Source: Clostridia bacterium (GTDB lineage: Bacteria > Bacillota > Peptococcia > DRI-13 > UBA5745). From it: a DNA stretch of 64,000 nucleotides. The stretch spans positions 1 through 64,000 of the forward strand of contig JAHDMJ010000032.1 of assembly GCA_018436095.1 (NCBI GenBank). The letters are read 5' to 3'. Of the stretch, positions 1-64,000 are shown one piece after another (position 1 is the stretch's first letter; each line of letters begins with the position of its first letter). The position numbers were made by a program, and so were the translations under genes. The notes beneath the pieces were generated by a model. That model did no database searches and was not told the origin of the DNA. It saw only the letters and a list, made by a program, of their open reading frames with translations.

Positions 1-876
1 AAACAGGCTGCGGTCTGACAATAACTCATTTGCCCTTCCAAGTGTGGTTCCTCTTCCGCTGTCGGCAGCTTCAAGGTTATAGGCATTCACCGTACCCGCA
101 TAGGTAAAGGGCACCCATTTCAGGCTGCTGTCCGGCAGGGCAGTGTTCTTCGTACCCGGAATGGTTTCTCCCGACAGGTCAAAGTAATAGGTGCCGCCGG
201 GGGTAAGGGTAAATTGCTCTGTTGGGGCACCAAGCATCCCTCTTGCAATCAGGGCATTTGGCAGTACGCTGTCGGCCCCCACCGCCACTGTGATGACAGG
301 CAACTCAACCCCATCCGCCGCAGTATAACCACTTGGGAGTATCGGGGTAAAGGTATAGGTGTCCGCCGTATCAGCGTCATAGTCCGGCGAGGAACCCCAT
401 GTGACAGGCAGGGGGACGGTAATTTCCGTCACGCTGTCCACAGTTTTCTCCGTGGGTTCGGCTTCAAAGTAACCCCCATCTTCTTGTGCATCGGAGGGGG
501 AGGCAATTTGCGCCCCTGCTCCAGCTTCGGTATCACCTATTTCATCCATACCAATCGCTGACCCGCTTACCGTATCGGCGCTGACCGGTTTCGTATCAGC
601 TTCTCCGGAATCCAGTACCGGTTCTTCCGTAGAAGCCGCAAGCCGTATGGTCACTGTCAGGGAATCCGGCAGCTCCAAATCCGCCTCAGATGTGCCAAGG
701 GCAACGCTCTGCTCCGCAATCTCTGATTTCAGTGCTTCAAAGGCAATAATCTCGCCGCTTGAACCATCAGAAAGCATACCTGTATCCGCCGATGCTGGCA
801 CAGGTGTCATTCCCACAACCATGATTGCAGACAGCAGCATGGCTGTGATTTTGTGAAACGCTTTTCTTCTGCTCAT
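1..876 (-). CDS. Secreted surface protein, N-terminal part (runs off window)
   Basis: Open frame of 292 codons that continues beyond the left edge of the window. The start ATG at 874-876 follows GGAGGAAATGGT. The N terminus (MSRRKAFHKITAMLLSAIMV) is a typical signal peptide: basic head, hydrophobic core, then a small-residue site near PASA. The rest is a Thr/Ser/Glu/Asp-rich extracellular sequence containing a segment like those next to Ig-like or leucine-rich domains of large Clostridia surface proteins (TVPLPVTWGSSPDYDADTA). The gene is divergent from a TetR regulator, as the SLH surface protein at 11816 is from a paralogous TetR. The function of the mature protein is not recognisable; any cell-wall anchor would lie outside the window. 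Confidence 0.75.
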   Translation of the reverse strand, partial: MSRRKAFHKITAMLLSAIMVVGMTPVPASADTGMLSDGSSGEIIAFEALKSEIAEQSVALGTSEADLELPDSLTVTIRLAASTEEPVLDSGEADTKPVSADTVSGSAIGMDEIGDTEAGAGAQIASPSDAQEDGGYFEAEPTEKTVDSVTEITVPLPVTWGSSPDYDADTADTYTFTPILPSGYTAADGVELPVITVAVGADSVLPNALIARGMLGAPTEQFTLTPGGTYYFDLSGETIPGTKNTALPDSSLKWVPFTYAGTVNAYNLEAADSGRGTTLGRANELLSDRSLF

Positions 877-1022
877 ACCATTTCCTCCATTTCGTACTAT
901 AAAAACTCCTATTGAATATACAACTGATCCCGCACACTTCGCCAAGCAAATTCCAAGAACTGTGACCATTTTGGCTCAACTGCTTGAATTTGAGATTATT
1001 AGATGATATACTAAAAGTGGAA

Positions 1023-1047
1023 TAACCCAGATTAGTGAACTAGGTTA
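1023..1047. promoter_or_regulatory. Putative TetR operator (TAACC...GGTTA)
   Basis: A 25-bp partly palindromic sequence between the divergent surface-protein and TetR genes: TAACCCAG, a centre containing TTAGTGAA, then CTAGGTTA. A sequence with the same length, ends and TTAGTGAA centre lies at 11679-11703 between the second TetR/surface-protein pair. Conservation of spacing at two loci next to paralogous regulators is the reason for the call; binding is inferred. Confidence 0.55.
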
Positions 1048-1103
1048 CTTACTTAGATTATTATACCTTTCTTTTTAAGAAAATTCAATAGAGGAGAGGA
1101 AAC

Positions 1104-1727
1104 ATGAGAGAGAAAAAGCCTGATAAAAGAAAAGTACAAGGAGCGGAAACGAGAAAGAAGCTGTACGAGATTGCGAAAAAGCTGTTTTCAGAGCGCAACT
1201 TCTCTGACGTAAATGTAGAGGACATCACGGATGAAGCCGGTATCACCAAGGGGGCCTTTTATGTGCACTTCGAGTCTAAGGATGCGCTGATTGCCATTTT
1301 AATTGCAGACTACGTAGCCAGCGCCGATACGAATTACAAAACCTTTGTGGAAGCACTGCCCAATGAGATGCCAGCCACAGAGGTAATTCTTGCGCTGACC
1401 CAAAAGATAGCCGATGAACTTGTAGATACCGTCGGCTGCGAGAATATGAAAAAGATCTATCAGATGCTGCTGACGGGAACCGTGGACACCGAAGCGGTCA
1501 AGGGCTATGGCAGAGAGCTTTACTTGCTGTTTTACAGCATATTGGACAAGGGCATCCGGCGCGGTGAGATCACATCTTCATTGCCGTTGGAGTCTCTTTC
1601 CCGACATTTTGTGATGGCGATAAGGGGCGTTAGTTATGAATGGTGCATCCGATCTCCGGATTTTGACCTCAAGGTGCAGGCCGTGGAGCATTGCCGGTTG
1701 CTGGTTGAGGGAGTGAAAGCAAAGTAG
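1104..1727 (+). CDS. TetR/AcrR family transcriptional regulator
   Basis: 207 aa. The N-terminal helix-turn-helix is clear (about residues 15-60; VEDITDEAGITKGAFYVHFE is the TetR signature), followed by an all-helical ligand-binding/dimer domain. The start is preceded by GAGGAGAGGAAAC. It is a close paralogue of the regulator at 10989-11621, with long identical runs such as GAFYVHFESKDALIA, GTVDTEAVKGYGRE and AIRGVSYEWCIR. Each paralogue is divergent from a large secreted protein and each shares the TAACC/GGTTA element. Likely a repressor of the adjacent surface-protein gene and of itself; the inducer is unknown. Confidence 0.92.
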   Translation: MREKKPDKRKVQGAETRKKLYEIAKKLFSERNFSDVNVEDITDEAGITKGAFYVHFESKDALIAILIADYVASADTNYKTFVEALPNEMPATEVILALTQKIADELVDTVGCENMKKIYQMLLTGTVDTEAVKGYGRELYLLFYSILDKGIRRGEITSSLPLESLSRHFVMAIRGVSYEWCIRSPDFDLKVQAVEHCRLLVEGVKAK

Positions 1728-1825
1728 ACATATTGTCCGCCTCTGACATTCACGCCCCACCGGACCTGTTACCATAAATACACGGCAAAAAAGGCCGTAC
1801 CAAAAGAAGAATAACGAATAGAAGC

Positions 1826-1876
1826 AAAGCCTGACAAATCCGACGCCAGCCGTGTCGGTTCTGTCAGGCTTTTTAT
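1826..1876 (+). terminator. Rho-independent terminator
   Basis: AAGCCTGACA pairs with TGTCAGGCTT, with an inner GAC/GTC extension, followed by TTTTTATTTTT. It is about 100 bases after the TetR stop codon. Confidence 0.8.
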
Positions 1877-1900
1877 TTTTATCCGGAAGGAGGTGCAAGC

Positions 1901-2068
1901 ATGGTTTTCAGTTTTTGGAGCGCAGCGACACCCTGCCGCTTGCGGCAGGGGAAAACACCGGATAAAAACGCAGTTTTTAGGCCGGAGTGCAGGAATAGGC
2001 GAGTAGCAGACTCGCCGGAAAACGGCTTGCAGGCAAAGCCTGCAACGGAAATTCGAGGGGTATCGTAG
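1901..2068 (+). CDS. Small ORF of probable mobile-element origin (55 aa)
   Basis: ATG at 1901 follows an excellent ribosome binding site (GGAAGGAGGTGCAAGC); the frame closes with TAG at 2066. The predicted peptide starts MVFSFWSAATPCRLRQGKTP and is Arg/Pro/Ala-rich. The DNA has several short inverted repeats (for example CCCTGCCGC/GCGGCAGGG), which makes me unsure the peptide is the functional product. Its position directly before the broken DNA-binding gene at 2114 suggests both are debris of an integrative conjugative element. Function unknown. Confidence 0.4.
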   Translation: MVFSFWSAATPCRLRQGKTPDKNAVFRPECRNRRVADSPENGLQAKPATEIRGVS

Positions 2069-2113
2069 AACCCCTTTGGACTGTCGATTTAACAACCGGA
2101 AAAGAGGTGTAAA

Positions 2114-2400
2114 ATGAAACCCTATACCACCGTTCAACTCAATGTGAAAGTAACCGATACCACCGCTGATTCCATCAAGTGGCTGGCCGCTTTCAACCAG
2201 ATCACTGTGGCTGAGTAGCTCCGCCGCTTCATCGAAGAGGGGCTGTCGGTGAGCAGCAACGCCCAGCACATCGACCTGATTGCCAGCATCATCCGGCAGG
2301 AGTTGACGGCCATTTATCACCCTGCTGACATTCAGCGTCTGGTAGCCGGGCAGCTTGAGGAAACGCAGGGGACATTTATGGCGGCCTTTTTTGTATTGCG
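2114..2400 (+). pseudogene. Ribbon-helix-helix-like mobilisation/plasmid protein, broken
   Basis: Starting at ATG 2114 (preceded by AAAGAGGTGTAAA) the frame reads MKPYTTVQLNVKVTDTTADS and continues to an in-frame TAG at 2216-2218. The same frame then resumes as LRRFIEEGLSVSSNAQHIDL and remains protein-like for about another 55 codons. The short strand-helix-helix pattern resembles small relaxosome or copy-control proteins of conjugative elements. The 3' part is then replaced by MITE-like sequence (2432-2490). The nonsense codon and truncation indicate a decayed gene; family assignment is tentative. Confidence 0.55.
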
Positions 2401-2431
2401 GGATTTGCCACTGCTAACTGCTCAAAATCGA

Positions 2432-2490
2432 CCACCAAAAACCTCAAATTTTGTACACCCGGCTGAGACTTGGGCGGCTTTTTCAGTGCC
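2432..2490 (+). repeat. Solo MITE arm (half copy of the element at 24505)
   Basis: About 60 bases matching one terminal arm of the element at 24505-24736, including the core TTTTGTACACCCGGCTGAGA and the end CTTTTTCAGTGCC. Only one arm is present; it interrupts the decayed gene starting at 2114. Confidence 0.65.
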
Positions 2491-2520
2491 CTCGGTTTAT
2501 AAGGGTGGCAGAAGGAGATA

Positions 2521-3447
2521 TTAAAACTTATATTTGTTCCGCAGATATTGGCTATCTAAAGCCGAAAGGCGGGTGGCGCCGGTCTGCATGCTTAATACGG
2601 CTATTCCCGCCACGTAAGGCAAAAGCTGCAGCATTTCCGGCGGTATACCAATGACTCCGTTGATCTGTAATTGCAATTGGACGGCGTCAAAAAAGCCCAG
2701 CAATAAAGCGGTGCCCAAAATTCCCTTAGGCTCCCATTTGCCCATTTTTACCGCAATTACCGCCAGCATGCCTTTGCCGGCAATCATGCCCTCAAAAAAC
2801 CGGTCCAACTGCCCTAAAGACATATAGGCCCCGGCAATACCGCAAAGCAGGCCGCAGATCAACACGCCGCTGTAGCGCATTTTCCAGACGTCGATACCGG
2901 CCGTCTCTACAGTACGGGGGTCATCCCCCACCATCTGTACCCTGAGGCCGTATGGGGTCCGGAAAATTACGAAATAGGAGATCACTGCAATCAGTCCCCC
3001 CAGATAAACCAGGGGCGAAAGAGCGCCTAAATACTTGCCCAACACCGGCAGGCCCTGCAGAATTTTTGTGGTCTGCAAAGCCGCCACATTAGGAGTAAAG
3101 GTGGAGCCGAAAATGGAAAGGCACAGAAATTTGGTCACACCGTTAAACAGCATAGTAATACCCAGGCCGCTGATGGCGTGGAGGCCGCCGAATTCCACAC
3201 AGATTAAGGCATGAATAGCCCCTGCCACCAAGCCGCCAACCATACCGCAGAGCACGCCGATCCAGGGATTGCCGGTGTAATATGAGCCCAGCACCGCAGC
3301 AAAAGCACCGCTGACCATCATACCCTCAGCGCCCAGGTTCAGGATTCCTACCCTTTCACAATACATATTGCCCAGGCCGGCGATAAACATGGGGGTACTC
3401 AGCCTGATTACCGACAGCAACAATACCACAAAAAATCCTAAGGTCAT
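2521..3447 (-). CDS. BMP-family nucleoside ABC transporter, permease 2
   Basis: 308 aa integral membrane permease of the branched-chain-amino-acid/ribose permease superfamily (BPD_transp_2), the NupC/YufQ-like subunit of basic-membrane-protein-type nucleoside transporters. Diagnostic stretches are NLGAEGMMVSGA, GLHAISGLGITMLFNG and ETAGIDVWKMRYSGVLICG. About 8-9 hydrophobic segments. Its start overlaps the stop of permease 1 by ATGA (3444-3447), so translation is probably coupled. Last gene of the operon. Substrate (purine or pyrimidine nucleosides) is inferred from family only. Confidence 0.9.
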   Translation of the reverse strand: MTLGFFVVLLLSVIRLSTPMFIAGLGNMYCERVGILNLGAEGMMVSGAFAAVLGSYYTGNPWIGVLCGMVGGLVAGAIHALICVEFGGLHAISGLGITMLFNGVTKFLCLSIFGSTFTPNVAALQTTKILQGLPVLGKYLGALSPLVYLGGLIAVISYFVIFRTPYGLRVQMVGDDPRTVETAGIDVWKMRYSGVLICGLLCGIAGAYMSLGQLDRFFEGMIAGKGMLAVIAVKMGKWEPKGILGTALLLGFFDAVQLQLQINGVIGIPPEMLQLLPYVAGIAVLSMQTGATRLSALDSQYLRNKYKF

Positions 3448-4517
3448 TTGGCTGCCTCCTTCCCCTTTTTATCTGCCCGGCGCCGGTTCAATAAATATTT
3501 AACGAAATAATTGGCGGCAATGCAGAGGATCAGAGAGCCTTGAATGACAGAGATGATTTCGTCGGAAATGCCCACCTTGGCCTGCATGGTTAAAGAGCCG
3601 GTTCTTAAAGCCCCAAAGAGCAGGCTGCCCAATATACTGATCAAGGGGCTGCCGCCCGAAAGCAGGGCGATAGGTATGCCGTCATAGCCGTAGCCGGGAG
3701 AGAAATCGATATACAGCCGGTGATGATTGCCCAAAATCTCCAGGCCGCCGCCAACGCCGGCTAAAGCGCCGCTAAGCAGCAGGCCCAGCAGCATATACCT
3801 ATTGATGTCGATACCGGCATAACGGGCTGCTTCCGGGCTTAAGCCCACGGCCCGCATTTCATAGCCTGCTGTAGAACGGCGAAAAAACAGTTCCAATATA
3901 ATCGCTACGGCCAGCACAATTAAAATAGCAATGGTTAGCCGGTAAGGAGGCCCAATCAGGTAAGGCAGCCGGGCGCTTTCCATGATTCTATCCGTGGAAG
4001 GCACCAGGGCATTATCGGAGGCAAAGGCATCGAGAACAAAAAACTGCAGCAGGAACCTGGCAATATTGTTCATCAGCAGCAAGACTACCAGAAGGTTAAT
4101 GCCCCGTTTCACCCGCAGAAGAGCGGGGATTAGAGCAAAAGCCATACCGCCCAGAGCCGCCGCCAATATCGCCGCCGGAATATGAATGGCTGCCGGCAGG
4201 CCTTTCAGGAAGATACCGGCCATAGTGGCGCCAAAAGCTCCCATGGCTAATTGCCCTTCCGCTCCGATATTAAAAACATTGGCTTTAGTGGACACAATTA
4301 CCGCAAAGGAGGCAAAGGCAATGGGCACCGATTTTTTGATGGTATTGACGATACCGCTTGTGGAACCGAAGGCCCCGGCAAACAAAGCGCTGTAGGCTTC
4401 CAGAGGACTTTTGCCCATAAAGCTGATCCAGACGGCGCTGAATAAAAAGGCAATGAAAATCAAAATCAAAGGCACCAGGGCATCTTTAAGCCGCAGTTTG
4501 AAGGAGTTCAGATTCAT
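3444..4517 (-). CDS. BMP-family nucleoside ABC transporter, permease 1
   Basis: 357 aa, multi-spanning, NupB/YufP-like subunit. Family hallmarks include NVFNIGAEGQLAMGAFGATM, RVKRGINLLVVLLLMNNIA and AVGLSPEAARYAGID. It overlaps the ATPase gene upstream by ATGA (4514-4517) and permease 2 downstream. It pairs with permease 2 to form the membrane channel driven by the duplicated-domain ATPase. A homologous but clearly different set lies at 60182-63834. Confidence 0.9.
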   Translation of the reverse strand: MNLNSFKLRLKDALVPLILIFIAFLFSAVWISFMGKSPLEAYSALFAGAFGSTSGIVNTIKKSVPIAFASFAVIVSTKANVFNIGAEGQLAMGAFGATMAGIFLKGLPAAIHIPAAILAAALGGMAFALIPALLRVKRGINLLVVLLLMNNIARFLLQFFVLDAFASDNALVPSTDRIMESARLPYLIGPPYRLTIAILIVLAVAIILELFFRRSTAGYEMRAVGLSPEAARYAGIDINRYMLLGLLLSGALAGVGGGLEILGNHHRLYIDFSPGYGYDGIPIALLSGGSPLISILGSLLFGALRTGSLTMQAKVGISDEIISVIQGSLILCIAANYFVKYLLNRRRADKKGKEAAK

Positions 4518-6088
4518 GAAACCGGCTCCTCCTTTCTGCTTTCAGCTTGCTTGCCGCCTTTGGCCGCCTCTCCCTGCTTAGGCAAAGAACTGCCCACCAT
4601 CATCATACCGATTTGCTCCCTGGTAGCTGAGGCGCTGTCCAAAATCCCCATTAAGCGGCCGTCAAAGAAAACGGCAATTCTATCGGATAGCATCATCAAC
4701 TCGTCCAGCTCCAAAGAAACTAAGAGCACACTGCCCCCTTTATTTCTATGGTCAATCAAGATATTATGAATCGCTTCGATGGCTCCCACATCCACCCCTC
4801 TGGTAGGTTGATCCGCCACAATCAACTGAGGACGGCTGCCCATTTCTCTGGCCACAACCACCTTTTGCTGATTGCCGCCGGAGAGCATGGACACCCGGAC
4901 ACTTTCACCGGGGGTGCGGATGTCGTATTCCTTGATCCTTTTTTGGGCGCCGCTGATCACAGCCTTACTGTTAACCCCTATCTTATATTGGCAGTATTCG
5001 GGCCGCCGCTGAAAGCCCAAAACAAGATTTTCCGCTATACTGAAATCCATGACCAAGCCGTGCTTCTGGCGGTCTTGAGCAATAAAACCGATGCCCCCCT
5101 TCTTGCGCTGGGCCACGGTCTTGCCGGTGATATCCCGGTCCTGAAATTTAATGGAGCCTGCCGACGGCGTCAATACCCCCGCCACAATTTCCGCCAGTTG
5201 ACTCTGACCGCTGCCGTCAATGCCGGCAAGACCCAATACTTCACCCTTATGCAAAACCAGGGATATCCCTTTTAATACCTTCCGGCCCTCGGCAACGTAG
5301 CCGATATCCGTCAGGCGCAAGGCTTCTTCCTTGCCGGGGGCGCTTTCCTTGCGGCCGCCTAATTGCACATCCCGGCCCACCATCAGCCTGGTCAGCTCTG
5401 GTATATCCGTGGCTTCCTTGCGCAGGGTAGCGATATGCTTACCCCCCCGCAACACAGAAATATCATCGCTGAAGTCCATCACCTCTTCCAGCTTGTGAGT
5501 GATGATGATGATTGTTTTGCCCCCTTCTTTTAATTGACGGAGGATCTCGCCCAGGTCATCGATCTCCTGGGGCGTCAGTACGGCGGTGGGCTCGTCCAGA
5601 ATAATGATCTCGGCGCCCCGGTAAAGGGTCTTGACGATCTCCACCCGCTGCTGCATGCCTAAAGAAATATCCGCTACTTTTTTACCAGGGTCCACTTGAA
5701 TATTGTGCCGGCTGCAAACCTCAGCCACCTTGGCGATGGCCCCTTTGCGGTCATAAAGCAAGCCCTTTCTCGGTTCCTTGCCCAAAACCACATTATCGGC
5801 CACCGTCAGTCTGGGCACCAGCATAAAATGCTGGTGAACCATGCCGATACCGCAGGCTATGGCATCGGTGGCGCTGCCGAAAACCTGCTTTTGACCGTTG
5901 ATCAGAATCTCCCCTTGATCCGGCTTATGCAGGCCGTAAAGAATGTTCATCAACGTAGATTTGCCGGCGCCATTCTCGCCAATAATGGCATGAACGGTCC
6001 CGGCTTTAATGGCAATATCGATATGGTCGTTGGCCAGCACGGCGGGAAACCTTTTGGTTATGCCCCGCATCTCAACTGCGTAAACCAC
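4514..6088 (-). CDS. BMP-family nucleoside ABC transporter, ATP-binding protein
   Basis: 524 aa with two fused ABC cassettes, as usual for sugar/nucleoside importers of this class. Cassette 1 has Walker A GENGAGKST (about residue 38), a signature region SLGMQQRVEI and Walker B IIILDEPTAVL. Cassette 2 has the degenerate Walker A GIDGSGQSQ and signature LSGGNQQK with Walker B LIVADQPTRGVD. The C-terminal tail is charged. It is in operon order after the binding protein (6166) with a gap of 77 bases and overlaps the next permease. Energises import of nucleosides at the inner face of the membrane. Confidence 0.93.
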   Translation of the reverse strand: MVYAVEMRGITKRFPAVLANDHIDIAIKAGTVHAIIGENGAGKSTLMNILYGLHKPDQGEILINGQKQVFGSATDAIACGIGMVHQHFMLVPRLTVADNVVLGKEPRKGLLYDRKGAIAKVAEVCSRHNIQVDPGKKVADISLGMQQRVEIVKTLYRGAEIIILDEPTAVLTPQEIDDLGEILRQLKEGGKTIIIITHKLEEVMDFSDDISVLRGGKHIATLRKEATDIPELTRLMVGRDVQLGGRKESAPGKEEALRLTDIGYVAEGRKVLKGISLVLHKGEVLGLAGIDGSGQSQLAEIVAGVLTPSAGSIKFQDRDITGKTVAQRKKGGIGFIAQDRQKHGLVMDFSIAENLVLGFQRRPEYCQYKIGVNSKAVISGAQKRIKEYDIRTPGESVRVSMLSGGNQQKVVVAREMGSRPQLIVADQPTRGVDVGAIEAIHNILIDHRNKGGSVLLVSLELDELMMLSDRIAVFFDGRLMGILDSASATREQIGMMMVGSSLPKQGEAAKGGKQAESRKEEPVS

Positions 6089-6165
6089 TTGTTTTCCTCC
6101 GTTTTTATCGCTAGTACACTAGGAAAGATGAGCCGGGCAAAACGCCGCCCGGCTCTGTCTCATCT

Positions 6166-7230
6166 TTATTTTGCAATATAAGCATTATAGGCGGCTTCAT
6201 CGGTGGGAGGCACAATCTCACCGGAAACGATCTTCGCCTCAATCTCCGCCATCTTATCCTTGATCTCCTGAGGAATCTGATCGCCGATCAGGGGAGAGAT
6301 CCGGATGCCGGTAGCGCCGTCTTTCAGGCCGGCCTTAATAATACCGGCAGGCATTTCGCCGGCAATAAATTGCTTGCAAACTTCATTGAAGTATTCATCG
6401 GTTTTGATGATGTGGGAGGCCAGAATGCGCTCCGGGGAAAGGTTGAACTGGCCGGTAGCCGCACCCATGGCAAAATTGCCCTCGGGCAAGGATTCTACCG
6501 CCTGATAGACGCCGTTGGCAGCGCCGCCGGCAAAAGCCTGAACGATGACCATACCCTCGCCGTACATCTGCAGAGCTAATTCCTTAGCTTTGGCAATATC
6601 CTGGAAGTCCCCTACGTAAGATTCCACTGCCTCGCCGCCGGCATAATGGGCGCCGGCCTGGAAGCTGTAACGGCACATTTCCAGATCGTTAATACGCATG
6701 CCGCCGATCCAGCCTACTTTGTTGACGCCGGCCAGGTGCTCGCTCATCATTACCGCAAAAGCGCCGCCGATAAAGCCGGCCTGAGGCTCTTCAAACTGGA
6801 TGGAGGTACAGTTATCATAGCCGTCTACCGTACCTTTATTCAGGATGTAATGAGTATCGGGGAAGTCTTCCAAAACCTCGGGCATTAACTCGCTGACGGT
6901 GCCGCCCATAATTACCATATCATAGCCTTGTTCGCCAAAGTTTCTGGCATGGATGGCATGATCGCTGAGCTCAGATACTTCTACCTTCGTCACCGGGATA
7001 CCTGTATCGGCAGTAAAAGCGTCAACGGCAGCTTTCAGAGCGTCATTAAGGCCATTATCGCCAAATTTGCCGGCGGCTACCAGACCGATCTTCCACTCCT
7101 TATCACCGGCAGCAGGCTCAGTGGCGCTGCCCGCAGGTTCAGTGACTCCCGGTTCTGCCGGTTTAGAACCGCAGGCTCCAAGGGTAAATACCAGCAAAAC
7201 CATTAAAAGAACCGAAAGCATTTTCTTCAT
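6166..7230 (-). CDS. BMP-family substrate-binding lipoprotein
   Basis: 354 aa from ATG at 7228-7230, chosen because AAGGAGTG lies about 10 bases upstream and MKKMLSVLLMVLLVFTLGAC is a complete lipoprotein signal with lipobox LGAC; a TTG 21 bases further upstream would overlap the ribosome binding site. Mature part is a periplasmic-binding-protein fold of the basic membrane protein/PnrA family (KIGLVAAGKFGDNGLND near the start). Delivers nucleosides to the permeases encoded downstream. It begins 45 bases after the MBL-HD gene, so it probably belongs to the same transcript. Confidence 0.92.
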   Translation of the reverse strand: MKKMLSVLLMVLLVFTLGACGSKPAEPGVTEPAGSATEPAAGDKEWKIGLVAAGKFGDNGLNDALKAAVDAFTADTGIPVTKVEVSELSDHAIHARNFGEQGYDMVIMGGTVSELMPEVLEDFPDTHYILNKGTVDGYDNCTSIQFEEPQAGFIGGAFAVMMSEHLAGVNKVGWIGGMRINDLEMCRYSFQAGAHYAGGEAVESYVGDFQDIAKAKELALQMYGEGMVIVQAFAGGAANGVYQAVESLPEGNFAMGAATGQFNLSPERILASHIIKTDEYFNEVCKQFIAGEMPAGIIKAGLKDGATGIRISPLIGDQIPQEIKDKMAEIEAKIVSGEIVPPTDEAAYNAYIAK

Positions 7231-7275
7231 GTTTGTATTACACTCCTTCAATACGTTTTGTTCACTGTATTACCT

Positions 7276-8775
7276 TTATATGTACTGCTCAAGAAGGCTG
7301 TCGTGAAGCCCTCCTTCAACTGCGCACTCGCCGTAAAGCGATTGCAGGTAGTTGATCATAAAACGGTGCCTCTCTTCGGCAATAGCTTTGGCCGCAGGCG
7401 TATTCATCAGCTCTTTAAGGTGAAGGAGCTTCTCATAAAAATGATTTACCGTACTGGACTTGACGGTTCTATCTTTGTATTCGGCTTTACCCATCATGGT
7501 TCGGGGGGGCAAATCCGGATCAAAAAGCAGATTGCCCAGAGAGGAGCCGGTAGCGAAAGCCCGGGCTACCCCGATAGCCCCTATGGCATCCAAACGGTCG
7601 GCATCCTGCACGATCTCGCCCTCCGCCGTCTTCATGGGGCTGGGGCTGGCCGTACCTTTAAACGAAAGATCCAAAATAATCTCTTTAACATGTTCAATGC
7701 CTTGATCCTCAAGACCCAGCGTTTTAAGCCAGGCTGCGGCTGCCCGGGGGCCTGCCGTCTCATCGCCGCCGGCAAATTTCCAGTCTTCAATATCGTGAAG
7801 CAAAGCCGCTAACGCCACAATACGCATATCTACCGGTTTCTCGCTGGCCCGGCCCAGCCTGAGGGCCATCTGGTAAACCCGCTGAGTATGATGAAAATCA
7901 TGGCCCGTCGTCTCAGCACTTTGCAGTTTTTTCATATGGGCAATGGTTTTTTGAACCAGCTTGTCGGTTTCGGGATCATACTGGGCGCCGGCTTGCGCCC
8001 CTGCCTGACCGTCGGCGCCATTTTCTGCGGCTTCCTTCGCTCCTTCTTCGAGGGCAAAATCCATCCGCTGATGCTGCCGCAAAAATCGCAGTCCCTCCTG
8101 CCGGAAGGGCGGCGCCAAAAGGCCGTGATGCATTAAATAGAGGCAATCCTTGATATGCTGGGGATAGCCTTTAATCTTCTCGAAGCCGGCGTGAACGGCA
8201 GAACCATTTAAAGTGCAATCATGGAAAATGATCCGCACTCCCTGGGCATAAAGGCTTTCCAAAAGCGCTAAATCCGCCACCATATCGGAGGTATAAAAGA
8301 GCTTTTCGGCAATGACCAGGCCGCAACTAAACTTACCGGGCACATGATTGGTTTTGACCCAACGGGCGGTAATGCCGCCGCAGAGGTCAAAAACCTGGTT
8401 TTCTTCCGGCGCAACAACATGAAAAAAATCCTCCGGGCAGCTTGTCCCCGGCTGGTCCGAGGTTAAACCCGCAGAAAGATAATTGTCCCACAGCGGCTGG
8501 CGCAGGGGAGCAGGCACAATCAGCTCTATGGGCTGATTGGTGAAATATTTCGTATAAAGGGCTAATGGCTCCAGTCCGCCGGCATGATCAAAGTGAATAT
8601 GGCTGAGAAAAACCCGCCGGATATCGTTTACCGACAGCCCCAGAGAGCTTAAACTTTCCCAGGCCGTGATGCCGCAGTCAATCAGAGCTTTTTCCCCGCC
8701 GGCCTCCAGCAGGGCGTTATTATTATATACACCAGGCGAAAAGCCGTTTCCTACACCTAACATAGTGATATGCAT
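7276..8775 (-). CDS. Metallo-beta-lactamase-fold / HD-domain fusion hydrolase
   Basis: 499 aa from ATG 8773-8775 (preceded by AGGGAGGGATAGTC). N-terminal half is a metallo-beta-lactamase fold with the metal motif SHIHFDHAGG (His59, His61, Asp63, His64), closest in style to RNase Z/phosphodiesterase-type members. After a Gly/Ala/Gln-rich linker (about residues 242-270) comes an HD-superfamily phosphohydrolase domain (HDFHHTQRVYQMA ... ALLHDIEDWKF) like the YedJ/PGPase-type stand-alone HD proteins. Two metal hydrolases on one chain suggest sequential hydrolysis of a phosphoester, but the substrate is unknown. Head gene of the nucleoside transporter operon, with a GGACATATGTCC palindrome 53 bases upstream. 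Confidence 0.88.
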   Translation of the reverse strand: MHITMLGVGNGFSPGVYNNNALLEAGGEKALIDCGITAWESLSSLGLSVNDIRRVFLSHIHFDHAGGLEPLALYTKYFTNQPIELIVPAPLRQPLWDNYLSAGLTSDQPGTSCPEDFFHVVAPEENQVFDLCGGITARWVKTNHVPGKFSCGLVIAEKLFYTSDMVADLALLESLYAQGVRIIFHDCTLNGSAVHAGFEKIKGYPQHIKDCLYLMHHGLLAPPFRQEGLRFLRQHQRMDFALEEGAKEAAENGADGQAGAQAGAQYDPETDKLVQKTIAHMKKLQSAETTGHDFHHTQRVYQMALRLGRASEKPVDMRIVALAALLHDIEDWKFAGGDETAGPRAAAAWLKTLGLEDQGIEHVKEIILDLSFKGTASPSPMKTAEGEIVQDADRLDAIGAIGVARAFATGSSLGNLLFDPDLPPRTMMGKAEYKDRTVKSSTVNHFYEKLLHLKELMNTPAAKAIAEERHRFMINYLQSLYGECAVEGGLHDSLLEQYI

Positions 8776-8827
8776 GACTATCCCTCCCTGCAAGCGTATA
8801 GTATCCTATAGGCGGCCCCAGGTGATA

Positions 8828-8839
8828 GGACATATGTCC
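8828..8839. promoter_or_regulatory. Palindromic operator GGACATATGTCC (copy 1)
   Basis: Perfect 12-bp palindrome between the Crp/Fnr-type regulator gene and the MBL-HD gene. An identical copy lies at 9642-9653. Twofold symmetry and location fit a dimeric Crp-family site; binding by the neighbouring regulator is inferred. Confidence 0.6.
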
Positions 8840-8937
8840 CGTTTTAGGTAAAAATCGAGTAAAAGCGGCAGAACAAGAGCATGTTCATCTATAGCTGACA
8901 TGGCCTTTTCTTCAGCCTGCTTCCCCGCAACATTGCT

Positions 8938-9603
8938 TTACTGATAGACTGCCAGCTTCTTCAGCTCTGCGGCGTCCATTACCTGCAGCCGGCCCCGGCC
9001 CGTCCGCAGTACCATTCCTTCCTTTTCCATTTCTCCAAGGAGCCGTCCTAAATGCCGGGGAGTGATGCCAAAATGCTCCGCCAGCTTGTTTTTATGATAG
9101 AGCAGCTCACCGTCCCCTTGATCCAGGAAATAGCGGGCCAGGCGGTTTTTAGCCGGATAGAGCAAAGTAAAGGAATAACTGGTGGAAGAGCGAAAGAGCT
9201 TTTCAATAGTGCTGCTGCAAGCCAATTTGTAAAAAGCCACATTGTTCTCCAAATATTGCTCCGTCAAGGTCATCGGGATAGCAATAAGGGTAACGGCGGT
9301 TTCGGCCACTACATTATGAAGGGTATCTCTTTTCAAGAGTATTTCAATATCCCCAAAAAGGCTGGGGGGCTCCTCCACCGCAATACTGATCATTTTGCCG
9401 GCCTCCGATACGGAAAAAACCCGCAGCTTACCTACTGCTAAAATAGTGAAATGATTTACCGGCTCGCCGCTGCGCATCACCATTTCCCCTTTTTCATAAT
9501 GAAACAGGCTGGCCCCTTTCTCTACTTCCGGCACAAAAATATCCTTTAGCTTATATTTATCGATATAGGCTTTTAATTTTACAGCGTCTCTTTCACTTCT
9601 CAT
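8938..9603 (-). CDS. Crp/Fnr-family transcriptional regulator
   Basis: 221 aa. N-terminal cyclic-nucleotide-binding-like beta barrel (YEKGEMVMRSGEPVNHFTIL ... SLFGDIEIL, roughly residues 30-115), long dimer helix, and C-terminal winged helix (NKLAEHFGITPRHLGRLLGE, about residues 170-190). It has no Fnr-type N-terminal cysteine cluster, so the signal is not an Fe-S cluster; in layout it is like YeiL-type regulators. It sits between two perfect GGACATATGTCC palindromes, one in front of its own promoter and the divergent SAHH-like gene, the other in front of the downstream MBL-HD/nucleoside operon. Likely autoregulated local regulator. Confidence 0.9.
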   Translation of the reverse strand: MRSERDAVKLKAYIDKYKLKDIFVPEVEKGASLFHYEKGEMVMRSGEPVNHFTILAVGKLRVFSVSEAGKMISIAVEEPPSLFGDIEILLKRDTLHNVVAETAVTLIAIPMTLTEQYLENNVAFYKLACSSTIEKLFRSSTSYSFTLLYPAKNRLARYFLDQGDGELLYHKNKLAEHFGITPRHLGRLLGEMEKEGMVLRTGRGRLQVMDAAELKKLAVYQ

Positions 9604-9639
9604 GGCTTGATCCCTGCCTCCGGTCTATTAAGCGCTAAG

Positions 9640-9655
9640 AAGGACATATGTCCTT
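9640..9655. promoter_or_regulatory. Palindromic operator AAGGACATATGTCCTT (copy 2)
   Basis: Perfect 16-bp palindrome containing the same 12-bp core as at 8828, placed in the divergent promoter region between the Crp-like gene and the SAHH-like gene. Probably controls both directions. Confidence 0.6.
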
Positions 9656-9748
9656 TTTTTCAGTATACAAAATGCGTTATGGTAATGCTAGTGAAATTTT
9701 GCTCCCATAAGAGGCAAAATAAATGATTAGAAAAGCAGGTGGGCCATC

Positions 9749-10924
9749 ATGGAATCGATCATCGACGACCGGAGTCTGGCAGAAGTTGGCCAGCAAAGAA
9801 TGGGCTGGTTCAGAGAGCAGATGCCCTTAATTACCGCCATCAAAAAAACCTTCGAAAAAGAAAAGCCTTTTCAAGACCTGAATATCGCCATCTGCCTCCA
9901 TGTAGAGCCAAAAACCGCCTATTGGATCGAAGCCCTTTTAGCCGGCGGCGCCAGGCATATTTTCCTTGTAGGCTGCCTGGGTACTACCAAGCCGGATACC
10001 GCCGCTTTTTTGGCGGCCAAAGAACAGGTTACCGTCCTGGCCAAAGAAAAAGATACCATGGAGGACCATCAGCGCTATCTGGAAATGGTCATGAGCGAAA
10101 AGCCTCAGCTATTTCTGGACAACGGCGCCAGTCTGATCCTGGCCTACCACCAGCGGCAACGGGATTGGCTGCCTTTGGGCGCCAATGAGGAAACCCGTAC
10201 CGGCCGCTTGTTGATTGACGATTCCGGTTATAGCCTTAAGTTTCCCGTTATTGTCATTGATGATTCCCCTTTAAAAAAGTTGCTGGAAAATGCCGTAGGC
10301 GTCGGCCAATCTGTGGTGGACGGGCTGATGCGTTCCACCAGCCTGCTTTTGGGCGGCAAACGCATTCTGGTCATCGGCTACGGCTACTGCGGCAGCGGCA
10401 CCGCCGGCAAGCTGCGGGCCATGGGCGCCCACACCAGTGTCTACGATATCGACCCCGTCTATCTGCTGAAAGCCAAGGCTGACGGCCACCGGGTCAGCGA
10501 AGAACTGCCCGCTCTGATTGCCGAAGCCGATATCATCATTACCTTAACCGGCCGCTTCAATATCCTGACAGCAGAGCATATTCCTCATTTTAAGGACGGC
10601 GTCATTCTGGCCAATGCCGGCCACTTCGGCTTCGAGATCGACGTCCCCGGCCTTACGGCCCGGGCTGCCTCTATTGAGACCGTAGGCAAGGGCAAGCAAA
10701 TGCTGACTTTCCAGGATAAGCGCGTCTTCTTATTGGAAGAGGCCAATCCTCTCAACTTGTCTGCCGGCGACGGCAACCCCATTGAGATCATGGATTTAGG
10801 CCTTTCCCTTCAGGCTTTATGCGGCGCCCGTATCGCTACGGACCGCAGCCAACTGATAACCGGCGTCCAGCCGGTGCCCCGGGATATCGATTGCCTGGTC
10901 AGCCGCCAAATGATCAATAGCTAA
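9749..10924 (+). CDS. Divergent S-adenosylhomocysteine-hydrolase-like enzyme
   Basis: 391 aa, about 40 shorter than typical AHCY. Most catalytic positions align with the family: His51 (LHVEPKTA), Asp124 (FLDNGAS), Glu148 (EETRTG), Lys176 and Asn181 (DSPLKKLLEN), His282 (GHFGFEIDV). The family aspartate before the Asn is Glu180 here. The NAD-binding glycine loop is GYGYCGSG where typical enzymes have GYGDVGKG. The conserved C-terminal tail, which reaches into the partner's NAD site, is missing. Expected reaction: reversible hydrolysis of SAH, or a related thio-nucleoside such as S-inosylhomocysteine, to homocysteine and nucleoside. Context with a nucleoside importer supports nucleoside metabolism. 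ATG 9749 is preceded by AGGTGGGCCATC. Confidence 0.82.
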   Translation: MESIIDDRSLAEVGQQRMGWFREQMPLITAIKKTFEKEKPFQDLNIAICLHVEPKTAYWIEALLAGGARHIFLVGCLGTTKPDTAAFLAAKEQVTVLAKEKDTMEDHQRYLEMVMSEKPQLFLDNGASLILAYHQRQRDWLPLGANEETRTGRLLIDDSGYSLKFPVIVIDDSPLKKLLENAVGVGQSVVDGLMRSTSLLLGGKRILVIGYGYCGSGTAGKLRAMGAHTSVYDIDPVYLLKAKADGHRVSEELPALIAEADIIITLTGRFNILTAEHIPHFKDGVILANAGHFGFEIDVPGLTARAASIETVGKGKQMLTFQDKRVFLLEEANPLNLSAGDGNPIEIMDLGLSLQALCGARIATDRSQLITGVQPVPRDIDCLVSRQMINS

Positions 10925-10942
10925 TTTTGCCGCTATAGCAAC

Positions 10943-10986
10943 GGAGGCCCGCATGAACCTTAGGTTTTGCGAGCCTCCTTCTTTTT
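10943..10986. terminator. Terminator between convergent genes
   Basis: GGAGGCCCGCA pairs with TGCGAGCCTCC and is followed on the plus strand by TTCTTTTTTTC. It ends the SAHH-like transcript and lies right at the end of the convergent TetR gene. Confidence 0.8.
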
Positions 10987-10988
10987 TT

Positions 10989-11621
10989 CTATATTTTTTG
11001 ATTGGTTTTGAGCCCCTCCAGCAGCAGTTTAAAATGAGCCGTTGCCTGCTCCTTAAGGTCAAAGCCGGGATAGCGGATACACCATTCGTAACTGACACCC
11101 CGGATGGCCATGACCAGGTGCCGGGCAATTTCATCCACCGGCAGGCTGTTTTTAAATTTCCCCTGACGGATTCCTTTATTCAATACATCTTGAAATAATA
11201 GATAAAATTCCCGGCCATAGCCCTTGACCGCTTCAGTGTCCACGGTTCCTGCCAACAGCATCTGATAAACCTTTTTCATATTTTCATAGCCGATTGTGCC
11301 GGTGAGCACATCGGCTATTTTTGCAATTAGGGCGAGGAACACCTCGTCAGCAGGCATATGGTCCGGAAGCGCTTCCAAAAAAGACTTATAATCCATATCG
11401 GCTTGAGCGGCGTAATCGGCAATGATCAGAGCAATAAGCGCATCCTTCGATTCAAAGTGCACATAGAAGGCGCCTTTGGTGATACCGGCGGCATCGGTAA
11501 TATCCTCAACTCCTACAGAGGCAAAGTCCTTTTCTATAAAAAGACTCCGGGCACTATCATATAGTTTTTTTCTGGTTTCCGCCGCCTGCTCCTTTTTCTT
11601 GTTTGGCTTTTTTATTCTCAT
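10989..11621 (-). CDS. TetR/AcrR family transcriptional regulator (paralogue 2)
   Basis: 210 aa; helix-turn-helix signature VEDITDAAGITKGAFYVHFE at about residues 38-57, followed by the effector domain. Strongly similar over its whole length to the regulator at 1104-1727. The start follows AGGAGGGACAAGCGA. Divergent from the SLH-domain surface protein, with a 25-bp operator-like sequence at 11679-11703 between them. Likely represses the surface protein and itself; signal unknown. Confidence 0.92.
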   Translation of the reverse strand: MRIKKPNKKKEQAAETRKKLYDSARSLFIEKDFASVGVEDITDAAGITKGAFYVHFESKDALIALIIADYAAQADMDYKSFLEALPDHMPADEVFLALIAKIADVLTGTIGYENMKKVYQMLLAGTVDTEAVKGYGREFYLLFQDVLNKGIRQGKFKNSLPVDEIARHLVMAIRGVSYEWCIRYPGFDLKEQATAHFKLLLEGLKTNQKI

Positions 11622-11678
11622 TCGCTTGTCCCTCCTATTGAACTCTTTTTCTGGGTATAGTACAATATTATATAATAG

Positions 11679-11703
11679 TAACCCCGGTTAGTGAATGCGG
11701 TTA
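11679..11703. promoter_or_regulatory. Putative TetR operator (second copy)
   Basis: Same 25-bp architecture as 1023-1047: TAACC at one end, TTAGTGAA in the centre, GGTTA at the other end. A further half-site-like TCCCGGTT follows at once. Found in the divergent region of the second TetR/surface-protein pair. Confidence 0.55.
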
Positions 11704-11815
11704 ATAATCCCGGTTGCCCTATTTGCACTATAACACCCGCAAGCTCTAAATTCAAGTTACTGTAGGGATAATGCCGGCCAAGGCTACAAGCCGCTTAAAG
11801 AACGGAGGGAAAAAT

Positions 11816-14800
11816 ATGAGTAAAAACAAAAGGTTGAAAAAGCTCACGTCCTTAATACTATCTATGGCAATGATTATAGGCGTACTGCCTGGTGCACTGG
11901 CAGCTCAAGAATTACCAACAGAAAAACATCCGGCATTTCATGAAACCGGGCCGGCGCCGCTGGAAATGCAGTCCGACTTGCTGGGCTCAGGCGCCGCCTC
12001 ATTTGTTCTGAAAAACCTGGCTGCCGGCGCCTTGACCTCCCTTGGAGAATATGGCATGGATCAAGCCCTGGAGGCAATATTCGGCCCGCAAACCGGCGAG
12101 GTCATCCTCGCTTTCGAAGAAATTAAAGATGAAATCCGGGGGCTCAAGGCTCAGATTGAAAACCTCAGCGCCAAGCTGGATCTGGTCTCCCTGAAAAATG
12201 ACCTGAACACCTACGCTGCCTTCATGAACAACTACTCCGGCGTATACGAAAAATTCTGTGTCAGCCGTGATTATTATGCCAAGGACGCCAAGCAGACAAA
12301 GCTTTTCCTGACCAATCTCTATTCCGTCAAGGATCTCAACTATCTGGTGGAGGGTAAAAGCGTCATCGGCGCCACTTTGGCTCTGGGCAACCGTCTGACC
12401 ATGCCCTTTGCGGGAAATTACAATGCTTTTGGCGCCTTTGACAAGCTGGATCGGTTTACCCACCGTTGGGAACATCAGGGCTATGCCCAAAGGAAGGCTT
12501 TCAGGAACAGCGCTATCTATACTTATGCCCTGTTTTCTTCCATGAGCCAACTGGCCTGCCAAACAGTCATTGACAGTAATCCCGGCAATGATGAAAATTC
12601 CATAAACCTGCGGCTGGAGGCCGCAGGCTGGCTCCAGCTCCTCAAGGAAAATGCCGTGAAGGTCAACGAAATGAACCAGCGCTGCTCCGTCATCGAGCAC
12701 CCCGACTTACGCATCTACCGGGATACTAAAAAGGGGACCGACCTTTATGTGTTCTATAAAAAAGTAGAAAAAAGCTATATGTACACCCCAAAGGACCCTG
12801 AATGGGGTTGGTATACCTCCAAATGGAGTTCTTTTTATTCGGAAAAGCTGATCTTCCCTATGGCCAGAACCCTGAAATTCAATGAAAATGACGACGGTCC
12901 CCACAGCACGTTATTCCATTCTCAGCAACCCGCTATAACGATGTATCAAGCGATCTACAAGGACTACCAGGCGGATAACGGAGGCAAAGCGGTAGACCTG
13001 CATGATATATTTTTCGGCGCAAACAACGGCGCCTTTACCCGCCCCGCCGGTGTGCCGGCAAAGGCAAGCTTTGCCACCCACGTGTACCGGTGGCAGGAGT
13101 CGCCTTACCGGGCGCCGCGATGCACCTGGACGGCTACTGTGGTCAACCATCAGGCTCAGACCCAAAGCCTCACTTTGATCGATGCCCAGTTTCATCCAAA
13201 TCGCGATTTGTATACGGTCAACAGCCATCTTGACGCCTCCTTTTACAGCCCCATATATTATTACGGTGCGGTAGCCCAGGGAAAGCTGATGCTGCCGCCG
13301 GAAGAGGAATCGGTCCCCGAACCTGCCGACAGGATCAGCGGCATGGCCGGCTTCTATGAGCTGCCCTATGCCGGGACGGTTACCCTTTCGGTGGCGGAGA
13401 AAACCGGCTATACCTGTCAGTGGCATGTGAATACCGGCCACGGCAGCGTCTATGAAGCTATTTATGGCGAAACCGGCACCAGTTATACCCTCCCTGTCCT
13501 GGCTGCCCATATGAACGGTTATCAGTATGTCTGTACCTTTAGTAAAGATGAGCCCCCGGCAGATCCTTCGGCAGATCCCTGGTCAGACTATTCCTATACC
13601 GCTCCCTCTACTCTCCGATTGGTTGGTGATGATGTGGCTGTTCCTGATATAGTCCATGAAGTAAGCAATGCCGCTGAGCTGGAAGCCGCCCTGGAGCGGG
13701 TAAGCGCAGGAGACTGGAGTGGCCATACTTTAAAGCTGGCGGCGGCCATCCGCTATCCCCTGCCCATTACACTCTTTGACCGCTCCCTTATCATTGATTT
13801 AAACGGATATAATCTGACGGTAGCACCTGAAGCAACGGCTGATCCCAACATTGACCCCCTGGGCAGCGCACCGGCCATTGCCGCTGTTTATGCGGGCAGC
13901 AACAGCTCTTTGGCGGTTATCGGCAGCACAGCAGAAGGCGCTTTGAATGTAGTGGCAGGCCAGGGTATAGCCTACGGCATTTATGCCACGGAAGAAAGCG
14001 CTGTCCAGGTAAGCGCCGTTGCAGCAGGGGGCGGCGGCACTGCCGTCCAGGTGTCAAATAACGGTCAGGCGATGATAACAGGCGATTTGCAGGCGAATGG
14101 GCAGCAGGCCCTGGGCGCAAGTTGTGTTGACGGCGGCAGCATCAGTATCAAGGGCGGGGCAACCATAGCCGGAGCCGGTTCTGCCGCAGCTTATATTGCC
14201 TCTTCCAACAATATGAGCTCCGGAATCAGCATCGGCGGCAATGTGACGGTCTCCGGCCCGGGCAGCCGGGGAGCTTATCTGGATGGAGAAAACACAGCCC
14301 TTACAGTAGGCGGCAGCGTTAATGTAATTGGCGGCAGCGGAATTGCCGCCGGTCAGGGTAAAGCGGCTATCCATGGCGGGATCAGCGCTGCCGGCTATGC
14401 TGTAAATGCCTGGGATAGGGCCTCTGTTTATGTACGCGGGAACATCCTTGCCGCAGGCGGAGAGACCGTGGCTGTATCGTCTTACGGAGCAGGCTTGCAG
14501 ATAGACGGCAATGTGACTGCTTCAGGGCGGAACAGCACAGGAATTCTGGCAGAATCATGGACGCTTGCAGAGCCGGCTCTAGGCACCCAGGCTACTGTTG
14601 GCGGCACCATCAGCGCTCCCATTCCCCTGCGCATCGGAAACCGTCCGGCAGCGGAAAACCAGCACGGCGAACTGCCGGCCAAGCCCGGCTATTACACATT
14701 TACAGACGGCACAAACACAGTATGGGCAAAGCCCGGCTCTTTTGTATTCCTTACAGGCGATAGCTCCGATAAGGGCGATGATGGCGGCTCTTCCCCCGGC

Positions 14801-16132
14801 GGTAATACGCCGGCTGCCGCTATAGGGGCAACCAGCCCCGGCCAGCCGGCAACGGCAACGGTTTTGATTGCAGCCCAAACTGCAACCAGAGACACAGCAG
14901 GTTCAACAGGAAGTATGGCAATTGCATCCGTTCCCGATCAAGCCGTCAATGATGCCATTGCCAAAGCCCGGGCAGAAGCCGGCCTGGCGGGTAAAACTGC
15001 AGAAGGCATTGCTTTGGCGCTGAATATCACTATGCCGGCGGGTGCAACCTCCCTGACAACAACCCTAAGCCAAAAGGCCTTAATCGATTTGATCAATGCC
15101 CAAGTAACCAGCCTCCGCATCAACGGAGGACCGGTAGCCTTAAGCTTTGATTTAAACGCTCTCAGAGAGATCCGGGAGCAGAGCGATGGCAATATCAGCA
15201 TCACCATAACCCCGGCCACAGGGCTTACCCCCCAGTCTCAGTCTCTCATCGGAAACAGGCCGGCCTATGCCATCACCATCAGCAGCCCTGGAGAGGGTAG
15301 CCACACCAATGTAAGCAGCCTTGGCGACGGTCAGGCAACCCTGGCCATCCCTTATATTCCTTCAGGAAATGAGGCCGCAGGCTATCTGTTTGGCGTATAT
15401 GTGAATGACAACGGTGATGCAGCTCCCATTCCCGGCTCCGCCTATGATCCCGGCAGCAGGAACATTCTCATCCCCGCCAGCCATTTCTCTGTCTACGGCG
15501 TAGGCTACATCCCTCCGGCGGCAAAGTTCATTGATATCGGCAGCCACTGGGCAAAGGATTCCATTGACTATACGGTAGGACGGGGCCTCCTTGCCGGCAC
15601 ATCCGGCAACACCTTCACTCCTGATCTTCCGGTGACTCTCGGCATGCTGGCGGCAGTTCTGGGCCGGCTGGCCCAGGTAGATATCAGCCTCTACACCGGC
15701 GACAGCTTCCCTGATCTCGAAGAGGGCAATGCTTTTCGCCTCTACATAGAATGGGCTTCCGCGAAAGGCATTGTCCAAAGCAGCAGCCCAGGCATCAACG
15801 CCAGCCTGCTCTCGCCTGACCGCAGCGTCAGCCGGGAGGAAACCGCTCTGATTCTACAGAACTTCGCCCAGGCCGCCGGCTACAAACTGCCTGTACTTTA
15901 CCAGACCGCTGCCTACGCTGACGAAAGTAGTATAGGCAGCATTTATCAAGAAGCAGTCAAGACTATGCAGCAGGCCGGCCTCATGATGGGCCAACAGGCC
16001 AACAGCTTCAACCCCAAGGCCCAGGTCACCCGGGCAGAGGTGGCAGCTATACTCCACCGCTACATTAAGTTAACCATCGATCCTGCCACCGCCCAGGGCT
16101 GGGCCCTGCAGGACGACGGCCGGTATTTCTAA
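11816..16132 (+). CDS. Large S-layer-homology surface protein
   Basis: 1438 aa from ATG 11816 (ACGGAGGGAAAAAT upstream). Signal peptide at residues 1-30 (LSMAMIIGVLPGALA). Residues about 45-200 are alpha-helical with heptad character (EEIKDEIRGLKAQIENLSAK). The middle has beta-rich domains, including an Ig-like segment. From about 615 to 930 there is a parallel beta-helix-like region: a parallel-beta-helix start (SNAAELEAALERVSAG), then repeated GG.I/V turns. A Gly/Thr/Ala-rich stretch follows. Three SLH domains at about 1235-1421 (IDIGSHWAKDSIDYTVGRG; FPDLEEGNAFRLYIEWASAK; YADESSIGSIYQEAVKTMQQ) should anchor it to secondary cell-wall polymer. It ends abruptly in GWALQDDGRYF, the start of a choline-binding-like repeat. 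Ligand unknown. Confidence 0.88.
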   Translation: MSKNKRLKKLTSLILSMAMIIGVLPGALAAQELPTEKHPAFHETGPAPLEMQSDLLGSGAASFVLKNLAAGALTSLGEYGMDQALEAIFGPQTGEVILAFEEIKDEIRGLKAQIENLSAKLDLVSLKNDLNTYAAFMNNYSGVYEKFCVSRDYYAKDAKQTKLFLTNLYSVKDLNYLVEGKSVIGATLALGNRLTMPFAGNYNAFGAFDKLDRFTHRWEHQGYAQRKAFRNSAIYTYALFSSMSQLACQTVIDSNPGNDENSINLRLEAAGWLQLLKENAVKVNEMNQRCSVIEHPDLRIYRDTKKGTDLYVFYKKVEKSYMYTPKDPEWGWYTSKWSSFYSEKLIFPMARTLKFNENDDGPHSTLFHSQQPAITMYQAIYKDYQADNGGKAVDLHDIFFGANNGAFTRPAGVPAKASFATHVYRWQESPYRAPRCTWTATVVNHQAQTQSLTLIDAQFHPNRDLYTVNSHLDASFYSPIYYYGAVAQGKLMLPPEEESVPEPADRISGMAGFYELPYAGTVTLSVAEKTGYTCQWHVNTGHGSVYEAIYGETGTSYTLPVLAAHMNGYQYVCTFSKDEPPADPSADPWSDYSYTAPSTLRLVGDDVAVPDIVHEVSNAAELEAALERVSAGDWSGHTLKLAAAIRYPLPITLFDRSLIIDLNGYNLTVAPEATADPNIDPLGSAPAIAAVYAGSNSSLAVIGSTAEGALNVVAGQGIAYGIYATEESAVQVSAVAAGGGGTAVQVSNNGQAMITGDLQANGQQALGASCVDGGSISIKGGATIAGAGSAAAYIASSNNMSSGISIGGNVTVSGPGSRGAYLDGENTALTVGGSVNVIGGSGIAAGQGKAAIHGGISAAGYAVNAWDRASVYVRGNILAAGGETVAVSSYGAGLQIDGNVTASGRNSTGILAESWTLAEPALGTQATVGGTISAPIPLRIGNRPAAENQHGELPAKPGYYTFTDGTNTVWAKPGSFVFLTGDSSDKGDDGGSSPGGNTPAAAIGATSPGQPATATVLIAAQTATRDTAGSTGSMAIASVPDQAVNDAIAKARAEAGLAGKTAEGIALALNITMPAGATSLTTTLSQKALIDLINAQVTSLRINGGPVALSFDLNALREIREQSDGNISITITPATGLTPQSQSLIGNRPAYAITISSPGEGSHTNVSSLGDGQATLAIPYIPSGNEAAGYLFGVYVNDNGDAAPIPGSAYDPGSRNILIPASHFSVYGVGYIPPAAKFIDIGSHWAKDSIDYTVGRGLLAGTSGNTFTPDLPVTLGMLAAVLGRLAQVDISLYTGDSFPDLEEGNAFRLYIEWASAKGIVQSSSPGINASLLSPDRSVSREETALILQNFAQAAGYKLPVLYQTAAYADESSIGSIYQEAVKTMQQAGLMMGQQANSFNPKAQVTRAEVAAILHRYIKLTIDPATAQGWALQDDGRYF

Positions 16133-16142
16133 AAAGCGTTCA

Positions 16143-16203
16143 TTCAGCTTTCACAAGCTCTTCACGCGTCTTTCCTTCTGCCGTCATAAATTTGGTATAC
16201 AAT
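16143..16203 (+). promoter_or_regulatory. Possible promoter with TTCAC direct repeats
   Basis: TTCAG (16143), TTCAC (16150) and TTCAC (16161) precede a TATACAAT -10-like sequence (16196-16203) upstream of the DUF2680-type gene. Such spaced pentamers are typical of OmpR-family response-regulator sites; tentative. Confidence 0.3.
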
Positions 16204-16253
16204 GGCGTTGTAGTCAGCAGTAAAAAAAACGGTAAAGAAAAGGAGTGATCGTG

Positions 16254-17000
16254 ATGAACAAGAAAAGTGGACTGGCTGCTGTGCTGGTTTTAGGGATTAT
16301 GGCAGGGGGCGGCGGCGGGGCTTACGCTGCCTCCGAAGCGGCGGCAGATACAAAGCCTGCTGTCACCCAACAGCAATACAGCCGGGAAATAACAGGAAAT
16401 AGGAAGCAGGCTTTACCCGATCTGGATGAGTTGATTTCTGCCGGCGCTATCGACCAGGCAACCGTTGACCGGCTCACCGAGTTCATGAAGCAGCAAGCTG
16501 CCGATCATAAGGCGGAAATGGACCAGGTGAAAGCCATGACCGCCGAAGAACGGCAAGCATATTTTAAAAGTAACAAGGATGCGAGAAAGGCCGGTTTCTT
16601 AGCCGAAGCAGTAGAAGCCGGCATCATTACCCAAGCCCAGGCAGAGGCCATTCAAAAACTGTTGCCTCAAAAGCCGGATGTTGGCGGCAAAGGGATGGCT
16701 GTTCACCGGCAGGAAAAATCCTTTGATTTAAGCAAACAAATTTCTGACGGCGCCATCGATCAGGCAACTGCCGACCGGCTTACCGAGTTTATGAAGCAGC
16801 AAGCTGCCAGCCGCAAGACGGAAATGGACGAGATAAAAGCTATGACCGCCGAAGAACGGCAGACACATTTTAAAAGTAACAAGGATGCGGGAAAAGCCGG
16901 TTTCTTGTCTGAGGCCGTAGAAGCCGGCATTATCACCCAGGCCCAAGCAGAGGCCATTCAAGAAGGCATGAAAAAACCTGACTCTAAGCCCCTTACATAG
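16254..17000 (+). CDS. Exported protein with two DUF2680-like repeats
   Basis: 248 aa from ATG 16254 (AAAGGAG 8 bases upstream). Signal peptide with a Gly-rich end (IMAGGGGGAYAASEA). The mature part is a tandem duplication of about 85 residues: LISAGAIDQATVDRLTEFMK ... VEAGIITQAQAEAIQK, then QISDGAIDQATADRLTEFMK ... VEAGIITQAQAEAIQE. The units contain the alternating DG/AG-xIxQ-A-D helix-turn repeats of the YckD/DUF2680 family and a central KAMTAEERQ helix. Function of the family is unknown; envelope localisation is expected. The two copies are close to identical, so the duplication seems recent. Confidence 0.8.
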   Translation: MNKKSGLAAVLVLGIMAGGGGGAYAASEAAADTKPAVTQQQYSREITGNRKQALPDLDELISAGAIDQATVDRLTEFMKQQAADHKAEMDQVKAMTAEERQAYFKSNKDARKAGFLAEAVEAGIITQAQAEAIQKLLPQKPDVGGKGMAVHRQEKSFDLSKQISDGAIDQATADRLTEFMKQQAASRKTEMDEIKAMTAEERQTHFKSNKDAGKAGFLSEAVEAGIITQAQAEAIQEGMKKPDSKPLT

Positions 17001-17013
17001 AACATAACAGAAA

Positions 17014-17100
17014 TCCTGGCTGCAAAAGCCTTGATTGCAATGCCTTGGCTGCGGAACCCCCTGACTGCAAAGCCTTGATTGCAGAAACCTTGACTGAAAA
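17014..17100 (+). repeat. Tandem degenerate ~15-nt repeats
   Basis: About six imperfect copies of CCTTGNCTGCAAAG (for example CCTTGATTGCAATG, CCTTGGCTGCGGAA, CCTTGATTGCAGAA) directly after the DUF2680-type gene and before its terminator. No gene is supported here. Confidence 0.6.
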
Positions 17101-17113
17101 ACTCAGCGAACTT

Positions 17114-17163
17114 AAAAAACCCCTTGCTATTCTGATCAACACTCAGAGTAGCAAGGGGTTTTG
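17114..17163. terminator. Bidirectional terminator
   Basis: AACCCCTTGCTA pairs with TAGCAAGGGGTT, flanked by A-run on one side and TTTTG on the other; it separates the convergent DUF2680 and vWA genes. Confidence 0.85.
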
Positions 17164-17191
17164 TTATGATTTTATTTTTTTTTTATATTTT

Positions 17192-19225
17192 TCAAATGCT
17201 CTCTTCCAGCATATATGCCGTCTTTTCCAAAAAAGCTAAACGGGTTTTGCCGCTTTCCAACAGCTTATAGCTATGGTAGATGAGCATTTCTCCTGTTGCC
17301 GCCGGATAGCTGGCTTTTTTCAGCTTCTCCATCATTTTAACGGGATCGCCTATCATAAGGGATAAGCTCTTGATTTGCCTGCGGATAACCTCCAGCAGAA
17401 ACTTATTTTCCTTCTTTTCTTCTTCCATAGCCTTGCCCCCGCCAACTTTAACGGCCGAGGCTGCCTCTGCCGCCGGAATATCTGCCGGCATATGGGGAAA
17501 CAACTGACGAACCATGCCTTTTGGAGACAGCCAGGTGACTTGGGGATTAAAATCAGGGCAGCCTTGCGCTTCTGTCCAGGCATAAGCTGCCTCAGCGCTT
17601 ACCGGCTGGATATCAAAAGCAAACAAAACCCGGCAATAGCGATCCGGAAAGTCGGCGGCGGCTTCCTCGGACCATAAAGGCCCCGGTGCATAGCGTACTG
17701 CAGTCCACTCCCCGCTTTCTACCAGGGACAGCCGGGGATCCTCGTCATAGCACACCGGCACATATACGGCAGTGTCCTGAGGCGAATGCAGCCAGGCTGC
17801 CCGGCAGGAATCCCGGTCCACAATAAAAGGCCCTTCGCCGAGAATCTCCAGATCATTGGTGGTATGAAGAACTCTCTTCGTAAATTCAAAAATATCCTCA
17901 GTCAAGGCTTGCGCCCCTCTGCCTGCTGACAAATCCAGAATACAGGCTTGGCGGCAGGAATCCAGTCGGTTTAGCTGATTAGGGGTCTTGATATCACTGC
18001 CGATACCCACAGCTTTTACCTGTATCCCCTCCTGCCTGGCTTGCCGGCCGGCGGCCACCAGCAATCTTTTTGCTCCCCAACTGCCCTCAGCTTCCCTGCC
18101 CTGGCGCTGGTAGTAATCGATCAGACAAGTCTGGGGCAGCTTGTAGCCTCTGATATTGCTCTGAGGAAATACCGTATCCAATGGCAGCCCGCCGGACCAA
18201 AAATAACCCTTCAAGTCATTTCTCTGCTGAAAATCAGGGACGTCCGGTACCCGGATCACTTGAGCATCATTGTTAATACCGTCATAATTATGCCATTCAC
18301 CCGCAAAAGGATTGATCACCAGATCATCGGTAAGGCTGCGGAAAAACGCCAAACTGCGGCTGGCTGTCCGCAGCTTCAGTTCCATCTTCTGGCTTTCACT
18401 GCTAAAGCTATCCTCCTGCAGACTGGGATTCATGCCGCTGAGAATCATATCCTCCCTGGCTACCGGCATTCTCAGGTCACCGGCAACCAGCCAAAGCCCT
18501 TTCACTTCCCGGACAAATTCCGCCTCTTCCAGCCTCGCCTCCACAGCCGCCTGATGGTAATAGCTGTGGAATGTGGAGGAGGTATTGCATTCGCCGTCGG
18601 TGATAAAAACCACCATTTTGTGGGCATTGGCAGGAGCCCCTTTCAAAAGACGGCTGGCCAGCAACAACCCGCTTTCCCCATTGGTGTTTTCGAAACGGCT
18701 GACATTGCGGACCATTTCCCTGAATTCCTGAGGATCTTTATAAAAGAACAAGGCTTTATCTTCCACCGTCCCAAATTTGGCAAAGGCTGCCGCCGCTTCT
18801 CTGGGATCGTCACTATTGGCGCCGATATAATGATCCTGCACTTTTTCCAGGCCGCCGGCAGAAATCCAACAGGGATGGGGATTCAGTAAACCTTTCACCT
18901 CGTCTTTGCCTGCTGCGGCGGCAGAGACGTGAACCCTGGCCCCATTGCCGAAAGAAACCAAAGCATAATTTTTTTCTAAAAAAGCATATGGGGAGGAGGA
19001 CAGTTTTTCTAAATATTCTTCCACAGCCTCCTGAACAACCTGAAACCTGGCGGTACCTTTACCGCTGCCTTCCCTGAAAGCCATAGAGGGGGTAGCATCC
19101 AGAACAAAAACAATATACAAGGGAGCCGACTGATATACGGATTCCCCCTCTACTTCCAGGGTCACCGTATATTTGAGGGGCTCCCTGTTTTTCGGTTTTA
19201 TGGATTTTGCAATAGTTAACGGCAT
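17192..19225 (-). CDS. von Willebrand factor A domain protein
   Basis: 677 aa; ATG 19223-19225 after GGGAGGATCGAC. A vWA domain starts near residue 35 with a MIDAS motif (FVLDATPSMAF, DxTxS) and continues through VVFITDGECN; further MIDAS residues are plausible but not checked. The central region includes a probable insertion in the vWA fold (about residues 220-430). The C-terminal part is mixed alpha/beta plus a Lys/Glu-rich helical end. There is no signal peptide or membrane segment, so it is predicted cytoplasmic, unlike many vWA adhesins. It stands alone between terminators, so context gives no partner. Likely a metal-dependent protein-interaction scaffold; specific function unknown. Confidence 0.75.
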   Translation of the reverse strand: MPLTIAKSIKPKNREPLKYTVTLEVEGESVYQSAPLYIVFVLDATPSMAFREGSGKGTARFQVVQEAVEEYLEKLSSSPYAFLEKNYALVSFGNGARVHVSAAAAGKDEVKGLLNPHPCWISAGGLEKVQDHYIGANSDDPREAAAAFAKFGTVEDKALFFYKDPQEFREMVRNVSRFENTNGESGLLLASRLLKGAPANAHKMVVFITDGECNTSSTFHSYYHQAAVEARLEEAEFVREVKGLWLVAGDLRMPVAREDMILSGMNPSLQEDSFSSESQKMELKLRTASRSLAFFRSLTDDLVINPFAGEWHNYDGINNDAQVIRVPDVPDFQQRNDLKGYFWSGGLPLDTVFPQSNIRGYKLPQTCLIDYYQRQGREAEGSWGAKRLLVAAGRQARQEGIQVKAVGIGSDIKTPNQLNRLDSCRQACILDLSAGRGAQALTEDIFEFTKRVLHTTNDLEILGEGPFIVDRDSCRAAWLHSPQDTAVYVPVCYDEDPRLSLVESGEWTAVRYAPGPLWSEEAAADFPDRYCRVLFAFDIQPVSAEAAYAWTEAQGCPDFNPQVTWLSPKGMVRQLFPHMPADIPAAEAASAVKVGGGKAMEEEKKENKFLLEVIRRQIKSLSLMIGDPVKMMEKLKKASYPAATGEMLIYHSYKLLESGKTRLAFLEKTAYMLEESI

Positions 19226-19367
19226 GTCGATCCTCCCTTTCCGGTTATATCAATTACCCCACTATATGCCGGCAAGGGAAAGAGTGTTAACAAGAGTTAA
19301 GTTTTTTTAATCCGCTGCTCTGTTATCGTATAGTGTAAATTTGGTCTACCCCTGAAGCTCTGTAAGA

Positions 19368-20255
19368 TTAACTAATTGAATGATCAATGCCTGGGTTTCC
19401 AACCGGCAGCAAAGCTCGGAGCAGAGCGTTCATCTCATCAAATTTCTTCGCACGAATTTGTATGCGTTTACCAAGGCGAACTGCGAGACTGAAAGCAAAA
19501 TCCTTGCATGCAGCCTCATCGTATAATTGAATAGTACTTAGGTGCATTACTTCAATCCCGTGCCTATCAAGAATTGCAGATCGTATGGCATCTTTGCCTT
19601 GCTCTGCCGGGCGGCTGTGAAAAGCGAAGCTTTCGTACTCTACGGCTAATTTTGCTGATTTATAATATAGGTCGGCAAAGCAGCATTTTTGTCCAAGACG
19701 CTTTCTTGCTTCGTCATTGAGTCTGATCTCTTGGTTGAAGACGCCTCCATTAAGACCGTAGCCCCCTAAAGCATTGGGCAAAGTCAAAATCATATAGACC
19801 AGCGATTCCATGACCGATGCAGAACCATTCTCTATATATTTTACCGCTCGTAATGCGTTTACATGTCCATAGTGGCCCGGGGTTTTTGCAAGAAAGGCCG
19901 CAAGTTTTCTTTTTGTCGTAATTGCCTGGGAGGCTTTGCCCGGTGGGTGGGAACAAAGCTGCAAACCAAGCAAAATCAGCCTACGGATATCTAATTTTCC
20001 GGCAAGCTGAAGAAAGACCAATTCAGGGGAAGCAATCAGCTTACCGTTTACCGGTACCACTGCACCGCCAGGCAGAGTGATTTCGCAGGAATGAATTATT
20101 TGATTCTCCCCTTGTTTCATTCGCCTTTCACCCCGGGATTGAGAAACAGTAAGATGAACCGCTTCCGTCTTAGCAATCTCAGAACCGAGTATAACTTCAA
20201 TATATGGGACTGCCCAATATTTTGCCGCAGAAAAATGACTCAAATACTGTTTCAT
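19368..20255 (-). CDS. AbiEi/DUF559-like protein with nuclease-type C terminus
   Basis: 295 aa. The N-terminal half resembles AbiEi-type proteins often paired with nuclease domains (MKQYLSHFSAAKYWAVP; VPVNGKLIASPELVFLQLA, the usual 'ASPE' segment). The C-terminal half has a Vsr/DUF559-like PD-(D/E)xK pattern: FADLYYKSAKLAVEYESFAFH with candidate acidic residues in DLYY and EYES, then GIEVMHLST. The family occurs as orphan antitoxin/defence-like genes. No toxin gene is adjacent. The ATG has no ribosome binding site; a promoter -10 lies only six bases upstream, so the mRNA is probably leaderless. Nuclease activity is inferred, not certain. Confidence 0.65.
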   Translation of the reverse strand: MKQYLSHFSAAKYWAVPYIEVILGSEIAKTEAVHLTVSQSRGERRMKQGENQIIHSCEITLPGGAVVPVNGKLIASPELVFLQLAGKLDIRRLILLGLQLCSHPPGKASQAITTKRKLAAFLAKTPGHYGHVNALRAVKYIENGSASVMESLVYMILTLPNALGGYGLNGGVFNQEIRLNDEARKRLGQKCCFADLYYKSAKLAVEYESFAFHSRPAEQGKDAIRSAILDRHGIEVMHLSTIQLYDEAACKDFAFSLAVRLGKRIQIRAKKFDEMNALLRALLPVGNPGIDHSIS

Positions 20256-20261
20256 ATAAAA

Positions 20262-20289
20262 ATTATACTATAGTACGAGAAAAAATCAA
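20262..20289 (-). promoter_or_regulatory. Promoter of a probably leaderless mRNA
   Basis: On the minus strand: -35 TTGATT (20284-20289), 16-bp spacer, -10 TATAAT (20262-20267), and the ATG only six bases further on. Transcription would start at or next to the start codon. Confidence 0.6.
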
Positions 20290-20438
20290 GAAAATTATCC
20301 CATATAATATAATTTTATCCAATTTATGAGGTGAACGGGCTTGCCAACAAAAGCTTGGGTAAAGTTTTTCGCCTTTCCTGACTGGATTTAGCTTAGTTAG
20401 TTAGCAACTTTGGATTTTACCTGTTTTTCGTTTCCAGA

Positions 20439-20650
20439 TGCACAAAAATCGAGGTTGTGCGATGATTTTTCCATCTAGCGCCCTCTTTTGGGGGATAGTT
20501 TGCTCAAAAATCGAGGTTGTATATCAATTTTTCCCTCGAATTACTAAAATACACCCTATATTTTCCACACAAGTTCAATTTTTGTGCAGTTACCTCCAAA
20601 ATCTAAGCCAAATTAGGTGCAAACCGTAACACAAGTTCAATTTTTGTGCA
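20439..20650. repeat. Inverted-repeat array A (2 + 2 repeats)
   Basis: Left arm copies at 20439-20459 (TGCACAAAAATCGAGGTTGT...) and 20500-20521; right arm inverted copies at 20566-20588 and 20628-20650 (CAAGTTCAATTTTTGTGCA). Period about 61-62 nt within each arm. A GCTGCC/GCCGTC-rich low-complexity stretch (20690-20735) lies between the array and dUTPase. The rest of 20290-20741 shows no gene. Confidence 0.75.
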
Positions 20651-20741
20651 GTTGACCGCAAAAAACCGCTGATTGCTTCCGCTCCTGCCATCGCTGCCGC
20701 TGCTGCCGCCGCCGTCACTGCCGTCACCGCCGGCCGGCCAT

Positions 20742-21194
20742 TTATCCTTTAGCCGCGCCGGTACCGGTGGAGCCAAAACCGCCGCTGCCCCGCTCCGTAT
20801 CCTCCAGGCTATCCGCCAATATAAGCTCCGTAGGCCAAACCCGGCCGATCACCATCTGGGCTATCTTCATGCCTTTTTTGACCTCGAAGTCTTGTTTGCC
20901 GTGATTGATCATGATTACCCCAATCTCTCCCCGATAGCCGGCGTCAATAGTCCCCGGCGTATTGAGCAGCGTAATCTGGTTTTTCAGCGCCAGACCGCTT
21001 CTGGGCCTGATCTGAGCTTCCGTCATGGGCGGCAGGCCCAGGGCAATGCCCGTAGGCACCAGCCGGCTTTCTCCCGGTGGAATCACTACCCCTTCCTGGG
21101 CAAATAAATCATAGCCCGCATCATCCTCATGGGCCTTTTCCGGCAGTATGGCGTCTTCCTTTAATTTTAGCACTCTAATATTGAATCTCTCCAT
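20742..21194 (-). CDS. dut: Deoxyuridine 5'-triphosphate nucleotidohydrolase (dUTPase)
   Basis: 150 aa from ATG 21192-21194. All five trimeric dUTPase motifs are present: [37 protein letters not shown] and the C-terminal [10 protein letters not shown]. It hydrolyses dUTP to dUMP and pyrophosphate, keeping uracil out of DNA and feeding dTMP synthesis. I chose the internal ATG (AAGGTAAGGATAGCC upstream) because a 29-residue extension possible from 21281 is encoded by 20-nt tandem repeats and is not part of the dUTPase fold. Divergent from glnN. Confidence 0.95.
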
Positions 21195-21217
21195 GGCTAT
21201 CCTTACCTTTTCTTTCT

Positions 21218-21297
21218 GCACATTTGCTCTTCTTGATGCACATTTGCTCTTCTTGCTGCACATTTGCTCTTCTTGCTGCACATTTGCTTTTTCTTTC
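21218..21297. repeat. Four tandem 20-bp repeats upstream of dut
   Basis: Units GCACATTTGCTCTTCTTGCT at 21218, 21238, 21258 and a diverged copy at 21278. They cover the 5' leader of the dUTPase mRNA (or would encode a repetitive N-terminal extension). Confidence 0.85.
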
Positions 21298-21354
21298 TGT
21301 AAGTTTGCCTTTTATTCTATCATCATTTTTTTTTAATAGCCAGGAGATAAACCC

Positions 21355-21381
21355 CTGCCATTATAAGATTTATGGTATAAT
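21355..21381 (+). promoter_or_regulatory. Possible glnN promoter
   Basis: TATAAT at 21376-21381 with a weak -35 CTGCCA at 21355-21360 (15-bp spacer), about 80 bases before the glnN start. Confidence 0.35.
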
Positions 21382-21462
21382 AAGAAAATATGTCAGTGCT
21401 GTAAAACACCGCATCTCTTGCAGGTGCATGGATGAATAAATAAAGGAAGGACGAAGCGCTAT

Positions 21463-23565
21463 ATGGAGCTATACCCCAAAACCGTTGCCGATATTTTTGG
21501 CTCCCTAGTTTTTGACGACAATTCCATGAGGGAGCGTTTGCCCAAGCATATCTACAGTTCTCTCCAAAAAACCCGCCGCTTGGGCCTGCCCCTGGAGCCG
21601 GAGGTAGCCGATGTAGTGGCAAACGCCATGAAGGACTGGGCTCTGGAAAAGGGCGCTACCCATTATACTCACTGGTTCCAGCCCATGACCAATGTGACTG
21701 CCGAAAAGCATGACGCCTTTATCAGCCAGGTAGAAGAAGGCAAAGTGGTGATGGAGTTTTCCGGCAAGGAGTTGATCAAAGGCGAGCCTGACGCTTCCTC
21801 ATTTCCCGCCGGCGGTATGCGCAGCACCTTTGAGGCCCGGGGCTATACGGCCTGGGATCCCACTTCCTTTGCCTTTATCAAAGACAATACCCTCTGCATC
21901 CCTACGGCTTTCTGCTCTTACGGCGGACAAACCCTTGATAAAAAAACGCCCCTTTTGCGCTCCATGGAGGCGGTAAATATTCAGGCTCTGCGGATTTTGC
22001 GGCTTTTCGGCAATACTACCGCCACCCGGGTCAATACCACCATAGGGCCGGAGCAAGAGTATTTTCTCATCGACCGGGAGCTATATAATAAACGGAAAGA
22101 CCTGCGCTTCACCGGCCGTACCCTTTTTGGCGCTTCCACGCCCAAAAACCAGGAAACTGCCGCCCACTATTTTGGGGCCATCCGTCCCCGGGTGGCGAAG
22201 TTTATGCGGGATCTGGACGAAGAGCTATGGAAATTGGGTATCACCGCCAAGACGGAGCATAATGAAACCGCTCCCGCCCAGCACGAATTAGCCCCTATTT
22301 TCACCAACGCCAACGTTGCTACAGATCACAACCAGCTCACCATGGAGTATTTGCGGAAAGTGGCCGAACGCCACGGCCTTACCTGTTTGCTTCATGAAAA
22401 ACCTTTTGCCAATATTAACGGCTCCGGCAAGCACAATAACTGGTCATTAGCCACCGACGACGGCCAAAACCTGCTGGAGCCCGGAGACTCGCCGGCGGAA
22501 AACGCCCAGTTTCTCCTGTTCCTCTGCGCCATCATCAAAGCCGTAGACGACTACAGCGGCCTCTTGCGCACTTCTGTGGCCACCGCCGGCAACGACCACC
22601 GCCTGGGCGGCCATGAGGCTCCTCCTGCCATTATCTCTGTTTTCCTGGGTGATGAGCTGACAGAGGTGCTTCAATCCATCGAAACCGGCAGCGCCTGCAA
22701 CGCCAAGAAAGGCGATTGCCTGGAAATCGGCGTTTCCAGCCTGCCCAAATTACCCAAGGATACCACGGACCGCAACCGGACTTCTCCTTTTGCCTTCACC
22801 GGCAATAAATTTGAATTCCGTATGACGGGCTCCAGCGCATCCATTGCCGGCGTCAATTTCGTCATGAACGCCATCATTGCTGAGACGCTGTGCCAGTTTG
22901 CTGACGAGCTGGAAAAGGCCTCCGATTTCCGGCAAAGCCTGCAGCAGCTCATCAAAGAAACCGTCATCCGCCACAAAAGAATCCTGTTCAACGGCAACAA
23001 CTACTCCGAGGAGTGGCGGGAAGAAGCCAAAGGCCGGGGATTGCCCAATTATCCCTCGGCAGTGGATGCTCTGCCTCATTTTGTGGATCAGGAAAACATC
23101 GACGTCTTTGTCAAGCACAAAATCTTTACGGAAGAAGAACTGCGCTTCCGCCTGGATATTCTGCTGGATATCTACTCCCGTACTATTTCTGTGGAATCCT
23201 TAACCATGCTGGACATGGCCCGGCAAGAAATTCTGCCGGCGGCCCTGGCTTTTAGCAAAACGATCAGCGAAGGCCTTCAGAGCAAACAATCCACCGGCCT
23301 GGCTCTGGACCTCTCCTACGACAACGACCTGCTGATTAACATCTGCCGGGAAACGGGCCTGCTCTATTCGGCACTGGAGCGTCTGGAGGAAGCCCATCAT
23401 AAAGCTGCCGCCATCCAGGAGCCCCTGTTGCAGGCTAAGGCCTGGCGGGAGCTGGTGATTCCTGCCATGGACGAAGTAAGAGCCCCGGCAGACCGGCTGG
23501 AAACCATGGTGGGCAAAGAATATTGGCCCTTCCCCACTTATGCGGACCTATTGTTCAGCGTTTAA
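21463..23565 (+). CDS. glnN: Glutamine synthetase type III
   Basis: 700 aa, the length class of GSIII (type I is about 450-470). Characteristic sequence: MELYPKTVADIFGSLVFDDN at the N terminus, GGMRSTFEARGYTAWDPTSF, the catalytic TIGPEQEYFLID, EHNETAPAQHELAPIF, and KPFANINGSGKHNNWSL. It catalyses ATP-dependent amidation of glutamate to glutamine for ammonium assimilation, in the cytoplasm, as a large oligomer. ATG 21463 follows AAAGGAAGGA at a slightly long spacing. Monocistronic, with terminators downstream. No GlnR-type operator was recognised upstream. Confidence 0.96.
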   Translation: MELYPKTVADIFGSLVFDDNSMRERLPKHIYSSLQKTRRLGLPLEPEVADVVANAMKDWALEKGATHYTHWFQPMTNVTAEKHDAFISQVEEGKVVMEFSGKELIKGEPDASSFPAGGMRSTFEARGYTAWDPTSFAFIKDNTLCIPTAFCSYGGQTLDKKTPLLRSMEAVNIQALRILRLFGNTTATRVNTTIGPEQEYFLIDRELYNKRKDLRFTGRTLFGASTPKNQETAAHYFGAIRPRVAKFMRDLDEELWKLGITAKTEHNETAPAQHELAPIFTNANVATDHNQLTMEYLRKVAERHGLTCLLHEKPFANINGSGKHNNWSLATDDGQNLLEPGDSPAENAQFLLFLCAIIKAVDDYSGLLRTSVATAGNDHRLGGHEAPPAIISVFLGDELTEVLQSIETGSACNAKKGDCLEIGVSSLPKLPKDTTDRNRTSPFAFTGNKFEFRMTGSSASIAGVNFVMNAIIAETLCQFADELEKASDFRQSLQQLIKETVIRHKRILFNGNNYSEEWREEAKGRGLPNYPSAVDALPHFVDQENIDVFVKHKIFTEEELRFRLDILLDIYSRTISVESLTMLDMARQEILPAALAFSKTISEGLQSKQSTGLALDLSYDNDLLINICRETGLLYSALERLEEAHHKAAAIQEPLLQAKAWRELVIPAMDEVRAPADRLETMVGKEYWPFPTYADLLFSV

Positions 23566-23640
23566 GCCGCCCAGTCGCCGTGGTGATCATTCAAATCAAG
23601 GGCAACAGCAAAACAAAAGAACCAAACAAAGTATAAGAAC

Positions 23641-23677
23641 GAAAAACCCTGCCTTCGACAGCAGGGTTTTCTTTTTC
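23641..23677 (+). terminator. Rho-independent terminator after glnN
   Basis: AAAACCCTGC / GCAGGGTTTT stem with loop CTTCGACA, followed by CTTTTTC. Confidence 0.88.
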
Positions 23678-23683
23678 ATCATA

Positions 23684-23735
23684 AAAAGATGCCTTTTATG
23701 ACTTTTTGCAGAGTCATGCAAAGGCATCTTTTCTT
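23684..23735. terminator. Second hairpin terminator (bidirectional)
   Basis: AAAGATGCCTTT pairs with AAAGGCATCTTT around an inner ATGACT/AGTCAT stem, followed by TCTTCTTTTTT. It separates glnN from the small minus-strand gene and could serve both directions. Confidence 0.75.
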
Positions 23736-23753
23736 CTTTTTTAGCCTAGAACT

Positions 23754-23882
23754 TTAGTCAACAATAGTAGTGATTTCCTCGTTACTGGTCTTGCTTTTAC
23801 CCTGGATTTCCGGCACCGGACGCTGGCTGTTTTTGGGTTTTTTCTCGTCGGATTCCGGTCTTTTCATACCTTCTTTTGCCAT
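23754..23882 (-). CDS. Small hydrophilic protein, 42 aa
   Basis: ATG 23880-23882 after AGGGAGATGATATC, TAA at 23754. The peptide (MAKEGMKRPESDEKKPKNSQ ...) is Lys/Glu/Pro-rich, probably disordered, ending EEITTIVD. It has a good ribosome binding site and its own hairpin terminator downstream, so I believe it is a real gene. No family recognised. Its neighbour on the same strand is the GlsB-type stress membrane protein, which may hint at a stress role. Confidence 0.55.
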   Translation of the reverse strand: MAKEGMKRPESDEKKPKNSQRPVPEIQGKSKTSNEEITTIVD

Positions 23883-24019
23883 GATATCATCTCCCTCTTT
23901 CTTATGATTCGGTCTGCCTTATTTTTTGCGAAAAGCCGGCGCTTTATACCTAACTGTCATTTAGATAAGAAAAAGTTGGAGAATTCATGGAGCATTAGCC
24001 GTCGCTGCACCCTCAAGAA

Positions 24020-24056
24020 CAAAAATCCTGCCATTATAGCTGGCAGGATTTTTGTT
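24020..24056 (-). terminator. Terminator after the GlsB-type gene
   Basis: AAAATCCTGCCA / TGGCAGGATTTT stem. Symmetric, with A-run and T-run on either side; it follows the stop of the minus-strand gene at 24085. Confidence 0.8.
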
Positions 24057-24084
24057 TGCTTCCTATGTCGGTAATTCCCAAGAA

Positions 24085-24348
24085 TTAGTTGACGGCTTTT
24101 GTACGTTTAAAGGCGTTGACAATCCATAATAAGACGACGGCGCCAACTACTGCTACGCCTAAGCTCCAAAGGTTAAATCCCGTTATGCCATAACCGCCGA
24201 TCAGGTTCATTACCAGGCCGCCGAGAAAACCACCTATAATGCCTACCAAAATATTCATGCCGGCGCCCATTTCGTGATTTTTTCCGGTGATCATGCTGGC
24301 AATCCAGCCGGCCAGCGCCCCGATAACAATCCAACCAATAATACCCAT
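24085..24348 (-). CDS. GlsB/YeaQ/YmgE-family stress-response membrane protein
   Basis: 87 aa, three hydrophobic segments with the family's Gly-rich pattern: IGWIVIGALAGWIASMITGK, NILVGIIGGFLGGLVMNLIG, and a C-terminal helix SLGVAVVGAVVLLWIVNAFK. The start follows GAGGAGGTGAAAAC. A small integral membrane protein (transglycosylase-associated family) linked to general/envelope stress in other bacteria; molecular activity is not established. Monocistronic. Confidence 0.92.
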   Translation of the reverse strand: MGIIGWIVIGALAGWIASMITGKNHEMGAGMNILVGIIGGFLGGLVMNLIGGYGITGFNLWSLGVAVVGAVVLLWIVNAFKRTKAVN

Positions 24349-24429
24349 GTTTTCACCTCCTCGCCGTTAATATTCCACGTTGCGCAGGAAATTATGACCG
24401 TTTATCATAAAAAAATAAAAATTTTTGAT

Positions 24430-24487
24430 TTTAAAATGAAAAAAGCCGCCAAGATTGATATGTGCCAGCATATCAACCCTGGCGGCA
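24430..24487 (-). terminator. Terminator-like hairpin
   Basis: GCCGCCA ... TTGATATG pairs with CATATCAA ... TGGCGGC, with T6 on the minus-strand side. It probably ends transcription from the Opp/Nik operon after the MITE. Confidence 0.7.
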
Positions 24488-24504
24488 GGGGAGAGGCGGG
24501 TAAG

Positions 24505-24736
24505 GTGACACTGAAAAAGTTGCCCCAGTCTCAGCCGGGTGTACAAAATTTGAAGTATTATGTGGTTCGCTTTGTTGAAATAGGTATTTCAATCCTACTT
24601 AGACACTAAATGCAGGTAAAGGGCGGTGCGCAAGGCGGCAAAACTTGAAATTCCGAGTAGTTAGCTGAGGCAAATACACATAATACCTCGTTTTTTGTAC
24701 ACACGGCTGGATGGGAAGTGACTTTTTCAGTGCCCT
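24505..24736. mobile_element. MITE-like element with ~65-bp imperfect terminal inverted repeats
   Basis: The two ends are inverted relative to each other: both outward-reading ends contain ACATAATAC ... TTTTGTACAC.CGGCTG ... CTTTTTCAGTG. The centre is non-coding and includes the palindrome TTGAAATA-GG-TATTTCAA. About 230 bp, no ORF. A solo arm occurs at 2432-2490. Together this suggests a non-autonomous transposable element; no transposase with matching ends is in the window. Confidence 0.65.
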
Positions 24737-24781
24737 GATACCAAGGCGGCTTTTTCAGCTTCCTTCTGTTTTTTGCCAATT

Positions 24782-25738
24782 TTATGCCATGTTATACAGA
24801 TGGCAAGCCACCTGATGATCCGGCGCCACCGGCACAAGCGGCGGCTTTTCGCTGCGGCAGCGCTCCATAAAGCGGGGGCAGCGGGCGCCGAAGGGGCAGC
24901 CCGCCGGCAGATCCAGCGGACTGGGTACATCGCCTTCCAAGGGAGCAATCGGCTTTGAAAAATTCATATCGATGGCAAATACAGAATCCAGCAAGGCCCT
25001 GGCGTAGGGATGGCAGGCTTTGTTCCACACCTGGTCGCCGGGCAGAATCTCCACCCCATTGCCCAAATACATTACCATTACCCGGTGGGAAAGGGATTGC
25101 ACTAAGGCAAGATCATGGCAGACAAAGATCATGGAAAGCCGGCGTTGGCGCTGGATGTCTACCAATAGCCTGATGATCTGCTCCTGCACGGAAACATCCA
25201 AAGCCGAAGTAGCTTCGTCGCAAACCAGGATTGACGGATTCAAAGCCAGGGCCCGGGCAATGCCCAACCGCTGCCGCTGGCCTCCGCTCATGGAATGGGG
25301 GTAGCGCTGGGCATAGTCTTTAGGGAGCTGCACCAGCTCCAGCAATTGGGCTACCCGCTTATTGATTTCCTGGCGGGAAAGCTTTTCAAAATTGCGCAGA
25401 GGCTCACTGATGGCGTCGCCGGCCTTCATCCGGGGAAAAAAGGCGGCAGCCGGATCCTGAAACACCATCTGAATATGGCGGCGGCTTTGGCGCAGCTGTT
25501 CACCCTTCAGGCCGGTGACATCCTCGCCCCCCAGCAGCAACCTGCCGGCATCAGGTCTTTCCAACTGCGTAAGCAAGCGCAGGAGGGTGCTTTTGCCGCA
25601 GCCGCTTTCTCCCACAATGCCCAGGGTTTCCCCTTTGCCCAGCATGAGGTCCACCCCATTGCAGGCTGTCAAAATACGTCCTGCATCGGTGGCGTAGCGC
25701 CGGGTTAACTGCCTGCCTTCCAGCAGTATCTCAGACAT
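24782..25738 (-). CDS. Opp/Nik-type ABC transporter ATP-binding protein (OppF/NikE-like)
   Basis: 318 aa. Walker A GESGCGKST, signature MSGGQRQRLGIARAL, Walker B ILVCDEATSALD, and the C-terminal oligopeptide/dipeptide extension with a cysteine-containing segment (DLPAGCPFGARCPRFMERC), which in this family is an iron-sulphur-binding C-terminal motif. Eight-base overlap with the preceding ATPase gene. Drives the importer encoded upstream; last gene of the cobalamin-riboswitch operon. Confidence 0.92.
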   Translation of the reverse strand: MSEILLEGRQLTRRYATDAGRILTACNGVDLMLGKGETLGIVGESGCGKSTLLRLLTQLERPDAGRLLLGGEDVTGLKGEQLRQSRRHIQMVFQDPAAAFFPRMKAGDAISEPLRNFEKLSRQEINKRVAQLLELVQLPKDYAQRYPHSMSGGQRQRLGIARALALNPSILVCDEATSALDVSVQEQIIRLLVDIQRQRRLSMIFVCHDLALVQSLSHRVMVMYLGNGVEILPGDQVWNKACHPYARALLDSVFAIDMNFSKPIAPLEGDVPSPLDLPAGCPFGARCPRFMERCRSEKPPLVPVAPDHQVACHLYNMA

Positions 25739-26516
25739 AGCGCTTCCTCCTCATATCCGGCACCGCCTCCAGCAACCGGCGGGTATAATCATCCTTCGCC
25801 TGCTGCAGTATCTCTTCCCGGCAGCCGGATTCCACCACCCTGCCGCCGGTCATCACCAGTATACGGTCGGCCATATAGGCGGCTACCCCCAGGTTATGGG
25901 TAACAAGCAAAATAGAAGTACCGTATTGCTGCCGCAGCTCCAGCATCTGGCGTACAATTTGGGCTTGGGTAGTCACATCCAGGGCGCTGGTAGGCTCATC
26001 AGCCAGCAGCAGCTTTGGCTCAAATACCATGGCCATGGCAATGCCTGCCCGCTGGCGCATACCGCCGGAAAGCTGGAAGGGATAGGATTTCATAATATCC
26101 CCGCTATGGGGCAGTCCCATGCGTTCCAGCATCACCCGGCCCATTTCCCAGGCCTCTTTTTTTGCCATAGGCCGGTGAGTGCGAATATACTCCACAAACT
26201 GGCTGCCGATGGTGCGGATTGGGTTCAGCATGGCACCGGAATCCTGAAAAATCATGGATATCCGCTGGCCCCGCAAATTACGCCATTCTTCACCGGATAG
26301 CTGCAACAGCGACAGGCCCTGAAACAAAATGTCGCCCTGTATCACTTTGCCGCCGCCGGGCAAAAGGCCGATAGCGCTGCGAATGGCGGTGGTCTTGCCG
26401 CTGCCGCTTTCCCCCACCAGGGCAACAATTTCACCGGCCTTTACTTCCAGATTAAAGCCGGAAAGAGCCGGCGCTCCATCGCCGTAGGCAACAGATACGT
26501 TCTGGTAACAAAGCAT
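25731..26516 (-). CDS. Opp/Nik-type ABC transporter ATP-binding protein (OppD/NikD-like)
   Basis: 261 aa. Walker A GESGSGKTT, Q-loop region MIFQDSGAMLNPIRT, signature LSGGMRQRAGIAMAM, Walker B LLLADEPTSALD. It lacks the long C-terminal extension seen in OppD, which makes it closer to the NikD size class. Starts 5 bases after the fused permease/binding protein and overlaps the next gene, so it is translated as part of the operon. Confidence 0.92.
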   Translation of the reverse strand: MLCYQNVSVAYGDGAPALSGFNLEVKAGEIVALVGESGSGKTTAIRSAIGLLPGGGKVIQGDILFQGLSLLQLSGEEWRNLRGQRISMIFQDSGAMLNPIRTIGSQFVEYIRTHRPMAKKEAWEMGRVMLERMGLPHSGDIMKSYPFQLSGGMRQRAGIAMAMVFEPKLLLADEPTSALDVTTQAQIVRQMLELRQQYGTSILLVTHNLGVAAYMADRILVMTGGRVVESGCREEILQQAKDDYTRRLLEAVPDMRRKRYV

Positions 26517-26521
26517 AATGG

Positions 26522-28963
26522 TTACTCCGCAGGCTTAATATCGGTGGTCAGCCAGTAATAGTCCATAGTGGCGATTTCCGCCCCCCTGACCTTTTGGGCA
26601 TTGCTGATCATGCGGCTATTGTAGTAGCCATAAACGATGTTGGAAGCATCGTCAATCAGAATCTGCTGCAGCCGGGTAATCAACTCCGTCCTGCGGCCGC
26701 TGTCCAGCTCCGCCATCAGCTCCTCATAAACAGCATCGTACTCCGGGTTGGCATAAAAGCCGTAGCTGGCGGAGTGTCCCGAGTACCAGTTGCCTAAAAA
26801 CTCCACAGGGTCCCCGGTACTAACAGTCAAGGCGTTTGATGTAATCATGTCGAATTCTCCGGCATTCTGCAAAGCCAAAGCCGTATCATAGTCCCGGATA
26901 TTGACGTTTACCTTGATGCCGATTTCACTCAGCTGCAAAGCTACCGCCTCCGCAAATTCGTTGAGATTACGGCTGCTAAAGGCTACGGAGTTTAACTCAA
27001 TATTCTTGCCCTCAAGCTCCCGCCAGCCGTCGCCATTGCTATCAACAATCCCGGCTTCATCCAGCAAAGCAATGGCCTTTTCCTTATTGTAAGGGAAAGG
27101 ATCAGTGAGTTTATCGTAATTATAGGTAAGGGAAGAAGGAAGCACCGAGATGCCGGGCGTATACATCCCCGCTACCGTCACATTGCACATGGTGTCCCGG
27201 TCAATAGCCATAAGAATCCCTTGGCGCAGCGTTTCATTGCTCAGAACGCCCTTAAAATTCATGTAGGAATTACCGGTACGGACACCGGAGGCCGTAGAAA
27301 TATAGTATTGTTCATCGGCAGCAAGCTTTTCCAGATCACTGGCCGTTGTAATGTTCTCCACCAGGTCCACATCGCCGCTTTGCAGGGCCATAGCCTTAGT
27401 GGAGCTGTCATTAATGAAAAGAATAGTAACGCTTTCATAAGGAACCTCACCGTTCCAGTAATGTTCGTTGCGCTCCAGGTCCATGCTGATGCTGCCTTCA
27501 ACCTTTTTCACTTTGTAGGGGCCGGTGCCGATAATCTCCTGGTCTGCCACAGAAGTGTCGATAATAGAAAAATAAGGGTAAGCAAGAATACCGGGAATAT
27601 TGGAGTTGGGTTTATCGCAAACAAGGGTTACCGTACCCTCTTGGTCATCGGCAGCAATAGAGGCGTAAGTGAGGTAGCCGTCGGGTCTGGAGTTGCCGGC
27701 GCCTCCTTGGGAAGCGTCGGTTTGGGCATACAGCCGCTCAATAGAAGCCATAACGGCAGAGGCTGTCACATCGTTGCCGTTGGAAAACTTCACGCCCCCC
27801 CGAATATGCAAGGTCCAGGTTTTGTAGTCCTCTGAAACAGTATAGTCGTCGCAAATATTAGGCTGGGCTACTACCTGATCGGAAAATTTAAACAAGCACT
27901 CGGTAATGCCATAGCGGATACCGCACCAACTGGAGTTAACATTGGTGGCCGGGTCCAAGGAATCGGAATAATTATAGCAGCCAAAGTTCAAATGGGCTTC
28001 TTTACCTGTCCCGCCCTCACTTTGAGCAGCTTGACTGCCGCAGCCGCCGAGCACGCTAAATCCAAGGAAAACAGCCATCATCAACCCCATAACTTTTAAA
28101 AATCTCTTCATCATCCCTACGCTCCTTTTATTCTTTTGGAATACTTGATTGCTTCCTTGAGGGTCCAACAAATCCCGCAGGCTATCGCCCAGGAGATTGA
28201 AAGCCACAACAGTGATAAAGATAGCCAGGCCGGGAAAAATCATCAGCCAGGGGGCGGATTCCATATAAGCCCGGCCCTCATTGAGCATATAACCCCACTC
28301 AATGGAGGTGGATTGGGCGCCTAAGCCCAGGAAGGAGAAAGCGGCCAGCTCCAGCATCATGCCGCCCATATCCGTTGCCGCCGTAATTACCAAAGTCGGC
28401 AGAACCGAGGGCAGCATATAACGCCACAGCATATGCCGGGTTCTGGTTCCCGACATAACAGCCGCCAGAACGTAATCCTGATGCTTAATTTTCAATACCA
28501 GGCTGCGGGCCAGCCGGGCATACTTTGTCCAGCTAACCATGGTAATGGCTATAACCGCATTGGTGATGCTGGGGCCCATAATGCCGGCAATGGCGATAGC
28601 CAGGGCCATACCGGGAAAAGAGACCATCATATCGGAGACGCGCATAATTAACGTATCGGCAATGCCTCCCAAGTAGCCGGCTACAATGCCCAGACTGCCG
28701 CCCAAGACAAGAATGCACAGCACCAATACCAAAGTGGCCGATAAAGAGGTGCGGGCCCCATAAATAACCCGGGAAAATAAATCCCTGCCCATGCGGTCTG
28801 TGCCAAACCAGTGTTCGCCGCCAGGTCCTTGGGTGGCGTCTGTCAGCACGGCCCTTCCCGGATCATGGGTGGCAATGTAAGGAGCAAAAACTGCTATTGC
28901 CACAATACAGAAGACAAAAATCAGGAAAAAAAGGAATTGCCGTTTTTTCTGAATCATCGGCAT
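26522..28963 (-). CDS. Opp/Nik-type permease (OppC/NikC-like) fused to solute-binding lipoprotein
   Basis: 813 aa in one open frame. Residues 1-280 are a complete OppC/NikC permease (six hydrophobic segments; EAA-loop region LAAVMSGTRTRHMLWRYMLP; end NLLGDSLRDLLDP). Without any stop the frame continues at residue 284 into MMKRFLKVMGLMMAVFLGFS plus lipobox LGGC and an SBP_bac_5 (NikA/OppA-type) binding protein (LNFGCYNYSDSLDPATN ... YYWLTTDIKPAE). An AAAGGAG sits 7 bases before the internal ATG (28112-28114), so a separate binding protein can also be made. Either a true fusion in which the signal acts as TM7, or recent loss of the permease stop codon. Substrate probably cobalt, nickel or a corrinoid-related compound, from the riboswitch. 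Confidence 0.88.
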   Translation of the reverse strand: MPMIQKKRQFLFFLIFVFCIVAIAVFAPYIATHDPGRAVLTDATQGPGGEHWFGTDRMGRDLFSRVIYGARTSLSATLVLVLCILVLGGSLGIVAGYLGGIADTLIMRVSDMMVSFPGMALAIAIAGIMGPSITNAVIAITMVSWTKYARLARSLVLKIKHQDYVLAAVMSGTRTRHMLWRYMLPSVLPTLVITAATDMGGMMLELAAFSFLGLGAQSTSIEWGYMLNEGRAYMESAPWLMIFPGLAIFITVVAFNLLGDSLRDLLDPQGSNQVFQKNKRSVGMMKRFLKVMGLMMAVFLGFSVLGGCGSQAAQSEGGTGKEAHLNFGCYNYSDSLDPATNVNSSWCGIRYGITECLFKFSDQVVAQPNICDDYTVSEDYKTWTLHIRGGVKFSNGNDVTASAVMASIERLYAQTDASQGGAGNSRPDGYLTYASIAADDQEGTVTLVCDKPNSNIPGILAYPYFSIIDTSVADQEIIGTGPYKVKKVEGSISMDLERNEHYWNGEVPYESVTILFINDSSTKAMALQSGDVDLVENITTASDLEKLAADEQYYISTASGVRTGNSYMNFKGVLSNETLRQGILMAIDRDTMCNVTVAGMYTPGISVLPSSLTYNYDKLTDPFPYNKEKAIALLDEAGIVDSNGDGWRELEGKNIELNSVAFSSRNLNEFAEAVALQLSEIGIKVNVNIRDYDTALALQNAGEFDMITSNALTVSTGDPVEFLGNWYSGHSASYGFYANPEYDAVYEELMAELDSGRRTELITRLQQILIDDASNIVYGYYNSRMISNAQKVRGAEIATMDYYWLTTDIKPAE

Positions 28964-28964
28964 G

Positions 28965-29900
28965 CTAAACCCCCTTCCTGAGACGGGGATCTAAAAAGCT
29001 GTAAGAGATGTCCACAGCTAAATTCACCAGCATATAAATGAGGGCCACCCACAGAATATAGCCCTGAATCAGCGGATAATCCATAGCGATAATAGCGGCA
29101 ATGGCTAAACTTCCTAAAGCAGGATAGGAAAAAATCACTTCCACCACTGCCGTCCCGCCCAAAAGAGAGCCTAAGGATAAGCCCAGCATGGTAAGCAGAG
29201 GCAGCATGGCGTTGGGAATCACATGGCGCCACAAAACCGTGGACTCAGAAAGGCCCCGGGCCAAGGCTCCCGAGACGTAATCCTGGTTCATCTCCTCCAA
29301 AATAGCCGCCCGCACCTGCCGGGCATATTTTCCCGCCATAGCAAAGGCCAGAGTGAAAGCGGGCAAGATCATTTTTTTAAAGCCCATGCCCACGGCAACC
29401 ACCGGCAGCAGTTTCAGCTTTACCCCGATTAAATACAGCAAGAGTAAACCCACCCAGAAGTTGGGCATAGAAATGCCCAAAAATGTGCCGCTGCGCATAA
29501 CGTAATCAATGGGCCGGTTTTGGTAGAGGGCAGAGATCACGCCTGTGGGAACGGCCATCACCACCATCATGGCCAAAGATAGAAAAGCAAGATACAGCGT
29601 AGGCCACACCCTTGACGCCAACATCTGGGCTACGGGCTTGCCCTGGGAGTAGGAGATGCCGAAATCCCCCTGCAAGCAGTTTTTCAGCCAGCTGGCGTAT
29701 TGCATCAGAAAAGGCCGGTTAAGCCCCATCTCCTCCCGGATTTCCGCCATTACCTCCTCGGAGGGGATGTTGCCGCTGACGGCAAACATGGCCCGCACCG
29801 GATCACCGGGAGCCAAATAGACCAGCAAAAAGCTCATGAAGCTGATGCCCAGCAAAACAATGATAATTTGAGTTAATCGTTTGGCAAGCTGTCTTTTCAT
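28965..29900 (-). CDS. Opp/Nik-type ABC transporter permease (OppB/NikB-like)
   Basis: 311 aa, six membrane segments. Typical features: the N-terminal helix IIIVLLGISFMSFLLVYLAP followed by GDPVRAMF, and the EAA motif GALARGLSESTVLWRHVIPN. First gene after the cobalamin riboswitch/terminator. Forms the translocation pore with the OppC-like half of the next gene, which begins immediately downstream. Confidence 0.93.
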   Translation of the reverse strand: MKRQLAKRLTQIIIVLLGISFMSFLLVYLAPGDPVRAMFAVSGNIPSEEVMAEIREEMGLNRPFLMQYASWLKNCLQGDFGISYSQGKPVAQMLASRVWPTLYLAFLSLAMMVVMAVPTGVISALYQNRPIDYVMRSGTFLGISMPNFWVGLLLLYLIGVKLKLLPVVAVGMGFKKMILPAFTLAFAMAGKYARQVRAAILEEMNQDYVSGALARGLSESTVLWRHVIPNAMLPLLTMLGLSLGSLLGGTAVVEVIFSYPALGSLAIAAIIAMDYPLIQGYILWVALIYMLVNLAVDISYSFLDPRLRKGV

Positions 29901-29958
29901 CTACCCACCCCGTATTTTTAGTTGCTGTCGGATGCGGTTAAAACGCAAAATGGAATAT

Positions 29959-29997
29959 AAAAAAGTGTGCCAATCTGGAAAATCCAAATTGACACAC
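29959..29997 (-). terminator. Intrinsic terminator of the cobalamin riboswitch
   Basis: On the minus strand GTGTGTCAATTTGG pairs (with two G-U/T wobbles) to CCAGATTGGCACAC through loop ATTTT, followed by TTTTTTAT. It lies between the aptamer and the permease start and is the likely expression platform. Confidence 0.85.
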
Positions 29998-30054
29998 CCG
30001 TTTTTGTGTGTACAGCACAACTGCTTCCCCTGCAGTGCGCTAAAATGACGGAAA

Positions 30055-30272
30055 GTGTAAGTCTCCTGACTTGCGTTAGGGAGGCTAATGCCTCCTGCGC
30101 CTGTATCCTACCTTCCCATGATGCTAACGCTTCACAGTGGCGGACTTTCGTCCAGACAGCGGTCCTTCGCTGCTTCGGTACAGCCTCACGCTTACAGTGC
30201 CGGTAACGCGGGGATTCTCACCCCATTCCATTTACGCCTCGGCCCTCAACAATACTGCGGGAACCGGAACGA
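30055..30272 (-). promoter_or_regulatory. Cobalamin riboswitch
   Basis: Minus-strand sequence contains the conserved cobalamin-aptamer blocks in order: GGGGTGAGAATCCCCGCG, GGCACTGTAAGCG, CCGCCACTGTG, CATGGGAAGG, and the terminal AAGTCAGGAGAC. It is followed by an intrinsic terminator and then the Opp/Nik-type operon. High cobalamin should cause premature termination, so the transporter is expected to be made when B12 is scarce. Outer boundaries are approximate. Confidence 0.93.
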
Positions 30273-30388
30273 CAACTTCCCCTTTTATTTTGCTCAATGA
30301 TCCAAATTATCAGAAAATCCTTTAAGTAGAATATCACAGAATCTTGACTAAGCCAAGCAAAAATTTTGTTCTGGTTTGGTAAAATTTA

Positions 30389-30667
30389 ATGATTTGTCTG
30401 GACTTAACGCCGTCATATCTTGCGGCCATAAGGCATTCCATAAAAGAAAGTTGGACTCCCCCGGGCTTCGAAAGGAGCAAGCAAAGTGAAGGCTTATTCG
30501 GGCCAGTGAAAAACGAAATGTTCTATAACCAAGATTGGGCAGGAGTAAGCATTGAGGAGTTCATCCATACGCCTAATACCTATCTCGTCTGGTACAATGA
30601 AGAACGAATTAAAACGTCTTTAGGATACATGAGCCCTAAGGAGTATCCTGAGTTCCCGCAGAATTAA
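30389..30667 (+). pseudogene. IS3-family (IS150-like) transposase C-terminal remnant
   Basis: Only the last ~60 residues of an IS3-family integrase domain are recognisable: SEGLFGPVKNEMFYNQDW ... TYLVWYNEERIKTSLGYMSP, corresponding to the usual E..FG..K.E.FY and YN..RI...L..MSP region with the final catalytic Glu. The upstream part of the frame is not transposase-like, and no inverted ends were identified. A dead fragment. Confidence 0.8.
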
Positions 30668-30773
30668 ACCATACAATCCTAGAACCCTTGATCAATAAGG
30701 GTTAATCAGATTCTTATCCCAAAAGCTGTATAGTATAATACTCTCTACCTTGGCGTAAGGGCCAGGGGCCGGC

Positions 30774-31119
30774 AGACAAAATTGCAGGCTTAAAGTAGAT
30801 CGTTTCTCTATGGCCTATCCCTAATGGAAAGAAATGGGCAGACCCCCACCGGCAGGGGGTGGTTGGCTTATTGAAGGCCCCCCTCTGTGCAAAATTGCAA
30901 GTTTGTCTTCGTCTAGAGACCCTTATCAGCGAGAATGTTAGAAAGCTTAAGCATTTTTTGCAGTTTGGTGGTGAATTGATTTCTGCCAGGGCACTAGATA
31001 CAGCCAAAGCATACATTTCTACTTATTTTTTGAGCCGCCATAACTCTAAGGGGTGTCTACAAACCTGCATTTTTGCTCAACTGGCGCCTTTATTGGATAC
31101 AAACCTGCATTTTTGCACA
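30774..31119. repeat. Inverted-repeat array C
   Basis: Left copies at 30774 (degenerate, ACAAAATTGCAGGCTT) and 30886-30907 (TGTGCAAAATTGCAAGTTTG); right, inverted copies at 31059-31079 and 31099-31119 (ACAAACCTGCATTTTTGCAC), 40 nt apart. No credible gene in 30668-31352. A 14-bp direct repeat AAAATGTCCGCACC (31121 and 31293) follows. Confidence 0.65.
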
Positions 31120-31314
31120 TAAAATGTCCGCACCACCAGAGGACAAAGCCTGCAGACCGGGCAAAAGCGAATTCCGAGTCAAGCTTGGTACGACAAACCT
31201 GATTATTGACTTTTTTCGCTGTATGGTGTAATTTTGCGGGAAGTTAGGTACTCATAGACAGAGTCTCGGATTGGCCCTTTAGCCAGTCCAAGAAAATGTC
31301 CGCACCCCCCACGC

Positions 31315-31348
31315 AAAAAGGACGCCTCAACAAGAGACGTCCTTTTTA
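31315..31348 (-). terminator. Terminator downstream of tRNA-Gly
   Basis: AAAGGACG ... CTC / GAG ... CGTCCTTT stem with TTTTT on the minus-strand side, directly after the tRNA. Confidence 0.85.
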
Positions 31349-31352
31349 TAAG

Positions 31353-31424
31353 AGCGGAAGACGAGATTCGAACTCGCGACCCTCGCCTTGGCAAGGCGAT
31401 GCTCTACCACTGAGCCACTTCCGC
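31353..31424 (-). tRNA. tRNA-Gly (GCC)
   Basis: Cloverleaf on the minus strand: acceptor GCGGAAG/CTTCCGC, D arm GCTC.GTGGTA.GAGC, anticodon stem TCGCC/GGCGA with loop TTGCCAA (anticodon GCC), T loop GTTCGAATC. The CCA end is not encoded. Confidence 0.97.
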
Positions 31425-31523
31425 AGATCACCGCCTGGTTTAGCCGGAAGCTAGTCCCTGACGACAAAATGTATTATAGCATAAAGTATAGCCGGCTGAC
31501 AAGAGGATTTTTCGCTATTTATT

Positions 31524-32120
31524 CTATTTATTCTTTTTGCCCAATTTGTTTTCCGTGCCTGCCAGAATCCTCTTAATATTGCTTTCATGCTTCCAGAGAA
31601 CTAAGGCAACGGCACATACGCCAAAGAGAATAATCGGGACAGGGGGCTGGAAAAACAACATACAGACAAGCAAGGTCACAGCCCCGGCAATAGAACCCAG
31701 GGAAACCATTCTGGTTATTAAGATAGCGAGGATAAATGCGGCAATCATGATGAGCAAGGCTTTAGGCAGCAAAACCAGTACCACGCCGGCGCCGGTGGCC
31801 ACGCCTTTGCCGCCTTTGAAGCCAAAAAATACAGGAAAGCAATGGCCCAGCATAGCAAAAATACCGGCCACGCCGCCGCCGGCAACCCCGGCCAGGCTAA
31901 GACCTATCCAGGCTGCCAAGGCCCCTTTCAGCAAATCGGCCAGCAATACCAAAGCCCCCTGGAGCTTGCCTTGAGTACGCAGCACATTGGTAGCTCCGGC
32001 ATTGCCGCTGCCTTCCTGGCGGATATCCCGGGAAGTGCCCAGCAATCTGGGAATGATGATGCCAAAGGACATGGAGCCCAACAAATAGGCAAAAATTCCG
32101 GCCATAAGCAGCTTAATCAT
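31524..32120 (-). CDS. plsY: Glycerol-3-phosphate acyltransferase PlsY
   Basis: 198 aa from ATG 32118-32120; a GTG nine bases upstream is the alternative. Five membrane segments and the PlsY motifs: SMSFGIIIPR (near residue 20), GSGNAGATNVLR, and GFKGGKGVATG. It transfers the acyl group from acyl-phosphate to glycerol-3-phosphate, the first step of phospholipid synthesis, in the membrane. Its start lies inside the last codons of der, so translation is likely coupled. Confidence 0.95.
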   Translation of the reverse strand: MIKLLMAGIFAYLLGSMSFGIIIPRLLGTSRDIRQEGSGNAGATNVLRTQGKLQGALVLLADLLKGALAAWIGLSLAGVAGGGVAGIFAMLGHCFPVFFGFKGGKGVATGAGVVLVLLPKALLIMIAAFILAILITRMVSLGSIAGAVTLLVCMLFFQPPVPIILFGVCAVALVLWKHESNIKRILAGTENKLGKKNK

Positions 32121-33441
32121 TATCCCCACCCTTTTGTCTTACGGTCATGCGAACAGGGGTTCCTTCAAAACCAAAATTTTTGCGGATCTGATTTTCCAAA
32201 TAGCGTAGATAAGAAAAATGCATAAGCTCCGGCTCATTGACAAAGAAAATAAAATTGGGAGGCTTAACCCCGGCCTGGGTGCAATAAAAGATTTTCAGCC
32301 GCCGGCCTTTATCCGTAGGAGCTGGATTCAATTGTACCGCCTGGCTGATCACGTCGTTTAGCACGCTGGTGGTCACCCGGTGGTTTTGCTGCTCCGCTAC
32401 GAAAGAGACCAGCTCCGGCAGCTTGCTTACCCGCTGCTTTGTTAAAGCAGAAATAAAGAGTATCGGGGCATAGGCCAGAAAACCCAACTCCTGCCGCAAC
32501 TGTTTCTCCATACGGTGCATAGTGTTTTGGTCTTTTTCAATCAGGTCCCATTTATTGATTACCAAAATCAGGCCCCGGCCAGCTTCGTCGGCATAGCCGG
32601 CAATTTTTTTATCCTGTTCCGTCAAACCGGTGCTGCCGTCGATAACCATCAATACTACGTCGCTGCGGTCCACCGCCCGCAAAGCCCGGATAACGCTGTA
32701 GCGTTCCGGTCCTTCTTCCACGTTCTTTCTCTTGCGCATGCCTGCAGTATCAACGATGATGTAGTCTTGCCCATTGGCCTTAAAGGGCGTATCAATGGCG
32801 TCTCTGGTGGTACCGGCCATATCGCTGACAATCGTCCGGTTTTGGCCGATGATGGCATTGACCAAGGAGGATTTGCCTACATTGGGCCGGCCGATTACCG
32901 CAATGCGGATCACATCCGGTTCCCGAAATTCTTCTCCCGTATCAGGCAGTTCCTTGACGACGGCATCCAGCAAATCCCCGGTATTCATGCCATGCAGAGA
33001 AGATACGGCAATGGGCTCGCCAAAGCCCAGGCTATAAAACTCCACGGCATTAAAATTATTAACGAAGTTGTCGGTTTTATTTACACAAACAATCACCGGT
33101 TTTTTTGTCCGGCGCAAAAGTACTGCCAAAGCTTCATCTTCCGCTGTCAAGCCCACCTGGCCGTCCACTACAAAGACAATAGCGTCGGCTTCTTCCATGG
33201 CGATGGCCGCCTGCAGCCTGACCTGCCCAAGAATGGTGCTTTCTTCTTCAACCAGATCAATACCGCCGGTATCTACAATGGTCATCACTGTATTTTGCCA
33301 TTCCGTATCAAAGTACAATCTATCCCTGGTAACGCCGGGCCGGTCGTCTACTATGGCTATGCGGCCCCCGGCCAGCCGGTTAAATAATGTGGACTTGCCT
33401 ACATTAGGCCGTCCTACTATAGCCACTATTGGTTTTGCCAC
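32113..33441 (-). CDS. der: Ribosome-assembly GTPase Der (EngA)
   Basis: 442 aa with the diagnostic tandem GTPase domains: G1 GRPNVGKSTLFNRL (about residue 9) with DTGG and NKTD, and a second G1 GRPNVGKSSLVNAI with DTAG and NKWD, followed by the KH-like domain (GRRLKIFYCTQAGVKPPNF). Required for 50S subunit maturation. Overlaps the DUF512 gene upstream (15 bases) and plsY downstream; the order DUF512-der-plsY is common in Clostridia. Confidence 0.97.
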   Translation of the reverse strand: MAKPIVAIVGRPNVGKSTLFNRLAGGRIAIVDDRPGVTRDRLYFDTEWQNTVMTIVDTGGIDLVEEESTILGQVRLQAAIAMEEADAIVFVVDGQVGLTAEDEALAVLLRRTKKPVIVCVNKTDNFVNNFNAVEFYSLGFGEPIAVSSLHGMNTGDLLDAVVKELPDTGEEFREPDVIRIAVIGRPNVGKSSLVNAIIGQNRTIVSDMAGTTRDAIDTPFKANGQDYIIVDTAGMRKRKNVEEGPERYSVIRALRAVDRSDVVLMVIDGSTGLTEQDKKIAGYADEAGRGLILVINKWDLIEKDQNTMHRMEKQLRQELGFLAYAPILFISALTKQRVSKLPELVSFVAEQQNHRVTTSVLNDVISQAVQLNPAPTDKGRRLKIFYCTQAGVKPPNFIFFVNEPELMHFSYLRYLENQIRKNFGFEGTPVRMTVRQKGGDND

Positions 33442-34754
33442 TCTTTTTCCTTCCTTTCTGTTTCCAGTAACCTGGCCAAAAGCCGATCCCCGGAAGAGGG
33501 TAAAAAAACCAGGTCCAGGTTTAAAGCCGTACTAACTTCCGCCACCGTCAGGCCGTCTAAAAAACGGTCTTGTTTATCCCGAATCATGACTTCCGGCAGG
33601 TAAACAGCAGTGCCGGGGCTGAAGCTTTTGCTTCCCAGCTCCGCCATGAGGCAGCTTCCGGTCAAGAGGCCGCTGACATTGACGGTAGGACCAAAAAAAT
33701 GATTCTGCAAAGGCAGCACCTCAACAGTCAAACCCTTTACCGCCTTTAATCTATCCCATAAAGGGTGCAATGCCTTAATGGCGGAAGCGCCGCCGGCCAG
33801 CACCAGATGCTTTGGCTGAGGCAGGACTGCCGGCAAAGGATAACCTTCCGCTTCTTCCAACAAACCCCGGATTAAGCCCACGCCATTTTCCCATTGGGGA
33901 TAACCTTCATAGGTCTCAGCCTCGGGCACAGGCTGCCCGGCCAGCACATAAAACTCATCGGACAGCCAAACAAAACGGGTGCCTTTTTCAGCCAAAAACC
34001 CTTCTTGCCAAGACGGCAGCCGGCCAATCAAGGCTTTGGCCTCAGCCGGCGTTACCTGGGGCAAAGCCGGCAAGCCTTCCCGGTATTTTGTCAGTCCTAC
34101 AGGAACCACAGCCAGGCTTAAAGCTCCCTCCAGCCGGCCAAACTCCTCTACGGTGCGCTCCAGAATAGCGCCGTCATTATAACCGGGACACAGAACCACC
34201 TGGCCATGAAATTCGATGCCGGCCTGATCCAGACGGATCAATATTTCCATCAGCCGGTCGGAACCTTTGCGGCCCAAAAGCCGGCTTCTCACCTCCGGAT
34301 CGGTGGCATGGATGGAAACATAGAGGGGGGAAAGCTTCTCTTCTTCTATCCGCCGCAAATCGCTTTCCGATAGATTGGTCAGCGTCACAAAACTGCCTTG
34401 CAAAAAGGAAAGACGGTAATCGTCATCCTTAATGTATAAGCTTTGGCGGCAATTGGGGGCCATTTGATTAACAAAACAAAAGAGGCAATTATTGGCGCAG
34501 CTGCGGATACCGTTAAAAACCGGCTCCTCAAACTGCACGCCTAATCCTTCGTCATATTCTTTATGTATATGATGTTGTTTTATGCCTGAATCAGTCAGCA
34601 CCTCCAGCAGGATATCTTCACCGGCCCACTCCCACTGAAACTGAATAAGGTCTTTTAAAGGCAAACCATTGATGCTCATAATTTCCTGGCCCGGCCTTAG
34701 GCCAAGGCGGCAGGCAATGGTATCGGAATAAACCTGGGCAATTACAGCCCCCAT
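33426..34754 (-). CDS. DUF512-family protein: PDZ plus radical-SAM-like Fe-S enzyme
   Basis: 442 aa; ATG 34754 after AAGGAG. Order: a PDZ-like domain at residues 1-70 (IACRLGLRPGQEIMSINGLP), then a radical-SAM-type cluster motif CANNCLFCFVNQ (C-x3-C-x2-C) with the TIM-barrel elements YVSIHATDPEVRSRLLG and GQVVLCPGYNDG, and the C-terminal DUF512 domain. Belongs to the conserved family (TIGR03279-type) usually found beside der. The reaction is unknown; a 4Fe-4S cluster and SAM are expected. Confidence 0.9.
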   Translation of the reverse strand: MGAVIAQVYSDTIACRLGLRPGQEIMSINGLPLKDLIQFQWEWAGEDILLEVLTDSGIKQHHIHKEYDEGLGVQFEEPVFNGIRSCANNCLFCFVNQMAPNCRQSLYIKDDDYRLSFLQGSFVTLTNLSESDLRRIEEEKLSPLYVSIHATDPEVRSRLLGRKGSDRLMEILIRLDQAGIEFHGQVVLCPGYNDGAILERTVEEFGRLEGALSLAVVPVGLTKYREGLPALPQVTPAEAKALIGRLPSWQEGFLAEKGTRFVWLSDEFYVLAGQPVPEAETYEGYPQWENGVGLIRGLLEEAEGYPLPAVLPQPKHLVLAGGASAIKALHPLWDRLKAVKGLTVEVLPLQNHFFGPTVNVSGLLTGSCLMAELGSKSFSPGTAVYLPEVMIRDKQDRFLDGLTVAEVSTALNLDLVFLPSSGDRLLARLLETERKEKEWQNQ

Positions 34755-34857
34755 AAGGTATTCTCCTTGCTTTTCGTATTCTGCCGCAAATGGACAGATT
34801 GGTATTATCTATTATGGTGGATGAAGGCCGTTTCGTCAACAATAATGCAAAAAAGAA

Positions 34858-34936
34858 GGGAAGGCTTTACCCAAAGGCCCTGCCAGCCCCGTTCACTTCG
34901 CAGGATAACTGGCTTGGCCTTTTTTAACGCCTTCCC
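34858..34936 (-). terminator. Terminator after spoIIP
   Basis: Long nested hairpin: outer GGGAAGGC/GCCTTCCC, inner AGGCC/GGCCT-type pairing, with TTCTTTTTTG after it on the minus strand. The flanking 34755-34997 stretch contains no gene. Confidence 0.65.
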
Positions 34937-34997
34937 TCATTTTTATCAATTGTTTACTCGTGCTCTAATCCTGAAAAACGGGCCATTTACAAAGCCA

Positions 34998-36185
34998 TTA
35001 GCTTCTTCCTCTGGAAGGACCCCGGCTGACCAGGATAAATACTACGCCTAAAACCACTGCCACGCCGGCAATGATAGCGGCGCTGCTGCCGGATTTCCTT
35101 TCTACCGCCGTTGTTTCTTTCCCCTGGGTTTTAGCCGCGGCGCCCACGCCGGAGCCAATGCTAGCCTGCAGATATTCCCCTACGCCCTTGGCAAAAACCT
35201 GGGCGCCGGCCTCGGCTTCCTCCCGTTTATTGGTGTGAGTGCCTACTTCCAACAATATTACCCGGGGGCCCAGATCCTGATTATAGTTGCCTTTGCCCAT
35301 ATAAATATCTTTGATCAGGCCGGGATAATGCTTATCCATATATGCCTTGATCTCTTTGGCAAAGGTCAAGTTTGTCTCCATATGAGGATTCTGCTTGCCT
35401 ACAACCAGCCGGATACCCGTTACTTTTTCACCGTTTATCTCCGTCTCATAATAACCCGGGTCCTCAATGCCGTCCCGGTGAACGTCAAAGAGCACATCGG
35501 GATTTTCCTTCAGCAATTGTACCGCCGTTTTGCGGGAGCGGTGATAGGCATTGGCATCATGGGGATCATGGTGGTTGTCGCTGACCGTTACTTGATGGCC
35601 GGTCTTTTCCAAGGCTGAAGCGAAGGTATCGCCAACCTCCATAATGCCGCCCCGGCCGTCTATGCTTTCCGTACCATCCGTAGGCACATAGCTTTCGTCA
35701 TTGTGGGTCATATAAACGCCGATTTTAGTGGCGTCATCCTCTTTACCGAATAAGGAGGCTACCGGCGCTTCATCCCAGGCCGTATAATAAGCCATTTCTT
35801 CTACGCCAATAAAGCGGCAGGCAGCCGTCAGGTTCGTATAGTCAACAGCGGTGACTTCAAAACGGCGGTTATTGGCAGTAATAAATTCATCACCCTGATG
35901 AACAATGATTGATGTCCACTGCACCGGCTCGCCCTTCTCATCATTAAGGGTAAAATATTGGCCCGCCGGCATTTCGCCATGAACCTCCACCCAATTAGGG
36001 ATGCCTCCCTCACTTTGGGCCTCCTCGCCGGACTGACCGGCAAACTCAGCCGATGTCCGGCTGTCCCTGTTGCGGTCATAGTCCAAGTATAGGCCGCCGG
36101 CCAGGACAAAGAGCAGAGCAGTGAAAATCCATATATAAGTTAAGCTTTTCCCCGGCTTCACCGGTCCCTTCGGATATTTCATCAA
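34998..36185 (-). CDS. SpoIIP-family peptidoglycan hydrolase with extra C-terminal membrane segment
   Basis: 395 aa. An N-terminal membrane anchor (LTYIWIFTALLFVLAGGLYL) is followed by a SpoIIP amidase/endopeptidase domain at about residues 150-335: GVYMTHNDESYVPTDGTESI, HRSRKTAVQLLKE, DVHRDGI, MGKGNYNQDLGPRVILLEVG with catalytic His and Glu candidates. In sporulating Firmicutes SpoIIP works with SpoIID/SpoIIM in septal peptidoglycan thinning and engulfment. The C terminus has a second hydrophobic helix (SAAIIAGVAVVLGVVFILVS) not usual for the family. Third gene of a coupled operon with DUF1614 and a 134-aa unknown. Confidence 0.85.
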   Translation of the reverse strand: MMKYPKGPVKPGKSLTYIWIFTALLFVLAGGLYLDYDRNRDSRTSAEFAGQSGEEAQSEGGIPNWVEVHGEMPAGQYFTLNDEKGEPVQWTSIIVHQGDEFITANNRRFEVTAVDYTNLTAACRFIGVEEMAYYTAWDEAPVASLFGKEDDATKIGVYMTHNDESYVPTDGTESIDGRGGIMEVGDTFASALEKTGHQVTVSDNHHDPHDANAYHRSRKTAVQLLKENPDVLFDVHRDGIEDPGYYETEINGEKVTGIRLVVGKQNPHMETNLTFAKEIKAYMDKHYPGLIKDIYMGKGNYNQDLGPRVILLEVGTHTNKREEAEAGAQVFAKGVGEYLQASIGSGVGAAAKTQGKETTAVERKSGSSAAIIAGVAVVLGVVFILVSRGPSRGRS

Positions 36186-36586
36186 TATTCCTCCTCTGCT
36201 TTATCTTCATCGATATAAGCGTCTCCCAAAGCGCCTTCCGCCACATAAGAAGGAATTCCTTCCCGTACAGCCAGGGCATGAGCCTTGGCCTGGGCCTGGC
36301 CCTGCCTGTCCCAGATGACTTCTACGGGAATTTCATGGGCATATTCCTCCAGCATTTTACCGTAGCCCTCATGAGCGCTCAGCTCTTTTGAATACTCTGC
36401 CGCTGTAATGGGATAAGGCCAGCGGTTTCGCTTGCCTGTGGCGGCAGCTATTTTTTCTTCAGCGGTCAGCTCTTTTTCCAATTCCTTTTTCAGCTTCCTC
36501 TGCCTGAATTTTTCATTGTCAATCAGCTCCTGAGCTGTTTCTTCCATATTTTTATGGATAAACTTTGATTGCTCCTTGCGGCTCAT
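36182..36586 (-). CDS. Unknown 134-aa charged protein
   Basis: Soluble, highly charged protein; first half helical and Lys/Glu-rich (KFRQRKLKKELEKELTAEEK), second half contains PYPITAAEYSKELSAHEG and VEVIWDRQGQAQAKAHALAV. No family recognised. It overlaps both neighbours by ATGA-type junctions (DUF1614 upstream, spoIIP downstream), so it is made from the same transcript and probably works with these membrane proteins. Confidence 0.75.
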   Translation of the reverse strand: MSRKEQSKFIHKNMEETAQELIDNEKFRQRKLKKELEKELTAEEKIAAATGKRNRWPYPITAAEYSKELSAHEGYGKMLEEYAHEIPVEVIWDRQGQAQAKAHALAVREGIPSYVAEGALGDAYIDEDKAEEEY

Positions 36587-37605
36587 ACCCGGTCCTCCTT
36601 ATCCTTATCCTCATCGGACAGCTTTTGCACCACTTCTTCATTATTGCTGCCGGGCGTAGCATAGGACCAGGCAATGTCCGTTCTTTTCTCACTGTCGTTG
36701 CGGATAATATTGACAGGTTTTTCCCAGGACTGGATGGGCTGCCAGGCCGCTCCTTCCCGGTTGTCCATAAACTCCTCGGCGATTTCGTTGGTTAAAGGAG
36801 CAGCCGGGCCCTGCCAGCGGCGTTTTTCCTCTTTATCTTCTTGGCCGCCGGGTTCAGGTTTCTCCTGATGCTCGTCTTTTTTATGCCTTCTGCCAAATTC
36901 CAGATTACCTTCGCCCTCGGGACCAACTTTTTTCAAATTAGCCAGCAGCGCGGGATCCCGCCCTTCTTCGCTGGGTCCCCCCTGAAGCCGTTCTCTGGTC
37001 TCCCCTACAACTTCCGCCAGCACTACTGCAAAAATACCGGCAAAGACAATAGAATCAAAGGCGCCGGCGCCCCCCAGGTAAACGGTACCGGGAACACCAT
37101 TCCAAGCCAGCCAAACCCAATGAACAATATCCAAAGACATAACGCCCAATATCGCTGCAATAAAGGCGCTGCGACGAGAGCGGCCCATCAGATAACCGAC
37201 AATGCCCGCCACCAGGGGATACAAGTAAAGGGGATCTAGAAAGGCCAAACGCTCGCCAAGCTCTCCCGTCATCATCACGCCGCCCAGAACAGAGGTGACA
37301 ATACCCGTAACCACGGCAGCAAATATGGCCCGGCCCCGCTCTTTGTTGGTTCCCGCCTTGACCAGCAGGAAAATCACCAGAAGAAGGGGTATCACAGCCC
37401 CGCCCAGATTCAGGGTGACATTGATATCCCCCCGCCAGATCGGTATATCCACAAAGCTGCCGGCGGCCATCAGAACAAGAGCCAGGATGGCTTGCCAGTT
37501 CGTCAGACCCATGCGGTCAAGAACCCGCTCTCCCAAACCAAAAAAGATAATCAACATCACCGCTGCCAGTAAAATCACTCCCCATGAAAGGGACCACATA
37601 GTCAT
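36583..37605 (-). CDS. DUF1614-family membrane protein
   Basis: 340 aa. Residues 1-205 hold seven or so hydrophobic segments with the DUF1614 pattern (DIPIWRGDINVTLNLGGAVI; ILGVMSLDIVHWVWLAW; VYLGGAGAFDSIVFAGIFAV). Residues 210-340 form a hydrophilic, Glu/Lys/Pro-rich cytoplasmic tail, longer than in typical members. Often found in spore-formers next to spoIIP-like genes; biochemical function unknown. First gene of the three-gene operon; the start follows GAGGAATGACT. Confidence 0.82.
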   Translation of the reverse strand: MTMWSLSWGVILLAAVMLIIFFGLGERVLDRMGLTNWQAILALVLMAAGSFVDIPIWRGDINVTLNLGGAVIPLLLVIFLLVKAGTNKERGRAIFAAVVTGIVTSVLGGVMMTGELGERLAFLDPLYLYPLVAGIVGYLMGRSRRSAFIAAILGVMSLDIVHWVWLAWNGVPGTVYLGGAGAFDSIVFAGIFAVVLAEVVGETRERLQGGPSEEGRDPALLANLKKVGPEGEGNLEFGRRHKKDEHQEKPEPGGQEDKEEKRRWQGPAAPLTNEIAEEFMDNREGAAWQPIQSWEKPVNIIRNDSEKRTDIAWSYATPGSNNEEVVQKLSDEDKDKEDRV

Positions 37606-37653
37606 TCCTCCTCTAAGACAGATCGTTTAAAATTAAAAAACAATCTTCCGTTC

Positions 37654-37742
37654 AGTACTTTGTGATCTCTAAAAGTTATGACGGCAACGCTGCAATTGGG
37701 AATAGGCAAGCAGGTGTAAACTTTTAGGAGTTACAGAGTACT
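37654..37742. repeat. Imperfect 24-bp inverted repeat
   Basis: AGTACTTTGTGATCTCTAAA at 37654 is inverted at 37719-37742 (ending in TTACAGAGTACT) with about five mismatches across 24 bp and a 41-base spacer. It occupies the divergent region between DUF1614 and pepF (37606-37871); no gene seen there. Confidence 0.6.
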
Positions 37743-37871
37743 CTTGTTTTTCCATGCTATTTTTTACGCAATAGCGGGAAAATATACAGAAGCAGGAATT
37801 TGACCCATTAAAAATGTGGTATACTAGAGCATAACAAAAATAACCATTTGCGGATTAAGGAGTGATTCGTT

Positions 37872-39668
37872 TTGAAATTAAGGCGTGAAGTAGATCCCAA
37901 TAACACCTGGAACCTGACCGATCTTTATCCCAACGATAAAGAATGTCTGGCTGATTTAGAAAAAATAAGCAATATTGCCGGCCGGCTGGCCGAATTTAAA
38001 GGCCGTTTGACCGCCTCGGCGGCAAACCTTCTGGAAGCCATGGAGTTAAGCGATGAAATGGGCCTTTTAGCGGAGCGGGCCTGCACTTACGTCCGGCTGA
38101 ATTTCGATTCCGATATGGGTGAGCCTTCGGCTAAGGAGCTTTACGGCCGGATGGATTACCTGCTGACAAATGTTGGCGAAAAGCTGGCTTTTATGGAGCC
38201 GGAATTGCTGTCCATGAGCCCTGAGGATTTTCAGGCTTTCTTAAAAGAATGTCCGGAGCTTTCTCTTTACCAGTGGTCCATGACCAAACTCTTCCGCCAG
38301 AAAGATCACGTACTTTCGGCGGCGGAAGAAGAGCTGATGAACCGCATGGCTGCCATCGCCGGCAATTTTGATAAAATTTTTGACGATCTTACCGTCAACG
38401 ATATCCAATACCCCACCGTCGAGGGCCCCGACGGCCAGCCTATAGTAGCTAACGAGGCCAATTACCGCAAGGCTTTGGAGTCGGAGGACCGGGCTTACCG
38501 CCAACGCTTCTACAATAGTATGCTGGGAACCTATGCTCAGCATGTCAATACAATCTGCTCCACCCTGGCCGGCAATACCCGCTACCATGTGCTGGCCGCC
38601 AAATCCCGGCGTTACGCTTCGTCTTTGGCAAGAGCCCTGTCCTCGGACAACATTCCCCTTGCCGTTTACGACAACTTGATCGCCACTTTGCGGGACAGCT
38701 TAAAACCTTTGCAGGAATACCTGACTTTTCGCCGCCAGGCCCTTGGCTATGAGGATCTCCATTTTTATGACCTCTTCGTCCCTATTGTCAAAGGTCACAG
38801 CCGCAGCTTTACCTTTGATGAAGCAAGAGAAATTGTGCTGGAGGCCGTAGCCCCTCTGGGCAAAGAGTACCAAAGCACCATGGCCAGGGCTTTCAGCGAG
38901 CGCTGGATTGATATTTATCCCAATAAAGGAAAAGCCACCGGCGCATACGCTACCGGGGTCTATGGCGTCCATCCTTATAGCTTGTTGAACTTCAACGGTA
39001 CCTTCGACGACCTCTTTACCCTTATTCACGAATTAGGCCATGCCCTGCATAGCCATTACAGCAATACCCACCAGCCTTTTGTAGATTCCGGCTACTGTAT
39101 CTTTACCGCCGAGGTGGCCTCTACCGTCAACGAAAACCTGCTCTTTCATTATCTGCTGAACCGGGCCGAAAGCCCCCAGGAAAAAGCTTACCTGCTTTCC
39201 AGCCACCTGGACAGCACCCGCTCCACCCTGTACCGGCAAGGCTTTTTTGCGGATTTTGAACGTTATATGCATAATTTGGTGGAGCAAGAAGAGCCCATGG
39301 TGCCCCAAACCCTCTGCGCTGCTTACCGTCAGCTTTATGAGCTTTACCACGGGCCGGATTTTGTCATTGACGACAGCCTGACCTTTGAATGGTCCCGGAT
39401 TCCTCACTTCTACCGGCCCTTCTATGTCTATCAGTACGCCACCGGCATTTCCGCCGCTATCTGCCTGGCTCAAGGTATTTTGAAAGAAGGCCAGCCCAGG
39501 GTGGAGCCTTATCTGCGCTTCCTCCAGTCCGGCGGCAGCAAGGATCCCATCGACCTGCTGAAAGAAGCCGGCGTGGATCTGTCCACCACTGTACCTATCA
39601 AAGCGGCGGTGGCGGATTTTGCGGAGCACCTGGCGGCGTTGAAGGAAACCATGGGGAAACTCGTTTAG
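37872..39668 (+). CDS. pepF: Oligoendopeptidase F (M3B family)
   Basis: 598 aa, usual length for PepF. Zinc-protease motif LIHELGHALHSHYSN (HExxH) with downstream Glu in FTAEVASTVNENL; N-terminal oligo-F domain. A cytoplasmic metallopeptidase cleaving short peptides (about 7-17 residues). The start is TTG 37872, chosen because AAGGAG lies 9 bases upstream and the protein begins MKLRREVDPNNTWNLTDLYP, as family members do. Monocistronic. Confidence 0.95.
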   Translation: MKLRREVDPNNTWNLTDLYPNDKECLADLEKISNIAGRLAEFKGRLTASAANLLEAMELSDEMGLLAERACTYVRLNFDSDMGEPSAKELYGRMDYLLTNVGEKLAFMEPELLSMSPEDFQAFLKECPELSLYQWSMTKLFRQKDHVLSAAEEELMNRMAAIAGNFDKIFDDLTVNDIQYPTVEGPDGQPIVANEANYRKALESEDRAYRQRFYNSMLGTYAQHVNTICSTLAGNTRYHVLAAKSRRYASSLARALSSDNIPLAVYDNLIATLRDSLKPLQEYLTFRRQALGYEDLHFYDLFVPIVKGHSRSFTFDEAREIVLEAVAPLGKEYQSTMARAFSERWIDIYPNKGKATGAYATGVYGVHPYSLLNFNGTFDDLFTLIHELGHALHSHYSNTHQPFVDSGYCIFTAEVASTVNENLLFHYLLNRAESPQEKAYLLSSHLDSTRSTLYRQGFFADFERYMHNLVEQEEPMVPQTLCAAYRQLYELYHGPDFVIDDSLTFEWSRIPHFYRPFYVYQYATGISAAICLAQGILKEGQPRVEPYLRFLQSGGSKDPIDLLKEAGVDLSTTVPIKAAVADFAEHLAALKETMGKLV

Positions 39669-39746
39669 CTTTGTGGGGGAAAAACCCTCCTATATTTTTA
39701 AGAATCCCCTTGATAAAGAAACCTGGTGTGCAATGGCAACAGGATA

Positions 39747-39788
39747 CAAAAAGCGCCGGCATGGATGCCTCTTCCATACCGGCGCTTT
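39747..39788 (-). terminator. Terminator-like hairpin
   Basis: AAAGCGCCGGCATGGA pairs with TCCATACCGGCGCTTT; T5 follows on the minus strand. Located between convergent pepF and the rhodanese gene. The rest of 39669-39942 shows no gene. Confidence 0.75.
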
Positions 39789-39942
39789 GCCGTTCCTTAC
39801 AGTAAATCCGGGTCCATTACCTCAATGCCGGAATTACAAAGGTATGAGAAAATGCCATATACAACCGGACTGGCTACTCATTTATTAGGTAAACAATGAA
39901 TCCCTTGTTTTGCTGCTAATCAGGACGGAAACCCACGGCGAT

Positions 39943-40356
39943 TTATTCTGAAATCTCTATCTCATAAGGCCAGTCGATGATGCCGCCAAATTCATAAATG
40001 CCGGTATAGCCCAGGTCTGCCAAGGCTTGGGCTGCCACTTTGCTGCGGCGGCCGCTGCGGCAATAAACCAGAATCACCGCCGCCTTATCCATCAGCTCCC
40101 CTTCGGCCCTGTCCTTGATTTCCGTATCGGGAATCAGGATAGCGCCGGGGATATGGCCCTCGTCGTATTCCGATTGGGTACGGACGTCCAGCAAAATATA
40201 GCTTTCTCCTTCATCCATCATCCTTTTAGCTTCCTCGGCATTGATGGAAGCGTAGATGTTGTCTTCATTTGTCTTTTCTTCACCGCAAGCTCCCAGCAGC
40301 AAGCTTAAAGCCAGGGCCAGCAAGCAAAAAAGGGCTAACGCGTAAAACCGTTTCAT
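39943..40356 (-). CDS. Rhodanese-domain lipoprotein
   Basis: 137 aa from ATG 40354-40356 (GAGGAGGGATTAGA upstream). Lipoprotein signal MKRFYALALFCLLALALSLL with lipobox LGAC, then a single rhodanese fold (SYILLDVRTQSEYDEGHIPG ... active-site loop VYCRSGRRS with Cys). Membrane-tethered sulphurtransferase-like protein on the outer face; sulphur donor and acceptor are unknown. Divergent from the ArsR-type regulator. Confidence 0.93.
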   Translation of the reverse strand: MKRFYALALFCLLALALSLLLGACGEEKTNEDNIYASINAEEAKRMMDEGESYILLDVRTQSEYDEGHIPGAILIPDTEIKDRAEGELMDKAAVILVYCRSGRRSKVAAQALADLGYTGIYEFGGIIDWPYEIEISE

Positions 40357-40428
40357 TCTAATCCCTCCTCTCAATTTGCACTCCTCTTAACTATTTCTTT
40401 TTGAGTAATACTGTTCCTTTAAATCTTA

Positions 40429-40482
40429 TTGACAGACTTTGAGTAGTTCTATAAAACGATAGTTGAATCATGATTCAACTAT
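40429..40482 (+). promoter_or_regulatory. Promoter and palindromic ArsR operator
   Basis: -35 TTGACA (40429-40434), -10 candidate TATAAA (40450) or TAAAAC (40452), then a perfect 24-bp palindrome at 40459-40482 (half-site ATAGTTGAAT, centre CATG). An imperfect TATAGTTGAAT element recurs at 41286, before the ATPase remnant. Typical for metal-sensing ArsR/SmtB repressors. Confidence 0.8.
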
Positions 40483-40506
40483 TCAACTTTTTGCGGAGGT
40501 GATTTT

Positions 40507-40875
40507 ATGTGCGCCTATGAACCGGATATTGACCGCTGTGATTGTACGATAATCCACGAAGCTGTAGTAAATGATGTTCGGCAACATATGCCCGACGAGG
40601 AATATCTCCTCGATCTGGCTGATCTATTTAAAGTATTCAGTGATTCGACAAGAGTGAAAATCCTATGGGCTCTGTTCCGTGCGGAGATGTGCGTTTGCGA
40701 CATTGCCGTTCTTTTGGGCATGACTAAATCCTCTATCTCTCATCAATTGCGGATTTTGAAGCAGTCCAAGCTGGTAAAGCACCGCAAAGACGGCCGTGTG
40801 GTTTATTATTCTCTTGCCGACGAACACGTGAAAACCATCTTTGATCAAGGCCTTATTCATGTCTGTGAAAAATAA
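40507..40875 (+). CDS. ArsR/SmtB-family metal-sensing repressor (CadC/CmtR-like)
   Basis: 122 aa; ATG 40507 preceded by GCGGAGGTGATTTT. Winged helix with the ArsR signature LRILKQSKLVKHRKDGRVVY, and candidate metal ligands: Cys residues near the N terminus (CAYEPDIDRCDC) and AEMCVCDIAV in the alpha-3 region, a CadC-type site for soft metals such as Cd/Pb/Zn. C-terminal HVCEK adds another Cys. It should repress itself and the P-type ATPase whose remains follow at 41297. Confidence 0.93.
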   Translation: MCAYEPDIDRCDCTIIHEAVVNDVRQHMPDEEYLLDLADLFKVFSDSTRVKILWALFRAEMCVCDIAVLLGMTKSSISHQLRILKQSKLVKHRKDGRVVYYSLADEHVKTIFDQGLIHVCEK

Positions 40876-40985
40876 TATAGGGCTCAGCGGATAATGTTAT
40901 TTAGGTAAGAGCAAGTAAAAAAACGCAGGGGCAGGGCAATGAGCCTGCAGCAGTAGCAGTGGCAGGGGCAGTGGCAGTGGCCGCT

Positions 40986-41267
40986 TGTGCAAAATTGCAA
41001 GTTTGTCGTCGTTTGTACAGGCTAACTGTGCAAATTTGCAGGTTTGTCGTTGTTTGACTACGCTAACTGTGCAAATTTGCAGGTTTGTTATCTATAAATC
41101 AAACCAATTTAGGCCGAAACAGGCTGAATTTAGCCTGAGAAACCTGTTTTCAGGCCAAATCATCTATTACAAACTTGCAATTTTGCTCAAAATGCCACGA
41201 CCCTGGAAACAAACTTGCAATTTTGCACATTTGGGGGTGCCGGCTATAAACCTGCAATTTTCCTCAC
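40986..41267. repeat. Inverted-repeat array B (3 + 3 repeats)
   Basis: Left arm copies at 40986, 41027 and 41068 (TGTGCAAATTTGCAGGTTTG type), exactly 41 nt apart, with similar spacers ending in GCTAAC. Right arm inverted copies at 41169, 41209 and 41246 (ACAAACTTGCAATTTTGCAC type). The centre holds further small inverted repeats (AGGCTGAATTTAGCCT). A GGCAGT-rich stretch (40926-40982) precedes it. The array separates the ArsR gene from its presumed target. Confidence 0.8.
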
Positions 41268-41296
41268 CCGGAGTATTTTTTTGAACTTATAGTTGA

Positions 41297-42409
41297 ATGG
41301 TTGCACAACTTTCAATTTTAGGAGGCTGGTTTTTGTGGATGACTCTCAGATTCGGTGGTATAGGTGGTGCCTCCAGAAACGGAATCCTGGTGAAAGGCAG
41401 CAACTACCTAGAAGCGCTGAATAATGTTGATACCATTGTGTTTGATAAGACAGGCACCCTGACCAAGGGTATTTTCAAGGTCACTTCTATCGCCGGGGCA
41501 AATGGCTGGCCGGAACAGGAACTGCTCTCCTATGCTGCCCACGCTGAGAGTCTCTCCAATCATCCCATGGCCCTTTCCATTCAAAAGGCTTATGGACGGG
41601 AGATTGAAGCGCAGCGTTTAACCGAACAGGAGGAGATTGCCGGACTTGGCATCCGGGTAAAGCTTGACGGCAGGACGGTATTGGCCGGCAACGGCAAGCT
41701 GATGGATTCCGAAAATATTGACTGGGAACCTGTTTCTGGGCTGGGCAGTATCGTCTACATCGCCGTTGACGGGCAGTTTGCGGGGCACATCGTCATTTCG
41801 GATGAGTTGAAGCCGGACAGCAAAAAGGCCATTTCCGATCTGAAAAAGCTGGGCGTAAGCCGGACAGCCATGCTCACATGAGACACAAAGACCGCAGGTG
41901 AAGCCATTGCCCGTGAAATCGGACTGGACGCCGTCTATACCGAGCTGCTTCCCCACCAGAAGGTCGAACAACTGGAACAGCTGGATAAAAACCGTAAAGG
42001 CAAGGGCAAGCTGGTATTTGTCGGTGACGGCATCAACGATGCGCCGGTTCTGGCAAGAGCCGACATCGGCATTGCAATGGGAGCGCTGGGTTCCGACGCC
42101 GCCATCGAAGCGGCCGACGTGGTGCTGATGACCGACGAACCCTCAAAGATCGTTTCGGCAATCCGGGTTGCCCGGAAAACAAGGGCGATTGTTTGGCAAA
42201 ACATCCTGTTTGCAATGGGAATCAAGGTCGTTATCCTGATTCTTGCGGCAGGCGGTATGGCCACCATGTGGGAGGCCGTCTTTGGTGATGTGGGCGTGAC
42301 GCTAATCGCTGTTCTCAACTCCATGCGCGCCATGAAGCTTGATTTCCTTCCCCAAGGCAAGAGAATAGAGCATCATTTCGCTGACCTTTTGGCCGGTAAA
42401 GGCCTCTAA
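41297..42409 (+). pseudogene. P1B-type heavy-metal ATPase remnant (CadA/ZntA-like)
   Basis: Homology begins only at GGIGGASRNGILVKGSNYLE, just before the phosphorylation motif DKTGTLTKG; the metal-binding, first six membrane and CPC regions are gone. The frame reaches SRTAMLT and stops at TGA 41879-41881, exactly where the invariant Gly of MLTGD should be, then resumes in frame as DTKTAGEAIAREIG through GDGINDAPVLARADIG to the last helices (LIAVLNSMRA). It therefore lacks transport function. After about 42343 the frame runs into antisense addA sequence. Confidence 0.88.
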
Positions 42410-45400
42410 GCCTTCCTTATAAAGGCGCAATTGGCCACCGTAGCGACGGAGCAAATCCCCTTCCTGACCGGGTTTTGTTCTGTCGCTTTTATAATCTACC
42501 AGCACAAGGCCATCCCCTTCCGTAAAAAATACGTCGATGGTACCTTGCACCACGATTTCATCCTCGTTTACTCCACCATACATCCGGCTGGCAGGCACCG
42601 CCATGATAAAGCTGGCTTCCTGCCAGCAGTTACCCTTAGCGTCAGCGTCGGCCAGGCGTTTAAATAAATCGCTAAGCAGAAACCGGATCAAAAGCTGCCG
42701 GTCTACGGCCTCCTTTTCCCAAGGGCTAAGAAATTGATCCTTGGTCAACTGCTCCAATAATCCGTCTAAATAAAACGCTGCCGCCGCTTGGCTGCTTTTA
42801 CCCTGCTTTTCCATTTCCCGTATAGCGGCAAGGCCCTGGTAAGGGCCTATCCTGGCCAGTACCCGGTGCAGCAAAGTGCCTCTTTCCGCACCGGTAAAGG
42901 TTTTTTCCTTTTGCAAAAACCGGGGGCCTTCCAGGCGGGGCTGATAAAGGCGTTGGCTCCACTCTGTATCCTCGGCTTCCGGGTCTTCTTCCGGGTAGAG
43001 ACGGCCTCGGGCCTGGGTTACCGAAAGCTTAGCCGCCAACTGCCCTTCCTTTTCCCAGGGGTAGCGCCAGGATAGCTGCCTGTCAATAAAGGACCAGAGG
43101 CTTCCCTGGCGGTCAAGCTCTGGCAGGGTCAAAAAAGCCTGCCACAGCCGCTTTTGCTCTTTTTCCTTTTTTACTTCTCTGGTAATATCGGCGACGGCCC
43201 ACAAACGGCTAACCCAGGGCGAAGTCCCTTGATAGCCCAAAACAGCGGGGCCCAACCAATCCATAAAAGACAGAGCCTGGAGAGCCCCTTCGGCTCTCTC
43301 CCCCGGCTGATATTTCTCTTCTTGCCACTGCTGATAGCGCTGATGGCCTTTTTTATCTGCCGTCACCACCACCAGCCGCTGTTCGGCTCTGGTCAAGGCT
43401 ACATAAAGCAGACGCTGCTGCTCCGCCACCTGCTCCTGCAGGATTTTGGCCGCTACCAGCCGGTGATAAGCGCCGGCATATTTTATCCGGAAACGAGGCT
43501 GAATTACGGCGCTGGCCATGCCCAGGCTTTCGTGAAGCAACAAATCGCTGCGGCTTTCCTTCAGCATAAAAGCCCGGCCTGCCGTAGCCAGAAAAACAAT
43601 GGGAAATTCCAAGCCCTTGCTTTTGTGGATGCTCATGATCCGCACCACATTTTCCCCTTCGCCCACCACCGCCGGCGTAGCCAGATCGGCGCCTTTTTTT
43701 TCTAAAGCCTCCAAATAATTAATGAATTGATATAAGCCTTGCAAATTCGTTTCTTCAAACTCCCTGGCCCTTTGGATCAGGGCCAATAAATTGGCCCGGC
43801 GCTGCAAGCCTCCCGCCATAGCGCCGGCCATAATCAAAAAGCCGGTATCCTCATAAAAGCGCAGCAGCACATCGGCCACCGAGGCTCTTCTGGCATACAG
43901 GCGGTACTCTTTCAACCGCTGCAAAAAACTGCGCAATCCGGGAATTGCCAGTTCTTTCTCCCTGGCGGCAGCCCGAACCAAAGCAGCATACAGGCCCCCG
44001 GCGGTGCTGCTCTTTCTTTGACCTCTTACCTTGATTTTAGCCAGATCCGCCGTCGTAAAGCCAAAAGCCGGTGAAAGCATCACCGCTGCCAGGGGTATAT
44101 CCTGCCGGGGGTTGTCCAAAATCTTTAAAAAACTCAAGGCCGTCAGTACCTCCTGGGCCTGAAAATAACCGCCGCCCATGTCGGCATAGACGGGGATACC
44201 CCGGCTTTGCAAGGCCTGGACAAAAGCATCGGCTACCCCTTTCATGGCCGGCAGCAAGATAACAATATCCCGATACTCTATAGGACGGTTTTGGCCCCGG
44301 CTTCTATCCCATAAAACCTCTTGCTGCAAAGCACTGATACGCTGGGCACAAAAGAAAGCTTCCGCCTGCAAAGCATCGGGCTCCGGCAGGTCCTCGACTT
44401 CCTCCTCTGACCCATCCTGAAAAGCGGCCCCGGCGGCGTCGAAAGCATCAGCTTCATCAGCGGCGGCGAAGGCGGCTGTACCGGCAACAGCGGCCGCCTC
44501 TCCCTCTCCTTCCACTTCGGGGACTTCATCTGCCGCCATAGCAATAACATGAAGCTCCAAAGCTCCTTGACCAAGCTCTTTATCTTCCCGGGGACAAGCT
44601 TCCGCCCCTAAGGGCAAGGCGGCAATGAAGCGGCCTTCCCGGCGGTAGTCGATACCGCAGGTTGCTTCCGTCATGCAATGGTCAAAAACCTGATTGATTC
44701 CTGCTACCACCCATTGGCTGCTGCGGTAACTTTCCTCAAGCATCACCAGGCAACCCTCACCGCCTCCCTTGTAGCGGCGGAACTTGTCCAAAAACAAATG
44801 GGGGGCCGCCTGACGGAAACCGTATATGCTTTGCTTGATATCGCCTACCATAAAAAAGCTTTGCCCCCGGAGAGCCTGAAGCAGGGCCTCCTGGATGGGA
44901 TTGATATCCTGGTATTCGTCTACCAATACTTCTTTATAGCGTTCTTGAAGGGTCCGGGCTAAATTGGTCAATTGCTTATTTTCATCAAAAAGCAAGGCCA
45001 AGGCGTAATGTTCAATATCGCTGAAATCCAGAACATTTCTCTCCTGCTTGGCTTTTTCGTAGCTGCCATAAAACTTGGCCGTCAGGCCAGCCAAAGCAGT
45101 TATAGCCGGCGCCATCAAGGCAACTTCCGCCGCCAATTGCTGCCGGTTCTCACCAATCAGGCTTTGAGCCAGCTTGCGAAATTCTTTTTTGCCTTTGTCC
45201 CTGATACTCTTTATTTTCTGCTGCAGCATCAAGCGGATTTCATAAGCCTCCGGCCCTTCATCCTTAGCCGCCTTTTGGGGGATGCTGGGCAGGCGGCCAA
45301 ATAAGCCGGCAACCCTTTCTTCCATAACTGCCGTCAAAATATCCCAGTCCTGCAATTGCGAAAGCTCCCGGAGCTTTTCACTATCCTCCCTTAGACAATC

Positions 45401-46129
45401 GGCATATTTTTTTAAGGCGGGAAGGCTGGCTGCCAGCTCCGCACCTTTATCAAAACTCCTGATTAATAGGTTGAGGCTGGCTGCCGTCTGGTCCAGTAAA
45501 AAGGGAATCAGCTTCTCCAAGCCCGCCTCATCCCTATATAAAGCCACACAATTTTCAAGCCAATCAAAGGGCTGGGGTTGGGCGGCGGCAAACTCATAGA
45601 CCCTCAAAATAAGCTGTTTGAAGGAAGCATCGGTTTTCTCGCCGCCATAGGCGGCGGTCAAAGCGGCAAAGGCCGGATCGTTCTCCTCATAGCATTCTTC
45701 CAATAAGCTATCCAAAACCTCGCCCTGCATCAGGATTTTCTCCGGCTCGCTAAGAACCCGGCTTTGGGGATCCACGCCTAATTCCTGATAATGGCGGCGA
45801 ATCAAATCCAGGCAAAAACTATGGAGGGTAGAGATGGCTGCCTGTCCCAATAAAAGCTGCTGCTGCTTGAGCAGCCGGTTGCCCGGTTCTTGCCGCAGCC
45901 GCTCCTCCAGGCCTTTTCTGACCCGCCGGGTCATCTCCTGGGCCGCCGCATTAGTGAAGGTCACCAGCAAAAACCGGTCCATAGCCAGAGGCGAAACCGG
46001 ATCCGTCAAGCGTTTAATAAGCCGCTCCACCAAAACGGCGGTTTTGCCGGTGCCGGCGGCAGCGCTTACCAAAATATTGGCTCCTGCGGCGTCGATGGCC
46101 TGGCTTTGGCCCTTATTCCAGCTTCTCAC
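42302..46129 (-). CDS. addA: ATP-dependent helicase/nuclease subunit A
   Basis: 1275 aa. UvrD-like helicase: Walker A SAAAGTGKTAVLVERL at the N terminus, motif II VDEYQDINPIQEALL, motif VI VALTRAEQRLVVV, and the C-terminal RecB-type nuclease with LVDYKSDRT. With AddB it processes double-strand breaks for RecA loading in response to Chi-like sites. Residues about 528-588 are an Ala/Glu/Asp-rich insert between conserved helicase regions. Starts overlapping addB by ATGA. Its 3' end overlaps the ATPase remnant on the other strand by about 108 bases. Confidence 0.96.
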   Translation of the reverse strand: MRSWNKGQSQAIDAAGANILVSAAAGTGKTAVLVERLIKRLTDPVSPLAMDRFLLVTFTNAAAQEMTRRVRKGLEERLRQEPGNRLLKQQQLLLGQAAISTLHSFCLDLIRRHYQELGVDPQSRVLSEPEKILMQGEVLDSLLEECYEENDPAFAALTAAYGGEKTDASFKQLILRVYEFAAAQPQPFDWLENCVALYRDEAGLEKLIPFLLDQTAASLNLLIRSFDKGAELAASLPALKKYADCLREDSEKLRELSQLQDWDILTAVMEERVAGLFGRLPSIPQKAAKDEGPEAYEIRLMLQQKIKSIRDKGKKEFRKLAQSLIGENRQQLAAEVALMAPAITALAGLTAKFYGSYEKAKQERNVLDFSDIEHYALALLFDENKQLTNLARTLQERYKEVLVDEYQDINPIQEALLQALRGQSFFMVGDIKQSIYGFRQAAPHLFLDKFRRYKGGGEGCLVMLEESYRSSQWVVAGINQVFDHCMTEATCGIDYRREGRFIAALPLGAEACPREDKELGQGALELHVIAMAADEVPEVEGEGEAAAVAGTAAFAAADEADAFDAAGAAFQDGSEEEVEDLPEPDALQAEAFFCAQRISALQQEVLWDRSRGQNRPIEYRDIVILLPAMKGVADAFVQALQSRGIPVYADMGGGYFQAQEVLTALSFLKILDNPRQDIPLAAVMLSPAFGFTTADLAKIKVRGQRKSSTAGGLYAALVRAAAREKELAIPGLRSFLQRLKEYRLYARRASVADVLLRFYEDTGFLIMAGAMAGGLQRRANLLALIQRAREFEETNLQGLYQFINYLEALEKKGADLATPAVVGEGENVVRIMSIHKSKGLEFPIVFLATAGRAFMLKESRSDLLLHESLGMASAVIQPRFRIKYAGAYHRLVAAKILQEQVAEQQRLLYVALTRAEQRLVVVTADKKGHQRYQQWQEEKYQPGERAEGALQALSFMDWLGPAVLGYQGTSPWVSRLWAVADITREVKKEKEQKRLWQAFLTLPELDRQGSLWSFIDRQLSWRYPWEKEGQLAAKLSVTQARGRLYPEEDPEAEDTEWSQRLYQPRLEGPRFLQKEKTFTGAERGTLLHRVLARIGPYQGLAAIREMEKQGKSSQAAAAFYLDGLLEQLTKDQFLSPWEKEAVDRQLLIRFLLSDLFKRLADADAKGNCWQEASFIMAVPASRMYGGVNEDEIVVQGTIDVFFTEGDGLVLVDYKSDRTKPGQEGDLLRRYGGQLRLYKEGLEAFTGQKVSEMMLYSLALGKEIKLHGAHGVENSD

Positions 46130-49100
46130 CTCTGTCCCCCTCCTTGATTTTCATTGGGCAGATCCTTTACGGTTCCGCCGTCTTTAAGCTTGTGCAACAC
46201 CGCCTGATCCTGCAAGGCCGGCAAATAACGGTAGCTATGGCCCGGCACCGTGGGATCAAAGCGGCAGACACTGCCGTAAGGGCAGTAAACACAGGCATTT
46301 TTTTTGCCCGTTTGATAAGGAGATAAGGAAATATCCCCTTCCATAATTCTTTTGCCGGCTTTATTAAGCAAACGGCGGCTGTAGCCTCCCAAAAGCCGGA
46401 AGCCCTCATCGGTCAATAATTTTGAGTTTTTACCGAAATCGCCGGATCTTAATTCTGTCACCGGCAAAAACAAGGATCTGCCGTAGTCCCGGTCCATCAG
46501 TTCCGCCACATCCCGGTCCTGCAGCAAGTAGCCTTGCAGGGACTGAGCTTTAATCATCCTCTCCTGCCGCCATTTTTCGTCCAGAGCCTCCCGGATATTG
46601 GCCGCCCGCAGTATGGGATCATGAACCTGAAAATAAAACAAACCGGCAGGCTTGGCCTGGGGCAGAGCCGCTAAAGCCGCTTCCATATACAGAACCAACT
46701 GAAGCTTCAGGCCATGAAAGACCTCATGAAGGGCCAGGGTCTTGTGACCGGATTTGTAATCCACCACCCGCAAAAATTGCTGGCCGGTCTGGGGCAGAAA
46801 AGCCTGATCAATGCGGTCGATACGGCCCCGTAGAAGTATGCGGCGGCCCTCCCCCAGCTCTAAGGCCAGGGGCGGCAGGCTGGACCCTTCGTCAAAGCCA
46901 AAAGCCGCCTCCAGGGCATAGGGCCGGAAGCTGCCCTGGCCTTCCTGGTAAGCTAAGGCCCTGGCGGAGCTTTGCAGAATACGGCTCAAATTGTCCGACA
47001 GGCTGCGATACCAAGCCGATGTTAAAAATATCTCATGGCTTTTTTGGGCCAACTGCTCTTTGGCCACCCTTTCCACCCAAGCCTCCAGTTCCTCCTGGCT
47101 TAGGCTGCCTAAAGAAAGCCCCCGTTCCTTAACCTGGTTGATCAAGGCCTCCAGGCTGTCGTGAAAAAAATTGCCGATGGCCGGCGGCCGGACTTCATAT
47201 TCCTCTCTGGGCTCAAGCTTCAAGCCAAAGGCCAGAAAATGGGCAAAGGGGCAGGCCTGAAACTGCTCCAGCCGGGTAATGCTTGTCTTGATGATCCGGC
47301 CAAAAAGCTGTTCCGCCAAAGCCTTGGGCAGAGGTTGCCCCAAAGGCGCCAAATCATAGGCTGCCTCCAGCCGCTGCATGTCCCGGCGGTAGGCTTCCTG
47401 CCGGTAAAACCAATGGAAAACGAAACGCCACAGCTCTTCCCACTGATCATCCGTCAAGCCCTCCGCCCCTCTGGCTTTCAGACTCCCCTCTTCATTCTGC
47501 AAGGCCAGGCCTAAAAGCTGCAAGGTCATAGCCGGCCTGGTTAGCTGCCGTGTTAAAGCCGGTTCTTTCTCATCGATGTCAAGACCGGGAAACAACCGGC
47601 AAAGCTGCTCCAGCAGAGCTGAGGGAGCCTGGCTTTTACCTTGGGTATCCGCCCTGGCACAACTGATACTAAGGCTTTGGGAAGCTCTGGTTAAGGCAAT
47701 ATAAATCAAATAGGCTTCGGAAAACATCCGGCGCCTGGTGTCAGGAGCCAAGTATATCTGTCTCCCGGCCAACCACTGCCGTTCTGCAGCTGCCAATAGG
47801 CCGTCTTCCTGGATATGGGCCGGCAGCACCCCTTCATTGGCGCCTAAAATCCAGACCTTAGCGGCCAGAGGAGAACGGCTGCGGTCCATGGAACAGATGG
47901 TCACCTGATCCAAAGCCGGGGGCAGAGCTGCCATCTCCAACGCCTCCAGGCCGCTTTCCCAAACCGCCGCCAAAAGACCGGCATCTACCCTGCCGGAGGC
48001 ATCAGCTTTTTCCTCATCGGAAGCATCATCAATTCCCGCCTCCGGTTCATCGGCTTTCGATGCCGCCGGCGTCAAAAACAATACGGTCTGGTCAAAAAGC
48101 TCCATAATTTTTTGCCAGGTTCTTTGATGGATTTGGGCCAGCTCAGGCTCTCCCTTTTCCAGAGCTTCATTGGCCCAGCGGCTGCAGGTTTCTTCTGTCT
48201 TCAGCTCCCGCAAGTGCCCGTAAACGGCCTCCACCATTTTTTCTATGGTGGCTGCTTCCGTCAATGCTTTTCTTAGCTTTAGGATAGGCTGCCAGAGCTT
48301 TTGCCGCAAACCTTCCATATAGGCGTCTATCCGCTCTTTATCCGGATCCTCCGGCCCGGTAAAACTCCAGGGGCGGCGGCTTTCCCAATGCATCCGCTGA
48401 ATGCCGTAAGCCAGGCAATAATTTTCTAAAACATCCCCTTGATTATCTGTGAGACCGGATAAACCGGTTTTGACATAGGCCATCAAAGTAGCGGTACTCC
48501 AGCGGTCTCTTAAAATCACAATCAGCTCTTTAAGCAGACAGACAAGAGGATGATAACGCAAAGGCTTGGCCCCGTCAAAAAAATAGGGTATACCATAGGA
48601 AGGCAATATACTGTGAAACAGGCTTTCATAATCTTCCGGCCGGCGCAGCAGCACCACCATATCCTTATAGCGGATGCCTTCGTCTCTGGCAGCCTCCAGA
48701 ATCTCCACCGCCAGCCGTTCTACCTCCTGCCGCATATCGCCGCAGCTGGCCAAGCGGATACCATTTCTCCTCGCCATTATCCTGTCCGCCTCAGGCTGGC
48801 CTGCGGCCCCCGGGTTGCCGGCTTCCGTCCCGGCAGGAATTTTCTCTCCGGCAGGAGCTTCTTCCCCGGCAAGAGCTGCCTCCAGCAGGGCCAGCTCGGA
48901 ACTGGCCTGAAACCGCCGCCGGCCGGGAGCAGCCATATAAATTGGAGGCTCCATGACAAAGCCTCCCTCTCTGCAAATTCGGCTGAGGTCCCGGGCAGTT
49001 TCCCAAGGAGGATAAAATAAGTCGTCCTCCGCCAACTGCCTTCCCTCATCACCTGCCGGCAAATTCAACGTGACCTTAACCGGGCGGCCTGCTGCCAAAA

Positions 49101-49755
49101 GGCAGCGAATCACCTGAAATTCCGCCGGTGTAAAGCCGTGAAAGCCGTCCAGCCAGAAAGAAACCCTGGCCAGCCGTGGCCAGATAGGCAGCTTCTCACA
49201 AAGCAGGGCCAGCTCCCCCGCCAAGTCCAGCCAACCCTGGCTTAAAAAGGCCTCATAGTCTTGAAAAATCCCGGATATATCCGATAACTTACCTGCCAGA
49301 TCCGGCGGCAGATCTTGCGCTATATCCAGGCATGACAATAGTGATGGAGGCTCGATCCGGTAAACCCGCAACTCCTCCATCAAAGCTGTCAATTGTTCCA
49401 CAAAGCCCTTTTTATTCCATACCCGTTGAAAAGCCTGCAGTTCATGTTTTTTCTTTTCTAAAATGCTGCGCAGAACCAGACTTTTGCCTACGGTATCCAA
49501 AGGCGGCAGCAAGCCGCCGCCGGTTTCCTGCAAAACCCAATGCACAAAGCGCCGGAAGCTTAATACCTTCACCCGAAAGCCGCCGGCGCTGCCTAATGCT
49601 TTCAGCAGCCTTTTTTCATTGGCAAAAGTAGCCTGCTCCGGCGTCAGGAAAACATATTCCTCTGCACCACCGGCAGTCAGCCTCTCACTGATCTGGCGGA
49701 TACAGGTTTCTGTTTTGCCGGAGCCTGCCCTGCCCAAAATTAATTCTAAACTCAA
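46126..49755 (-). CDS. addB: ATP-dependent helicase/deoxyribonuclease subunit B
   Basis: 1209 aa. Walker A GRAGSGKTETC at the N terminus, inactive-helicase core, and C-terminal nuclease VVDYKSGHKTL. An iron-sulphur cluster is predicted from FQACPFAHF plus the terminal KNACVYCPYGSVC. A repetitive Ala/Gly/Glu-rich insert (about residues 282-322; PAGEK-type 6-residue units) is present. Cytoplasmic partner of AddA. Preceded by ilvN with a gap of 36 bases. Confidence 0.96.
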   Translation of the reverse strand: MSLELILGRAGSGKTETCIRQISERLTAGGAEEYVFLTPEQATFANEKRLLKALGSAGGFRVKVLSFRRFVHWVLQETGGGLLPPLDTVGKSLVLRSILEKKKHELQAFQRVWNKKGFVEQLTALMEELRVYRIEPPSLLSCLDIAQDLPPDLAGKLSDISGIFQDYEAFLSQGWLDLAGELALLCEKLPIWPRLARVSFWLDGFHGFTPAEFQVIRCLLAAGRPVKVTLNLPAGDEGRQLAEDDLFYPPWETARDLSRICREGGFVMEPPIYMAAPGRRRFQASSELALLEAALAGEEAPAGEKIPAGTEAGNPGAAGQPEADRIMARRNGIRLASCGDMRQEVERLAVEILEAARDEGIRYKDMVVLLRRPEDYESLFHSILPSYGIPYFFDGAKPLRYHPLVCLLKELIVILRDRWSTATLMAYVKTGLSGLTDNQGDVLENYCLAYGIQRMHWESRRPWSFTGPEDPDKERIDAYMEGLRQKLWQPILKLRKALTEAATIEKMVEAVYGHLRELKTEETCSRWANEALEKGEPELAQIHQRTWQKIMELFDQTVLFLTPAASKADEPEAGIDDASDEEKADASGRVDAGLLAAVWESGLEALEMAALPPALDQVTICSMDRSRSPLAAKVWILGANEGVLPAHIQEDGLLAAAERQWLAGRQIYLAPDTRRRMFSEAYLIYIALTRASQSLSISCARADTQGKSQAPSALLEQLCRLFPGLDIDEKEPALTRQLTRPAMTLQLLGLALQNEEGSLKARGAEGLTDDQWEELWRFVFHWFYRQEAYRRDMQRLEAAYDLAPLGQPLPKALAEQLFGRIIKTSITRLEQFQACPFAHFLAFGLKLEPREEYEVRPPAIGNFFHDSLEALINQVKERGLSLGSLSQEELEAWVERVAKEQLAQKSHEIFLTSAWYRSLSDNLSRILQSSARALAYQEGQGSFRPYALEAAFGFDEGSSLPPLALELGEGRRILLRGRIDRIDQAFLPQTGQQFLRVVDYKSGHKTLALHEVFHGLKLQLVLYMEAALAALPQAKPAGLFYFQVHDPILRAANIREALDEKWRQERMIKAQSLQGYLLQDRDVAELMDRDYGRSLFLPVTELRSGDFGKNSKLLTDEGFRLLGGYSRRLLNKAGKRIMEGDISLSPYQTGKKNACVYCPYGSVCRFDPTVPGHSYRYLPALQDQAVLHKLKDGGTVKDLPNENQGGGQR

Positions 49756-49791
49756 GGGGTAGCTCCTTTTTATAACCAGCCGGTAAAAGCT

Positions 49792-50289
49792 TTATAATTC
49801 TTTAGCCGGCAGAGGTCCTCTCGATATGATAATCTTACCGGTACGGACAATTTCGATAATGCCGTAGTCCTTCAAAACCTCGCACAAAGCATCGATTTTA
49901 TTTTGATTGCCGGCCAGCTCAATAACCATGGTTTCCCGGTTGACATCCACGATATTTGCCCGAAATATATTGACAATGTCCACAATATCGGAACGTTTTT
50001 CCGGAATTGCTTTAACTTTTATCATCACCAATTCCCGCTCTAAAGCATCTATATGAGTATGATCTACAATGCGAACCACGTCCACCAGCTTAGCCAGCTG
50101 CTCCACCAGTTGCTCGATGCGCATGGCGTCATTTTCCCGCACAACGATAGTGATTCTGGTAATATCGTTATCTTCCGTATACCCGGCGGCAATACTCTCA
50201 ATATTGAAAGCCCGCCGGCTGATGAGGCCGGAAATCCTGGTCAAAACACCGGGACGGTTTTCGACTAAAACTGCTAATGTATGGGACAC
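49792..50289 (-). CDS. ilvN: Acetolactate synthase small (regulatory) subunit
   Basis: 165 aa, standard size. N-terminal ACT domain (HTLAVLVENRPGVLTRISGL ... RRAFNIESIAAG) and C-terminal regulatory domain (ELVMIKVKAI ... IEIVRTGKIIISRG). Confers valine feedback inhibition on acetohydroxyacid synthase in branched-chain amino-acid synthesis. The start follows AAGGAGGTAGTTAG. Unusual in that no ilvB is adjacent; it instead precedes addB-addA. No T-box leader is visible upstream, where repeat array D lies. Confidence 0.95.
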   Translation of the reverse strand: MSHTLAVLVENRPGVLTRISGLISRRAFNIESIAAGYTEDNDITRITIVVRENDAMRIEQLVEQLAKLVDVVRIVDHTHIDALERELVMIKVKAIPEKRSDIVDIVNIFRANIVDVNRETMVIELAGNQNKIDALCEVLKDYGIIEIVRTGKIIISRGPLPAKEL

Positions 50290-50381
50290 TCTAACTACCT
50301 CCTTAAATCAATCATGGTCATGGATTTATGCAGATGTTTCGGCTGCCATGACGGCTGCCAAGATGGCGTTCACATAGCTAA

Positions 50382-50534
50382 CTGCTCCAAATTTTGAAGT
50401 TGTGTTGTGATTTTGAAGGCTTGAAGCCTGTTTTTGCGGGCAGGATGTGCAAAAAACGAAGTTGTGCCGCCATATTTTCCTTAAATCACCATAAATCATC
50501 CTGAATTCCGCACCACAACTTCGTTTTTTGCACA
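50382..50534. repeat. Inverted-repeat array D
   Basis: Left copies at 50382 (degenerate, CTGCTCCAAATTTTGAAGTT) and 50446-50466; a right copy at 50514-50534 is a perfect 21-bp inverted match of the second (TGTGCAAAAAACGAAGTTGT...). A GGCTGCC-rich stretch (50340-50366) flanks it. Between ilvN and rnpB; no gene in 50290-50640. Confidence 0.75.
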
Positions 50535-50598
50535 CTTTAGCGGCGCGTTGAATCGCTATTTTTTCATGAACCTTCCCTGCGTTGGCTGGTCTTCCCTC

Positions 50599-50627
50599 TT
50601 GAAAGGAATTATCGGCCATGATAAAAT
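50599..50627 (+). promoter_or_regulatory. rnpB promoter
   Basis: -35 TTGAAA (50599-50604), 17-bp spacer, -10 TAAAAT (50622-50627), just upstream of the RNase P RNA. Confidence 0.6.
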
Positions 50628-50645
50628 GAGAGAATGGTGTATTTC

Positions 50646-51043
50646 CTGAGCTGGCCGGGTGGTCGCAGCTGCGGGAGCCGAAAGGCTGCAGCTGAGGAAA
50701 GTCCGGGCTCCGCAGGGCAGGATGCTGGATAACGTCCAGTGAAGGCGACTTTAAGGAAAGTGCCACAGAAACATACCGCCTATGGCTTGGCCATACCTTT
50801 GGTATCGGCCAGGATCAGGCAAGGGTGAAATGGTGAGGTAAGAGCTCACCGGCGAAAGGGTGACCTTTCGGCCGGGTAAACCCCATCCGGAGCAAGACCG
50901 AATAGAGGAGCAATGAGGCGGCCCGTCTCGCTCCCGGGTTAGGTCGCAAGAGGCGGCGGGTAACCGTCGTCCCAGATAGATGATCGCCACTTTTAGCGGT
51001 ATTGCCGCTAAAAGTACAGAACCCGGCTTACAGGCCGGCTCAG
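50646..51043 (+). ncRNA. rnpB: RNase P RNA (bacterial class A type)
   Basis: The 5' CTGAGCTGGCC pairs with the 3' GGCCGGCTCAG (P1). Universally conserved blocks are present: GAGGAAAGTCCGGGCTCC, GGGTAAACCCCATCCGGAGC followed by AAGACC, AGAGG, and AGATAGATGATCGCC near the 3' end. Catalytic RNA that matures tRNA 5' ends. Confidence 0.97.
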
Positions 51044-51079
51044 GTTATACGCCTTATTTTTACGTTTTAATATTATTAT

Positions 51080-51247
51080 AACGCATCATAAGAAAAATTT
51101 CGAGTCTAGAAATTTTTCTACCCGCTAGAGCGTTTCGACGAGACGGGGGAATAGTGATGATCGCTTAATCCTCAAAGTAATGGAGATGGCATGCATATCG
51201 TCTCGTCCTAACGCATCATAAGAAAAATTTCGAGTCTGGAAATTTTC
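51080..51247. repeat. Two 38-bp direct repeats, each a hairpin
   Basis: Copies at 51080 and 51210 (ACGCATCATAAGAAAAATTT...) differ at about one base; each forms AGAAAAATTTC-loop-GAAATTTT. Between them lie GACGAGACG (51136 region) and its inverse CGTCTCGTC (51199 region). Follows rnpB; may partly act as its terminator. Confidence 0.7.
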
Positions 51248-51273
51248 GCAGATTAGATAAAGGGGTGTATTCG

Positions 51274-52059
51274 TTGGCTGATAATCAAACCACAGTAACA
51301 CAGTTGATCTTTCAGACGGCCATTGGCAAGCAAAAGCCCCAGACCTTGCGCTCTCAGGAAACCCCTTGCCCCTTTTGTGACCGCAGCCAGCTTCCTGACG
51401 TTCTCAAAGAGGATGGCGATATCTTGCTGGTTCCTAATAAATATCCCATCCTGCAAGGCAGCAGTCCCTTTGTGCTCATTGAGACTGCCGATTGCGAGTC
51501 GGAACTTTCCCAATACGAGGAAGATCACCTGCTCCGGGTTTTCCGCATGGCCTTTGAGACTTGGGAAGAAATGATGGCTGATCCCGCTTATAAGTCTGTT
51601 TTATTTTTAAAAAATCATGGTCCTTTGTCCGGCGGCAGCCTCCGTCACCCTCATATGCAGCTCATCGGGCTGCGGGACGTGGATTACCGCCATAATATCC
51701 GTCATGAAGACTATTATGGGCCGGTGATTTATCATTCTCCGGGGACGGAGCTTAATGTTTCCGATCATCCCCGTATCGGTTTTACGGAGTTCAACGCTGT
51801 TCTCACCGATAATAAAGGTTTTAAAGATTTTTGTCAGCTGATTCAAAAGGCTGTCCAATACGTTCTGCGTTACCATCAGGGGGGGCGGATCACCAGCTAT
51901 AACCTGTTTTTCTATCACCTGGACGGCATTACCTACTGCAAAATCATGCCCCGTTATGTAACTACTCCCCTTTTTATGGGTTACTCTATCCCCCAGGTCG
52001 TAGACAATTTGGAGGCCGTTGTAGAGGATTTTCAAAAGCACTATTTCCCTGGCCAATAA
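51274..52059 (+). CDS. GalT-like nucleotidyltransferase-family protein (DUF4931)
   Basis: 261 aa from TTG 51274 (AAAGGGG 8 bases upstream); a GTG at 51265 would leave no spacing. HIT-superfamily fold related to galactose-1-phosphate uridylyltransferase: zinc-type CPFC near the N terminus, NKYPIL, and the active-site-like SLRHPHMQLIG (HPH in place of the usual HPHGQ). Members lack other GalT residues, and the true substrate is unknown. Followed within 45 bases by a small unknown gene, probably one transcript. Confidence 0.85.
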   Translation: MADNQTTVTQLIFQTAIGKQKPQTLRSQETPCPFCDRSQLPDVLKEDGDILLVPNKYPILQGSSPFVLIETADCESELSQYEEDHLLRVFRMAFETWEEMMADPAYKSVLFLKNHGPLSGGSLRHPHMQLIGLRDVDYRHNIRHEDYYGPVIYHSPGTELNVSDHPRIGFTEFNAVLTDNKGFKDFCQLIQKAVQYVLRYHQGGRITSYNLFFYHLDGITYCKIMPRYVTTPLFMGYSIPQVVDNLEAVVEDFQKHYFPGQ

Positions 52060-52104
52060 TGTTCTGTTTGCCTGTTCCACCATTTCAAAAGGAGGTCTGT
52101 TGAG

Positions 52105-52359
52105 ATGAATATCAGCCATATTCGCATTGCTTTAGGAGAGGAAAGCAAAATTAATCAGGGCCATCAGAAGCTTACGATTAAATCCGACTCTCCCCAACTT
52201 ACTTGTGCCGAAAATGTCAAAATCGAATTCGACACAAATTATAGCATCGAAATAAAAGAAAACGCTGCCGGCCAGACTGTTTTAGTTCTCACCGCCGGCG
52301 GTATTCACCGGGTTATGGACACGTCCACCCTGCAGCATCTGGTTACCATGACCTATTAA
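52105..52359 (+). CDS. Unknown 84-aa protein
   Basis: Strong ribosome binding site (AAAGGAGGTCTGTTGAG) before ATG 52105. Beta-rich, soluble, no motif recognised (ALGEESKINQGHQKLTIKSD ... TVLVLTAGGIHRVMDTSTLQ). Probably cotranscribed with the GalT-like gene and followed by a terminator. Function unknown. Confidence 0.75.
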   Translation: MNISHIRIALGEESKINQGHQKLTIKSDSPQLTCAENVKIEFDTNYSIEIKENAAGQTVLVLTAGGIHRVMDTSTLQHLVTMTY

Positions 52360-52401
52360 TTGTTTAAGCCAAGGGATGCTCCTGCCTTACGTACAATTCG
52401 T

Positions 52402-52463
52402 AAAAAACACCCCGTATGCCTGACCCTGCCAATGCAGCCAAGGAATACGGGGTGTTTTTTTAT
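52402..52463. terminator. Bidirectional terminator
   Basis: AAACACCCCGTAT pairs with ATACGGGGTGTTT, flanked by A-run and T7; separates the convergent 84-aa gene and the GerMN gene. Confidence 0.88.
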
Positions 52464-52524
52464 TTGAAAAGAATCAGGTTTGCAACTGGCAGACGCCTAT
52501 CTGCCGCCTCTGACTGCGCACCCT

Positions 52525-53406
52525 TTACTCCTTAACAATAGTGACCGGGATTTGCAGTTCATGCAATCGGGAGCCGTCTTTAGCGCTCTCTTCATAAAGT
52601 ATTACTGTGCCTGATCCATTGGCTGCGTTTTCAAGATCGATGACGATTTCGAATTCGCCCCAGCCGGGAGCCCCTTCACTGGCCGTGATAAAACCTTTGT
52701 CTAAAATCTCATGGCCGTCATCAAATTCATATTGGACCGTCGCTTCAAAAACCCTGGCCAAGCCCCTTACAATAACCGTATTCTCTACTTCACTATTAGG
52801 AGCAGGCTCAAAAATTCTAAAGGCCACATTTTGGAGAACAACGTCCTCAGCATCTCTTTCGTCAATCCATTGATAGTTTTCCGGATCATTGGCTATAATC
52901 GGGTCGGCAGTATAGAGGTGGCCAAATAAGGATTCTCCCATAGCGCCTTCCACTAAGATTTGGGTACGGTCAAAACCGAATTGCTCCATAATCATAGCAA
53001 GCTGTTCCACAACCATTATTTCGCCGGCGGAACCCATTCCCTTATCCTGAATTTCCTTGGAAAAACTTACATGGGCCACACCGTCAATATCTTCCACATA
53101 TTCAACAATCACATTGGAAGGAATAAGCCCTGTCAATCCTTCATGTTCCGGCCCCTTAATCCAGGCTTCCAGGGCGGCTTTGGGAATATCGCTCTCTTTT
53201 TCAGCCATCACTTCTGCTTTAACCCGATAAATATTCATCGCTTCATTATCTGAAAAATACAATACAACTTCATGTGCGTTTCCTTCTGTACCAGGTGTTG
53301 GCGACAAATTGTTTTCGTCTCCACCCGACGGTGTCGAAGGTTGGCATCCCGTTAAAATTCCCAAGCTAAGCAAAACGGCCATCGTCAGAAATACTATTTT
53401 TTTCAT
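52525..53406 (-). CDS. GerMN-domain lipoprotein with C-terminal Gmad2 domain
   Basis: 293 aa. Lipoprotein signal MKKIVFLTMAVLLSLGILTG followed by Cys; GerMN (sporulation/spore germination) domain at about residues 48-165 (VVLYFSDNEAMNIYRVKAEV ... GVAHVSFSKE), then an Ig-like Gmad2 domain at about 195-290 (FRIFEPAPNSEVENTVIVRG). Envelope lipoprotein, perhaps peptidoglycan-associated. It follows the two-component genes with its own 112-base leader; an inverted ATGGTT/AACCAT pair at 53441-53457 could be a control site. Confidence 0.9.
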   Translation of the reverse strand: MKKIVFLTMAVLLSLGILTGCQPSTPSGGDENNLSPTPGTEGNAHEVVLYFSDNEAMNIYRVKAEVMAEKESDIPKAALEAWIKGPEHEGLTGLIPSNVIVEYVEDIDGVAHVSFSKEIQDKGMGSAGEIMVVEQLAMIMEQFGFDRTQILVEGAMGESLFGHLYTADPIIANDPENYQWIDERDAEDVVLQNVAFRIFEPAPNSEVENTVIVRGLARVFEATVQYEFDDGHEILDKGFITASEGAPGWGEFEIVIDLENAANGSGTVILYEESAKDGSRLHELQIPVTIVKE

Positions 53407-53518
53407 GATAAATTCTCCTTCTCTTAATTTCCAGGATCAAATGGTTAATTCAACCATCTGATACTCATAGTATAATCTCCTTTTGTATCATAGGAATTTA
53501 AGAAAGGTAACACTTTTG

Positions 53519-54889
53519 TTACTTAAGGTTTTTCAAGAAAATATCAATACGGGTTCCTTGCCCCAGCTCTGTATTTACTTCAATTCTGCCTTGATGGATT
53601 TCCACCATTTGCTTCACAATGTATAATCCTAAGCCGCTGCCTTCTTGATTCCATGCTGTGGCGTCATTTGAACGGTAGAAGGGTTCAAAGATATGCTCTA
53701 CATCCCCGGGCGAGATACCTATCCCCCGGTCACAAATGCTGATCTTAATTTCATCTTGAACATTTTTTATACTGATTTTCACCGGTTGATTTGCGGGGGA
53801 ATAGCGCAGAGCATTGGAAACTACATTATCAATACCCCTCAGGAATAGGGTTTTGTCTACGTACAGATCAATTGCCGCAAAGTCAAACTCTAAGGCAATA
53901 TTTTTGTCTTCGGCAATATATTGAAAGGACTGTTTTAAGTGAGCCTTTATATCCTGCGTATTTATGCTTTCTTTGCGGGAACCCACGTCCCACATGGCAT
54001 TCATTTGTAACAGCTGCTCAATCATCTGTTTCATTTTCTTTGCCTGAAAAGCTAAATCCTGGATAAACTCGTTGTATATTTCCTCATCTTCCTTAGCATA
54101 GGGTAGATTTTCAAGGATCAGGCTGATTGTTGTCAACGGCGTCTTTAGCTCATGGGAAGAGGTGGTTAGGAACCTTTTTTGTCTTTCATCATATTGATTC
54201 AGCCTGTCTGACATTTTCTCTATGGCGTCGATCAGTTCCTTAATTTCATCATTTCGTTTATAGGCCATACTAAACGTACGCTTTTGGGGAGTGATTTGCT
54301 TTAAATTAAATATTATTTTACGAATGGGAGAGGAAAACCAATTGGCAAGAAAATAGGACACAACAAAGAAAACAACCAGCGCAATACCAAGCATTTGCAT
54401 TATCCAAAACTGAAATGATTTTATTTCATCGGATAATTGGCTGGCCTCACTAATTACTAACAGGTAGCCCTCGTGTTCCGCCTCAGTTGTGAAAGGCAGC
54501 AAGGTATATTGGACATATCCAAAATTTTCGGTATTGTAGAATTCGCTGGTATAGCCCTCTGCCGATTCTAAAATAGCCAGATTTAATCTGGCTTGTTGAT
54601 CCAGTTGGCCAAAGCTGTCTGCATATACTTGTTTATCCTGATCAAGGATGATTAACCTGTTATTAAATTGTTGACTGAAGTTTCTAAGATAGGCCACGCT
54701 GCGCTTAGGGGCATAGGGATAAGTCTCTTTTAAGCGGTCCAGCATCGCCGCTCCCTGAGTGATCGTCACTTGCCCATAGCCTATTTTCAAGTGGTTTTCA
54801 TATCTGTTGGAAATCACCATAAATACGGATAAACATACCAAAATAAATAAAACAGAGTAAATCAACCATAACTGATGTTGAAGTTTCAT
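53519..54889 (-). CDS. Sensor histidine kinase (OmpR-partner type)
   Basis: 456 aa. TM1 at residues 7-27, an extracellular sensor region of about 130 residues, TM2 (MQMLGIALVVFFVVSYFLAN), a HAMP-like linker, HisKA with phospho-acceptor SSHELKTPLTTISLI, and an HATPase_c domain with N box (DNVVSNALRYSP), G1 DRGIGISPGD and GSGLGLYIVKQM. Starts by TAATG overlap with the response regulator. Signal unknown; the downstream lipoprotein is a candidate target or accessory. Confidence 0.95.
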   Translation of the reverse strand: MKLQHQLWLIYSVLFILVCLSVFMVISNRYENHLKIGYGQVTITQGAAMLDRLKETYPYAPKRSVAYLRNFSQQFNNRLIILDQDKQVYADSFGQLDQQARLNLAILESAEGYTSEFYNTENFGYVQYTLLPFTTEAEHEGYLLVISEASQLSDEIKSFQFWIMQMLGIALVVFFVVSYFLANWFSSPIRKIIFNLKQITPQKRTFSMAYKRNDEIKELIDAIEKMSDRLNQYDERQKRFLTTSSHELKTPLTTISLILENLPYAKEDEEIYNEFIQDLAFQAKKMKQMIEQLLQMNAMWDVGSRKESINTQDIKAHLKQSFQYIAEDKNIALEFDFAAIDLYVDKTLFLRGIDNVVSNALRYSPANQPVKISIKNVQDEIKISICDRGIGISPGDVEHIFEPFYRSNDATAWNQEGSGLGLYIVKQMVEIHQGRIEVNTELGQGTRIDIFLKNLK

Positions 54890-55581
54890 TAATTTCCTCC
54901 CAGCCGGTAGCCCATTCCCCTTACCGCATGGAAAAGGCTCTTGCCTGTACCGGCTAATATCTTTTTTCTTAACCGGCTTATGGTCACATCAACGGTTCTT
55001 TCGTTATATCCCAATAGCCCTCCCCAAACCTCTTCATAGAGGAATTCCCTTGAAAATACATTTTGGGGTTTCTTCATTAATATTTCCATCAACTTATACT
55101 CATTGGCCGTCAGATCAATTGCCGCCTCACCATATAGGATAAGCAGCTTCTCCCGGTCCAATTTAATATCCTCATACTCAAGCCACTGTCCCGCCCCGGT
55201 TTCCTGCTTGCTGAAATCTTCTTTTCTTCTAAGCACGGCATGGATTCTGGCCAGCAGCTCCCTTAAATCAAAAGGCTTAACAATGTAATCATCGGCCCCT
55301 AATTCCAGCCCGATTATTTTGTCATATATTTCGCCTTTAGCCGTAATCATAATGATTGGGATGTTTGACTCTTTCCGTATCTCCTTGCAAAGCTCCAGGC
55401 CATCTTTTTTCGGCAAGGTCCAATCCAGTAAAATAAGATCATATTTCTTCAGCAGATAAGCTGCCCACCCTGCTTCACCGTCATATTCTATATCTATTTG
55501 ATAGCCCTCTCTATTTAGAAAAAAGGCGATATTTTTTGCTAAAATCTTTTCATCCTCTACCAGCAGAAACCGCTTCATCAT
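54889..55581 (-). CDS. OmpR/PhoB-family response regulator
   Basis: 230 aa: receiver domain with LVEDE acidic pair, phospho-Asp in LILLDWTLPKKDG, Thr in IMITAKG and Lys in VKPFDLREL; C-terminal winged helix (LTANEYKLMEILMKKPQNVF ... VDVTISRLRKKI). ATG 55581 follows GAAGGAGGAATATG. First gene of the kinase pair; overlaps the kinase gene by one base. Confidence 0.96.
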   Translation of the reverse strand: MMKRFLLVEDEKILAKNIAFFLNREGYQIDIEYDGEAGWAAYLLKKYDLILLDWTLPKKDGLELCKEIRKESNIPIIMITAKGEIYDKIIGLELGADDYIVKPFDLRELLARIHAVLRRKEDFSKQETGAGQWLEYEDIKLDREKLLILYGEAAIDLTANEYKLMEILMKKPQNVFSREFLYEEVWGGLLGYNERTVDVTISRLRKKILAGTGKSLFHAVRGMGYRLGGN

Positions 55582-55725
55582 ATTCCTCCTTCAGATGGAT
55601 ATATAGCCTTTCACTGACGATTATAACATATCCTGGTCCCCGCATAAAAAGGAACCGCCGCAAATTATGATATGCTCAAATTACGGCAGTTCCTGCTCTA
55701 ATACTACTATTTTAATATAAGTCCT

Positions 55726-55956
55726 TTATTTATTGCCCTCTTGATACTTCCTTCTTCTTTGCTTGCGCAATTCCTTCTGGCGTCTTTTTTCCTCTTCTTG
55801 AATTATTTGCTGCTGCCGGGCCTTACGGCTTTTGTCATAGATTTGAACCCCCATCCCCAAAACGATGCCAGCCACTACGGCTACCCATAACTGTTTGGTG
55901 ATCATCCCAAGAATCAGAGCCAGGACAAAAGCAACTGCGGTTAGAATCCAAATCAT
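55726..55956 (-). CDS. Small membrane protein, 76 aa
   Basis: Starts at ATG 55954-55956 by ATGA overlap with the zinc-ribbon gene, with AAAGGAG upstream. Two hydrophobic helices (MIWILTAVAFVLALILGMIT and WVAVVAGIVLGMGVQIY), then a strongly basic coiled tail (SRKARQQQIIQEEEKRRQKE ...). Longer frames upstream overlap a real gene and are not used. No family recognised; translation-coupled to the zinc-ribbon protein. Confidence 0.7.
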   Translation of the reverse strand: MIWILTAVAFVLALILGMITKQLWVAVVAGIVLGMGVQIYDKSRKARQQQIIQEEEKRRQKELRKQRRRKYQEGNK

Positions 55957-56681
55957 TCCTTTACTCCTTTGTGAGCCGGCAGCAAAATCCGCATGCAGTT
56001 TTCGCAGCAAATCAATTTGTCCCCTTGATTGACCAGCTTCACCATATGTTTCGACAAACCGATGCGGCAGCCGCCACAAATATCTTTTTCCAATAATACC
56101 ACCGGATTATCAGGATTAGACTGTAGAGCATCCCGATACAAAGCGACGGTTTCCGGGTCCAGTTCCTCCAGCAAAGCCTCTTCCTTCGCCGCAAAAGAAG
56201 CCATCTGCAGATCTGCTTTGGCCTTTTCCTGATTATATATTGCCGCCCTTTGATTAAACTGGGTCTTTAGTTCTTTTATTCTTGCCTGGGTTATCTTCTT
56301 TTCTTTTGCATAGGCAGCCAACTTATTTTGCAGATCGATAGTCTTCGCCTCGCCTAAAAGCTGATTTTCTTCCGCCTTGGCCACTTCCTGCTGGATTTCC
56401 AGCATATCCTTCAATGTCAGGCCCCGCTGGCGAATCATTCTCTCTTTTGCTTTGGCGATATCATTAGTCCACTGGGGCACATCAAGAAGCAACTGGTCCA
56501 ATTCTTCTTTTCTCTCCTGATATTCCCGGGCCATATGGCTCAACTGCTTTTCAGCCGCCAAAATCGCACTCTTTAAATCTCTGATCTCCCGGTAAATCGG
56601 CCCCAATTGCTTTTTGGGATCAACTTTACTTTTTTCTCTATTGTTTTCATTCAATGCCATCAGAATTTCTATCCTGTCCAT
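55953..56681 (-). CDS. C4-type zinc-ribbon coiled-coil protein (DUF164 family)
   Basis: 242 aa from ATG 56679-56681 (AAAGGAGGGCTAAT upstream; an earlier frame start would lie in the nif3 end). Residues 15-175 form a long antiparallel coiled coil; the C terminus has the zinc ribbon ICGGCRIGLS ... ICCENCMRIL. Conserved, frequently next to nif3 and trmK in Firmicutes, as here. Proposed nucleic-acid or chaperone role; not established. Confidence 0.9.
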   Translation of the reverse strand: MDRIEILMALNENNREKSKVDPKKQLGPIYREIRDLKSAILAAEKQLSHMAREYQERKEELDQLLLDVPQWTNDIAKAKERMIRQRGLTLKDMLEIQQEVAKAEENQLLGEAKTIDLQNKLAAYAKEKKITQARIKELKTQFNQRAAIYNQEKAKADLQMASFAAKEEALLEELDPETVALYRDALQSNPDNPVVLLEKDICGGCRIGLSKHMVKLVNQGDKLICCENCMRILLPAHKGVKE

Positions 56682-56706
56682 ATTAGCCCTCCTTTCGGAC
56701 AAATTG

Positions 56707-57501
56707 CTACAACGTTTGAAAAGGGTTGCCGCTAACTGACGATACGGCAACGGTCAAATCCGGCATTTGTTCCTTTAAATAAGCTGCTACTACAGAAATC
56801 ACCGGGTTTTCTGTGGCAAAGTGGCCGCCGTCCACCAGACCCAGCCCCAGTTCTATAGCATGCACTCCTTCATGGTGGCTGATATCGGAAGTCACGTAAA
56901 CATCGGCCCCTTTGGCTTTAGCCTCCGTCATCAAAAAAGCCCCGGCGCCGCCGCAGCAGGCTACCGTAGAGACTTGTTTCTCCCGCTCTCCGCAATAGCG
57001 GACTTGGCTTGTACCCAGCTTTTGGGCCGCAAAGGCGGCAAACTCAGCCAAGGTCATGGGCTGCTTTAAGGCGCCGATCCGGCCCAGACCGGCATAACTG
57101 ATGTTTTGATTCAAGGGCTGCAAGATTTTTGTGTTTTCTATACCCAGCAACTCCGCCAACACGTCATTAACGCCATTTTTAACACAATCCAGATTGGTAT
57201 GGGCAGTATATAAGGCAATGCCCCGCCGAATCAACTCCAGCACAATCCTGTCGTGGCCATAATCTTCCCGCAACTGCTTAAAAGGTTTAAAAAACGGCGT
57301 ATGGTGAACAAAAACCATATCCGGCTGAAAGGCGAAGGCCTCCCGGGCTGCCTGGGGCGTCAGCTCCAAGGCCATAAACAGCCTGGATACCTTTTGATCG
57401 TAGCTTCCTAAATGCAGGCCGATGGGATCCCCTTCTAATGCTAAATGAGGCGGGGAGTATTCATCGATTCGTTGACAGACTTCTCCGCAGGTATAAGACA
57501 T
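56707..57501 (-). CDS. Nif3-like dinuclear metal-centre protein (short form)
   Basis: 264 aa, the short form without the ~110-residue insert common in Bacillus members. Metal ligands in FVHHTPFF, YTAHTNLD and the late DGGHFATE. Annotated in databases as GTP cyclohydrolase 1 type 2-like, but the activity is uncertain. The ATG 57501 lies 61 bases inside the 3' end of trmK; the start is kept because residues CQRIDEYSPPHLALEGDPIG match the family's N terminus. Confidence 0.93.
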   Translation of the reverse strand: MSYTCGEVCQRIDEYSPPHLALEGDPIGLHLGSYDQKVSRLFMALELTPQAAREAFAFQPDMVFVHHTPFFKPFKQLREDYGHDRIVLELIRRGIALYTAHTNLDCVKNGVNDVLAELLGIENTKILQPLNQNISYAGLGRIGALKQPMTLAEFAAFAAQKLGTSQVRYCGEREKQVSTVACCGGAGAFLMTEAKAKGADVYVTSDISHHEGVHAIELGLGLVDGGHFATENPVISVVAAYLKEQMPDLTVAVSSVSGNPFQTL

Positions 57502-58217
57502 TGCAATAACGCCTCCCCTTCTTTGATTTGTTCCTGACAGCGAAGCTTTTTTTCGTGACTTAAAGGCGAATCGGATTTAGACAATTGCCCCAACACCCGT
57601 CTCAAACCCTCGAGTCTTTGCTGCACCGCCACAGCCAAAAGCGGCGGATTTTCTGCCAAAAGCAAAGGACCATACTGAGCTTCCAAAGAGCTAAGGGGCT
57701 TCATTACCCCCGGCTGAGCCAAGATAATCTGGTAGAGAATACCTCTTTCTTCTAATATCGCTTCCTTTATGATCTGCCAACCCTGCTCCTGCAAATAAAC
57801 GCGGACTTGGCCGGCTTGGGTCATCGGCTGCAATAGCAAGTAAGAAAGGCTGTCCACCACTGCCGGGCTGCCTGCTAAAATCTCCAAAATGGTGCCGCCG
57901 CCCATGCCGGCAATGGCCGCAGCCATCACCTCTCCCGGGACCAGAGGTTTTAAGCCGTCACCTTTACGGATCTCGATACTGCCGGTCAGGCCCAGAGCCT
58001 CCACATTGGCTAACGCCCTGCGGTAAGGCCCTTCCACAACCTCCACCCCTATGCCCTTTTGGATTTTCCCCGATTTGACCAGGGCTGCAAGCAGGCCTGC
58101 ATGATCCGTACCTATATCGGCCAAGCTGGTCAGTTGCGGCAAAAAATCCGCCAACAATGCCAACCGGCGGGACAAAGCTGTTTTCTCCTGCTGTTGCGTC
58201 TTTTGGTTAGTATTCAT
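57441..58217 (-). CDS. trmK: tRNA (adenine(22)-N1)-methyltransferase
   Basis: 258 aa. Rossmann SAM-binding motif LADIGTDHAGLLAALVKSGK, then GVEVVEGPYRRALANV and motif IV-like AIAGMGGGTILEIL. Methylates N1 of A22 in the D loop of certain tRNAs. The C-terminal helical domain ends QCLIPAEKSVNES. Overlaps nif3 by 61 bases; the pair is a conserved gene neighbourhood in Gram-positives. Confidence 0.95.
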   Translation of the reverse strand: MNTNQKTQQQEKTALSRRLALLADFLPQLTSLADIGTDHAGLLAALVKSGKIQKGIGVEVVEGPYRRALANVEALGLTGSIEIRKGDGLKPLVPGEVMAAAIAGMGGGTILEILAGSPAVVDSLSYLLLQPMTQAGQVRVYLQEQGWQIIKEAILEERGILYQIILAQPGVMKPLSSLEAQYGPLLLAENPPLLAVAVQQRLEGLRRVLGQLSKSDSPLSHEKKLRCQEQIKEGEALLQCLIPAEKSVNESMNTPRLI

Positions 58218-58281
58218 ATTTCCAATTATACCATAATTTCTAGGAAAGAGCCAGCAGGGCAGGCCTTACCCAGTAAGTCGC

Positions 58282-60090
58282 TTATCCCAGTAAGTCCAAA
58301 AGAACGGCGGCCTCCTGCTCAACCAAGTCCAGATATTGCCGGGCCCGCACGCCGCTTGCTTCATAAGCAGCCACCGCCAGTTGCAGAGAGTCGTGTTTTA
58401 ACCCGTAGCCGATGCCCAAGCCATCGGCCATCACCGGTGCAAAGCTGAAAAAATCCACGGCAGGAGCCACCACGCTGCTGGTAGACAGGGTATTATGCCG
58501 CAGCACCCGGTACCCCTTGTCTTCCAGAAGGGCCAGAAAAGCTTCATTACCCTTCATCTCTCCTATAGCCGCCAGCCCATATAAATGGCGCTCCGGCCCT
58601 AAACCAGCCTGGCTTGCGGCAATGCGCCTGCGGTGCTCCTGCTCCGCCTGCCGGTACTTGGCCTGCAAAAGCGGCCGCTCCAAAACGTCCTTTTCCCGTC
58701 CTGCCACGTAAGAAACCACAAAATCTTTGGCCGCCGCTGAGCAAGGCCGGACACATTCCGTGCGGCCTTCATAAAAGCTCCTCACGGAAACGGATTCATA
58801 TACGGAAGGGTAGCTTTTGGTCAACTTATAATAGGCTACCTGAAACAAAAGCTGCACAAAGGCGTCGGGATAGCAGCCCTGCTTTTTTAGCTGCTGCCGC
58901 GTAACCGTCTTTATACCCTTCTGCGCTGCGGTCATATTTTCTAAAATCTCATCGTATTCCCGTCTTTCAGCGCCGAGAGCTTCTTGCGTCTCTGCCCTTA
59001 AACGCCATGGCAAATTCCTGGTTTTGGGCTTTAACCCGCTAAAAGCGCCTTGCGGAGCGGCGCCCAGCCCGGCTGCGGACTTTTGATCCAGCTCTTTAGC
59101 CAGCGCCAGACTTCTGCCGATAAACCATAGCCACATGCCGGCGTCACAGCCTGCATGCTCCAGATTCAGGCCCATGTCACCCCCGGGACCGGCAATAATC
59201 TGAACCGACTTATCAAACCAGCGGTTGCAGGACTCTCCGCCGATTAAGCGGGCGCTGGATATCTCCCCGTCATCCAGGCAGATTACAAAATGAGCCTGCT
59301 CAATAGCCGCTAAGCTGTGCCGGTTTAAGGGATGCTCCATTAATTGTTGCCGGATAATAGCTGCCCTGTCCCGCTTGGCGCAGGTCATCGCCCCTATGGG
59401 GTCAACAGCGGCAGGCTGACCAGCGTCGGAATCGCCGGCGGCAGGCCGGCAGGCGGAGGGGATAGCTTGCCCTTTGATATCTTGCAACGCCTCTTGAATA
59501 GCAGCCGGCTGATAGACACGGCCTTTCTCGTCTGTCAGGGGCAAAAGATACCAGTTGCCCCGGCAAACCACAGCGGCGCTTAAGGGGCCGGCAAGGGAGC
59601 AGCGGTACATTAAGTCTTTGCCCTTGCTGGGTATCCGTGTATAAAACATACAGCGAAGGGTATCCATGCTCAAGGGACCGGCTTTGCCGGTTTCAACAGG
59701 AAAAGAGCCATCGGCAATTTCGCCAATGGCTGCGCAAAAACCATAAATCAAGGCCGGCAGAGCCGGCTGGGGCCATTGGTGCTGATCCAATTGTAAGTTG
59801 TAACTCAAATCCGTAGGCACCCGGCCCCGAAAGGCCAGATAGCTGTCATCCCAGAAAGGACGCAGCCAGCTGCTATTAGCCGGGCGGCTTTCTTGCCAGG
59901 CCAGCAGCTCCTCCTGAAGCCGGGGACCGGCCCCGGTCGCTGCGGCAAATCCCTCCAGAAGACGGCTGGTTTTTTGCCGCTCTTCTTCACTGACTAATGG
60001 CCTGATCATTTCCTTCAAGCTGTCACAGGTAGACGCCAACTCCGGCACAGGCAGCCGGGGCAGGGTATGATCCCAATCAAAAACTCCCAT
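58282..60090 (-). CDS. Carnitine/choline O-acyltransferase family protein
   Basis: 602 aa, matching the length of eukaryotic CrAT/ChAT. Motifs along the chain: LPRLPVPELASTCDSLKEMI (N terminus), catalytic His312 in NLEHAGCDAG, SVSVRSFYEGRTECVRPCSA (family Y.S.S.R.F..GRT), and LSTSSVVAPAVDFFSFAPVM (family STS...D...PV..DG.G). An Ala/Asp-rich insert occurs at about 207-235. It probably transfers an acyl group between CoA and an alcohol such as carnitine or choline; specificity unknown. Stand-alone gene after trmK and before the second nucleoside ABC operon. Rare family in Clostridia. Confidence 0.88.
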   Translation of the reverse strand: MGVFDWDHTLPRLPVPELASTCDSLKEMIRPLVSEEERQKTSRLLEGFAAATGAGPRLQEELLAWQESRPANSSWLRPFWDDSYLAFRGRVPTDLSYNLQLDQHQWPQPALPALIYGFCAAIGEIADGSFPVETGKAGPLSMDTLRCMFYTRIPSKGKDLMYRCSLAGPLSAAVVCRGNWYLLPLTDEKGRVYQPAAIQEALQDIKGQAIPSACRPAAGDSDAGQPAAVDPIGAMTCAKRDRAAIIRQQLMEHPLNRHSLAAIEQAHFVICLDDGEISSARLIGGESCNRWFDKSVQIIAGPGGDMGLNLEHAGCDAGMWLWFIGRSLALAKELDQKSAAGLGAAPQGAFSGLKPKTRNLPWRLRAETQEALGAERREYDEILENMTAAQKGIKTVTRQQLKKQGCYPDAFVQLLFQVAYYKLTKSYPSVYESVSVRSFYEGRTECVRPCSAAAKDFVVSYVAGREKDVLERPLLQAKYRQAEQEHRRRIAASQAGLGPERHLYGLAAIGEMKGNEAFLALLEDKGYRVLRHNTLSTSSVVAPAVDFFSFAPVMADGLGIGYGLKHDSLQLAVAAYEASGVRARQYLDLVEQEAAVLLDLLG

Positions 60091-60127
60091 TAATGCCTCC
60101 TCGAAAGTAATGCATTTTCCCGAAAGT

Positions 60128-60160
60128 AGAGTCTGCCCACTTCCTCAGCGAACAGACTCT
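60128..60160 (-). other. Hairpin after the second ABC operon
   Basis: AGAGTCTG (60128) and CAGACTCT (60153) form an 8-bp stem; an ACCGGC-AA-GCCGGT mini-palindrome follows at 60167. There is no T-run, so termination is uncertain. Confidence 0.4.
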
Positions 60161-60181
60161 GGGTTTACCGGCTTGCCGGTT

Positions 60182-61141
60182 TTACCGCTTGCTCTTGTCA
60201 AAAATCTCGCCCACAGCCCGGGGAGGATGATTATGCTTAGAGAAAAAGATCAAAAGCAGCAAGGTAAGAACATAGGGCAAGATCAAGAACAGGTCTGTAT
60301 AGTTGCTGGGCATACCCAGTTTTAGCAATAATTGATAAACCACAGACCGGGCAAAACCGAAGAACAGGCAGACGGCAAAAGTCCGGGGAATCTTCCAGTT
60401 GCCAAAAATCAAAGCGGCAATGGAAAGATAGCCGTAGCCCATATAAATGGTAGGCGAAAAAATTCCCGATACGGAATAGGCAATAAAAATACCGCCCAGA
60501 CCGGATAAAGCGCCGCAAATCATGATGGCAATAAATTGGGTTTTGCCCACATCGCCGCCGGCAGCGTCCAGGCTGTGGGGATTTTCACCGCAAGCCCTCA
60601 GACGCAAACCAAATTTCGTTTTATAAAGCAGATACCAGCAGTATAGGGCAATAACCAAAATCACGATTTCAAAGGGATACATGTTTTTAAATAAACCGCC
60701 AAAAATCGGGATTTCCGATAAAACCGGCACCGTAAACCTGGAAGACACGCCGATCTGAAATTTGTTGGAGGCCTCGCCGGTTATAATGCCGTTGATTACA
60801 CTGGTCAAAAAGGTAGTCAGGGCCACAGCCAAAGTATTGACCACTACGCCGCTGATTACCTGCCTTGCTTTAAATTTAACGCATAAAAGTGCATGAATGA
60901 TGGAAAAGAGGCTGCCGCCGATCATCCCTGCCACCATGGCGATATAGATCAAATAAGGGGAGCTGTTGCCCAGGTAAAAGCGGCTGAGAATCACGGTCAT
61001 GGCGCCGACAAAGGCGCCAAAGCCTTGCAGCCCTTCCAAAGCCAGCATGACGATGCCGCTTCTTTCGCTGTAAATACCGCCGATGGCCATAATAAACAAG
61101 GGCAGGGCAAAGGATAAGCCGTCGATCATAATCGTATCCAT
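60182..61141 (-). CDS. BMP-type nucleoside ABC transporter, permease 2 (second system)
   Basis: 319 aa, multi-spanning BPD_transp_2 permease. Family stretches: IYSERSGIVMLALEGLQGFG, VISGVVVNTLAVALTTFL, CGENPHSLDAAGGDVGKTQ. Abuts the upstream permease with no gap. Homologous in role to 2521-3447 but divergent in sequence, so it belongs to a separate subfamily. Last gene of its operon. Confidence 0.9.
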   Translation of the reverse strand: MDTIMIDGLSFALPLFIMAIGGIYSERSGIVMLALEGLQGFGAFVGAMTVILSRFYLGNSSPYLIYIAMVAGMIGGSLFSIIHALLCVKFKARQVISGVVVNTLAVALTTFLTSVINGIITGEASNKFQIGVSSRFTVPVLSEIPIFGGLFKNMYPFEIVILVIALYCWYLLYKTKFGLRLRACGENPHSLDAAGGDVGKTQFIAIMICGALSGLGGIFIAYSVSGIFSPTIYMGYGYLSIAALIFGNWKIPRTFAVCLFFGFARSVVYQLLLKLGMPSNYTDLFLILPYVLTLLLLIFFSKHNHPPRAVGEIFDKSKR

Positions 61142-62308
61142 TTATTGCACCCCCTCCTTCTTGGCTTTATCGGCCAGCCGCTCCCGCTGCCTTCTGGCCA
61201 GATACCTCATGTAAGTACCGCAGGCGCTGAACAAAAGCAGTATGCCGGTAATGACGGAAGCTATTTCCTTAGGCACTCCCACGGTGGAGCTCATGTATAT
61301 GCTGCCTTTTTGGAAGATGGTGATCAAAATAGAAGAAAAAATGGCGCCAATGGGGCTGATATTGCCCAGCAAGGCCACGGCGATGGAGTCATAGCCCAGG
61401 CTGGCCAGTTCTTTCGGCACGATGCTGTTAAAATAACCTACGTAATAAGTGACGCCGGCCAAACCGCCAAAAACTCCGGAAAGAGCCATGGCCAAGATGA
61501 TGCTTTTGCCTACGTTGACGCCGGCATATTTGGCACAATCCCGGTTTAAGCCTACGGCCTTCATTTCAAAGCCCACCACCGTCCGGTCCAGCAAAAACTT
61601 CACCAGGAAAACGCCGGCAAGGGCCAGGATAATCCCTAAAGGCAGAGTAAGCTTGGAAGTGCCCCAGGTAACACCGGTAATGCTCAGGCGGGAAGCAGCG
61701 CTGCAAACCCGGGAGGAGCGGGTAATGATATCCTTATAGTAGGTATTAATGAAAAAGGCCACGATATAGCTGATAATATAGTTAAACATGATGCTGGACA
61801 CCACTTCATGGATATTGAAGCGGTACTTCAAAAAGCCAATGATTGCCCCGATCAGGCCGCCGGTCAGTATGCCCAGCAGAATAACCAGAGGCTTGGCAAG
61901 GTAGGCATTCAAACCGCTATAACCTACAAAAACAGTGGCAATAAAGCCTGCCGCCAGCATTTGGCCGGCCATGCCGATATTAAACATGCCGGATTTCATG
62001 CCGATAATAATACCCAAAGCCGCCAGCAGCATGGGCGCTAATATACCCAGGAAAGACAAGAAATCCGTGAGCATACTTTGACCGCCGCCATAGATGGGTT
62101 TCATCATAAAACCGCTGCCCCGCAGGAAGCCGGTCATAGCCGTGGCCGGGTTTTTACCTAAAACAAGCAGCAAAGCAGCAGCTGCAAGGATCGTCAATAT
62201 TATCGATACTACGGGGATGGCGAATTGGGAGAGCCGGTCATCATCCAAAGCGTTGATTATTCTGCCCCCCAGGCCATTGCCGGGGACTCTCTCTTTTTTA
62301 GCGTTCAA
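61142..62308 (-). CDS. BMP-type nucleoside ABC transporter, permease 1 (second system)
   Basis: 388 aa, about ten hydrophobic segments. Motifs GMKSGMFNIGMAGQMLAAGF, YRFNIHEVVSSIMFNYI and AVGLNRDCAKYAGVNVGKS match the NupB/YufP-like group. Begins by overlap with the ATPase gene upstream (62305-62308). Basic C-terminal tail. Confidence 0.9.
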   Translation of the reverse strand: MNAKKERVPGNGLGGRIINALDDDRLSQFAIPVVSIILTILAAAALLLVLGKNPATAMTGFLRGSGFMMKPIYGGGQSMLTDFLSFLGILAPMLLAALGIIIGMKSGMFNIGMAGQMLAAGFIATVFVGYSGLNAYLAKPLVILLGILTGGLIGAIIGFLKYRFNIHEVVSSIMFNYIISYIVAFFINTYYKDIITRSSRVCSAASRLSITGVTWGTSKLTLPLGIILALAGVFLVKFLLDRTVVGFEMKAVGLNRDCAKYAGVNVGKSIILAMALSGVFGGLAGVTYYVGYFNSIVPKELASLGYDSIAVALLGNISPIGAIFSSILITIFQKGSIYMSSTVGVPKEIASVITGILLLFSACGTYMRYLARRQRERLADKAKKEGVQ

Positions 62309-63834
62309 GATTTCACCCCCATCATATATTCTCCTACCTGATTGGTGGTTAGCTCCTCTGCAGGTGAAATCTTTTGCAATTCTCCATTATAGATGACGCC
62401 GATGGTATCGGCCAGGCTCATCACCTCGTCCAGCTCCAAGGAGATCAGGAGCACGGCCTTGCCTTTATCCCGCTCCCGTAAAATATGTTTTTGGATATTT
62501 TCAATAGCGCCGATATCCAGGCCCCGGGTAGGCTGGACAAAAATCATCAGATCCGATTCCAGGGAAATCTCCCGGGCAACAATGGCTTTTTGCTGATTGC
62601 CTCCGCTCATGGAGCGGGTGGTGGTTTTGGCCCCCTGGCCGCTGCGAATATCGTACCGGTCAATCAGCTCTTCGGCAAACTTCTGAAAACCTTCACGTTT
62701 CAGGATACCTTTCTGAGAAAAGGGCTCACGATAATATCTTTTAATGGCAAGATTATCTTCCAGGCTGAAATCCAGTATTACCCCAAGCCTTTGCCGGTCC
62801 TCGGGGATATAGGACATCCCATCTTCTGTGCGGCGGCGAATACTCTCGTCCGTGATATCCTTGCCTTTCAGCTTGATTGCCCCCTTTTGGGGCTTAATCA
62901 AGCCTGCTATGGCATCGGCAATCTCTATTTGGCCATTGCCGGAAACGCCGGCAATAGCAAAGATCTCACCCCGCCGGATGGAAAAGTTGACATTTTTGAC
63001 CACATCGAACTTGTCCTCATTGCGGACAGTCAGATCCTCCACTTCCAAAAGCACTTCCCCAAAATTGGCAGGGCTCTTCTCCTGCTCGAAAACCACTTCC
63101 CTGCCCACCATTAAATTGGCCATTTCCTGGGTGGTGGTCTCGTTTACATTTAGGACCTTTACTAATTTCCCCCGGCGCAAAATGGCGCAACGGTCGGCAA
63201 TCCGCTTGATTTCCTCCAGCTTATGGGTGATTAAAATAATAGTTTTACCCTTATTGCGCAATTCCTCCATGATATCCAGGAGGTATTGAATCTCCTGAGG
63301 CGTTAACACGGCGGTGGGCTCGTCGAAAATCAGAATCTCAGCTTCCCGGTAAAGCATTTTCAAGATCTCCACCCGCTGCTGAATGGAAACATTAACGGTC
63401 TCCACTATCTGGCAGGGGTCTACCTCCAGGCCGTAAGCCTTGGATAATTCCCGGATTTTCTCCTGGGCGCCTTTACAGTCTACATAGGGAATGAAGCCGC
63501 CGATTTTCTTAATAGGCTCGATTCCTAAAATAATATTCTCCGCTATGGTATAGTTATCAACCAGTTTAAAATGCTGGTGGACCATCCCGATATTAAGGGC
63601 AGCCGCTTCGTTGGAGGAGGATAGCTTTACTTTCTCTCCCCGTACCAGAATTTCCCCTTCATCTGGTTCATACATGCCGAAAAGCATACTCATCAATGTG
63701 GATTTTCCGGCGCCATTTTCCCCTAAAAAAGCAAAAATTTCGCCTTTCTTGATCCCGATGGATATATCGTCATTGGCCACAATGCCGGGGAATCTTTTGG
63801 TAATATGTCTCATTTCCACAATGTATTCGCTCAT
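62305..63834 (-). CDS. BMP-type nucleoside ABC transporter, ATP-binding protein (second system)
   Basis: 509 aa with two ABC cassettes. Cassette 1: Walker A GENGAGKST, NVSIQQRVEILKML, Walker B ILIFDEPTAVLTP. Cassette 2: GVSGNGQIE and MSGGNQQKAIVARE with LMIFVQPTRGLDIG. ATG 63834 follows AGGGAGGATAC. The binding protein is not between it and the nucleoside phosphorylase fragment, so it must lie upstream of the window or be shared. Confidence 0.93.
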   Translation of the reverse strand: MSEYIVEMRHITKRFPGIVANDDISIGIKKGEIFAFLGENGAGKSTLMSMLFGMYEPDEGEILVRGEKVKLSSSNEAAALNIGMVHQHFKLVDNYTIAENIILGIEPIKKIGGFIPYVDCKGAQEKIRELSKAYGLEVDPCQIVETVNVSIQQRVEILKMLYREAEILIFDEPTAVLTPQEIQYLLDIMEELRNKGKTIILITHKLEEIKRIADRCAILRRGKLVKVLNVNETTTQEMANLMVGREVVFEQEKSPANFGEVLLEVEDLTVRNEDKFDVVKNVNFSIRRGEIFAIAGVSGNGQIEIADAIAGLIKPQKGAIKLKGKDITDESIRRRTEDGMSYIPEDRQRLGVILDFSLEDNLAIKRYYREPFSQKGILKREGFQKFAEELIDRYDIRSGQGAKTTTRSMSGGNQQKAIVAREISLESDLMIFVQPTRGLDIGAIENIQKHILRERDKGKAVLLISLELDEVMSLADTIGVIYNGELQKISPAEELTTNQVGEYMMGVKS

Positions 63835-63852
63835 GTATCCTCCCTATGTGAG

Positions 63853-63914
63853 AAAAGGGGGATAAACCAGGTCCCCCTTTAGTCGCCCGCAAATGGCAGG
63901 GGCTAAAGGGGGAC
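63853..63914 (-). promoter_or_regulatory. Three-segment alternative hairpin
   Basis: On the minus strand: GTCCCCCTTTAG (63914-63903), its complement CTAAAGGGGGAC (63882-63871), then TCCCCCTTTT (63862-63853). The middle segment can pair with either neighbour, an attenuator-like arrangement between the phosphorylase and ATPase genes. Confidence 0.45.
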
Positions 63915-63936
63915 AGGCATCCCCTTCGCTTCTCAA

Positions 63937-64000
63937 TTAAGCAAAGCAGATGGCGGTTTCCAGGGACACTTCAATCATCTCATCCAGGCTTTCCTGGCGT
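63937..64000 (-). CDS. C-terminal end of a DeoD-type purine nucleoside phosphorylase (partial)
   Basis: The last 20 residues before TAA (RQESLDEMIEVSLETAICFA) resemble the C terminus of DeoD phosphorylases (ERQ..FNDMI.IALE). Only a fragment is in the window. The family would phosphorolyse imported purine nucleosides, which suits the transporter genes that follow. Identification rests on a short match. Confidence 0.5.
   Translation of the reverse strand, partial: RQESLDEMIEVSLETAICFA

Follow-up and report, generated by a model that had tools for sequence, protein, structure and literature searches.

The window analysed here is a 64,000-nucleotide stretch of a Clostridia contig. It holds two divergent genes and an adjoining transport operon. 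A Crp-family regulator of 221 residues is encoded at positions 8938-9603 (minus strand) and, across the intergenic region, a 391-residue paralogue with the fold of S-adenosylhomocysteine hydrolase (SAHH), here called SAHHL, is encoded at 9749-10924 (plus strand). Downstream of the regulator gene on the minus strand, an operon begins with a fusion of an Apyc1/YhfI-type MBL phosphodiesterase domain to a YpgQ/YedJ-type HD domain (MBL-HD, 7276-8775), for which the ORF list gives a TTG start at 8793 and an RBS-like GGAGGGA favours the ATG at 8775. It continues with a BMP/PnrA-family substrate-binding lipoprotein (6166-7251, probable ATG at 7230; Pfam Bmp, 2.8e-42), a duplicated-ABC ATPase assigned by domain search (4514-6088) and two BMP-type permeases (3444-4517, BPD_transp_2; and 2521-3447, the last gene of the operon, with a 97% conserved partner in the related locus L064). 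Two TetR-family regulators that are 70% identical to each other (1104-1727, plus strand; 10989-11621, minus strand) bracket the locus, each beside a gene for a large secreted-type protein, and this TetR/secreted-protein module may have been duplicated around the nucleoside locus or may have received it as an insertion. Riboswitch control of the locus was rejected because there is no Rfam match before position 30041; a cobalamin riboswitch barely above its gathering score lies at 30041-30291 (minus strand).

The first-pass annotation had reported one perfect palindrome in both the crp/SAHHL divergent promoter and the region before the MBL-HD gene. Both copies of GGACATATGTCC were found, the first at 8828-8839, ending 52 nt from the MBL-HD ATG, and the second at 9642-9653, between the divergent crp and SAHHL genes; their flanking sequences differ from each other. 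There is no third copy in the window, even with two mismatches permitted, and a genome-wide search, as that annotation had proposed, returned exactly these two in 3,706,710 bases, where by our own arithmetic about 0.2 perfect copies are expected by chance. Each copy is followed after 24 nt by a putative -10 hexamer, TACTAT (8798-8803, minus strand) towards the MBL-HD gene and TATGGT (9678-9683, plus strand) towards SAHHL. Both hexamers are weak, with 4/6 matches each, and the role given to TACTAT is deduced from a spacing that is kept across species. With the stricter pattern GGACN4GTCC-N24-TANNNT, only these two promoters match in the whole genome. Since a site 24 nt from a -10-like hexamer has its centre at about -41.5, the operator would be centred some 41.5 bp before the predicted transcription start at both promoters, which is the position of class II activators of the Crp/Fnr family. 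Operator 2 also overlaps the expected promoter region of the divergent crp gene, and autoregulation is plausible.

We scanned GTDB genomes for orthologues of SAHHL and found them at 54-95% in other Clostridia, Paenibacillus and Acidaminobacter, with more distant relatives (about 42-46%) in Vibrionaceae, Shewanella, Kordiimonas and others. The Crp/SAHHL pair is kept in Oscillospiraceae, Lachnospiraceae (L076), Paenibacillus and Acidaminobacter, and the entire MBL-HD/BMP operon in L064-L066. The crp/SAHHL intergenic regions of relatives contain GGACATATGTCC, GGACATTTGTCC or GGACTTTTGTCC, and at least 7 of the 8 site bases are present in 14/15 Crp-linked SAHHL promoters (shuffled mean 0.6; those from Paenibacillus nearly duplicate each other and do not count as fully independent). 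A -10-like hexamer, often TATACT, lies 23-24 nt downstream of the site in these promoters, the spacing being 23 instead of 24 in some relatives. Operator and spacing are common to the MBL-HD promoters of L064, L065 and L066. The Lachnospiraceae locus L076 has the same variant NGACAAATGTCA, that is (A/T)GACAAATGTCA, at both its SAHHL and its BMP promoters, and L077 has the variant GGTCATATGTCC before its HD gene and a second site with no good -10 at 24 nt. At three loci (L067-L069, Lachnospiraceae and others), SAHHL is present and neither regulator nor site was found nearby; in Pseudomonadota the partner of SAHHL is LysR, not Crp. The local regulon postulated earlier is borne out by the operator that regulator, SAHHL gene and MBL-HD/BMP operon share, and by the gene-neighbourhood comparison proposed with it, in which the Crp/SAHHL pairing recurs in several lineages.

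The site also occurs away from SAHHL. The exact site, followed by TANNNT at 23-24 nt, gave 14 matches in 398 Bacillota genomes, against 4 in the control. The looser pattern GGACN4GTCCT-N23-TATAHT was discarded in the same genomes because it showed no enrichment (6 matches against 7); the signal is carried by the exact core. Allowing A/T at two core positions gave 41 matches against 0 in 150 Paenibacillaceae, and every operator locus inspected there lies at a gene for a YeiL-like Crp regulator, a YdcZ DMT transporter, SAHHL or a Gfo/Idh/MocA oxidoreductase. YeiL-like crp genes with the operator often have a NUDIX gene or a YdcZ DMT transporter beside them. For 36 sites the consensus reads AAAATAGGACATATGTCCTTTTTT, its core preset by the search pattern and its flanks free. 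A regulator homologue is encoded in 17/18 genomes tested; the site in the exception (L116 in G104) has no downstream gene, its genome has no YeiL-like regulator, and we take it as a chance match. One further palindrome (L115/L124 in G376) stands between a YeiL-like crp gene and two YdcZ-like transporter genes, with -10-like hexamers on both sides. In G053 an operator with TATAAT lies upstream of a gene of the 2',3'-cyclic phosphodiesterase/5'-nucleotidase family (L117, 1501-1598).

The Gfo/Idh/MocA gene is next after the divergent SAHHL gene in four genomes (G090, G490, G517 and G525), and in four others that also have SAHHL (G353, G459, G500 and G549) it is located at another place and is preceded by a separate copy of the operator. 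Sugar 3-ketoreductases are among the structurally solved relatives of this oxidoreductase; of the curated models, UDP-GlcNAc 3-dehydrogenase comes nearest to it, with a score far below the cut-off. Co-occurrence of SAHHL with the oxidoreductase (9/10 against 15/140, P=1.4e-7) is confounded, most of the genomes belonging to one shared genus, and we give it no weight as independent proof. Judged by these gene contexts, the operator appears to be that of a wider YeiL-like regulator branch and not private to SAH chemistry. Within this genome the palindrome is unique to the two promoters; in other genomes it also stands at other apparent targets of YeiL-like regulators. We found no published operator motif for this regulator branch in the open-access literature searched.

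The regulator has the cNMP_binding fold and an HTH_Crp_2 domain (PF00027, 8e-15; PF13545, 2e-9; both above the gathering scores), as expected of the Crp/Fnr superfamily. Its best named family is YeiL (NCBIfam PRK10402, E=1.6e-25). At 90.1 bits it remains below the curated cut-off of 180, and we therefore call it YeiL-like rather than YeiL. The recognition helix GxxxRHxxR is kept in 10/10 aligned SAHHL-linked regulators, consistent with a common half-site. The G-A of the half-site is as far from the dyad as it is in the consensus sites of CRP and FNR. At the phosphate-binding positions Arg82/Ser83 of CRP, the aligned regulators have Leu/His or other residues and never the Arg-Ser pair; with this cAMP phosphate-binding pair missing, cAMP is disfavoured as the ligand.

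In the operon, the HD domain of MBL-HD resembles the structures of YedJ and of YpgQ (5dqv). The MBL domain is of the Apyc1/YhfI type, with 155.9 bits on PF23023 (cut-off 50) and the HxHxDH motif in the form SHIHFDH; Apyc1/YhfI-like enzymes cleave cyclic mononucleotides (PMC9117128). The lipoprotein has the Bmp fold (PF02608), and its nearest solved structure is BmpD. The residues D98, D225 and K242 are listed as ribose contacts for BmpA (PMC13325309). With numbering checked by counting along BmpD, all three are replaced in the window lipoprotein (D98K, D225A and K242I), and D225 is also lost in the lipoprotein of L076. This loss of three ribose contacts makes a plain ribonucleoside improbable as the ligand. 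Both the altered pocket and an Apyc1-like MBL domain would fit a nucleoside that is phosphorylated or modified in its sugar.

SAHHL matches PF00670 (6e-35) and has the SAHH fold with its NAD domain. Its predicted structure (pLDDT 91.7) superposes on SAHHs over its full length (Z 54, rmsd 2.2 Å, 388 residues), a search result that confirms the predicted fold only and says nothing on the reaction. An ordinary, canonical SAHH, 34% identical to SAHHL and with the same HxExK base motif, is encoded elsewhere in the genome. SAHHL sequences form one clade (30 rows, 100/100 support) apart from the canonical SAHHs of the same genomes and phylum. In human numbering, Asp131 is replaced by Asn, Asp190 by Glu, His353 by Asn and Cys195 by Val in all 34/34 members, whereas positions 131, 190 and 353 are Asp, Asp and His in 49/49 canonical SAHHs. 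Asn353 also occurs in some divergent actinobacterial-type SAHHs in a smaller set, leaving 131 and 190 as the clean clade markers. Lys186, Glu156, Thr157, His55 and Asn191 are invariant in SAHHL; His301 is not, being C, M or Q in 4/34. The HxExK motif, present in 34/34, is frequent among canonical SAHHs of this phylum too and hence not discriminating. The mouse SAHH uses Asp131 to bond the 5'-OH and to pass the C4' proton, Asp190 with Glu156 to hold the 2'-OH, and Lys186 with Thr157 to hold the 3'-OH (PMC4647836). Set against these roles, the changes suggest that SAHHL keeps the 3'-redox half of the reaction and has the C4'/C5' half altered. An enzyme without Asp131 and with Lys186 and Thr157 probably has a substrate different from SAH, on whose ribose it performs redox chemistry, and the family models that name it adenosylhomocysteinase are probably wrong.

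SAHHL might instead be an ordinary second SAH or S-inosylhomocysteine hydrolase, in a regulon that salvages extracellular SAH-like compounds. Its fold, at Z 54 to SAHH, agrees with this, as does the HxExK motif, which has been tied to hypoxanthine-containing substrates (PMC10978960). So does a Clostridiaceae MAG (L104, 8200-16099) in which an mtnA-like gene, a small Crp gene, a canonical-type SAHH and a BMP transporter stand in a row. We consider this explanation unlikely, since the three residues Asp131, Asp190 and His353 are exchanged in every member of the clade and kept in all 49 canonical relatives compared, Asp131 is the residue that handles the C4' proton and contacts the 5'-OH in the mouse enzyme (PMC4647836), a canonical SAHH with the same HxExK is already present in the genome, and the binding pocket of the transporter is altered. 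The same replacements weaken the original suggestion that the substrate is SAH-related.

The nucleoside theme of the first-pass annotation gains from the neighbours of SAHHL in relatives, which include nucleoside transporters of three unrelated families. NupC is the next gene after SAHHL in Vibrio and Photobacterium and lies within about 2-9 kb of it in Shewanella. Paenibacillus pinihumi has SAHHL upstream of purine nucleoside phosphorylase, NupG and phosphopentomutase (DeoB) and, in G109, the same operator stands before a Crp gene and a uridine-phosphorylase-type gene. One strain of Vibrio splendidus has two LysR/SAHHL/NupC modules on different contigs (L094, L095). Two Photobacterium species have a Na+/H+ antiporter-family gene (PF03553) downstream of SAHHL (L103, 11935-13431; L107) and no NupC in the stretch examined.

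A phosphorylated or cyclic nucleotide could also be what the operon imports and degrades: the MBL domain would open a cyclic phosphate, the HD domain would handle a phosphate or pyrophosphate and SAHHL would act on the nucleoside. This would account for the Apyc1/YhfI-like HxHxDH domain (PMC9117128), the YpgQ-like HD domain, the Lys in place of the ribose-binding Asp98 of the lipoprotein and the operator before the 2',3'-cyclic phosphodiesterase/5'-nucleotidase-family gene of G053. However, the loci of Acidaminobacter and Paenibacillus lack the MBL part, the compounds carried by NupC and NupG are nucleosides, the best regulator homologue in G053 is weak (E 9e-19) and the window regulator has no Arg/Ser pair for cAMP. 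We judge a nucleotide improbable as the imported compound. That the two sites pair up by chance, or stem from promoter duplication, and have no regulatory meaning, as a short 12-mer with no excess over shuffles in the window at two mismatches might suggest, is very improbable and was rejected on genome-wide uniqueness, conserved spacing, conservation over Bacilli and Clostridia, the 41 against 0 count in Paenibacillaceae and the unlike flanks of the two copies.

Taken together, we favour, with a probability of roughly 0.72, the reading that the palindrome is the operator of the YeiL-like regulator in a regulon that imports and processes a nucleoside-like compound. A dimer of this regulator would bind the palindrome at about -41.5 and activate the SAHHL promoter and the MBL-HD/BMP operon promoter in class II fashion, and might in addition repress the divergent gene that encodes it. 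The BMP transporter would import the nucleoside-like compound, which the regulon would then process, with SAHHL keeping its NAD domain and the 3'-OH holders Lys186 and Thr157 and having lost Asp131, the C4' proton acid. The regulatory core of this reading, namely one YeiL-like regulator with its operator, class II geometry and two targets, is strongly supported by the sequence comparisons, and the altered residues and gene neighbours lead us to infer that a nucleoside-like compound distinct from SAH is taken up and processed by redox chemistry. Tentatively, the SAHHL clade could be an NAD-dependent nucleoside 3'-oxidoreductase, epimerase or "redox nucleosidase" that works via a 3'-keto nucleoside without homocysteine, in Paenibacillus cooperating with the sugar-3-ketoreductase-like Gfo/Idh/MocA enzyme under the same YeiL-type operator. 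The analysis gives a widespread YeiL-like Crp branch a candidate DNA operator and promoter geometry. This operator links an SAHH-fold clade, an unusual BMP transporter, the YdcZ exporter family and a sugar oxidoreductase, and offers a route to partners of the SAHHL pathway in other genomes.

Several known systems resemble parts of this regulon. E. coli YeiL, a member of the Crp/Fnr superfamily whose gene is linked to nucleoside genes, has the same domain layout and length as the window regulator. Class II activation by E. coli CRP has the same centring; the window system differs from CRP in its GGAC half-site, its RHxxR helix and the lack of the cAMP-binding Arg82/Ser83. The transporter is like the nucleoside ABC transporters PnrA, BmpD and BmpA in its lipoprotein family, its stacking Phe176 and its operon of lipoprotein, double ATPase and two permeases, and unlike them in a pocket with F27L besides the three ribose-contact replacements. 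SAHHL shares fold, NAD domain, Lys186, Thr157, Glu156, His55 and HxExK with S-adenosylhomocysteine and S-inosylhomocysteine hydrolases (e.g. Pyrococcus 7R37), but has Asn131, Glu190, Asn353 and Val195 and stands in a separate clade. A precedent for an SAHH-fold enzyme that does not accept SAH is AgmF of angustmycin biosynthesis, an SAHH-like dehydratase whose substrate is an unusual nucleoside (PMC8599513). AgmF keeps and needs D129 and D188 (PMC8599513), which from the description in that paper we equate with positions 131 and 190, and SAHHL, in which both are replaced, departs from the AgmF type.
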